Positions 1 through 39,290 of a DNA stretch of 39,290 nucleotides are shown in pieces (position 1 is the stretch's first letter; each line of letters opens with the position of its first letter). Made by a program: the position numbers and the translations under genes. Source of the stretch: Propionibacteriaceae bacterium. Lineage in GTDB: Bacteria > Actinomycetota > Actinomycetes > Propionibacteriales > Propionibacteriaceae. The notes under the pieces are model-generated. The model did not search any database. It was given only the letters and a program-made list of their open reading frames with translations, and had not been told where the DNA came from. Where the stretch lies: the NCBI GenBank assembly GCA_021323255.1, contig JAJTCL010000008.1:1-39290 (forward strand), in the 5' to 3' direction.

Positions 1-1484
1 GCGGTGTGCAGCACCGTGTCACGCCGCTCAGGATCGTCGCCGAGCTTCCATGGCTCGGTGTCTGAAAGGTACTTGTTTGCTGCGCCAACCAGCCGCATGG
101 CTTCGGTAATGGCCAGCTTGAACCGGTTCCGCCGCAGCAACGCGCCCACGGTGTCGAATGCCTCGCCAGAGGTGCGCAACAGCTCATGATCAACATCCAG
201 GAGTGTGCCCGGTGCCGGGATTGCTCCGTTGTTCCGGTACGCCATGGAGATCGAGCGGTTCACCAGGTTGCCCCACTCATTGGCCAGCTCGAAGTTGGTG
301 CGGCGCACAAACTCATCCCAGGTGAAGTCGCTGTCGGTGGTCTCCGGGCCGGCGACAGCGATGAAGTAGCGCAAGGCATCGGGCCCGAAATCACGCAGGA
401 AATCGCCGACGTAGATCACCCTGCCGCGGCTGGTGGAGAATTTCGAGCCACTCATGGTCAGGTATTCGCTCGAGACGATCTCGTCAGGCAGGCGGAGCTC
501 ACCGAGCGGCCCGACCGTGCCGCCATGATCACCTTCGCCGTTGTGCCCGAGCAGGATTCCCGGCCAGATCACCGTGTGGAAGACGATGTTGTCCTTGCCC
601 ATGAAGTAGTAGCCGCGCGCCTCAGGGTCGATCCACCATTGCTGCCAGGCGTCCGGATTGCCGGTGCGCCGCGCCCACTCAACCGACGCCGAGAGGTAAC
701 CAATCACGGCGTCGAACCAGACGTAGATCCGCTTCATCGGTTGGTCACGCCAGCCCTCGAGCGGTACTGGCACGCCCCAATCCAGGTCGCGTGTGATGGC
801 TCGTGGCCTGAGATCCTTCAGCAGGTTCTGGCTGAACTTCAACACGTTAGGACGCCAGTCGGTACGCGATCCCAGCCACTTCCCGAGGGAGCCTGCTAGC
901 GCCGGAAGGTCAAGGAAAAAATGCTCGGTCTCGATGAACTTGGGCGTTTCCCCATTGATCCGCGATTTTGGGTTGAGCAGGTCGATGGGGTCGAGTTGGT
1001 TGCCGCAGTTGTCGCACTGGTCGCCGCGCGCGCTGGGGTAGCCGCAGATCGGGCAGGTGCCCTCGATGTACCTGTCCGGCAATGTTCGTCCGGTGGACGG
1101 GCTTACCGCACCCATCGCGGTCTTGGGTACCACGTAGCCGTTCCGGTGCAGGCCCAGGAACAGATCCTGAACAACGGCATAGTGGTTGCGGGTGGTGGTC
1201 CGGGTGAAGAGGTCGTATGACAGACCGAGGCTGCGCAGATCCTCCACGATCACCCGGTTGTACTTGTCGGCCAGCTCGCGGTTATCCAGACCCTCCAGCT
1301 CGGCCTGGACCAAGATGGGCGTGCCGTGCTCGTCGGTTCCCGAGACCATCAAGACCTCGTGGCCACTCATCCGCATGAATCGCGCGAAGATGTCGGAGGG
1401 AACCCCGAAGCCTGAGACGTGACCGATGTGGCGAGGGCCGTTTGCATAAGGCCATGCCACTGCGGTCAGGACGCGCGAAGTCAT
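1..1484 (-). CDS. metG: methionyl-tRNA synthetase, C-terminus cut by window edge
   Basis: Charges tRNA-Met with methionine in the cytoplasm. The frame opens at an ATG (1482-1484) and is open to the left edge, giving about 494 residues; the family is usually near 600, so the C-terminus lies outside. The protein begins [20 protein letters not shown], carrying the class I HIGH-type signature as HIGH in [10 protein letters not shown]. It then has a Cys-x2-Cys zinc knuckle pair (CPICG, CDNCG) and the KMSKS equivalent as KFSTSR in [10 protein letters not shown]. It is the last gene of a minus-strand run, after adenosine deaminase with about 60 bp between. Identification is secure; only completeness is limited by the window. 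Confidence 0.96.
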
Positions 1485-1543
1485 GGGCTAAACCCTAGCC
1501 GGGGCGCGACAGGGACCGGTCTGATGTTCATCTGGGGTTCGCT

Positions 1544-2605
1544 CTATCCAGCCGTCGCGATGCGCTGCACGAGCGCCTTGCGGACGCCGTACGCCGCGAA
1601 GACGCTTTTTGCGGCGTTGATCCCGAGCCTGCGCACGTCGTCAAGCGAGTAGTCAAACGCCTCACCGAGCAGCGCGAACTCCCTGGTCAAGGTTGTTGCA
1701 CTCATCAGCCTGTTGTCGGGATTGACCGTTACGCGAAAACCAAGGCGGTCCAAACGATGGATCGGATGCGCCTCGATCGAGGGCACTGTGCCGGTCTGCA
1801 CATTGGACGAAGGGCACATCTCGAGTGGAATCTGTTCGTTGAGCAGGTATCCGGCGAAGTCCCCGAGCACCGCGTCACCCGCATCGTCTTGCTGAATGTC
1901 CTCGATGATCGCGACACCGTGACCAATCCGGTTGGCGCCGCAGACCTTCACCGCCTCGCAGATGGATTCCCAGCCATCGGCTTCGCCGGCGTGAATCGTG
2001 TAGTACGCGCTGTTGCGCCGCAGCAACTGAAAGGACTCCAAAAACCGCGACGACGGATAGCCGTTTTCCGGGCCGGCTAGGTCGAAGCCGGCGACTCCGT
2101 GGTCGCGATAGCTCAGGGCCAGTTCGGCGACATCGCGCGTCGGCTCCGCCTGCCGCATCGCAGTGAGCAATTGCCGGACCTCGATATCCTGCCCGCGCGC
2201 CCGACACCTCGCCATTCCCTCGGCCAGGCCGTCGCGGACGGCTTCGACAGACTGCCGCAGCGTCAAGCCTTCCCTCAGATGCTGTTCCGGTGCCCAGCGC
2301 GCCTCCCCATAGATGACTCCATCGGCGGCCAGATCCGCTACGAACTCGGCGGCCACCCTTCGCAGATTCGCCGCTGTCTGGGTGACTGCGATGGTCTGAT
2401 CAAATGTCTCCAGGTAACGCGCCAAGGATCCCGAGTCGGCCGATTCGGCAAACCACCGACCAAGATCATCAGCGTTGTCGGCCGGCAGCCTGTGCCCGCT
2501 GTCGGCCGCCAGTTCGATGATCGTCTGCGGCCGCAACGCGCCATCAAGATGATCATGCAGCGATACCTTCGGAAACGCCTGCAGCGTTTCCAGGTCGAGG
2601 CTCAC
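1544..2605 (-). CDS. add: adenosine deaminase
   Basis: Hydrolyses adenosine or deoxyadenosine to inosine or deoxyinosine in purine salvage. The 353-residue product shows the metal-binding HxH near the N-terminus (H17 and H19 in SLHDHLDGALRP), then HAGEADG, GHG, CPSSNVQT and VNPDNRLMS, the last carrying the catalytic Asp in NPDNR where the family usually has NTDxP or NTDNR. I chose the GTG at 2603-2605 because it gives the usual start VSLDLETLQAFPK and overlaps the cytidine deaminase stop by four bases (GTGA), so the two are probably translationally coupled. The open frame extends upstream to 2839, but that part is only the shadow of cdd. Confident on function; start very likely. Confidence 0.95.
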   Translation of the reverse strand: MSLDLETLQAFPKVSLHDHLDGALRPQTIIELAADSGHRLPADNADDLGRWFAESADSGSLARYLETFDQTIAVTQTAANLRRVAAEFVADLAADGVIYGEARWAPEQHLREGLTLRQSVEAVRDGLAEGMARCRARGQDIEVRQLLTAMRQAEPTRDVAELALSYRDHGVAGFDLAGPENGYPSSRFLESFQLLRRNSAYYTIHAGEADGWESICEAVKVCGANRIGHGVAIIEDIQQDDAGDAVLGDFAGYLLNEQIPLEMCPSSNVQTGTVPSIEAHPIHRLDRLGFRVTVNPDNRLMSATTLTREFALLGEAFDYSLDDVRRLGINAAKSVFAAYGVRKALVQRIATAG

Positions 2606-3048
2606 GACGGGCGACGTGCCAGGTCGGCCGGCCCGTAGGCCTGGGGCAGCACGGCACTCATCGGAAGGATCCCGGCTGGTGTGTCGACCAGGCACTCGGC
2701 ACCGCCCTGCTCCCAGAGCAGTTGACGGCAGCGACCGCATGGCATCAGCACCGACCCCGTTCCGTCGACGCAGGCAAATGCCACCAGCCGCCCCCCGCCA
2801 CTGGCATGCAGCGCCGAGACCAGACCACACTCGGCGCACAGGGTCGCGCCGTACGCAGCGTTCTCGACGTTGCAGCCGGTCACCACCCGTCCGTCTTCGA
2901 CCAGCGCCGCCGCACCCACCGGGAAGCGAGAGTACGGCGCATAGGCATGCTCGCTGGCCTTTCGTGCTGCGGCACGCAGTTGCTCCCAGTCGACGGTTAC
3001 CGGCCCTTCGACAGACTCAGGGCTCATCTGGACAGGCTCAGGGGACAT
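2602..3048 (-). CDS. cdd: cytidine deaminase
   Basis: Deaminates cytidine and deoxycytidine to uridines in pyrimidine salvage. The zinc site is visible as C71-A-E73 (TLCAE) and PCGRC (C104, C107), with the substrate loop NVENAAYG. With the ATG at 3048 the protein has 148 residues, somewhat longer than the usual ~130. The surplus N-terminus (MSPEPVQMSPESVEGP) is encoded by two degenerate copies of a dispersed 19-bp repeat, and conserved sequence starts only at VDWEQLRAAA. A GTG at 3057 and an internal ATG at 3027 are alternative starts. It overlaps add by four bases, forming a salvage pair; no thymidine phosphorylase gene lies beside it in this window. Confidence 0.93.
   Translation of the reverse strand: MSPEPVQMSPESVEGPVTVDWEQLRAAARKASEHAYAPYSRFPVGAAALVEDGRVVTGCNVENAAYGATLCAECGLVSALHASGGGRLVAFACVDGTGSVLMPCGRCRQLLWEQGGAECLVDTPAGILPMSAVLPQAYGPADLARRPS
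3004..3044. repeat. two adjacent degenerate copies of a CCCTGAGCCTGTCGAAGGG repeat
   Basis: Read on the minus strand, 3022-3004 is CCCTGAGTCTGTCGAAGGG and 3044-3028 is CCCCTGAGCCTGTCCAG, two near copies of one 19-bp word. A third copy lies at 17793-17815. From memory, this word occurs as a dispersed repeat in a range of high-GC bacterial genomes. Here it lies inside the 5' end of cdd and is translated as (S)PEPV-type residues. Confidence 0.75.
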
Positions 3049-3189
3049 TGTTCTCACTACTACTCGAACGGAATGCCGTCGGCTGCCGGCGGTCTGACGC
3101 GACCTACCAACCCGCTACGGCGATGATCTTGGCGACGTACGGGGCTCCTGATGAGGAGTCGGCATCAATCCTGCCGTAGCAGTCCGCGC

Positions 3190-4410
3190 CTAAATCGCCG
3201 GGCGCTCGAAAGTGGTCGCCACTCCGGCAAGAACCTTGACGCCGACCGGGATGCATCTCTCGTCGACGACGAAGTTCGGCTGGTGGATGTCGGGGCAGAT
3301 CTCGCCCGGGGTTCGGACGCCCAGACGTCCTAAGGCACCGGGAACCTGCTGCAACATCCAGGAGAAGTCTTCTCCACCGAGGGACTGCTCAGTCGCCGTC
3401 ACCGAATCCGGCCCGAGCATCTCTTCGGCTGCCCGTGTCAGTCGGCGTACACCGCGCGCATGGTTGACGGCGGGAGGCACTCCTTCGGTGACGGCTACGT
3501 CCACCTCGACGCCGAATGGCCTGACGATCTCGGCGGCTAGCTCGGGGATGAGCTGCTTGGCCAGCTGCCAGCCGGCGGCATCCAGCGCCCGCAGCGTCCC
3601 GACAATCTCCCCAGTGCGAGGGATGGCATTCGCTACTGAACCGGAATGCATGGACCCCCACATCAGCGAGACTCCGCTGCGCGGATCGATCCGTCGAGAC
3701 AACAAGAGCTGGGTCATGGTCGCCAAGGCGCCGAGCGCCCCGATGATGTCCTGCGTCAGCTGCGGCCGCGACGTGTGACCGCCGGTCCCGCTCAGGCTGA
3801 TGTTCACCTGGTCGACTGCGGAGGTAATCGGTCCGACCTTGAGGGCGATCTGGCCAACATCGGTTCGCGGGTCGCAGTGCAGCGCGTAGATCTCGGTAAG
3901 GTCGTGCAGCACGCCACCGTCGATCGCGTCGAGTGCTCCACCGGGGCTGGTCTCCTCTGCGGGCTGAAAGATCAGCCGGACCCCTCGGGGAAGCAGATCG
4001 AGGTCACGGAGCCGGGACAAGACGATGCCGACCCCGAGCAAGATCGCCGTGTGCACATCGTGCCCGCACGCGTGGCACACTCCAGGGTTCTTTGAGGCAT
4101 AGTCGACAGCCTTGCCGTCGGGAATAGTCAGCGCATCAATGTCGGCCCGCAGTCCCACCAGGCCGGTGGAGTCGTCGAAGCCGCCCGGCAACACATCGCA
4201 ATAGGCACCGGTACCAATCGGAAGCACCTTCGCGACAAGTCCGGACCGCTCCAGGTGGTCGACGATCAGCGCAGTGGTGCGATGCTCGTGATTCCCGATT
4301 TCCGGGTGGGCATGAATATCGCGCCGGATAGCAATGAGGCGCTCATTCAGAGCGCCTGCAATGCGTACGATCTCGGCGCGTCGGGCTGCGTCACGGTCGG
4401 CTTCTGGCAT
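3190..4410 (-). CDS. M20 family metallo-amidohydrolase (hippurate/N-acyl amino acid hydrolase type)
   Basis: Predicted cytoplasmic zinc- or manganese-dependent amidohydrolase of peptidase family M20 (subfamily D), which removes acyl groups from N-acyl amino acids; the true substrate cannot be read from the sequence. The 406-residue product has HPEIGNHEHRTT near the N-terminus, the metal-binding HACGHDVHT, the catalytic Glu pair in FQPAEETSPGGA, and the C-terminal GGEDFSWML. The length is normal. I chose the ATG at 4408-4410 (MPEADRDAARRAE), since the 41 residues upstream of it in the open frame look non-coding and a GGGGTGAAAG stretch precedes it. It stands alone between the mutase gene (65 bp upstream) and cdd. 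About 140 bp separates it from cdd, with only a weak CTCCT-GATG-AGGAG inverted repeat. Confidence 0.88.
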   Translation of the reverse strand: MPEADRDAARRAEIVRIAGALNERLIAIRRDIHAHPEIGNHEHRTTALIVDHLERSGLVAKVLPIGTGAYCDVLPGGFDDSTGLVGLRADIDALTIPDGKAVDYASKNPGVCHACGHDVHTAILLGVGIVLSRLRDLDLLPRGVRLIFQPAEETSPGGALDAIDGGVLHDLTEIYALHCDPRTDVGQIALKVGPITSAVDQVNISLSGTGGHTSRPQLTQDIIGALGALATMTQLLLSRRIDPRSGVSLMWGSMHSGSVANAIPRTGEIVGTLRALDAAGWQLAKQLIPELAAEIVRPFGVEVDVAVTEGVPPAVNHARGVRRLTRAAEEMLGPDSVTATEQSLGGEDFSWMLQQVPGALGRLGVRTPGEICPDIHQPNFVVDERCIPVGVKVLAGVATTFERPAI

Positions 4411-4474
4411 CGCGTTCAGTCTTTCACCCCGAGCAGGTGAAGGTCGGAAGGCGTTCCGAGTCGTAACAAGACGG

Positions 4475-6112
<1,638 letters not shown>

Positions 6113-6201
6113 TCCGACGCTCGCAGAGGCTTGTGTCCTGCTCGCGCATCGAGAGGCGGACGTTTCCCATCACAGCCGTCAAAACGACCGGCTCTGTCTC
6201 G

Positions 6202-7440
6202 TCAAACGAGCACCGAGCTCTGCGCCAGCGCGACAGCTGAATCGATCATGCGTATCGTCTCGTTTTCCCAGTTTGGTTCCTGGCCACGATAAGGTCCGGT
6301 GGCGAGCGAGACGATGACTCCGGCCGCCCGCAGCCGCAGCTCGGCCGGATCCACCCGCGTGTCGAAGACCTGTAGCCAGAGATTGATCAAGCGGGCCAAA
6401 CCGGCGGCCTGTTCGGGAGTCATTCGCTGCATCGTGGAGAGGTGCGCGATCATGCATGCAAGATCATCAGCCCGCTGCCCCGGGCCCATGGTGTCGATAT
6501 CGAGCAAACCGGTGATCAAGCCGTCGGAGACGAACAGTTGGCCCTCGTGGAAGTCACCGTGGGTAGGTTCCAGGCCGGGCTGGGCACCAGCCAAGCCCCC
6601 GGAGACCTGAGCCACCAGCCACCCAAGCTGTGGATCCAACGCCGGCAGGGCGGCGGCGATGATCTCTGCGTACGACGCCACTGCACCCGTCCACGGTGGC
6701 CGGCGCGGCAACCCCGCTACAGCAGCAGGCAGAGAGTCGAGCAACATGATCATGCTCTCGGCCGTGCAGGGCATGGCCTCGTCGAAGATGGCTTGGGACA
6801 GCGGTCGGCCCGGCAGCTCGTGCAGCACCAGAACGAAGTCAGCCGTCGCAGCTGCCACCAGTGCTGCAGGAAATCGAGCATGCCGCAGCAGCTCGTGACG
6901 TTGCAGGGTCGGCGCGTACGCGGACTCACGCAGCACCTTGACGAAGAAGGTTCGTGGTCCATCGTTGGTGCTGATCACGGCCTCGAGCACCGCACGTCGG
7001 CGTGGCCGATAGCTGATCATCTTCAGAGAGATGCTGTCGCCCGTCACTTGATGATCTAGAACCCGATGCTCGTTGAGCAGCGCAGCCAGCGCGTTGGGGA
7101 CGGCGGCACGCGGTAAGCCCGGTAGATCAGGGTCGTTCGGGTACAACCAGACCGCAACCTCACGTTCCCCGTCACCGAAGATCACCGCACGTTCGTCGCT
7201 GCCCCGGCGGCCGCCCACTCGGGCGCTGGCGCCAAGCAGTTCGGTGCGGCGGCCGGCCGGCCAGTCAACGGCCGCGGAGTAGGTGGCGGTCGTGGAATGC
7301 CGTGGGTTGGCATCAACATGATCCAGCCGCCACGAGACGAGGCTGCCACCGGCATGCTCGACCGCGGCCGATAGCAGGTCCTTTACCTCGGCCGAAGTCA
7401 GCAAAGTCGACCCGTCGGGGTCCCCCGAAGCGGTCACCAC
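6202..7440 (-). CDS. APH-fold phosphotransferase of unknown substrate
   Basis: Member of the aminoglycoside phosphotransferase/choline kinase-like fold; the substrate is unknown and nothing here argues for drug resistance. In 412 residues, the N-terminal ~150 do not match a motif I know. The kinase part shows the conserved Lys in FFVKVLRESAY, the brenner-type catalytic HGDFHEGQLF, and the metal-binding LLDIDTMGPGQRADDLA. The start is one of two consecutive GTG codons (7440 or 7437); 56 bp separates it from the divergent antiporter gene. It precedes the mutase gene on the same strand with an ~90 bp gap that holds the direct repeat at 6065-6151, so co-transcription is possible but not shown. 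Confidence 0.8.
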   Translation of the reverse strand: MVTASGDPDGSTLLTSAEVKDLLSAAVEHAGGSLVSWRLDHVDANPRHSTTATYSAAVDWPAGRRTELLGASARVGGRRGSDERAVIFGDGEREVAVWLYPNDPDLPGLPRAAVPNALAALLNEHRVLDHQVTGDSISLKMISYRPRRRAVLEAVISTNDGPRTFFVKVLRESAYAPTLQRHELLRHARFPAALVAAATADFVLVLHELPGRPLSQAIFDEAMPCTAESMIMLLDSLPAAVAGLPRRPPWTGAVASYAEIIAAALPALDPQLGWLVAQVSGGLAGAQPGLEPTHGDFHEGQLFVSDGLITGLLDIDTMGPGQRADDLACMIAHLSTMQRMTPEQAAGLARLINLWLQVFDTRVDPAELRLRAAGVIVSLATGPYRGQEPNWENETIRMIDSAVALAQSSVLV

Positions 7441-7496
7441 ACGATCCTTACATACGGTTTCGACGAGCGATCCGCTCCGGATGGAAGCATGGCAGT

Positions 7497-9383
7497 GTGA
7501 CTATCGCTCTCAGCATCCTGGCCCTGGTCGCCACGGTGCTCGCCGTGACAGCCTTGGCGCATCGGATCCGGTTCTCCGCACCGCTGCTGCTGATGCTGGT
7601 TGGGATCGGGGTGTCCTTCCTGCCCTTCGTCGACATCCCTGAGTTGTCGTCTGAAGTCGTGCTGCTCGGCTTCCTGCCACCGTTGCTGTACGCCGCAGCC
7701 ATCCGAACCTCGGTCATTGACTTCCGCGCGAATCGTCGATCCATCGCGCAGCTTTCGGTGCTGCTCGTGGTCGTCACTGCCTTGGGCGTCGGCCTGATCA
7801 CGTGGCTGATCTTGCCGGTGAGCTTCCCGGTGGCCTTCGCCTTGGGCGCAGTGGTGGCGCCGCCCGATGCCATCGCCGCCACCACGATCGCCCGGCGCAT
7901 CGGACTGCCCCGCCGCTTGGTCACCATCCTGGAGGGCGAGTCCTTGGTGAACGATGCAACCGCAATCACCTGCCTGAGAGTGGCGATTGCCGCCATCGCG
8001 GGCACCCTGACGGCAACCCAGGCGACGGTTGGCTTCCTCATCGCCGCCCTGGGCGGATTTGCGGTCGGCCTGGTAGTGGCCCTGATTGCCATCCCTATCC
8101 GAATGCGGATTACCCAACCTGTTTTCGACACGGCGATCTCGATCCTGATGCCGTTCGCGGCGTACCTGCCTGCGGAGGAGTTGAACATCGGCGGCCTTCA
8201 CGGCTCGGGTGTCATCGCCGTCGTGACCGCAGGCTTGATCCTCGGCCACAAGTCACCGGTCATCCAGTCGGGCCAGTCCCGGCTCAGCGAGCGGGTGAAC
8301 TGGGCAACCATCGAGTTCCTGCTGGTGGGCACAGTTTTTCTGATTATCGGCCTGCAGGCGCGCGGGATCATCGAGGCCAACTCTGAATCCGAGCTTTCCG
8401 GATGGCAGATCGCCGGGTTCTGCGGGGCCGTCCTGGCCGGCGTCATTGGTATCCGGCTGCTCTGGGTCCTCGGCACGCGTCCGATCCTGTTCCGCCGTGA
8501 CAAGGACACTGGCACTGGGCCTGTCCCGTGGTCGTACGCATTGGTGGTCGGCTGGGCCGGATTGCGCGGCGTTGTGACCCTAGCGGCGGCCTTCTTGATT
8601 CCCGAAGGTGTGCCTCTCCGCGAGACGTTGATCTTCGCCGCCATGGTGGTCACCGCCGGAACCCTGCTGCTCCAGGGCCTCACGTTGCCGCTCCTGGTCC
8701 GTGCCTTGAAGCTGCGCGGCCCGGATCCCCGCTCGGACGCCTTGCAAGCCGCCACCGTGCTGCAGACATCGAGTAACGCCGCCATCGCCTACCTTGACGA
8801 CATTGTGGGTCCGGATGACGCACCTCGGACTGTAGAGGTGCTCCGCGCCCGCATCACCTCACGGCCCGAGGCCATGTGGGAGAAGCTCGGCAGGCCTGGC
8901 GACACCGAGACGCCCGCTGAGCAGTATCGGCGGCTCCGGCTGCAGACACTCGATCTCGAGCGGAACGAGGTGTTGAAGATCCGCTCCAGTGGCACGGTTG
9001 ATCACGACATCATCGAGCAGGTGCTCGGATCATTCGACATCGAGGAGTCGATGCTCACCGTTGCCACCGAGCAGTCCGATGGGCTCTCCGAGGACGCGCC
9101 AGTCACAACGCCGACTGTGGCAGCCGGTCCTTGTGGTCACATCGAGCACTCGCCCGCCATAATCGATCCGAGCGGTCCAGGCATCTGCCAGGACTGTCTC
9201 CGCGAGGGTACGCGTACGGTGCACCTGCGCATCTGTCTCAGCTGCGGAAACGTCGGATGCTGCAACTCCTCGGTTGGCCGGCATGCCGAGCGGCACTTCA
9301 TGCAGAGCACCCATCCGGTGGTACGAAGTTTCGAGCCTGGCGAATCGTGGCGCTGGTGCTATGTCGACGAGCGGATCGGGTGA
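7497..9383 (+). CDS. Na+/H+ antiporter (CPA1/NhaP-like) with C-terminal UBP-type zinc finger
   Basis: Membrane cation/proton exchanger. From the GTG at 7497 (GGAAG about nine bases upstream) the product is 628 residues. About residues 1-400 are a series of hydrophobic helices with CPA1 signatures: a LPPLLYAAA segment, VVAPPDAIAATTIAR and GESLVNDATA, whose Asn-Asp pair is the usual ion-binding site, and later WAGLRGVVTLAAA. A cytosolic stretch of ~130 residues follows, then from residue 546 a zinc-finger-like module with PCGH, CQDC, CLSCGNVGCC and three later histidines (GRHAERHF, STHPVV), ending in WRWCYVDERIG. This matches the ubiquitin-protease-associated zf-UBP family. In a bacterium its ligand is unknown. 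The upstream frame to 7302 is the shadow of the phosphotransferase. Confidence 0.9.
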   Translation: MTIALSILALVATVLAVTALAHRIRFSAPLLLMLVGIGVSFLPFVDIPELSSEVVLLGFLPPLLYAAAIRTSVIDFRANRRSIAQLSVLLVVVTALGVGLITWLILPVSFPVAFALGAVVAPPDAIAATTIARRIGLPRRLVTILEGESLVNDATAITCLRVAIAAIAGTLTATQATVGFLIAALGGFAVGLVVALIAIPIRMRITQPVFDTAISILMPFAAYLPAEELNIGGLHGSGVIAVVTAGLILGHKSPVIQSGQSRLSERVNWATIEFLLVGTVFLIIGLQARGIIEANSESELSGWQIAGFCGAVLAGVIGIRLLWVLGTRPILFRRDKDTGTGPVPWSYALVVGWAGLRGVVTLAAAFLIPEGVPLRETLIFAAMVVTAGTLLLQGLTLPLLVRALKLRGPDPRSDALQAATVLQTSSNAAIAYLDDIVGPDDAPRTVEVLRARITSRPEAMWEKLGRPGDTETPAEQYRRLRLQTLDLERNEVLKIRSSGTVDHDIIEQVLGSFDIEESMLTVATEQSDGLSEDAPVTTPTVAAGPCGHIEHSPAIIDPSGPGICQDCLREGTRTVHLRICLSCGNVGCCNSSVGRHAERHFMQSTHPVVRSFEPGESWRWCYVDERIG

Positions 9384-9409
9384 TTTTGGGAGTTGATCGC
9401 TCGCCCAAA
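9384..9409. terminator. possible bidirectional terminator between convergent genes
   Basis: The 38-bp gap between the antiporter stop and the trpS stop holds the inverted repeat TTTGGG (9385-9390) and CCCAAA (9404-9409) with a 13-base loop. The stem is short, so this is a weak call supported mainly by its place between two converging genes. Confidence 0.4.
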
Positions 9410-9421
9410 GTCACATCCGAC

Positions 9422-10486
<1,065 letters not shown>

Positions 10487-10532
10487 TCATTGTTCCACGG
10501 AGGTTGTAGTCGCTCGGAGCCCTTCCAGTCCG

Positions 10533-11870
10533 CTAGGGCGCTGCCGGTGTGAAGTCCTTTCCGTCCTGTCGATGAACGACGAATTCGGCTGCCCGACGTC
10601 CGTCCAGCTCGCTGACCCGAAGCTCGACTTGAGCTCGCTCGTCCTCGCGAGGGTCGCTGGAGGCGAGCTCGAGCGAAATCGCATCGCCGACGCTGGGCAG
10701 CTGGCCGAGCCGGGCCATGAAGAAGCCGGCCAAAGTGTCGTAGGGACCTTCCGGCAACACCAGACCAGTCTTCTCAGCGAAGTCGTCCAGCGTGGTCAGG
10801 CCATCGATCACCAGGTCACCCGGTACGCCAATCCGCTCCTCGCCGACGACGTCATATTCATCGGTGATGTCGCCGACGAGCTCCTCGACCAGGTCCTCCA
10901 TCGTCACGATGCCCGCCGTGCCGCCGTACTCGTCCAACACGATCGCCAGGTGCGAGGCGCTTCGTCGCATGTCGCTCAATGCTCGGAGCACCCGCACGGT
11001 GTCCGGCATCGAAAGCACCGGGCGTGCCAGCTCGGCCACCGGCGTGGTACGCGAGCTGACATCAGGGTCGAGCAGGTCGCGCACATGAACGAAGCCGACG
11101 ACGTCGTCCGCGGAGTCGCCGATCACCGGATACCGTGAGTGCGGCGCCTTGCTCAGCTCACGCACCGCGCGGTGCGCTGGCATGTCACCGGGAAGGAAGT
11201 CGACCTCAGTCCGGGGCACCATCACCTCGCGGAGCCCCCGCTCACCTGCGGCGAAGACATCGTCCACGATCCGCCGCTCCTCGTCGCCGAGCGTGGTCGA
11301 GCCGCTCACCATGGTGCGGATCTCCTCATTGGTCACCGCCTCACGGGAAACCCTCGGGTCGCCACCCAAAATTCGCACCAGGACATTGGTCGAGACCCCC
11401 AGCAGCCAGATCAGCGGACGTGCTGCGCGGGCGGTGAAATCCACCAGCGGCGCCACCGTAAGAGCGACCCCTTCTGCGCGCTGCAACGCCAGCCGCTTCG
11501 CGGTCAGCTCGCCAACTACGATCGAGACGTAGGAGATCACGATCGTGATCAAAACCAGCGAGACCGTGTCTGCGACGCCTGGGCTGAGGCCTAGTCGCTC
11601 CAACAGGGGCGCCAGATCTCCCGACAACCGGTCGGCGCCGAAGGCGGCGGCGAGGAAGCCCGACAGCGTGACACCGACCTGGACCGCAGAAAGAAAGAGG
11701 TTCGGATTGGCGGTCAGCTTCGCAACCAGCTGCCCACGCTTGCCGCGGTTGGCAAGCTGGCTCACCTGACTCTCACGGAGTGAGACGAGCGCGAACTCAG
11801 CGGCGACGAAGACGCCCCCGATGATCACCAGCAGCAAGATCAGCAGGATATTGAGAACGGCGCTAGTCAT
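10533..11870 (-). CDS. CNNM/CorC-HlyC type membrane protein with paired CBS domains
   Basis: Often annotated as hemolysin-family protein; relatives are Mg2+/cation efflux or regulatory proteins (CNNM/CorC/PaeA). The 445-residue product starts with a DUF21-type membrane domain: a first helix at MTSAVLNILLILLLVIIGG, then FVAAEFALVSLRESQ and the GVTLSGFLAAAFGA and VVGELTAKRLALQ segments. Two CBS motifs follow (about residues 215-335, with MVPRTEV and VLDEYGGTAGIVTMEDLVEE), and the C-terminal CorC/HlyC domain (about 350-435, with YDTLAGFFMARLG). It starts at the ATG 11868-11870. The transported ion is unknown. The 308 bp upstream, to the GNAT gene, hold its promoter region and a dispersed repeat. 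Confidence 0.9.
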   Translation of the reverse strand: MTSAVLNILLILLLVIIGGVFVAAEFALVSLRESQVSQLANRGKRGQLVAKLTANPNLFLSAVQVGVTLSGFLAAAFGADRLSGDLAPLLERLGLSPGVADTVSLVLITIVISYVSIVVGELTAKRLALQRAEGVALTVAPLVDFTARAARPLIWLLGVSTNVLVRILGGDPRVSREAVTNEEIRTMVSGSTTLGDEERRIVDDVFAAGERGLREVMVPRTEVDFLPGDMPAHRAVRELSKAPHSRYPVIGDSADDVVGFVHVRDLLDPDVSSRTTPVAELARPVLSMPDTVRVLRALSDMRRSASHLAIVLDEYGGTAGIVTMEDLVEELVGDITDEYDVVGEERIGVPGDLVIDGLTTLDDFAEKTGLVLPEGPYDTLAGFFMARLGQLPSVGDAISLELASSDPREDERAQVELRVSELDGRRAAEFVVHRQDGKDFTPAAP

Positions 11871-12043
11871 CGTTGCATGGGCTCAAGGATCTGTCACAGT
11901 CGGCGTCGCCGCTCACCTCAGCAAGCCTAGTGAACGAGTCTCGTCTAGGCATGGTCGGTGCCGAGAACCCCGTGATCGCGCCCACCGCCGTGGCGAGGAG
12001 GAGGGAGGGGACATGCTTCTCTTCCCCGCGCGACGTCGAAAAC

Positions 12044-12137
12044 GCGCGAGCGCAGCCAGCACCAGCCCCAGCGGCGAGCTGTGGGACGAAGGAAGAGGCA
12101 TCCAGAGCGCGATCACCGCGAGCGCAGCGAGCAATCA
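12044..12137. repeat. dispersed GCGAGCGCAGCGAGC-type repeat, copy 1
   Basis: Lies in the 308-bp non-coding stretch 11871-12178 between divergent genes. It has two blocks: 12044-12083 (GCGCGAGCGCAGCCAGCACC continuing to GGCGAGCTGTG) and 12116-12137 (CCGCGAGCGCAGCGAGCAAT plus CA). Both blocks recur in the same order and orientation at 19481-19519 and 19596-19617 with few differences, while the spacer between them differs. A strong-looking purine run (GAGGAGGAGGGAGGGGAC) followed by ATG at 12013 opens a 78-codon frame through this repeat, but it has no recognisable similarity and I do not call it a gene. Confidence 0.8.
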
Positions 12138-12178
12138 GATGTTGGCACATTGTCGCGTCGCTGGGTTGGATGAAGCAC

Positions 12179-13324
12179 ATGGCCGATGCGAATCCACCGG
12201 CGCTGCTCACGGCCCGGACGTTCCCCGCCGGAGTGCCGACTCTGATTGATGCAGCGGCCGGCGTCAAGCTCCGGGCGGCTGGCAGCGGCGACCTTGCGGG
12301 AATGGTGGAGCAATGCCGCGATCCCGAGACGATCCGCTGGACAAGCGTCCCTACCCCGGATGATGGCTACCAGCTCCGAGACGCCGCGGAATTTCTGGCA
12401 CAGATTGCCGCCGATTGGACGAGTGGTGAACGGCTCGCCTGGACTATCGAGGCTCATCGAGACTCCGCGCGGGGCTTCTGTGGCAGCATCGACCTTCGGC
12501 TGGAGGGCGACGGGATTGCCGAGGTCGGCTTTGGCTTGCATCCGCAGGCACGCGGCCGCGGCATGATGACTGCGGCATTGCGGTTGGTCTGCGATTACGG
12601 GTTCGAGGTTGCCGGGCTCCAGATCATTCGCTGGCGCGCGGTGGTCGGCAACTGGGCATCGCGGCGTGTCGCGGCGAATGTCGGTTTCATCTTCGACGGC
12701 ACCGTGCGGCGCCTGCTGGCACACAGAGGTGAGCTGCTGGACGGCTGGATCGCCACCCTGACCCGCGAAGACCCTCGGGTACCGCAACCATGGCTGCAGC
12801 CGGTTGAGCTGCAAGGGGCCGGGATCCGGCTGCGAGCCTTCCGTACCTCTGATGTCGACCGCATCGTCGAAGCCTGCTCTGATCCGCATACCGCGCATTG
12901 GCTGGTCTCGATGCCACGGCCGTACCAGACACACAACGCTCTCGCCTACCTGGACTCGGTTCGCGAGCTGGCCGCGCGAGGGATCGGCGTCACCTGGTGC
13001 ATGGCTGACCCCGAGGACGACCGGTGCTTGGGTTCGATCAGCCTGGACGGTCTCCATGGCTACGCGAGGCGAGGCGAGATCGGTTATTGGGCGCATCCCG
13101 ACACCCGGGGTCGCGGCGTGGTGAGCGAGGCTGTCCGGGTGGTGACGCAGCACGCCAGAAGCACCGGTCTGGTGAGGTCGCTCATCATTCGCTGTGCGCG
13201 CAGTAACACGGCGTCGCGACGGGTGGCCGAACGCGCTGGCTACACCAAAGTCGGCATTCAGCCCGCCGCGGAGCCGCTGGGCGACGGTCAGCTGGCCGAC
13301 TTGGTGCTCTATTCCTGCCCATAG
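12179..13324 (+). CDS. protein with two tandem GNAT acetyltransferase domains
   Basis: Predicted cytoplasmic acetyl-CoA-dependent N-acetyltransferase of the RimJ/RimL-like GNAT group; the acceptor is unknown. The 381 residues form two copies of the fold. Copy 1 (about 25-190) has FGLHPQARGRGMMTAALRLV and ASRRVAANVGF. Copy 2 (about 205-375) has YWAHPDTRGRGVVSEAVRVV and ASRRVAERAGYTKVG. Each has the R/Q-x-x-G-x-G/A type acetyl-CoA loop (ARGRGM, TRGRGV), so both may bind cofactor. I prefer the ATG at 12179 (MADANPPALL) because GGATGA lies five bases upstream; an in-frame ATG at 12170 is possible. The open frame reaches back to 11873 but that part is repeat sequence. It converges with the anti-sigma factor remnant. 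Confidence 0.85.
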   Translation: MADANPPALLTARTFPAGVPTLIDAAAGVKLRAAGSGDLAGMVEQCRDPETIRWTSVPTPDDGYQLRDAAEFLAQIAADWTSGERLAWTIEAHRDSARGFCGSIDLRLEGDGIAEVGFGLHPQARGRGMMTAALRLVCDYGFEVAGLQIIRWRAVVGNWASRRVAANVGFIFDGTVRRLLAHRGELLDGWIATLTREDPRVPQPWLQPVELQGAGIRLRAFRTSDVDRIVEACSDPHTAHWLVSMPRPYQTHNALAYLDSVRELAARGIGVTWCMADPEDDRCLGSISLDGLHGYARRGEIGYWAHPDTRGRGVVSEAVRVVTQHARSTGLVRSLIIRCARSNTASRRVAERAGYTKVGIQPAAEPLGDGQLADLVLYSCP

Positions 13325-13336
13325 AGCTCTAGTCGT

Positions 13337-14043
13337 CTATCCCGGAAGGGTCCCGCGGACCTGACTGTTCTGTGAGTGCAAGACGTTGCCGTCGTACGGC
13401 TCGATTGAGACGTCGACGATGTTAAAGCGCTCCAGGGAGCTGCCCAGCCGCGCCGGAAGCGGATAGGTTCCGGTACCTGCGGCCGAGAGCACGCCGAGGG
13501 AGTACATCCGCTTGCCGTCGGCGTTGATCAGCCACACCTCGCGGAACTCCTGCTGCGGCGGTGCACCCTCCACTCTGACCCGCAACTCGGTGGTCTCACG
13601 CTCTCGGATCAGCTCGGCAGTTCCTTCGCCTGAATGACCCGGTAGGGCGACGAGCGGGGTGCTGGAGAGAACCTGTGCATCATCTGTCTGCATGAAGTTG
13701 GCTATTGCTGTTGCCCCAATGCCGACGATCACACCGATTGCCGCCGCCAGGACGACCAAGACTCGGGATCTACGTCGCACGGGTGGTGACGGCGAATCGC
13801 TGCTGACCTCGTGGGTCGGAAGCATCGGTTCAGCCAGAGGAGCCGGACTGGAGCCCACGGTTTGCTGACCCGCGCCCGATTCGGAGCGCGACAATTCGTC
13901 CCGGATGCCGCGCCAGACTGCGTCCAGGGGCATCTGGCTAGCGCCGGGTCAGGCTCTTGCTGGCTGAGCTCGACAAGTCGGCTGAGCTCGGCGCGACATT
14001 GAGGACAGCCTGCCACGTGCTCGAGTGTGGCGATGCTCGTCAC
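13337..14043 (-). pseudogene. RskA-like anti-sigma factor, split by a frameshift
   Basis: The C-terminal part (13337-13933) is a good open frame of 198 residues: a cytoplasmic segment MPLDAVWRGIRDELSRSESG, one membrane helix (VLVVLAAAIGVIVGIGATAI) and an extracytoplasmic RskA_C-type domain with EFREVWLINADGKRMYSLG. The N-terminal zinc-binding anti-sigma segment is present, but in another frame from a possible GTG at 14043: LEHVAGCPQCRAELSRLVEL, which holds the H-x3-C-x2-C site. A single-base indel near 13933-13950 would join them as ...QEPDP-GASQMPLDAVW... The frame downstream of the zinc site runs on to 13729 without meaning. No sigma factor gene lies beside it. Either a genuine loss of function, a sequence error, or (least likely) programmed frameshifting. 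An annotation pipeline would probably report only 13337-13933. Confidence 0.72.
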
Positions 14044-14124
14044 TGGGCAACTGCGGAGGCGAATAGTCGGGTGGGTTGACGCAAACGGGGCGACACTCGG
14101 GGCAAGTCGTGCGAAGATCTGCTG

Positions 14125-15441
14125 GTGACATTGCAGGTGAGCGTCATCGGCACGAACTATCTGGGTGCTACCCACGCTGCAGGCCTAGCGGAATTCGGCC
14201 ATCAGGTCATCGGGGTTGACATCGATGTTGATCGCGTCAAGACGCTGAATGCTGGCCAGTCGCACATTTTCGAAGTTGGACTGGAGCCGCTGCTCGAGAG
14301 GCACACGGCGTCCGGACGACTGCGCTTCACCACCGACTACGCCGAGATTGCGGACTGGGCCGACGTACATTTCCTGGCCCTGGGGACCCCATCGGGCCCT
14401 GGCGGCGCCGCTGACCTGAGTCAGTTGTATGCGGCTGTTGACACGCTGGCACCGTTACTGACCAAGCCGACTCTGGTGGTCGGGAAGTCCACGGTGCCAG
14501 TTGGTACGGCGATGGCACTCGAGGAGCGACTGCGCAGCTCCTCGCCAGCGGGAAACGCCATCGAGGTGGCCTGGAATCCAGAATTTCTGCGTGAGGCCTA
14601 CGCCGTTGAAGGCACGCTGCGTCCTGACCGGCTCGTCTTCGGGACGCACTCCCGGCACGCTTTGGAGCTGCTGGAGGAAATCTATGCGATTCCCATCACT
14701 GACCGCGTTCCGGTTATTCGATGCGATATCGCGACCAGCGAGTTGATCAAGGCCGCTGCAAACGCGTTCCTGGCGACAAAGATCAGCTTTATCAACGCGA
14801 TGGCGCAGATGTGCCAGGCGGCAGGCGGCGATGTTGTCTTGCTGGCAGACGCCATCGGATATGACGAGCGAATCGGGCGGGAGTTCCTCAACGCCGGGTT
14901 GGGTTTCGGCGGCGGCTGCCTGCCGAAGGACATTGCGGCCCTGGCGGTACAAGCCGAGCAGCTTGGCGTCGATGTGCTGAGCGACTTCATTCGCTCAGTG
15001 GAGGCGATCAACGCCGGCCAGCGGACCGAACTCGCAGAGCTGGCAATCGATCAGGCTGGTGGCAGCGTGGCCGGCAAGCGCATTGCCGTCCTCGGGGCGG
15101 CGTTCAAGCCTGGTACCGATGACACCCGGAACTCCCCCGCGCTGACCGTGGCAGATCAGTTACACGCGGCAGGCGCAGACGTACGCATCTATGACCCGCA
15201 GGCGAGACTCGCTCCGCGCGAGGGCTTCACTCAGGTGGCCAGCGTCGAGCAGGCGCTGCTGGGCGCGGAGGTAGTGCTGCACCTGACCGAGTGGCCCGAG
15301 TTCCGTCAGCTCGACCCAGAACGGCTTGGTGATCTGGTCCGATCCAGGGTGATCATCGACGGCCGGCTCAAGCTTCATGCCCCCACGTGGCGCAATGCCG
15401 GCTGGAAACTCGTCCAGATCGGGCGCGCCAACAGCCTCTGA
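14125..15441 (+). CDS. UDP-glucose 6-dehydrogenase
   Basis: Oxidises UDP-glucose to UDP-glucuronate with two NAD+, supplying sugars for cell-surface polysaccharide. The 438-residue product has the NAD-binding N-domain (VSVIGTNYLGATHAAGLAEF), the KSTVPVGT segment, WNPEFLREAYAV, ELIKAAANAFLATKISFIN, the catalytic Cys265 in GFGGGCLPKD, and the C-domain VLGAAFKPGTDDTRNSP. One oddity: the glycine motif reads GTNYLG where GTGYLG is usual, so the middle glycine is Asn. The start is the GTG at 14125, with only a weak ribosome site; it diverges from the anti-sigma remnant. No other surface-sugar genes are adjacent. It could act on another UDP-sugar, but the family call is firm. Confidence 0.92.
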   Translation: MTLQVSVIGTNYLGATHAAGLAEFGHQVIGVDIDVDRVKTLNAGQSHIFEVGLEPLLERHTASGRLRFTTDYAEIADWADVHFLALGTPSGPGGAADLSQLYAAVDTLAPLLTKPTLVVGKSTVPVGTAMALEERLRSSSPAGNAIEVAWNPEFLREAYAVEGTLRPDRLVFGTHSRHALELLEEIYAIPITDRVPVIRCDIATSELIKAAANAFLATKISFINAMAQMCQAAGGDVVLLADAIGYDERIGREFLNAGLGFGGGCLPKDIAALAVQAEQLGVDVLSDFIRSVEAINAGQRTELAELAIDQAGGSVAGKRIAVLGAAFKPGTDDTRNSPALTVADQLHAAGADVRIYDPQARLAPREGFTQVASVEQALLGAEVVLHLTEWPEFRQLDPERLGDLVRSRVIIDGRLKLHAPTWRNAGWKLVQIGRANSL

Positions 15442-15450
15442 CGCCGACTT

Positions 15451-15516
15451 CCTAAGCCGACTTGTCAGAATCTCAGCACCATATGTGGTGCTGAGATTCT
15501 GACAAGTCGGCTTAGG
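15451..15516. terminator. 31-bp perfect palindrome (hairpin 1) between convergent genes
   Basis: Arms 15451-15481 and 15486-15516 are exact reverse complements (31 bp), separated by the four-base loop TATG. The inner arm sequence is CTTGTCAGAATCTCAGCACC, which recurs in hairpin 2 at 16475-16527. It sits nine bases after the UDP-glucose dehydrogenase stop and overlaps the ancestral stop of the DUF559 gene, so it can act on transcription from both sides. There is no T-run on either side, so it would be a U-tract-free terminator, or a palindromic mobile-type repeat that also terminates. Confidence 0.7.
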
Positions 15517-16397
15517 CGACGGGTGGTACCCCCATTGCTCTGAGGTCAGCGACGATCACACGCGGCTCTAGGCGCACCTCGAGAGCGGTAGCTCGCATTA
15601 CCCTGAGCTACGTCCATATGATGCGCGCCATCAATCTCAAGAACCACGATCTCACCTGAGGGAAGATCCCATTCGCAGTCCAGATAGCGCCATGCACCCC
15701 GCTGATCCCGGCGACGACTCTGGCGCTGGGGAGGGACCAGACGGTATCTACGACAGATGGCGGCGATATCCAGCTCACCGAGTGAGTGGGCACCACGTGA
15801 AATGTCGGCCAGTGCGACACGGAGGTAGGCCTTGTGACGTACGCGTCCGACGTAACTCAGAGCGTGGTCAAGCTCGGCTGGCGTACACAGCCTCTGCTGG
15901 ACCGCAGCGGCGAGCATCAGGCACGCAAAGCGCGGCCACGGCTGCCAAGCTGCCGCGTCAATGACAGAGCGGGAATCTTCGGTCCGTCTGAGACCGCGAT
16001 CCCGCGTCCAACGTGCCTCGCCGAGCCGCCGCGATTCATGGACAACGACCCCTGGAAATTGGGTAACTTTCGCACCGCGCGGGACGAGCAAGTGTATCTG
16101 CTTGGCCTCCGTTGCGAAGGTTCTGAAACCGGCTAGTTCCAGAGACGTATGACTGCACAGCGCCGCGATCGGGCTCGCATCCAGGATTGCAATCCACATC
16201 AGCTGTCGACGGCTAGGTTGAGCATTCTGCAGCAGAAGCACCTTGTCGCCGCACGCTGTCCATCGCTCAGCATCGAGCTGATTGCGAATGTAAGAACGGT
16301 GGAGGCCCATAGCCCGACACTGGTCTCGATGGATGACGCCGTTTTGGGAACGAGCCGTACGGCTGAGCTCAGGAAATCCATCTGTTGCTGCGTACAC
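15512..16397 (-). pseudogene. DUF559 (Vsr-like endonuclease fold) protein gene with damaged 3' end
   Basis: This actinobacterial family joins an N-terminal AbiEi-type winged helix (here SRTARSQNGVIHRDQCRAMG, then HRSYIRNQLDAERW) to a C-terminal DUF559 nuclease-like domain (RRRDQRGAWRYLDCEWDLPS, then GEIVVLEIDGAHHMDV). The present frame stops at 15546 after unrelated residues (GNASYRSRGAPRA). A different frame then gives MRATALEVRLEPRVIVADLR and AMGVPPVA, ending at the TAA 15512-15514, which is what the normal C-terminus of this family looks like. Roughly 20 codons between HHMDVAQ and this tail are missing and the frame has shifted. The start is unclear: GTG at 16397 gives the best family start, while the open frame begins at 16469. 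The gene is bracketed by hairpins 1 and 2. Its function in cells is unknown even for intact relatives. Confidence 0.75.
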
Positions 16398-16474
16398 GGC
16401 GCCGATTGTCGACGCGCGGTGACCGCGGAAGGAACCAGCTGCAAGAGATCTGTGGATAACTCGACCCACATTTT

Positions 16475-16527
16475 CGAGTTGTCAGAATCTCAGCACCAAA
16501 TTTGGTGCTGAGATTCTGACAAGTCGG
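16475..16527. terminator. palindrome (hairpin 2), same arms as hairpin 1, just after icd
   Basis: Arms 16479-16500 and 16501-16522 are exact reverse complements of 22 bp with no spacer; after one mismatch, three more pairs follow (CGA/TCG). The core CTTGTCAGAATCTCAGCACC or its near copy is shared with hairpin 1, about 1 kb away, and the flank AAGTCGG..TTAGG also matches. It lies three bases beyond the icd stop (16530-16532) and upstream of the DUF559 gene, so it probably ends icd transcription. No T-run follows. Confidence 0.7.
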
Positions 16528-16529
16528 TG

Positions 16530-17747
16530 TTAGGAGAGGCGGGTGGAAAGGTTGCTGTCCAGCGTGGCAAGAAACTCCTCGGTGGTCTGCCATGGCTGGT
16601 CGGGACCAACGAGCATGGCGAGATCTTTGGTCATGGCGCCGGCCTCCACCGATTTCACGACCACGTCTTCCAACGACTGAGCGAAGGCAATGACATCGGG
16701 TGTGCTGTCGAGCTTGCCCCGGTGCTTGAGGCCGCCGGTCCAGGCGTAGATCGAAGCGATCGGGTTGGTCGAGGTTGGCTTGCCCTGCTGATACTGCCGG
16801 TAGTGCCGGGTCACCGTGCCGTGGGCAGCCTCGGCCTCGACCGTCTTGCCATCCGGCGTCATCAGAACGCTCGTCATCAGTCCCAGCGAGCCAAAGCCCT
16901 GGGCGACGGTGTCGGACTGCACGTCGCCGTCGTAGTTCTTGCAGGCCCAGACGTACCCCCCGCCCCACTTGAGCGATGCCGCGACCATGTCATCGATCAA
17001 ACGGTGTTCATACGTCAGGCCGGCAGCCTGGAAATCGGCCGCGTATTCGCTCTCGAAGACCTCAGCGAAGATGTCTTTGAAGGCACCGTCGTACGCCTTC
17101 AAGATCGTGTTCTTGGTCGACAGATAAACCGGGTAGCCGCGCTCCAGTCCGTACGCGAACGACGCTCGCGCGAAATCGGCGATCGAGGCATTGAAGTTGT
17201 ACATGCCCATCGCCACGCCGCCGTCGGCTGGGAATTTCGCGACCACGTGCTGGATCGGCTCGCCGCCGTCTTCAGGCGTGAAGGTGATGGTGAGCTGCCC
17301 GGGACCTGGCACCTTGAAGTTGGTTGCTTTGTACTGGTCACCGTGCGCATGACGGCCGATCACGATCGGCTTGGTCCAGTTGGGCACCAGTCGCGGGATG
17401 TTGGAGATGATGATCGGCTCCCGGAAGACCACGCCACCCAGGATGTTGCGAATCGTCCCGTTGGGCGAAACCCACATCTGCTTGAGGTTGAACTCCTGCA
17501 CCCGAGCCTCATCCGGCGTGATGGTGGCGCACTTGACACCGACGCCGTGCTTCTTGATCGCGTTCGCCGCATCGACGGTGACCTGATCATCGGTGGCGTC
17601 GCGGTGGGTGATGCTGAGGTCGTAATACTCCAGGTTCACATCGAGATAGGGGTGGATCAGGCGGTCCTTGATGAATTGCCAGATGATCCGCGTCATCTCG
17701 TCGCCGTCGATCTCCACGACCGTGCCTTCGACCTTGATCTTCGCCAT
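16530..17747 (-). CDS. icd: NADP-dependent isocitrate dehydrogenase, eukaryotic-type homodimer class
   Basis: TCA-cycle enzyme converting isocitrate to 2-oxoglutarate with NADPH formation. The 405-residue product is of the subfamily shared with eukaryotic cytosolic IDH1: N-terminal [20 protein letters not shown], substrate loop [20 protein letters not shown], then [18 protein letters not shown], the catalytic Tyr/Lys region, [20 protein letters not shown] with the metal-binding aspartates, and the cofactor region [17 protein letters not shown], whose AAHGTVTRH is typical of the NADP enzymes. Starts at the ATG 17745-17747. It stands alone; hairpin 2 follows its stop directly. The kinase gene upstream is on the same strand, but the spacer contains a dispersed repeat. 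Confidence 0.97.
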
Positions 17748-17792
17748 GCCGCCAACCTATCGAACGACCCCGTGGTGCATCGACCGGCGCCG

Positions 17793-17815
17793 TCCTGAGC
17801 CTGTCGAAGGGCTCA
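17793..17815. repeat. CCTGAGCCTGTCGAAGGG repeat copy overlapping a stop codon
   Basis: Plus-strand TCCTGAGCCTGTCGAAGGGC followed by TCA is an almost exact copy of the word found degenerately at 3004-3044. It fills most of the spacer downstream of the kinase gene, whose TGA stop (17813-17815) is part of the repeat, and lies 46 bp before the icd start. Confidence 0.78.
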
Positions 17816-18370
17816 CGTGCGATCCGGCGGCCGGTAGACCAGGTCGACCCGATCCTGTGGGCGTTGCGCCGCTTCGTACGCGTCCTCACTCGGCATCCAG
17901 TCCTTCAGCCAACGGCCAATCCGCTCCGGACCGTCCCGCTCCACGGCTCGCGCCAGCCGTTCCAGGTACGGCACCTCGACCCAGATGGTGAAGTCCCACG
18001 GAACACCGAGCCGTTCGTCGGTTGCGGATACTCCTTCGACAACGACCGGCACCCCGATCGGGACGGTGTGCCACTCCGCGCCCACATTGCGGTCGAAGTC
18101 CCAACGCTGATACCGCCCCGGTCGCCCGGCGAGCAGCGGCTTCAACACTTGGCGTACGAACCGGTCCCGCTCCCAGCCCTGAACATCTGGCCGGGCAAAG
18201 TCATCGATGTGCACTACCACCGACCCAGGCAGCGCTGCCGCAATCCGTGCCGCAAGTGTCGTCTTGCCCGTCGCACCCTTGCCGTCGACCCCGATCCAGC
18301 GGGTGCCTTGTTTGCCATCGAGAGCGGCGACGACAGCTGCGACCGGATCGACCGCAGAGTTGGGATCCAT
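17813..18370 (-). CDS. uridine-kinase-like P-loop kinase
   Basis: Small cytoplasmic P-loop kinase of the uridine kinase/AAA-type nucleoside kinase group. In 185 residues it shows a Walker A loop in WIGVDGKGATGKTTLAARIA, an aspartate pair in VVVHIDDFARPDVQGWERDR, QRWDFDRN, a Walker-B-like VPVVVEGVSATDERL, and the basic tail ERIGRWLKDWMPSEDAYEAA. Uridine kinases proper are longer and the substrate cannot be assigned; actinobacterial relatives are usually annotated only as uridine kinase family. Starts at the ATG 18368-18370, diverging from mdh with an 88-bp gap that should contain promoters for both. Its stop codon is embedded in a dispersed repeat. Confidence 0.8.
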   Translation of the reverse strand: MDPNSAVDPVAAVVAALDGKQGTRWIGVDGKGATGKTTLAARIAAALPGSVVVHIDDFARPDVQGWERDRFVRQVLKPLLAGRPGRYQRWDFDRNVGAEWHTVPIGVPVVVEGVSATDERLGVPWDFTIWVEVPYLERLARAVERDGPERIGRWLKDWMPSEDAYEAAQRPQDRVDLVYRPPDRT

Positions 18371-18458
18371 CGCCAGACCTCACCGTGCCGGGAATGCTCG
18401 ACCTTGCTAGCGTCACCCTACGAACCCCAGCTAGCCCACATCTGTTCGAGGAGTCTCC

Positions 18459-19448
18459 GTGAGCACACCCGTGAAGGTTGCTGTCACCGGCGCCGCCGGC
18501 CAAATTGGTTACAGCTTGCTGTTCCGGATCGGCAGTGGTTCGATGCTGGGCCCTGACCAGCCAGTCGAGTTGCGGCTGCTCGAAATCACCCCAGCCCTCA
18601 AGGCGCTGGAGGGTGTGGTGATGGAGCTCGACGACTGCGCCTTTCCGTTGCTGAGCAAGGTCGAGATCGGGGATGACCCCAAGGCCATCTTCGATGGAGT
18701 CAATCTGGCTTGCCTGGTCGGCGCCCGCCCGCGCACCAAAGGCATGGAGCGCGGCGACCTCCTGGAAGCCAACGGGGCGATCTTCAAGCCGCAGGGTCAG
18801 GCCTTGAATGATCACGCGGCCGATGATGTCAAGGTTCTGGTCACCGGCAACCCCGCGAACACCAATGCGCAGATCGCTATGCGCAATGCAGCCGACATCC
18901 CCCCTGAACGGTTTAATGCGTTGACCCGGCTCGACCACAATCGGGCCAAGGCTCAGCTTGCTGCGAAGACCGGTGCGAGCGTGAACGAGGTCACCCACAT
19001 GACGATTTGGGGCAATCACTCGGCTACTCAGTACCCGGATCTGTTCAATGCGCTGGTCCGCGGCCAGAACGCTGCCGAACTGATCGACGATCAGGACTGG
19101 CTGGAGTCCACCTTCCTGCCGACCGTGCAGCAGCGGGGGGCGGCCATCATCGAAGCCCGAGGGGCTAGTTCGGCCGCTAGCGCAGCCAACGCAACTGTGG
19201 AGCACATGCGGGACTGGGTACTCGGGACGACCGAGGGCGATTGGGTGTCGATGTCGGTACCCTCCGACGGCTCGTACGGGGTACCAGAGGGCGTGATCTC
19301 CTCATTCGCGTGCACGGTCTCCGGCGGCGCATACCAGATCGTGCCGGGGCTGGAGGTCAATGACTTTTCCCGCGGCAAGATCGACGCCAGTGTGGCCGAA
19401 CTCATCGAGGAGCGTGACGCGGTTCGGGCGCTCGGTCTCATCGACTAG
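18459..19448 (+). CDS. mdh: malate dehydrogenase (NAD)
   Basis: Interconverts malate and oxaloacetate in the TCA cycle. The 329 residues match the cytosolic-type bacterial MDH: nucleotide loop [20 protein letters not shown], cofactor-selecting acid at the end of strand two (LRLLE), mobile loop [19 protein letters not shown] with the substrate arginines, [23 protein letters not shown], and the catalytic His in [13 protein letters not shown]. The GTG at 18459 is preceded by GAGGAG at good spacing. After the stop come 225 bp of repeat-bearing non-coding sequence before the next gene. Confidence 0.97.
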
Positions 19449-19480
19449 CGATGTTCGCGCCGCCGATCTCCCAACAAATT

Positions 19481-19617
19481 GCGCGAGCGCAGCGAGCACC
19501 AACCCAGCGGCGAGCTGTGTGCAGGAGGAGATGGCGGAACAACGCTTTACGTTCTGACAGATCCGACGAAGACGGCGGCAACCCAGCGAACATCGCCGCG
19601 AGCGGAGCGAGCAATCA
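19481..19617. repeat. dispersed GCGAGCGCAGCGAGC-type repeat, copy 2
   Basis: Located in the spacer after mdh. Block a (19481-19519) matches 12044-12083 and block b (19596-19617) matches 12116-12137, with single-base differences, while the spacer between the blocks is longer here. The word AGAGCGCGAT also appears next to block b in both copies, before it in copy 1 and after it in copy 2. No coding function is visible. Confidence 0.8.
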
Positions 19618-19673
19618 AACAGAGCGCGATGCGTGCGCGAGCAGCTTACGACTTGTGCGTCACACTGGTTCCC

Positions 19674-20229
19674 ATGAGTGAAAGCCAGCCACCGAACCCG
19701 TTCAGCCGCGAGGCGTCAGAACCCGCAGACGGGCGCAACGCGAATCCGGACCCCGGTTCGGCAACGCCTCCGACCTATCAGCCGACAGGTGGCGAATCGC
19801 CCGCTCAAAACCCCGGTGACTGGCCCTCTTACCCCGCGACCGACCCTTACGGACGGCCCGCGACCGACCCTTACGCCGTGCCCGGTGAGTCCTACAGCGA
19901 CCCAAGCGCCAACTCCAGGTACGCCGGACCAGAAGCTGGCTTCGCGCCGCAGCGGTCTTCGCCGTACGGTGATTTTGGCCACAGCTATGGACAGCCAGCC
20001 GGCTATGAAAGCTCTCTCTATGAGTCCAACCCGTATCAGCCGGCCTTTGGCGCGGTGACCCCGTACGGCGCGGCGCCGGAGGTCACACCGACGGAGCAGC
20101 ATCCACAAGCCACCCTGGCGCTGATTGGGCGGTATCGTCACCGGCATTATCGGAGTGGCGATCTTCACCCTCGTAACGGTATTGATCGTACTTCTGGTCG
20201 TTGCCGGCATCGCCAGCACTGACTTTTAG
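19674..20229 (+). pseudogene. Pro/Tyr-rich membrane protein gene with a one-base frameshift in its membrane segment
   Basis: From the ATG at 19674 the product starts MSESQPPNPFSREASEP and continues as a Pro-, Ser-, Tyr-rich, probably disordered region. That region includes a 24-bp tandem duplication at 19833-19875 (ATDPYGRP/ATDPYAVP), then TEQHPQATLALI. The present frame then runs into basic residues and stops at 20222. Dropping one G from the GGG at 20127-20129 gives GGIVTGIIGVAIFTLVTVLI and VLLVVAGIASTDF, a membrane helix ending at the TAG 20227-20229. The following gene has the same plan (Pro/Gln-rich, HPQGTMILI, helix), supporting the corrected reading. A recent frameshift or a base-call error are equally possible. 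Intact function unknown. Confidence 0.7.
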
Positions 20230-20290
20230 CGCCTGATGAAATGTGGCCCGTCTCAACCAGCCCTCTGCGCTGTCCGGCCCTTGAGGAACA

Positions 20291-20779
20291 ATGTTCAACA
20301 TGACCAACCCTTACGAGGAAAACCCCCCGACTCAGCCGAGCCAGCAACCGCCTTACTCTCAGCCCGGGCAGTACCCCCAGAGTGGCGAGCAACCCGGGCA
20401 GTACGCCCAAAGTGGCGAGCAGCCCGGTCAGTACGCCGGCGGCCAGCCCGCACCATACGGCCAGCAGTCAGCTATGCCATACGGACAGCAGCCCTACACC
20501 ATGCCGCCCATGCAGGAGCATCCGCAGGGCACCATGATCTTGATCTTCGGGATCCTCGGCATTTTCATCACCATCTTCGCGCCCATCGCCTGGTACCTGG
20601 GAAATAAAGCGAAGAAGGACGTTCAGACCTCGGGTATTCAGTACTCCAATGAGCAGAACATCAGCGTTGGACGCATGCTTGGCAAGGTCTTCACCATCAT
20701 CGCTATCGTGTCCATCGTCCTTGTGATCATCTTCTGGATTGTGATCGCCGTTGTGGCAGCAGGGCAATCCGGCGGCTAA
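20291..20779 (+). CDS. DUF4190-like membrane protein with Pro/Gln/Tyr-rich N-terminus
   Basis: Probable small membrane protein of unknown function. In 162 residues, about 1-75 are low-complexity and rich in Pro, Gln, Gly and Tyr, with two and a half copies of a PGQY-QSGEQ decapeptide. Then comes HPQGTMILIFGILGIFITIF, a first helix, APIAWYLGNKAKKDVQTSG, which is the typical cytoplasmic loop of DUF4190 proteins, and a second helix (VFTIIAIVSIVLVIIFWIVI). The ATG at 20291 has GAGGAAC just upstream; a second ATG follows at 20300 and would drop three residues. It is a paralogue of the preceding gene, which lacks the second helix. Confidence 0.8.
   Translation: MFNMTNPYEENPPTQPSQQPPYSQPGQYPQSGEQPGQYAQSGEQPGQYAGGQPAPYGQQSAMPYGQQPYTMPPMQEHPQGTMILIFGILGIFITIFAPIAWYLGNKAKKDVQTSGIQYSNEQNISVGRMLGKVFTIIAIVSIVLVIIFWIVIAVVAAGQSGG
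20363..20440 (+). repeat. 30-bp in-frame tandem repeat, about 2.6 copies
   Basis: Units at 20363-20392 and 20393-20422 differ at only a few third-position bases, and a partial third unit runs to about 20440. Each begins CCCGG(G/T)CAGTAC. They encode PGQYPQSGEQ, PGQYAQSGEQ and PGQYAG. The unit is a multiple of three, so copy-number change would keep the frame. Confidence 0.85.
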
Positions 20780-20795
20780 CCAGCTACACGACAGC

Positions 20796-21092
20796 TCAAC
20801 GGCCTTCAGGTACCGCTATCGCTAACGCGATGATTGCCGCTGCTGTGACCGCGAGAACTGTGACATCGAAAGCTTTGCTACGCACCTGAAGCAGTCCGGC
20901 GTCCCGGGTCGGTAACGCGATCCGTTCCACAGCGCCGATTCCCAGCGAAGCGCCGATGAGCAGGCAGCCCAGGCGCCAGGTGGACTCGCCGAGAAGGCTG
21001 ACCACCAGGCCCGCGAGCACACCGATCACCACGATCAACAGGGGCCACTGCCGAAGTGATCGGGTAGCCGCACTTGTCTCAGGCCGCGGCAC
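20796..21092 (-). CDS. DUF3017 family small membrane protein
   Basis: Function unknown; the family is found next to folD in many actinobacteria, which is the case here. With the GTG at 21090-21092 it has 98 residues and overlaps the folD stop by 14 bases, suggesting coupled translation; the open frame allows an ATG at 21113. It contains about three hydrophobic helices: [39 protein letters not shown] and [20 protein letters not shown], with a short basic N-terminus (SLRQW). Last gene of the purN-purH-folD operon. Confidence 0.82.
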
Positions 21093-21942
21093 GAGCCACC
21101 AGATGTTCGGCACGTTCTACAACGTTGCTGAGCAGCATGGCTCGGGTCATCGGTCCGATGCCGCCCGGCATCGGCGCCACCCAGCCGGCAACCTCGCGAA
21201 CGCCCAGATCAAGATCGCCAACCAGTCCGGCCTCGGTACGGGTAATGCCGACGTCGACGCAGACGGCGCCCGGTTTGATCATGTCAGCGGTGACCAGGCC
21301 TGGCCTCCCTGCTGCCGCAACCACGATGTCAGCCCCTCGAGTGTGGCGGGACAGCTCGACAGTCCCGGTGTGGCACAGGGTGACCGTGGCGTTCTCGCTC
21401 TTCCGCGTCAGCAACAGTCCCAGCGGTCGGCCGACCGTGGTCCCACGTCCGATCAGGCAAACCGCTGCGCCGCTGAGCGCAATGCCATTGCGGCGGAGCA
21501 GTTCGACGATGCCACGCGGAGTGCACGGCAAGGGACCGGGCACTCCCAGCACCAGCTTGCCGAGGTTGACCGGATGCAAGCCGTCGGCATCCTTGTCTGG
21601 CTCGACCAATCCGAGTGCCGCGTTGTCATCCAGACTGCCTGGCAGTGGTAGTTGCACGATGTAGCCGGTGCAGGCCGGGTCCGCGTTCAGCTCCGCGATC
21701 ACCGCTGCCAGCTGCTGCTGAGAGGTTGTGTCGGGCAGCTCAACTTGAATCGAGGCGATGCCCACCTGGGCACAGTCGCGGTGCTTACCCGCCACGTAGG
21801 AGCGGCTGCCAGGATCATCGCCGACGAGCACGGTACCCAGACCGGGCACGATGCCCCGCTCAGCGAGGGCGGATACCCGGCCCTTGAGCTCAGCCTTGAT
21901 GGTCTCCGCCAAAGCCTTGCCGTCAAGAATCCGCGCGGCCAT
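21079..21942 (-). CDS. folD: bifunctional methylenetetrahydrofolate dehydrogenase/cyclohydrolase
   Basis: Interconverts 5,10-methylene-THF and 10-formyl-THF, the formyl donor used by PurN and PurH encoded just upstream. The 287-residue protein has the catalytic Lys in [12 protein letters not shown] (YxxxK), [37 protein letters not shown], the NADP loop [17 protein letters not shown] (the usual Ser of GRSxxVG is Gly here), and the C-terminal [19 protein letters not shown]. Starts at the ATG 21940-21942, 23 bp after the purH stop, so very probably in the same transcript. Confidence 0.97.
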
Positions 21943-21965
21943 GATCCCCTCGATTTTGATCAGCG

Positions 21966-23549
21966 TCAGTGCAAAAAGTGTCGCGCACCGGTGAAATACA
22001 TGGATGCGCCGGCGGCCTCGACCGCCGCAATGACGTCCCCATCGCGCACCGAGCCGCCCGGCTGCACGATAGCCGACACTCCGGCAGCCAGCAGGATCTC
22101 CGGTCCGTCCGCAAAAGGGAAGAAGGCGTCGGAGGCAGCGACCGAACCCCCGGCGCGGGCACCCGCCCTCTGCACCGCTAGCCGGCAGGAGTCCACGCGG
22201 TTCACCTGCCCCATGCCAACGCCCACTGAGGCCCCGTCGTGTGCTATCAAGATGGCGTTCGACTTCACCGAACGCGCCGCCTGCCAGGCGAACTCGAGGT
22301 CGGTCAATGTCTCGTCTGAGACCGGCTGGCCGGCGGCCAGCTGCCAGTTGGCGGCCTGGTCGTGAGCAGAATCAACGGTGTCGGAGAGTTGAACCAGGAG
22401 CCCACCGTCGATGCGCCTGCTCTCGGCACCGCCGCGCGCGGGCGGCTCGACTATGAGGATCCGGAGATTCTTCTTGGCCACGAGCACATCGAGCGCATCG
22501 TCGGCGTATCCGGGGGCGATGATCACCTCGGTGAAGATCTCCGCGACCTGTCGCGCCATGTCACCGCTGACCGGCCGATTGGCAGCGATCACGCCCCCGT
22601 ACGCCGAGACTGGATCGCACGCGTGGGCCTTTCGATGAGCCTCGGCAATGTCCAACCCGACGGCGACGCCGCACGGGTTCGCATGCTTGATGATCGCGAC
22701 GGCGGGCTTATCGAAGTCACCTGCGCACCGGCGGGCGGCGTCGGCATCGACATAGTTGTTGTACGACATCTCCTTACCGTGGAGTTGTTGCGCAGCCGCT
22801 AGGCCGCGCGTCGTACCGCTGGTGCGATACAGGGCTGCCGGCTGATGTGGGTTCTCCCCGTAGCGCAGCCCGGTGACCTTCTCCCAACTGCCTCCGATCC
22901 ACCGCGGGAAGCCGGTGCCCTCACTGAGGTCAGTTACGACGTTGCCCATCCAGCTCGCGACCGCCACGTCATAGCTGGCCGTATGCACGAACGCCGCCGC
23001 TGCCAGCGCTTGCCGTTCCGGCAGGGTGAAGCCACCGGCCGCCACTGCCGCCAGCAGTTGCGGATATTGCCCCGGGGAGGTGATCACAGCCACCGAAGCA
23101 TGGTTCTTGGCCGAGCTGCGGACCATCGCCGGGCCACCAATATCGATTTGGGAGATGCAGGCCTCCGGAGTAGCACCGGAGGCAACCGTCTCGGTGAACG
23201 GATACAGATTGCTGATCAAGAGATCGAACGGCTCGACACCAAGCTCGGCAATCTGGGTGCGATGGGAGGCCAGTCGCAGGTCGGCGAGTAAACCGGCATG
23301 GACCATCGGATGCAAGGTCTTGACCCGGCCGTCCAGGCACTCCGGAAATCCGGTGACCTTCTCGACCGGCGTGACCGGAAGACCCGCCTCGGCGATCGTC
23401 TCGGCCGTGGAGCCGGTGGAGACGATCTCCGCCCCAGCTTCGACCAAAGCATCCGCCACTAGCAGTAGGTCGGTTTTGTCATAGACCGAGACCAAGGCGC
23501 GCTTGATCGGCCGTCGGCCCAGCTCATCCCCATTGACTCCATTGGTCAT
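21966..23549 (-). CDS. purH: bifunctional AICAR formyltransferase/IMP cyclohydrolase
   Basis: Carries out the last two steps of de novo IMP synthesis. The 527-residue product has the MGS-like IMP cyclohydrolase domain first ([68 protein letters not shown]) and the formyltransferase domain after ([40 protein letters not shown] with the catalytic Lys-His, [11 protein letters not shown], and [19 protein letters not shown] near the end). I chose the ATG at 23547-23549 ([11 protein letters not shown]) because it overlaps the purN TGA in ATGA, the classical coupling; the longer open frame to 23582 lies within purN. Confidence 0.97.
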
Positions 23550-24178
23550 CTCCAGAGCACCTTCCTGTCCGCGACTCGCCAACTCCGGGTGACGAGTTGA
23601 TGAGTGATCGTGACGAGTAGCTCGCGTTCGGCGACCTTGATCCTTTCGTGCAAGGTCTCCACCGTGTCATCCTCGGCGACCGGCACCGCCCGCTGATCAA
23701 GGATCACGCCGCTGTCGATCCCCGAGTCCACCAGGAACACCGTGGCGCCGGTGATCTTGACGCCGTACGCCAACGCGTCCCGAGGACCATGTGTGCCAGG
23801 AAATGAGGGCAGCAACGTCGGGTGGGTGTTGATCATGCGCCCTTCGAAGCGGGCCAGAAACTCAGGTCCCACGAGCTTCATGAAGCCGGCGCTGATCACC
23901 AGATCCGGCTCGTAGGCTGCAACATCTGCAGTCAGAGCATGATCCCACTCGGCTCTCGTGGCGTGGCCCTGCAACGACTCGACGAAGGTTGGAATATCGG
24001 CGCGCACGGCCCGCTCCAACCCTTGGATGCCCGGACGATCCGAGCCGACGGCGACAATCTCGGCACCGTACGCAGGATCGGAGCAGGCATCGATCAATGA
24101 CTGCAGCAGGGTGCCGGTACCCGAGACCAGGACCACGAGCCGGGCTGCCCGGCCTAGGGTCGCAAAGGGCTCGGGCAC
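23546..24178 (-). CDS. purN: phosphoribosylglycinamide formyltransferase
   Basis: Transfers the formyl group from 10-formyl-THF to GAR in purine synthesis. The 210-residue protein has [20 protein letters not shown] at the phosphate loop (SGTGT in place of the usual SGxGS), [18 protein letters not shown], the catalytic Asn/His in [17 protein letters not shown], and the Asp in [15 protein letters not shown]. The start is a GTG (24176-24178). It lies ten bases after the DUF6350 stop and overlaps purH by four bases, so it is the middle of a tight operon. Confidence 0.96.
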
Positions 24179-24188
24179 GACGCACAGC

Positions 24189-25409
24189 CTAGCGATCAGC
24201 GCGGGCGGCCAATCCCAACGCCAGCCCGGTGATCAGACCCGACAACCCCATCGTGGTACCGGCCATGATCAGCAACGGGAAGAGGCGTGGCCCGACGTCG
24301 GCCAGCCGGAGTGTCCCGAGATCCCCACCGGCCGCCCAGGCCAATCCGACTAACATCGCCCCGGCGAGCAAACCGCAGGCCCCGCCTGCCAAGCTGGCCA
24401 TGTCGAACCGGGGAACTGGCCGGGAACCGAGCAACACCCAACACGCTACTGCGCCGGCAACCGCGCCAGCAGCAAGCCACCAGAGCTGCGTTGGTTCGCC
24501 GGGGCCCGGGGCCGGCAGCGCGCCCAGCAGCGGGATGCCGGGGACCATTCCCAGCTGAGTAGCGGCCGGGGCGATGACCGATCCGGCGCCAACGGAAAAC
24601 CCGGAGCCGAGCGCGTACGAGGCGGACCAGACAATGGCGTTCGGCGCAAACGCCAGCTGGAGGAGCACTAACGCGATGCCACCGGCAACGCCGGGCTGCA
24701 GCGTCTGATGCAACGCCTCCACCTGCTTGAGATGCATCCAGAGACTGGTGACCAACACCGCCGCGCCCGCTATCAGCATGACCAGCTGGGCGGCCAGGAC
24801 GGCATGGATGATCGTCCGGGTCCGGCCGCGCGACTCCAACTCCCCCAGACGCATAGCTCGGCTGCTGCCCCACCACGCGGCCAGCAGAAATGCGGCGATT
24901 ACTGCAGCCCAGCGTCCTGGGGCATGCCACGGCTCGCCCCAGAGCATGGCCACCACAAGAACGGATAGCAAGTAGCTGACGACCGTGACGACGCTGGTCA
25001 TCCAGGCCCCGGTCCGCTGGCCGGCGCGAACCTTGCGAGCGCTCGCCGCAGCGAACCGCGAGATCATGAACGCGATCACTATGGTCGCGCCCCACGGCAC
25101 CAGCGTGATCGGGGTGTCGCCAACCCGCACGCCGACCCCATTACTCAGCAACCAGAGCAGCGTGCCGATCCGCAGCGCGTCGCCCAGAGTTCCAGGCTCG
25201 GCCGCAAGCCAGCCGAGCACCGTCACCCCAGCGCAGAGAATCCAGCTCGCGAGAGCCGTCACCGCACCACCCACGATGGCCATGACCGGCCAGCTGATCG
25301 GCGGTGGCACCAACTGCCCCGGGGACCTTTGAGCCTTTCGGTTCCGCGCCGAAGTGGCGTGCAGGGTGACCCCGGCACCGGCCCGTCGGGAGGAAAGTAC
25401 GGAAGCCAT
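24189..25409 (-). CDS. DUF6350 (PerM-like) multi-pass membrane protein
   Basis: Integral membrane protein of unknown role; the family sits directly before purN in many actinobacteria and is sometimes labelled cell division protein PerM. The 406-residue product has a basic N-terminal tail (about 1-38) and roughly ten hydrophobic segments, among them VMAIVGGAVTALASWILCAG, WGATIVIAFMISRFAAAS, VVTVVSYLLSVLVVAMLWG, LVMLIAGAAVLVTSLWMHL and LFPLLIMAGTTMGLSGLITG. WSASYALGSGFSVGAGSVIA, in the middle, is the usual conserved stretch. I chose the ATG at 25407-25409 because GGAGG lies five bases upstream; the open frame upstream to 25562 lacks coding character. First gene of the purN-purH-folD operon, divergent from a PknH-like gene. 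Confidence 0.85.
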   Translation of the reverse strand: MASVLSSRRAGAGVTLHATSARNRKAQRSPGQLVPPPISWPVMAIVGGAVTALASWILCAGVTVLGWLAAEPGTLGDALRIGTLLWLLSNGVGVRVGDTPITLVPWGATIVIAFMISRFAAASARKVRAGQRTGAWMTSVVTVVSYLLSVLVVAMLWGEPWHAPGRWAAVIAAFLLAAWWGSSRAMRLGELESRGRTRTIIHAVLAAQLVMLIAGAAVLVTSLWMHLKQVEALHQTLQPGVAGGIALVLLQLAFAPNAIVWSASYALGSGFSVGAGSVIAPAATQLGMVPGIPLLGALPAPGPGEPTQLWWLAAGAVAGAVACWVLLGSRPVPRFDMASLAGGACGLLAGAMLVGLAWAAGGDLGTLRLADVGPRLFPLLIMAGTTMGLSGLITGLALGLAARADR

Positions 25410-25560
25410 AGCGCCTCCATGCTCGCCCAGCCCGCGACCACGGGTGTGCGAGACACGCCAGCCCAGGTAAAGTCTCGGATGGTCGCCGTTCGATCGATCC
25501 GAGCGACAGCCCAAGGAAGCCTGCGATGGCACTCCGAAACTCGGGGGGAGCACTTTCAGC

Positions 25561-27291
25561 ATGGTCGACCAGAAGTCAACGACCTACCGGCCCCGGCGGG
25601 CCTTCATAGAACCTGATCACGAGACTGCCGAACCGAAACAGCCGGCGGGTCCTGAGCGCGGCAACGGGAAATCGATCCCGCCGCCCGTCTTCGATGAGGA
25701 TCAGCCGAAGCCGCTGTATCGAGACGAGACGCGAACCAACGGCTGGTCTGCGGTGGCCGCGCGCGCCGCGGCGGTTCCCGAAGCAGATCCACCGACTGAT
25801 GAGACCGTGCGACCCACCTCCCCCGCACCACAGCGCACGCGCGCGTTCGAGGAGGAAACCACCGCAATCCTCCCGCGCAGTCGGCAGGCCCAGCAACGTG
25901 GTTACACGCCTGTCGACGCGATCCACGACTACGACGAGGACGAGCGCACGCCGCTGGGCCGGCGTACCAAACTGGCCCTGCTGATAGGCGGAGTCGCCGT
26001 GGTGGTCGTGATCGGTCTCCTTGTCGGTTATGCGGTGCTCAGCGCCTCCAGCCAGCGTCAAAACCAGCCCGGGGCCGAGCGCCCGCCGTCCGGCACCGGC
26101 GCTGCCAGCGACGGCGCTTCTGCCGACGCCAGCCAACCGCCGGCTCAGACCGGGACGGCATTGTTGAGCGACGCCTCGATGCTCAGCCCGGCCCAGGCCA
26201 AGACTCTCGACAGCGATCGCACCTGGAAGGTGGAATCGACCCAGCACAATCCGCCGGAGCATGCGAGGACTGCGGCCTGCTTCGGTGGCGAGCCGCTACA
26301 GGGCCGGCCGACGCCGCAACAAGAGATCCTGCGAGTGCTCAGCAGTAGCGGCAAGAACGGCCCCACCGCACTGCATGAGGCCACGGCATACAACTCGCTC
26401 GAGGATGCCTCGCAGGCGTACGCGATCGCTTCCGGGACACTCGGCGGCTGCCCAGTCACCGGCTCCTACCTCGAGTCCGGCCGCGTAGTCAGCGGGGTTG
26501 GCAACCAGGCAGCCGGCGTAGTGGTCAAAGTGGTCGATGGCAACAAGAGCCAGGCCCACGCCATTGTGCTCAACCGCACCGGCCGTGTCGTAAACGTCGT
26601 CGACGCCGTTCAGCCGTCGCAGGCGCTCGCCATAACCGCCGTCGCCAAGGCGCTGCAGCAGGTCAACACCGTCCAGTGCGGCCCGGCCGCCGGAGAGTGC
26701 GGTGGCACCCCTTCTGTCAAGGACGGACCGCCGCCGCTCGGTGGGGATAAGCCAGGGTTCCTGGCCACTGGGGACCTTCCTCCTGCTAAACCCAAGGTCG
26801 CTTCGTGGGTGGCTACCGAAATCGAGCCGCCGAAAGACAACTTCGAAGGATCCGGGTGCGAGAACGTGAACTGGAAAACCATTCCGGCCGAGTCGAAGGA
26901 CGCACGGACCTACCTGATCCAGGACACTAGGACGAACTTCTTCGGCTTGGACGAGATCGTGCTGACCACCAAGGACGCCAAGGCGGCCAAAAAGCAGGTG
27001 GACAGGATCAAGTCCAGCGTGGCGAGTTGCAAGAACCGCACGCCGACCGCGACCGTCTCTACCAAGAAAGTCAGCAGCATTGGCGCCAAGAACACCAAGG
27101 TGGCCGGCTGGACGGCAGTGGTGTCGCAGAAGTCGACCGGTGCTACCCACAAGTATCGGGTAGGGATCGTGTCTGCAGGAAAAAAGGTGGTCTACACCTT
27201 CCTGAACCCCAGAGAGGATTACGACTTCAGCGGTGATCAGTGGAACACGGTGGCAGTCCGCGCCGGCGAGCGCGCCACCCAGGTCAACTGA
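25561..27291 (+). CDS. single-pass membrane protein with two extracellular PknH-like domains
   Basis: Function unknown; it looks like a surface sensor without a kinase. The 576 residues divide into a charged, Pro-rich, probably disordered cytoplasmic part (1-137), one helix (about 138-161, LALLIGGVAVVVVIGLLVGY), a Pro/Ala/Ser linker, and two extracellular domains, about 198-375 and 395-576. Each has a pattern seen in PknH-type sensor domains: W near the start, Cys residues early and late, and an NxxxVxV-like strand with a terminal helix (TAVAKALQQVNTVQCG in the first; CENVNW and VASCKNR in the second). The ATG at 25561 follows a GGGGGGAG run. It is convergent with sucD and divergent from DUF6350. 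The PknH comparison is from pattern, not from a search. Confidence 0.72.
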   Translation: MVDQKSTTYRPRRAFIEPDHETAEPKQPAGPERGNGKSIPPPVFDEDQPKPLYRDETRTNGWSAVAARAAAVPEADPPTDETVRPTSPAPQRTRAFEEETTAILPRSRQAQQRGYTPVDAIHDYDEDERTPLGRRTKLALLIGGVAVVVVIGLLVGYAVLSASSQRQNQPGAERPPSGTGAASDGASADASQPPAQTGTALLSDASMLSPAQAKTLDSDRTWKVESTQHNPPEHARTAACFGGEPLQGRPTPQQEILRVLSSSGKNGPTALHEATAYNSLEDASQAYAIASGTLGGCPVTGSYLESGRVVSGVGNQAAGVVVKVVDGNKSQAHAIVLNRTGRVVNVVDAVQPSQALAITAVAKALQQVNTVQCGPAAGECGGTPSVKDGPPPLGGDKPGFLATGDLPPAKPKVASWVATEIEPPKDNFEGSGCENVNWKTIPAESKDARTYLIQDTRTNFFGLDEIVLTTKDAKAAKKQVDRIKSSVASCKNRTPTATVSTKKVSSIGAKNTKVAGWTAVVSQKSTGATHKYRVGIVSAGKKVVYTFLNPREDYDFSGDQWNTVAVRAGERATQVN

Positions 27292-27312
27292 GGTCGATAC
27301 CAGGCCGGCCGC

Positions 27313-28194
27313 TCAGAGGTTCGTCATGATCTGGCGCATCAAAGACGCGGTCTCGCTGGGCGTCTTGCCGACCCTGACTCCGGCAGCCTCCAACGCCTCT
27401 TTCTTGGCGGCAGCGGTCCCAGATGAGCCGGACACGATTGCGCCGGCGTGTCCCATGGTCTTGCCTTCAGGTGCAGTGAAGCCAGCGACGTAGCCGACCA
27501 CCGGCTTGGTGACATGGGCAGCAATGTAATCCGCTGCCCGCTCCTCCGCGTCGCCACCGATTTCTCCGATCATCACCATCGCGTCGGTGTCGGGGTCGGC
27601 CTCGAACGCCTGGAGAGCGTCGATATGTGTCGTCCCGATGATCGGGTCACCGCCAATACCCACTGCTGAGGAGAAGCCGAAGTCGCGCAACTCATACATC
27701 ATCTGATAGGTCAGAGTGCCGGACTTGGAGACCAGCCCGATACGCCCAGCCTTGGTGATGTCGGCTGGAATGATTCCGGCGTTGGACTGCCCGGGTGAAA
27801 TCAGTCCTGGGCAGTTGGGACCAATGAGCCGCGTCGCGCTGCCCTGGGAACGTGCGAAGAACTCGGCCGTGTCCTTGACCGGAACGCCCTCTGTGATCAC
27901 CACGGCCAGCGGGATACCCGCTTCAATCGCCTCGACGACCGCTGACAGGGTGAACTTTGCTGGGACGAAGATCACAGTGACGTTGGCGTCGGTGGCGGCC
28001 ATCGCTTCGCCGACGGAATTGAACACCGGTACGCCGCCCCGTTCGAACTCCACAAGCTGTCCGCCTTTGCCTGGGGTGACCCCGCCGACGATCTGGGTGC
28101 CGGACGTCAGCATCCGATGAGTGTGTTTACGCCCTTCCGAGCCGGTCATGCCCTGGACGACGACCCTGGAGTCGGAGTTCAGAAAGATTGCCAT
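27313..28194 (-). CDS. sucD: succinyl-CoA synthetase alpha subunit
   Basis: With SucC interconverts succinyl-CoA and succinate, making ATP or GTP. The 293-residue protein has the CoA-binding domain [20 protein letters not shown] and [40 protein letters not shown], the [11 protein letters not shown] region, and the phosphorylated His in [15 protein letters not shown]. The ATG 28192-28194 lies 14 bases after the sucC stop, so the two are one operon. Its end converges with the PknH-like gene across about 20 bp. Confidence 0.97.
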
Positions 28195-28208
28195 GGTGTC
28201 GTCCGCCT

Positions 28209-29387
28209 TCAGCTCGCTGCCAGCTCGGCGACCCGGCGGGCCGCACCGTCCATCGTGTCCACCTGCTCCAGCCGCGGCAGGTTTGCGGCAGCCAGGATCT
28301 GACGACCCAGCTCGGCATTGTTGCCGTCCAGGCGTACCACCAGTGGGACATTGACACGCTCGTCCCGGCTGGCCAACAACTCGAATGCATGCACGATTCC
28401 ATCGGCCACCGCATCGCAGGCGGTGATGCCGCCGAACACGTTCACGAAGACACTCTTCACCTGCTCGTCGCCGATGATGATCTCCAGACCGCTGGCCATG
28501 ATCTCGGCGCTTGCTCCGCCACCGATGTCGAGGAAGTTCGCCGGCTTCGGTGATCCTGGAAACTCCTCGCCCGCGTAGGCAACAACGTCGAGGGTGCTCA
28601 TCACCAGGCCGGCGCCATTACCGATGATCCCCACTGAACCGTCGAGCTTGACATAGTTCAGGCCCTTTGCCTTCGCCGCCGCCTCGAGCGGGTTCTCGGC
28701 CGACTTGTCGGCTAGCGCCGCATGATCTGGATGGCGGAATTCGGCGTTCTCGTCGAGAGAGACCTTGGCGTCCAACGCGATGATCTTGCCGTCAGCTGTC
28801 TTGACCAGCGGATTCACCTCGACCAGCGTGGCATCCTCTTTTTCGTACACGGTGCCAAGCAGTTGGAGGAGGCGAGCGATCTCTTCGGCGTCGGGGCCCG
28901 AGAAACCGGCTGCGGCCACGATTTCATCGGCCTTGGCCTGGTCGATGCCGACTCGCGGATCGACCGGGATGCGGGCCAAGGCGTCGGGGCGCTCGACCGC
29001 AAGCGTTTCGATATCCATTCCGCCCTCCTTGGAACACATGGCGAGATATCGGCGCTCTGCGCGGTCGAGCAACAAGGAGAAGTAGTACTCCTCGGCAATG
29101 TCGGCGCCCTCAGCGACCATCACGGTCTTGACCAGATGTCCTTTGATGTCCAGGCCGAGGATCTCAGCCGCCCGAGCCTCTGCCTCATCGGGGCTTTTGG
29201 CGACTTTGACACCACCCGCCTTGCCGCGGCCGCCGGCCTTGACCTGTGCTTTGACGACCACGACGGGGCTACCGATGGTGGCAGCGGCTTCCTTGGCCTC
29301 GGCGGGGGTAGTTGCCGTGATGCCTCGGAGCACCGGAACCCCATAGCCCTCGAAGAGGTCTCGCGCTTGATACTCGTACAGATCCAC
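28209..29387 (-). CDS. sucC: succinyl-CoA synthetase beta subunit
   Basis: ATP-grasp subunit of the TCA-cycle enzyme. The product (392 residues) has [80 protein letters not shown] (ATP-grasp acids), [20 protein letters not shown], and [21 protein letters not shown] chose the GTG at 29385-29387 because GGAGG lies seven bases upstream and it gives the family's usual start; the ATG at 29399 would put that site inside the gene. The mutase small subunit, whose enzyme makes its substrate succinyl-CoA, is encoded about 360 bp upstream on the same strand. Confidence 0.96.
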
Positions 29388-29524
29388 ACTTGCCTCCATG
29401 CTCGCGTCACGTCGGACAGACCGGCTCCGTGGCGAAAGTCCGATTCCGGCACGCCCGCCAGCCAGACGCTCCGAAGCCTATCCATGACCACTGGCTTACA
29501 TGCAGAAGGCTGAGCTGATCATCC

Positions 29525-29740
29525 TCAAGACTGTGCCGCTGGTTTGCCGCATCCGCAGGATTCGCGGATGACGAGGTCGGTGGCGAAGCGCTGATACCTG
29601 AGCAGCCATGGACGAAGTCATGACCGGCAAGGCTCCTCCGGAGTCGCTGCCGAAGCCATTACCAGGTCAACCAACTGTTCGGGTAACTCCTCAAGGGGCG
29701 CCAGCCGGGGCTTTGCTCCCGCTGGCGCCCTTCCGGCCGC
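29525..29740 (-). pseudogene. 3' remnant of a regulator gene (LacI-like or similar)
   Basis: The 358 bp between sucC (29387) and the B12 gene (29746) hold no intact gene. On the minus strand one frame reads LAPLEELPEQLVDLVMASAA, TPEEPCRS, an in-frame TGA at 29618-29620, then LRPWLLRYQRFATDLVIRES and CGCGKPAAQS to a TGA at 29525. The tail RYQRFATDLVIRESCGCG resembles, from memory, the C-terminus of large actinobacterial substrate-binding regulators. Nothing of the N-terminal or central domains is present. The remaining part, 29388-29524, shows no feature and presumably holds the sucCD promoter. Confidence 0.5.
29694..29732 (-). terminator. hairpin after the B12-subunit gene
   Basis: Inverted repeat GGGCGCCAGC (29696-29705) and GCTGGCGCCC (29721-29730), extended by AAG/CTT with one bulged base, around a 15-base loop. 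It starts about 14 bases beyond the stop of the B12-binding gene and has no T-run, as is usual for strong GC stems in actinobacteria. Confidence 0.6.
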
Positions 29741-29745
29741 CACGT

Positions 29746-30177
29746 TCACGCGCGCCGCGCGGCCCCCACATTTCCCCGCACCCAGGTAACAATCTCGCTC
29801 ATCGTCGCCCCGGGCGTAAAAACTTCGGCAACGCCCATCTCCGCCAGGGACTGCCGATCGGCGTCCGGGATGATCCCCCCGCCGAAGACCACAATGTCGT
29901 CCGCGCCGGCCGCCTTCAGCAGATCCACCACTTTGGCGAACAGCGTCATATGCGCACCGGAGAGGACCGAGAGCCCAATGGCGTCGGCATCCTCGGCAAT
30001 CGCCGTCGCGACGATCTGCTCCGGCGTTTGGTGCAGCCCGGTGTAGATGACCTCCATGCCGGCGTCACGCAGCGCGCGTGCCACCACCTTGGCGCCGCGA
30101 TCGTGACCGTCCAGCCCCGGTTTAGCTACCACGATCCGCAGTGGAGCCGAGGACGGAGACCCGACATCAGATTCCAC
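29746..30177 (-). CDS. cobalamin-binding small subunit of acyl-CoA (methylmalonyl-CoA) mutase
   Basis: Binds adenosylcobalamin base-off and is the partner of the catalytic subunit encoded at 4475-6112. The 143-residue protein is just the B12 domain: DxHxxG as D23-G-H25-D-R-G28 in [18 protein letters not shown], where the His replaces the dimethylbenzimidazole ligand of cobalt, then the SxL motif in [14 protein letters not shown] and the GG turn in [13 protein letters not shown]. The start is a GTG (30175-30177), 32 bp from the divergent lipase. Placement beside sucCD matches what I recall for the isobutyryl-CoA mutase small subunit in Streptomyces. The catalytic subunit's residues point to methylmalonyl-CoA. 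It could also serve another mutase encoded elsewhere. Confidence 0.9.
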
Positions 30178-30186
30178 GACGCCAAA

Positions 30187-30200
30187 CTACTACCGAGTAA
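30187..30200. promoter_or_regulatory. candidate palindromic operator between B12-subunit and lipase genes
   Basis: CTACTACCGAGTAA contains the exact inverted repeat TACT-ACCG-AGTA; the next outer pair is C/A, a mismatch, so it approximates TTACTnnnnAGTAA. It fills much of the 32-bp divergent spacer. TetR-type lipid-metabolism regulators in actinobacteria often use TTAC/GTAA palindromes, so joint control of both genes is plausible but unproven. Confidence 0.35.
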
Positions 30201-30209
30201 TATTTCGCC

Positions 30210-31079
30210 GTGCGGCAGAGTGCCATTGGAGGCATTTCATTCGCAAGGCTTTCGCGGCTCGCGACACGGGAGCTCCCGCACCTGGTGTCCGGACTTGCCC
30301 TCGAGGCCGCCTGGGCCGCCACACACGTCATGTTGTATCCGCTCGGCTTGCTGTCCGCGCCGAGTGGTGCCACCGGCGGGCATCGCCGTTACGATCTCAG
30401 CGGCCTCAGTCCCGAACAACGCGGACTCCTCCATCACAACGTGGACGCAGCGGCGACGCCCATCTTGCTGGTACACGGGTTTTTCGACAATCACGCGATC
30501 TTCACCGTTATGGAACGCGCACTCCGCCGCCGCGGCTTCCAGACGCTGACCAGTTATGACTATGGCCTGCTCACACACGACATCCCGCGGGCGGCCACAC
30601 GGCTGGGCGAGACGATCGAGTACTTGGCGACGAACAGCGGGTACGAACGCATCCACGTCATCGGCCATAGTCTCGGGGGCCTGATCACCCGCTATTACGT
30701 ACAACGCCTCGGCGGTGACAGCCGGGTCCACACGCTGGTGACGCTAGGTACGCCGCATCAGGGCACCCAACTAGCAAAAGCCGCGCCCCTGCTACCGCTG
30801 GTGCGCCAGCTGGCTCCTAGCTCGGCGGTGATTCAGGAACTGGCGGAGCCGGCACCGGGATGTCGGACCCGGTTCCTGGTATTTCACAGCGACATCGACC
30901 CACTGATCGTGCCCAGCAGCAACGCCCGGCTAGAGCATCCTGACCTGACTGTGCACAACATCGCTGTCCGTGGCGTCGGCCATCTCTCGATGCCTCACAA
31001 CGGAGGCATCGCCTTCACCATTGCTCGAGCGTTACGACAGCTTGATCACGACGGAGCAGCAACCACGCTTAACGCTTAG
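30210..31079 (+). CDS. alpha/beta-hydrolase lipase (triacylglycerol lipase/esterase type)
   Basis: Predicted lipase or esterase. The 289-residue product has an N-terminal hydrophobic stretch (HLVSGLALEAAWAATHVMLY) that may anchor or pass the membrane, the oxyanion HG in PILLVHGFFDN, the nucleophile elbow GHSLGG (RIHVIGHSLGGLITRYYVQR), LGTPHQGTQLAKAAP, the acid in FHSDIDPLIVP and the His in VRGVGHLSMP, a complete Ser-Asp-His triad. The start is a GTG at 30210 with a weak ribosome site. It diverges from the B12-subunit gene. The physiological substrate is unknown. Confidence 0.85.
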   Translation: MRQSAIGGISFARLSRLATRELPHLVSGLALEAAWAATHVMLYPLGLLSAPSGATGGHRRYDLSGLSPEQRGLLHHNVDAAATPILLVHGFFDNHAIFTVMERALRRRGFQTLTSYDYGLLTHDIPRAATRLGETIEYLATNSGYERIHVIGHSLGGLITRYYVQRLGGDSRVHTLVTLGTPHQGTQLAKAAPLLPLVRQLAPSSAVIQELAEPAPGCRTRFLVFHSDIDPLIVPSSNARLEHPDLTVHNIAVRGVGHLSMPHNGGIAFTIARALRQLDHDGAATTLNA

Positions 31080-31113
31080 GTCCGACAAAATCCGAGCAGA
31101 AGGGTTGAGGTTC

Positions 31114-31135
31114 CGTAACCTGTTTGTTATCTTTC
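31114..31135 (+). promoter_or_regulatory. direct-repeat candidate operator upstream of M23 gene 1
   Basis: CGTAAC, five bases, TGTTAT, then CTTTC: two six-base half-sites 11 bp apart. The same arrangement (CGTTAT, five bases, CGTTAT, TGTTTC) lies at a similar distance before the second M23 gene. Direct repeats with 11-bp phasing are the usual pattern for OmpR-type response regulators; MtrA controls cell-wall hydrolase genes in actinobacteria, so it is a reasonable guess. Confidence 0.4.
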
Positions 31136-31206
31136 TCCAGTTGTCTGGCCTACTTCGGGGGTCCAGTCAAAGACGGAACTAGATCAGACAAACAGTTGGC
31201 GCACAC

Positions 31207-31254
31207 ATCCAGCAGGGTTCCCTCCGCTGGATGCCGACTCGGGCCGTGGCCCGA
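31207..31254 (+). promoter_or_regulatory. two adjacent hairpins in the leader of M23 gene 1
   Basis: Hairpin A: ATCCAGC (31207-31213) pairs with GCTGGAT (31226-31232), and inside it AGGG/CCCT pair around TT. Hairpin B: TCGGGCC (31239-31245) pairs with GGCCCGA (31248-31254), loop GT. Hairpin B ends a few bases before the AGGTG that could serve as ribosome site, so it could limit translation start. Confidence 0.45.
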
Positions 31255-31270
31255 TCAGGTGCCAGCACCA

Positions 31271-32362
31271 GTGAGGATGAGGGAGCTGTCCGGGGAACAG
31301 CAGACCGAACGCGAGTGGGATCCAGACGTCAGTGCTGGAGACGCGCCCCAGGCCAGGGCGGCCTGGCTGAGAGACATATTCGCCGCCTTGTGCATCTCTG
31401 GCCTGGGCCTCGTGGTTGCAGCGTCCGTAGGCCTAACGACCAAAGCGGAGACTACCGAAAATGGGTTGACCGCTCTGCCCGAGACTTCCTCGGCGGTCGT
31501 AGTGGCTGCCGACAAGAAGCAGTCGACCACCGAGACTGGTGCGCTGGCTGTGTTCGCACCGCCGGAGACATCGGTGACTGATCGCCCGGCCAGGACTGCC
31601 GACCTCCAAGTCGCGATGGTGAAAGAGCAGGCTGCCCAGCGAGATGAGCTGCTGGCCAAGACAGCCGAGGAAGTCAGTCGAGCTGGGAGAGCGGCCAGCG
31701 GTGAGGCGCGGCAGAAGGACCTTACCGATGCGGACCGGGCGATTCGCGAAGCCGGAGCCCGAATCGCGGCTGAGAACCTGCGTCGGGCAACCGCTGCTCG
31801 AGTGGCTGCGGCGAACCGGCGGCAGGCCGCAGAGAGCGCGTCGGAGGATCATGAAGCGGCTTCCGGGTCAGACCGCGGAAACACCGATAGCAGTTCTGGT
31901 GGCGGGTCTACCGGCGGTGGTGGGTCGGGCAGCGGTGGAGGTTCCGGCGGTGTGGCGCCGGTGCTGGGTGCCGTGATTGGTTCCCACTTTGGCGAATACG
32001 GGAGTTGGTCGCGCTATCACACCGGGATTGATTTTCGTGCCGCGCATGGCACACCGATTCGCGCCGTGAGGTCTGGGGTGGTGCTCTACGCCGGCAACTC
32101 CGGTAACTGGGCGGGCAACCATGTCGCGATCAAGCACGGGGATGGCATGACCACCATGTCCTCGCACATGTCCTCCATGGCGGTCAGGGCTGGCCAGCAT
32201 GTGCAGGCGGGGGAGGTCATCGGTCGCGTCGGCCAGACCGGACGGGCCTTCGGCGCTCACCTGCACTTCGAGCTTTACCCCGCGGGTGTCAAGTACGGGG
32301 ACGTCTACCGGGCCATCAATCCGCAACCATGGCTCCGGGCCAGTGGAGTCACAACCCACTGA
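31271..32362 (+). CDS. M23 (LytM-type) metallopeptidase, membrane-anchored, paralogue 1
   Basis: Predicted cell-wall peptidase cutting peptidoglycan cross-bridges outside the membrane. With the GTG at 31271 it has 363 residues: short cytoplasmic part, one helix (about 37-55, AALCISGLGLVVAASVGL), an Ala/Glu/Arg-rich, probably coiled-coil segment (about 110-205), a Gly/Ser linker (SSGGGSTGGGGSGSGGGSGG), and the M23 domain. Zinc ligands are H250 and D254 in RYHTGIDF and H332 in GAHLHFE, with H330 as catalytic partner. GTG 31259 and ATG 31277 are alternative starts; upstream residues of the open frame are not coding-like. About 190 bp of leader carries hairpins and a candidate operator. The next gene is a close paralogue. 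Confidence 0.87.
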   Translation: MRMRELSGEQQTEREWDPDVSAGDAPQARAAWLRDIFAALCISGLGLVVAASVGLTTKAETTENGLTALPETSSAVVVAADKKQSTTETGALAVFAPPETSVTDRPARTADLQVAMVKEQAAQRDELLAKTAEEVSRAGRAASGEARQKDLTDADRAIREAGARIAAENLRRATAARVAAANRRQAAESASEDHEAASGSDRGNTDSSSGGGSTGGGGSGSGGGSGGVAPVLGAVIGSHFGEYGSWSRYHTGIDFRAAHGTPIRAVRSGVVLYAGNSGNWAGNHVAIKHGDGMTTMSSHMSSMAVRAGQHVQAGEVIGRVGQTGRAFGAHLHFELYPAGVKYGDVYRAINPQPWLRASGVTTH

Positions 32363-32497
32363 TCTCTTCGGAGCAACCAGCGGACCGCAGCGAGCTCTAA
32401 ATATCGTGCAACGGGCGATGAGCTCGGAATCAACTCCCGAGATTTTCATCACATTGCGAAAAACACGCGCCAAACTTGCCGAGATCAGCTTGCGTCG

Positions 32498-32520
32498 CGT
32501 TATGCATCCGTTATTGTTTC
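32498..32520 (+). promoter_or_regulatory. direct-repeat candidate operator upstream of M23 gene 2
   Basis: CGTTAT (32498-32503), five bases, CGTTAT (32509-32514), then TGTTTC: a perfect six-base repeat with 11-bp phasing, matching the site before M23 gene 1. It lies about 115 bp before the GTG start. The 272-bp spacer 32363-32634 otherwise shows no clear structure; I looked for a ydaO-type riboswitch and did not find its conserved core. Confidence 0.45.
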
Positions 32521-32634
32521 GGGCAGCGTCCACCGTTTGAAGTCAAAACGCGGGCCTCCAAGCAGACCATCAAAGACTTGTGCTGCGGCAGAGGCAGGAC
32601 TCGGGGAACCTGTCGTCGTGCGAGGAGATTTGGA

Positions 32635-33522
32635 GTGCCCAACTCGTCGTCGGAGCGCACTTTTGCGCGTCGCGCGTTGATCGAGGACATCAGAGAAGAC
32701 CGGAGAAGCTGGCTACGCCACGGGGTGGCAGCGCTCGCGGTGTCGTTTCTGGGACTTGGCGTCGCGGGATCAGTGGCCCTAACGGGTGCGGCACAAAACA
32801 CCACATTGACGGCAACGGTAGCGACGAACGATCTTGTCAAAAAGACCAGCCGCGCGGCCGAGCGGCCCAGCCTCGACCCGGCGAGGATCAAAAGCATCGC
32901 TGACCAGCGGGACGAGGAGCTCAGCAAGATCGGTGCCGAGGTACTTGAGGCCTCCATGGACAGCTCGGAGAAGGCCCGCGCCAAGGCTCTCCAGGAGCTC
33001 TCCGACTCGACGCGGCGTCAAGCCATACTGCTCAAACGCGGGCAGGCCAAGCGCAGCGATTCGCCGCCACCTGATACGAACACGGGCTCTGGTGGCGGCA
33101 GGGGCTGCCTGCCTATTCGGAGTGGCTACAGCATTGCTGCCGGCTTCGGCCAGGTCGGTCCATGGTCGCGTTACCACACCGGCTTGGACTTCTCCTCTCC
33201 CGTCGGTACCCGGTTGTACGCTCCTGCCGCTGGGGTCGTGACCAATGCCGGGATTGGACGAGCCAGCGGCTGGGCCGGTAACTATGTCGCAATTAAGCAC
33301 GCGAATGGCACCCACACGCTGCTGGCGCATATGTCCAACGTCTCGGTCCGCCTGGGCCAGAGTGTGTCGGCCTGCCAGAACGTGGGAGCGGTTGGCATGA
33401 CAGGAAGGACCTTCGGGGCCCACGTTCACTTCGAGGTTTACCCCCCTGGTGTGCAACCCGGTGACATCTACCGTGCGATCAACCCAGTGCCATGGCTCAG
33501 GGCCCGCGGAGTCAACCCCTAG
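32635..33522 (+). CDS. M23 (LytM-type) metallopeptidase, membrane-anchored, paralogue 2
   Basis: Same plan as the preceding gene in 295 residues: cytoplasmic N-terminus (VPNSSSERTFARRALIEDIR), one helix (GVAALAVSFLGLGVAGSVAL), a charged helical region with repeated Glu/Ala/Lys, a much shorter linker, and the M23 domain with RYHTGLDFSSPVGT, LLAHMSNVSVRLGQ and GAHVHFEVYPPGVQ giving the H-x3-D and HxH zinc site. The two domains share the ending DIYRAINPxPWLRA-GV, so they are a tandem duplication that has lost or gained the Gly-rich linker. The GTG at 32635 has AGGAG nine bases upstream, a clear start. It converges with pcrA across 17 bp. Confidence 0.9.
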   Translation: MPNSSSERTFARRALIEDIREDRRSWLRHGVAALAVSFLGLGVAGSVALTGAAQNTTLTATVATNDLVKKTSRAAERPSLDPARIKSIADQRDEELSKIGAEVLEASMDSSEKARAKALQELSDSTRRQAILLKRGQAKRSDSPPPDTNTGSGGGRGCLPIRSGYSIAAGFGQVGPWSRYHTGLDFSSPVGTRLYAPAAGVVTNAGIGRASGWAGNYVAIKHANGTHTLLAHMSNVSVRLGQSVSACQNVGAVGMTGRTFGAHVHFEVYPPGVQPGDIYRAINPVPWLRARGVNP

Positions 33523-33539
33523 GGGCGCATTCTCGAGAG

Positions 33540-35957
33540 CTAGAGCTTCTCCAGCGGTGCATACCGCAGCGACAGCCGCTTGAGACCTGAGGATCCAAAG
33601 TCCACATCAGCCATGGCTTTGTCGCCTTCACCGGATGTTGCGACAACGGTGCCCATGCCGAACGTGGTGTGCAGCACTTTGTCCCCGGCCACCAGCGAGG
33701 GGATCTCGCGGCTGGTCCGCCTTGCCCCGTAGCCGACCGCATTCCGCCACGTCTGGGTCGCTGTCGCGGAGGTGTTTTGCCAGCTCGTGACCGCAGCTTC
33801 GGTACGTCGCCAGTCGACAAGCTGGCTCGGCACCTCGTTGAGGAAGCGGCTGGGCGGATTGTGCTGCGGAGAGCCCCACGAAGACCGAGCGATAGCTCGT
33901 GAAATGTAGAGCTGCTTGCGGGCGCGGGTGATCCCGACGTAGGCGAGCCGCCGTTCCTCCGCCAGCTCGTTGCCGGTGCGTTCCGCTATCGCTCGCTGAT
34001 GAGGAAAAACTCCGTCTTCACAACCGGTGAGGAAGACCGTATCGAACTCCAGGCCCTTCGCTGTGTGCAGCGTCATCAAGGTGACGACGCCGACCTCTGC
34101 CTCATCCGGAGCGTGGGGGATCTGATCCGAGTCCGCGACGAGCGCGACTCGCTCCAGGAACGCGCCCAGCGACGCATCAGGCTCAGCCGCCCCCGCCGCC
34201 AGGTCGGCCTCCGGGTCGAGTGCGGCGGCGACGTCATCATCCGGCGGTGCTGCTGAGTCGCCGCCCGGAAGCCCGAAGTCGTCCAGCTCCTCTTCTGGAA
34301 CAGTCAGGGTTGCGACGCCGGTGACGAATTCCCGCGCCACCGTGATCAGTTCTTTCAGGTTCTCCAGTCGAGTCTCGTCCTGCGGATCAGTCGAGTTGTG
34401 CAGCTCTGCCAGATACCCCGATCGGTCCAGCACGCTGGTCAAGATGGCGTCTGCCGGCATCCCCTCGGCCACCATGGCTTCGTGGTCATCAAGGAATCTG
34501 GCAAAGGCCGTGAGCTGGTTCAGGGAGCGGGATGGCAAACCTGGTATCTCCTCGACCCGGCGAAGTGCGTCGCCGAAGCTGATACCCTCCCGAGCCGCCA
34601 GATCGGCCACGGCAGCTTCCGCCCGATCACCGAGACCCCGCTTGGGAACGTTCAGAATCCGGCGGAGGGAGACGTCATCGGCTCTGTTGGCGATGGCACG
34701 AAGGTAAGCGATGGCGTCCCGCACCTCGCGCCGCTCGTAGAACCGCACCCCACCAACCACTTTGTATGGCATACCGACCCGGATGAATGCTTCCTCGAAC
34801 GCACGCGACTGTGCGTTGGTGCGGTAGAACACCGCCGTATCGCCGTACCGGTGCCCCTCCTCGCTGAGCCGCTTGATCTCCGCGGCCACGAACTTCGCTT
34901 CGTCGTGCTCGGTGTCAGCGACGTAGCCGATGAGCTGCTCACCGTCGCCGGCAGTGGACCATAGGTTCTTCGGCTTCCTGTTCTCGTTACGCGTGATGAC
35001 AGCGTTGGCAGCATTCAAGATGGTCTGCGTGGAGCGGTAGTTCTGCTCGAGCAGGATCACTCTTGCTCCGGGAAAGTCCGACTCGAAGTCGTTGATGTTG
35101 CGAATGGTCGCACCACGGAAGGCATAGATCGACTGATCGGAGTCACCTACCACCATGAGCTCCGGCGACTCAATGCTCACCACATCTGGATCGGGTGAAG
35201 GATCGGGCGCACAGAGCTCCCTGATCAGGACGTACTGAGCATGGTCGGTGTCCTGGTACTCATCAACGAGCACGTGCCGGAAGCGGCGGCGATATTGCTC
35301 GCGAAGCTCTGGAAAGGCCTGGAACAGGTGCACCGTGGTCATGATCAGGTCGTCGAAGTCCAGCGCGTTAGCCCTGATCAGCCGCCGCTGATACTCCCGG
35401 TACGCCTCGGCGTAGCTCTCCTCCATGGGCGAGCGCGCTCGAGATGCCGCCGACTCATGATCGACGAGCTCGTTCTTGCAGCCCGACACCCAGTTCATGA
35501 TCGCGCGCACCGGGAAGCGCTTCGGATCAAGATCGAGATCCTGAGCCACTAGCTGCATCAGCCGCTTGGAGTCGGCATCGTCGTAGATCGAGAACGTTCG
35601 TGTGATGTTGAACCGGCTGATCTCGGCTCGCAGGATCCGGACGCAGGCAGAGTGGAACGTGGAAACCCACATCAGCTTGGCCCGATTGCCCACCAGGTCC
35701 ATCACCCGGCCGCGCATCTCGGCGGCTGCCTTGTTGGTGAAGGTGATGGCGAGAATCGAGGCCGGGTGTGCCCGGCGCTGCGTCACCAGATAGCAGATCC
35801 GACGGGTCAATACGCGCGTCTTGCCCGAACCGGCGCCCGCCACTACGAGGACGGGACCGCCCTCATGCAGCACCGCCTCCCGCTGTGGCGGGTTGAGTCC
35901 TTCCAGCAACTGCTCGACGGTCAGTCTTGCCGGTCTCGCCTGCGCCGTACTCGTCAT
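33540..35957 (-). CDS. pcrA: ATP-dependent DNA helicase of the UvrD/PcrA family
   Basis: Superfamily 1 3'-5' helicase for repair and replication restart. About 805 residues, with LNPPQREAVLHEGGPVLVVA, Walker A GAGSGKTRVLTRRI, ILAITFTNKAAAEMRGR (motif Ia), HVLVDEYQDTDHAQYVLIRE (motif II), VVGDSDQSIYAFRGA (motif III), LEQNYRSTQTILNAAN (motif IV), VTLMTLHTAKGLEFDTVFLT (motif V) and EERRLAYVGITRARKQLYIS (motif VI). All helicase motifs are present. The C-terminal Tudor-like end (SLVAGDKVLHTTFGMGTVVA) is typical of PcrA/UvrD1 of actinobacteria. I prefer the ATG at 35955-35957 over the one at 35978. It diverges from the phospholipase-D-like gene. Confidence 0.97.
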   Translation of the reverse strand: MTSTAQARPARLTVEQLLEGLNPPQREAVLHEGGPVLVVAGAGSGKTRVLTRRICYLVTQRRAHPASILAITFTNKAAAEMRGRVMDLVGNRAKLMWVSTFHSACVRILRAEISRFNITRTFSIYDDADSKRLMQLVAQDLDLDPKRFPVRAIMNWVSGCKNELVDHESAASRARSPMEESYAEAYREYQRRLIRANALDFDDLIMTTVHLFQAFPELREQYRRRFRHVLVDEYQDTDHAQYVLIRELCAPDPSPDPDVVSIESPELMVVGDSDQSIYAFRGATIRNINDFESDFPGARVILLEQNYRSTQTILNAANAVITRNENRKPKNLWSTAGDGEQLIGYVADTEHDEAKFVAAEIKRLSEEGHRYGDTAVFYRTNAQSRAFEEAFIRVGMPYKVVGGVRFYERREVRDAIAYLRAIANRADDVSLRRILNVPKRGLGDRAEAAVADLAAREGISFGDALRRVEEIPGLPSRSLNQLTAFARFLDDHEAMVAEGMPADAILTSVLDRSGYLAELHNSTDPQDETRLENLKELITVAREFVTGVATLTVPEEELDDFGLPGGDSAAPPDDDVAAALDPEADLAAGAAEPDASLGAFLERVALVADSDQIPHAPDEAEVGVVTLMTLHTAKGLEFDTVFLTGCEDGVFPHQRAIAERTGNELAEERRLAYVGITRARKQLYISRAIARSSWGSPQHNPPSRFLNEVPSQLVDWRRTEAAVTSWQNTSATATQTWRNAVGYGARRTSREIPSLVAGDKVLHTTFGMGTVVATSGEGDKAMADVDFGSSGLKRLSLRYAPLEKL

Positions 35958-36099
35958 GGCCGCTCGTCGCTGGGACAAGAGTTCGCATCGCCCCCGCAGA
36001 GTTTTCTCATAACCCAGCCCACCCTAGACGTCAGCAAAGACACCATGTTTGACCGCCTTGCGGCGCCTGTCCGCCTGGCGCCAGCGTAAATTGGTCGCT

Positions 36100-37332
36100 A
36101 TGCGGGTGCCTACGATCTCGCTCGGCACGCTGCTCAAGCGCGTCGTGCTGGCCGTGGCCGCAGTGCAGGGGGCTACTTTACTCGCCTTGGTGGTGGTCGA
36201 CTATCGGCGAAAGAAGCTCCGCAAGCCGGCGACCTTCCCGCGACTTCCGCCCGGCTCGGTCACGGTGGGCGGCTCCGAGGTCACCGTCTACACCTACGGC
36301 GAAGACCTCTATCGCGACATGCTGAACGCCATCGGTCAAGCCAAGTCGCGGATCTTCTTCGAGAGTTTCATCTGGAAGAGCGACGCCGTCGGCCAGGCGT
36401 TCAAGGATGCGCTGATCGAAGCAGCCAATCGCGGCGTCAAGGTCTACGTCGTCTTCGACGAGTTCGCCAACCTGGTAGTGCCACGCTCCTTTTTTGTCTT
36501 CCCGAAGAACATCGCAGTACGGCGCCACCCACTGATCGCATCCGGTTTTCGTTTCCCGCGCAACACCGGCCGTGACCACCGCAAACTGCTAGTGGTCGAC
36601 GACCTCGTCGCGTTCATCGGCGGCTACAACATCGGGAGCCTGTACGCGACCGATTGGCGCGATACTCACGCGCGACTCACCGGCGACATCGTGTGGGACG
36701 TGCAGAACGCCTTCATTGACTTCTGGAATCTCTGGTCCGGGCGGCGCCGCGCCGCGTTGCCCGATTTCGGCAGCGCTACCTGGCAGCCGGACATTCGGAT
36801 CCACCGAAACATGCCGCGCAACATGGTTTATCCCATTCGCGGAATGTATCTGAGTGCCATCGACCGGGCGTCCCACCACATCTACCTGACACACGCGTAC
36901 TTCATCCCCGACCAGGACATCCTGCACGCCTTGGTGCGAGCTGCACGTAGGGGCGTGGACGTACGAATCATCATTCCCGCCGAGTCCAACCACATCGTGG
37001 CTGACTGGCTCTCCCGCGGCTTCTACAGCCAGCTGCTCCGCAACGGCGTACGGCTGTTTTTGTATCAAGGCGCCATGGTGCACGCGAAGACCGCCACTAT
37101 CGACAGTCAGTGGTCGACGATCGGCACCGCAAACATCGACCGGATTAGCCTGATGGGCAACTACGAGATCAACATGGAGGTCTTCAATCCCGCGGTAGCG
37201 CGGCAGATGGAGGAGATCTTCTCGATCGACTCCTCCAACACCATCGAGCTGACCTTGGCCGACTGGCAGCGGCGGCATGCCATGGTGAAGTTCTCCGAGA
37301 CCGTGCTGACCCCGCTGCGCCCCCTCCTTTGA
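36100..37332 (+). CDS. phospholipase D family protein, cardiolipin synthase-like
   Basis: Membrane-associated phosphatidyl-transfer enzyme of the PLD superfamily, probably making cardiolipin from phosphatidylglycerol. The 410-residue product starts MRVPTISLGTLLKRVVLAVA with one N-terminal helix, then two HKD motifs: DHRKLLVVDDLVAFIGGYNI (H-x-K-x4-D) and VHAKTATIDSQWSTIGTANI. The two-helix N-terminus of ClsA is missing, so it is closer to ClsB-type enzymes. Starts at the ATG 36100; the frame upstream to 36049 is not needed. The 142 bp to pcrA contain GGCGCC repeated around nine bases (36063-36083). Confidence 0.87.
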   Translation: MRVPTISLGTLLKRVVLAVAAVQGATLLALVVVDYRRKKLRKPATFPRLPPGSVTVGGSEVTVYTYGEDLYRDMLNAIGQAKSRIFFESFIWKSDAVGQAFKDALIEAANRGVKVYVVFDEFANLVVPRSFFVFPKNIAVRRHPLIASGFRFPRNTGRDHRKLLVVDDLVAFIGGYNIGSLYATDWRDTHARLTGDIVWDVQNAFIDFWNLWSGRRRAALPDFGSATWQPDIRIHRNMPRNMVYPIRGMYLSAIDRASHHIYLTHAYFIPDQDILHALVRAARRGVDVRIIIPAESNHIVADWLSRGFYSQLLRNGVRLFLYQGAMVHAKTATIDSQWSTIGTANIDRISLMGNYEINMEVFNPAVARQMEEIFSIDSSNTIELTLADWQRRHAMVKFSETVLTPLRPLL

Positions 37333-37341
37333 GCCCGAAGT

Positions 37342-37368
37342 AGGCGCACCGAGGGATGGTCGGCGCCT
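37342..37368 (+). terminator. hairpin after the phospholipase-D-like gene
   Basis: AGGCG..CCGA pairs with TCGG..CGCCT around GGGATGG, with a two-base bulge on the left arm, a few bases after the stop codon. The rest of the spacer to 37462 shows nothing further. The downstream DUF1801 gene converges on it. Confidence 0.5.
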
Positions 37369-37462
37369 TATGCCCCCAATAACTGACACGCGTTCTCACG
37401 ACACGCGGTGCAGATGCCAGCTGAGTGTGACTGGCGTCAGCTTCTAAGAGATCTCGAATCCA

Positions 37463-37903
37463 TCATTCGCGGATCGGCGGCACACCAGTCAAAGTCGCGG
37501 CCTTGATCAGGGTGCGCAAGGCGGGGTCGTGGACCTGCTCAAGTGAGGTGATCCGCAGGCTACGCATGGTGAGAGAGCCCCCGACCTGCCTGCCACCAGC
37601 CTCAGGCAGCAGCCCGCGCGGATCAGGCAGCTCGCCGCCGTGATAGAAGCCCAGGGTGACATGCCGCTGGAACGGCATCAAATACGCGAACTGCTCGGTG
37701 AACTTCTTCGGCCCTGTTCCCCAGCCGACCGAGCCCTGCCGTGGCCACACGACTTCGACCGTTTGCGGCAGCACATCGTAGATCAAGTCGCGAACCGCTC
37801 GTGCGAGCTCCTGGATGGCATCGGATGACTCCGCGATGATCTCGGCAAAGGCAGCGTCGTCCTCTCGGCCCCGATCATTGACGCGTCCTGCCGGCTCAGC
37901 CAT
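37463..37903 (-). CDS. DUF1801-type protein 1
   Basis: Small cytoplasmic protein of unknown function in the DUF1801/YdhG-like fold. In 146 residues, the central AVRDLIYDVLPQTVEVVWPR, FAYLMPFQRHVTLGFYHG and the terminal LRTLIKAATLTGVPP match the family plan of a helix, a strand sheet and final helices. The ATG at 37901-37903 (MAEPAGRVND) has GGGAG five bases upstream. It follows another DUF1801 gene by about 40 bp in the same direction, so the two are likely one transcript. Confidence 0.75.
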   Translation of the reverse strand: MAEPAGRVNDRGREDDAAFAEIIAESSDAIQELARAVRDLIYDVLPQTVEVVWPRQGSVGWGTGPKKFTEQFAYLMPFQRHVTLGFYHGGELPDPRGLLPEAGGRQVGGSLTMRSLRITSLEQVHDPALRTLIKAATLTGVPPIRE

Positions 37904-37945
37904 ATGGTCTCCCTGGTCGGTTCGGGTGAGCATCGCCTAGCGCAA

Positions 37946-38317
37946 CTACTGCTTGGACTGCTCCTCGAGTCGGGCTCGGATGATCTTCTCCACGAGCTCC
38001 CTCGGAAGGGGCTGATCAGCGCTGAAGTGGATCGTGGCTCCGGAGACTTTGTGTGTTTTGGTGATCTCATCCTTCATCGCTTTGGCGAGCTGAGGGCTCA
38101 TGGTGAAGAAGGACAAGTGGTTCTGCTGAGCAGCGAAGCCGACCAGGTCCGGCCGCACCGCGAAGATCACCGCCCCTCCGTAGGAGATTCGCTCCTGCAC
38201 ATCCGGCACTGACGCCTTGATCAACTGCCGTAATTCTTCGAGAGTCTTTCGCTCCTGGTCCGGCAGCGCCGCCAGGTAGCCGTCCACCGCTTCCGGGTCA
38301 TCCTTGCTTCGTGGCAT
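37946..38317 (-). CDS. DUF1801-type protein 2 (YdhG/iron-chaperone-like)
   Basis: Some relatives are annotated as iron chaperone of frataxin type; activity here is unknown. The 123 residues show VDGYLAALPDQERKTLEELR, SVPDVQERISYGGAVIFAVR, and HLSFFTMSPQLAKAMKDEIT followed by ATIHFSADQPLPRELVEKII, which is the standard DUF1801 pattern through the family's C-terminal helix. Start at the ATG 38315-38317. It differs strongly in sequence from its neighbour, so they are not a recent duplication. Confidence 0.82.
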   Translation of the reverse strand: MPRSKDDPEAVDGYLAALPDQERKTLEELRQLIKASVPDVQERISYGGAVIFAVRPDLVGFAAQQNHLSFFTMSPQLAKAMKDEITKTHKVSGATIHFSADQPLPRELVEKIIRARLEEQSKQ

Positions 38318-38359
38318 CCGGTTCGGAACCTCCGCTCGATGTTCCTGATCAGCGGCCGG

Positions 38360-38545
38360 TCAGACGTTGGCCGATTCCAACGCTACTTCGCCGCTTGGCA
38401 CCGCAGCCCTCCGCCTGGAGCGCACCGCGGCGAGATAGAGGCCAGCAGCTGTGACCAGCAGGACAGCGATTAGATCGGAACCCTCGCCACATCGGGGACC
38501 TCTAGTGCGCTGAGGTGCGTGCGGGTGTTGGTCACTCAACTCCAT
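38360..38545 (-). CDS. small single-pass membrane ORF, possibly coupled to the Rrf2 gene
   Basis: 61 codons: a polar start MELSDQHPHAPQRTRGPRCG, one clear hydrophobic helix (LIAVLLVTAAGLYLAAV) followed by RSRRR and a short acidic tail. Its ATG overlaps the stop of the Rrf2 gene by ten bases, which favours translation by coupling. I do not recognise it. It may equally be a fragment of a larger membrane protein or a chance frame. Confidence 0.4.
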   Translation of the reverse strand: MELSDQHPHAPQRTRGPRCGEGSDLIAVLLVTAAGLYLAAVRSRRRAAVPSGEVALESANV

Positions 38546-38982
38546 GCGGAGGGGTTCGCGACCAAAGTGGCAACCGGCTTCGGCATCTCGCCAGAAACCA
38601 CATGCGCAAGCGTGACGCCCTCCAGAATCGCCCGTTCCGAAGCCCGCAAAGCTATCCAGACCTCCTGCAGTGCCGCTGCCGATCCGACGTAGGCCAAGTT
38701 CTCTGGCCGACTGCCGCGCACGTTGGCTAGCTCGCCGTCAAGGGCCCGGATCACATCGGCGATGCTGATCGTCCCAGCCGGCCTTGCCAGGCGATACCCA
38801 CCCTCGGGCCCGCGTTGGCTGCGCAGCAGTCCCGTGCGCCGCAGCTCACCGAGGATGCTCTCCAGGTATTTGTTGGGGAGACGCTGCGCTTCGGCGAGCT
38901 GCTCCACGGTACGCGGCGCGTCGGCGGCGGCCAGCTCCGACATCGCCCGGAGCGCGTAGTCCACTCGAGCCGAAAGCCTCAT
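38536..38982 (-). CDS. Rrf2 family transcriptional regulator without cysteines
   Basis: DNA-binding regulator. The 148 residues start with MRLSARVDYALRAMSELAAA, continue through a winged helix (TVEQLAEAQRLPNKYLESIL, LRRTGLLRSQRGPEGGYRLA) and a dimer helix (QEVWIALRASERAILEGVTL). Iron-sulfur members such as IscR and NsrR hold three cysteines in the loop before that helix; this protein has no cysteine at all, so it cannot bind a cluster in that way and more resembles CymR-like members. Starts at the ATG 38980-38982. The target is unknown; the tiny membrane ORF downstream is the only likely co-transcribed gene. Confidence 0.88.
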   Translation of the reverse strand: MRLSARVDYALRAMSELAAADAPRTVEQLAEAQRLPNKYLESILGELRRTGLLRSQRGPEGGYRLARPAGTISIADVIRALDGELANVRGSRPENLAYVGSAAALQEVWIALRASERAILEGVTLAHVVSGEMPKPVATLVANPSAWS

Positions 38983-39041
38983 CCGAGCAGACCCCTCTTA
39001 CCACCACAATCTCCGGTCACGGCTTCACCTCACGATCGACC

Positions 39042-39290
39042 TTACTGCCACAACACAGCGACTGCGGCGCTGGTCAGCGTGAGGCCGCCGATCAGCCCCC
39101 AGAGCCCACGCGGGATGGAGGCGAACTTCCGGTTCTTCACCACCAGCAGTACTACCAAACCCGTCAACAGGAGCTTAAGGGCGATCTTGACGTGGTTCAC
39201 CGGAGTGGGGCCGATCTCCTCCAGCCAGACCAGCGCCACACCTGTGATCAAAAGCGTCAGGGACCCGTGCAGCATCGCTGCATTGACCTC
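39042..39290 (-). CDS. small integral membrane protein, N-terminus outside the window
   Basis: The visible 82 residues include EVNAAMLHGSLTLLITGVAL, VWLEEIGPTPVNHVKIALKL, LLTGLVVLLVVKNRKFASIP and GLWGLIGGLTLTSAAVAVLW, three hydrophobic helices. The frame continues upstream past the in-frame ATG at 39275, and relatives have another helix before a VNxAMLHG segment, so that ATG is probably internal and the gene runs off the edge. Function unknown. It precedes the Rrf2 gene by about 60 bp on the same strand. Confidence 0.65.
   Translation of the reverse strand, partial: EVNAAMLHGSLTLLITGVALVWLEEIGPTPVNHVKIALKLLLTGLVVLLVVKNRKFASIPRGLWGLIGGLTLTSAAVAVLWQ

Follow-up and report, generated by a model that had tools for sequence, protein, structure and literature searches.

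Two tandem genes for M23 peptidases are each preceded by an 11-bp-phased direct repeat in the 39,290-bp stretch of DNA analysed here (the window, which corresponds to contig C105 in a draft Microlunatus genome of 3.37 Mb, family Propionibacteriaceae). This raises the question whether the two repeats are a regulatory signal or a coincidence and, if they are a signal, which protein would read it and whether the genes would be switched on or off.

A direct repeat inside a predicted core promoter

Re-reading of the sequence confirmed both repeats as described in the first-pass annotation. All features are on the forward strand. The first repeat consists of CGTAAC (31114-31119) and TGTTAT (31125-31130) separated by five nucleotides and followed by CTTTC (31131-31135), and the second of CGTTAT (32498-32503) and CGTTAT (32509-32514), again with N5 in between and followed by TGTTTC (32515-32520). 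The reported distances to the likely start codons, about 135-141 bp for the first gene (GTG at 31271 or ATG at 31277) and 114 bp for the second (GTG at 32635), were also found, and homology search identified both downstream reading frames as M23 peptidases and paralogues of one another. The first gene encodes 361 residues from the ATG (31277-32362; PF01551, 1.1e-30), and the second 295 residues from a GTG that follows GAGGAG (32635-33522; PF01551, 2e-25). Where the first gene starts is uncertain because the closest relative (L007, 1490-1510) has no ATG, GTG, or TTG at that position. The pair is flanked by an alpha/beta-hydrolase gene on one side and a convergent pcrA/uvrD helicase gene on the other.

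The two leaders had been thought to have nothing else in common, which is wrong: both have the TTG of a putative -35 element (at 31105 and 32490) as well as the sixth T of a putative -10 element. In the first leader, the proposed MtrA-type box GTAAC-N6-GTTAT (31115-31130; half-sites 31115-31119 and 31126-31130, period 11) lies between the predicted -35 element TTGAGG (31105-31110) and the predicted -10 element TATCTT (31128-31133), which are 17 bp apart, and runs into the latter with its second half-site. The second leader has the same arrangement with a spacer of 16 bp, in which the proposed box GTTAT-N6-GTTAT (32499-32514; half-sites 32499-32503 and 32510-32514), with TCC ahead of the second half-site, follows the predicted -35 element TTGCGT (32490-32495) and overlaps through its second half-site with the predicted -10 element TATTGT (32512-32517). 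Transcription would be expected to start near 31140 and near 32524, respectively.

These assignments are based on the columns conserved in 35 M23-linked sites. Conservation extends over a unit of about 29 bp, TTG-N6/7-GTTAY-NNNTCC-GTTAT-NNT, with information, counted from the first half-site, in TT(G) at -10 to -8, GTTAY at 0-4, TCC at 8-10, GTTAT at 11-15, and T at 18, and with near-zero information in the flanks. Conservation of GTWAY/GTTAY is partly circular because these letters were used for site selection. The genus and family sites were selected irrespective of the TTG and the sixth T, which were included in the class-wide pattern that yielded one further site (L238). Of the 35 sites, 32 have a TTG at 16-18 bp before TATNNT and 34 have the sixth T of TATNNT. 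The composite can be read as a -35 element (TTGNNN), a spacer of 16-17 bp, and a -10 element (TATNNT), a layout in which the repeat would sit inside the core promoter and TATNNT would share its TAT with the second half-site. Of the 119 distinct GTWAY-N6-GTTAY sites collected, 50 have both -35 and -10 signals, and an M23 gene lies downstream of 32 of these versus 3 of the 69 others (Fisher p 6e-13, in a sampling that leans to M23 loci). A scan for the sigma70 consensus (TTGACA/TATAAT, 9 of 12), which is too strict for TTGNNN/TATNNT promoters, gave no match. Concerning the earlier proposal of an OmpR-family operator, the type of site stands, with MtrA as the best candidate, but its place has to be revised: the box would form the spacer and the -10 of a promoter instead of an upstream operator, and this position predicts repression rather than classical activation.

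An RNA element in the leaders was considered and rejected. Neither the c-di-AMP riboswitch (ydaO) nor any other known riboswitch matched at the Rfam gathering threshold, and the sub-threshold matches were at chance level. The leaders did not fold better than shuffled sequences (z -1.7 and +0.9), and the length from repeat to start codon varies between genera from about 56 to 134 nt while the promoter element is constant.

The candidate regulator and the sign of regulation

We propose that each M23 gene would be transcribed from a sigma70-type promoter (TTGNNN, 16-17 bp, TATNNT) whose spacer and -10 are built over the 11-bp-phased direct repeat GTTAY-NNNTCC-GTTAT, and that this repeat would be bound by an OmpR-family response regulator as a dimer, with MtrA as the most likely one. 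Bound between -35 and -10, MtrA~P would cover about -32 to -11 and exclude RNA polymerase, and both peptidase genes would be repressed together, as has been reported for mepA of Corynebacterium glutamicum. A drop in MtrB signalling, such as might accompany osmotic or envelope stress, would then derepress them. We consider it probable that a promoter-embedded MtrA box represses both M23 genes in this way; promoter use, MtrA as the binder, and the sign are what we infer from the comparison of sequences.

The window's genome encodes a single protein above the cut-off of the MtrA model NF040689 (on contig C471), and its DNA-binding domain is nearly identical to that of MtrA from M. tuberculosis (2GWR), including the recognition helix. 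The first approximately 18 residues of this gene are missing or replaced in the draft assembly, with an in-frame TGA just before the conserved part (L245, about 2020-2250), which may reflect either a fault of the assembly or a genuine disruption. Both M23 boxes have direct GTnAY-type half-sites with a period of 11 bp, as have the MtrA consensuses of three genera, and the predicted boxes lie in promoters of MtrA target classes (M23 here; Rpf, antigen-85-like, and M23 elsewhere). The C. glutamicum site is (A/G)TAACAATttn(A/G)TAACAAT, with positions near the -10 meaning repression and activator sites lying upstream of the -35 (PMC3353115). The MtrA-repressed genes mepA, nlpC, and rpf2 of this species (PMC9599347) resemble the present case in their cell-wall peptidase and Rpf products, the RTAAC half-site, the 11-bp period, and the overlap with the -10. 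In contrast, the half-site here is GTTAY, the second copy is preceded by a conserved TCC, and each of two tandem M23 genes has a predicted site. The MtrA sites of S. coelicolor include one over the -10 of bldD (PMC5650626), which is likewise a GTnAC-type repeat linked to repression, but the target is a developmental regulator and not a hydrolase. In M. tuberculosis, MtrA binds cGTnAYc repeats with the same spacing (PMC6265350), and its targets fbpB, ripA, and the rpf genes belong to the same classes as the class-wide matches to the composite (antigen-85-like, Rpf); this likeness is one of gene class, and MtrA can also act positively in that species. Counting against MtrA, a CUT&Tag study in Dietzia reported another motif for it that is rich in TCG. 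A limited literature search found no MtrA target in Propionibacteriaceae. The M23 promoter box would be a well-supported further case of the known MtrA-type site and not a new system, and it makes MtrA control in this family a testable prediction at the level of sequence.

It could also be that MtrA binds the same site and activates, either because the true -10 is located further downstream or because polymerase is recruited from the spacer. Some hydrolase genes of other genera are activated by MtrA; such genes are among its targets in M. tuberculosis and Dietzia, and one of those in Dietzia is reported to be directly activated. A further point against repression by MtrA is that the composite also precedes genes for a DctP protein and for serine proteases. 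However, the conservation of the sixth T and of the TTG at 16-18 bp would have to be explained, there is no conserved sequence downstream where another -10 would sit, and the reported activator sites are upstream of the -35, which makes activation rather improbable.

The repeat might also be read by another OmpR-family protein such as GlnR, an AfsQ1-like regulator, or another response regulator. GlnR boxes can be GTnAC-n6-GTnAC (PMC10704036), so that GlnR/AfsQ1 boxes have nearly the same consensus and spacing, and the window's genome encodes 16 further response regulators that match the MtrA model, all below the cut-off. What makes this unlikely are the genes behind the composite. Searching 395 actinobacterial genomes with TTGN7GTWAYN6GTTAYNNT gave 14 matches versus 2 in the control, and these include the window's M23 locus, another M23 gene (L238), an Rpf with LysM (L228), three antigen-85-like mycolyltransferases of one genus (L229-L231; the first has PS1, Cmt1, and Ag85C as PDB relatives), and assorted others. 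Three independent gene classes among these matches belong to reported MtrA regulons. GlnR and AfsQ1 differ in having nitrogen or secondary-metabolism targets, of which there are none among the composite matches; in particular, no nitrogen-assimilation gene was found downstream of the matches examined. Palindromic matches (GTAAC...GTTAC at the ArsR-type genes L225 and L232, and L235) are a separate kind, and an inverted-repeat reading was set aside.

Returning to repression by MtrA, the 29-bp composite singles out wall-remodelling promoters among hundreds of genomes with very low background. Tentatively, it might represent a promoter grammar of its own, in which -10 and MtrA half-site are one and the same sequence and which has been kept across Actinomycetia specifically for wall-remodelling genes (M23, Rpf, mycolyltransferases), its strong form having become restricted to one M23 locus in Propionibacteriaceae. 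If this were true, no gene set in this family would be under tighter MtrA control than the M23 locus.

Conservation and specificity of the box

The pattern GTTAY-N3-TCC-GTTAT (GTTAYNNNTCCGTTAT) has 21 matches in 20 Microlunatus genomes, every one of which was traced individually to a downstream M23 gene, and the reversed control has none. When loci were fetched by protein homology and not by the motif, almost all Microlunatus again had GTTAY-NNNTCC-GTTAT upstream of the M23 genes, the most divergent sites being that of the window's first gene (GTAACCTGTTTGTTAT) and that of its nearest relative. Six genomes, including the window's, have the box before both M23 genes, nine others before the second gene only, and a few have a single M23 locus with a single box. 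The only genome without any box (G013) also lacks a close homologue of the M23 locus. The claim that the two enzymes are one regulon is therefore consistent with the window's species and five relatives but does not extend to the nine Microlunatus that keep the box at the second gene only. Five Microlunatus loci (L009, L012, L015, L018, and L024) have a dyad like GTACCACT-N6-AGTGGTAC shortly before the -35 of the second M23 gene, which is absent from the window and its nearest relative and could be either a terminator of the first gene or a second operator.

In 198 Propionibacteriaceae genomes the core repeat alone has background matches. Among 40 stretches fetched from this family, matches with both promoter elements precede M23 genes (L185, L189-L194) with few exceptions, which are a DctP binding protein gene (L186) and genes for an alpha-lytic-type protease (L205, L206). 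L194 is cut off by the end of its contig and is a probable M23 gene by its N-terminus, which matches the M23 gene of L185. The composites of L205 and L206, both from Microlunatus, have an 18-bp spacer, and the protease is a secreted one. Could the element be nothing but a strong promoter, inherited through tandem duplication, with a GTTAY in the spacer that no protein binds? The two M23 genes are paralogous and the element has a good -35 and a good -10, but across genera with nothing in common in their flanks, the GTTAY and TCC of the spacer reach about the same conservation as the -10, and the same spacer motif is present before unrelated envelope genes in other families. This explanation is thus very unlikely.

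That the two leaders resemble each other by chance could be argued from the window, where 50% of the leader pairs in a pattern-free simulation with the same composition had an 11-phased repeat of equal quality in common and the window alone therefore proves little, but with 21 of 21 genus-wide matches at M23 genes and none in the control this is refuted and chance has become next to impossible. The repeats are confirmed as real by sequence comparison, with phylogenetic footprinting being decisive. For the fixed pattern GTWAY-N6-GTTAT, the probability of a chance match is 2.5e-4 in the first leader and 6.5e-4 in the second, and the whole 3.37 Mb genome has only three exact matches, two of which are the M23 leader sites. 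The third, on contig C99, is apparently at the start of a transporter-like gene and beside an inverted GTTACCAG/CTGGTAAC pair.

The genome was also scanned for the motif, as had been suggested. Weaker boxes than those of the M23 genes, of the form GTnAY-N6-GTnAY, are present on the same strand within 200 bp upstream of an rpfB-like and an NlpC/P60 gene (P about 6e-5 for two of the three rpf/NlpC genes), but there is no such box at the second rpf gene (C456) or on the other M23 contigs of this genome. The rpfB-like box (C133:5175-5190, GTTATGATTTCGTGAC) is about 70 bp before a GTG, and a TATGAT overlaps its first half-site. The NlpC/P60 box (C435:7512-7527, GTGATCTAATCGTGAC) lies between TTGCAC and TAGGGT, which are 17 bp apart. 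A loose MtrA pattern is not enriched genome-wide (145 matches versus 136 in the control), and the composite is useful for mapping MtrA regulons where such loose consensus scans are unenriched.

The core repeat alone is unspecific. Its matches in a different genus of the family are mostly LacI-type operators and a site near dnaB. Several core-repeat matches (L154, L156, L157, L161, L165, L178, L181) are located beside LacI-type regulators or sugar-binding proteins, and these probably represent LacI-type operators with a resemblance to the motif. In eight other species of the family (L162, L163, L164, L166, L171, L174, L177, L179), a gene for a dnaB-like helicase is preceded at about 140-245 bp by a conserved GTTATMAAAHCGTTAT-like repeat, and DnaA-box-like sites are present near some of these repeats.
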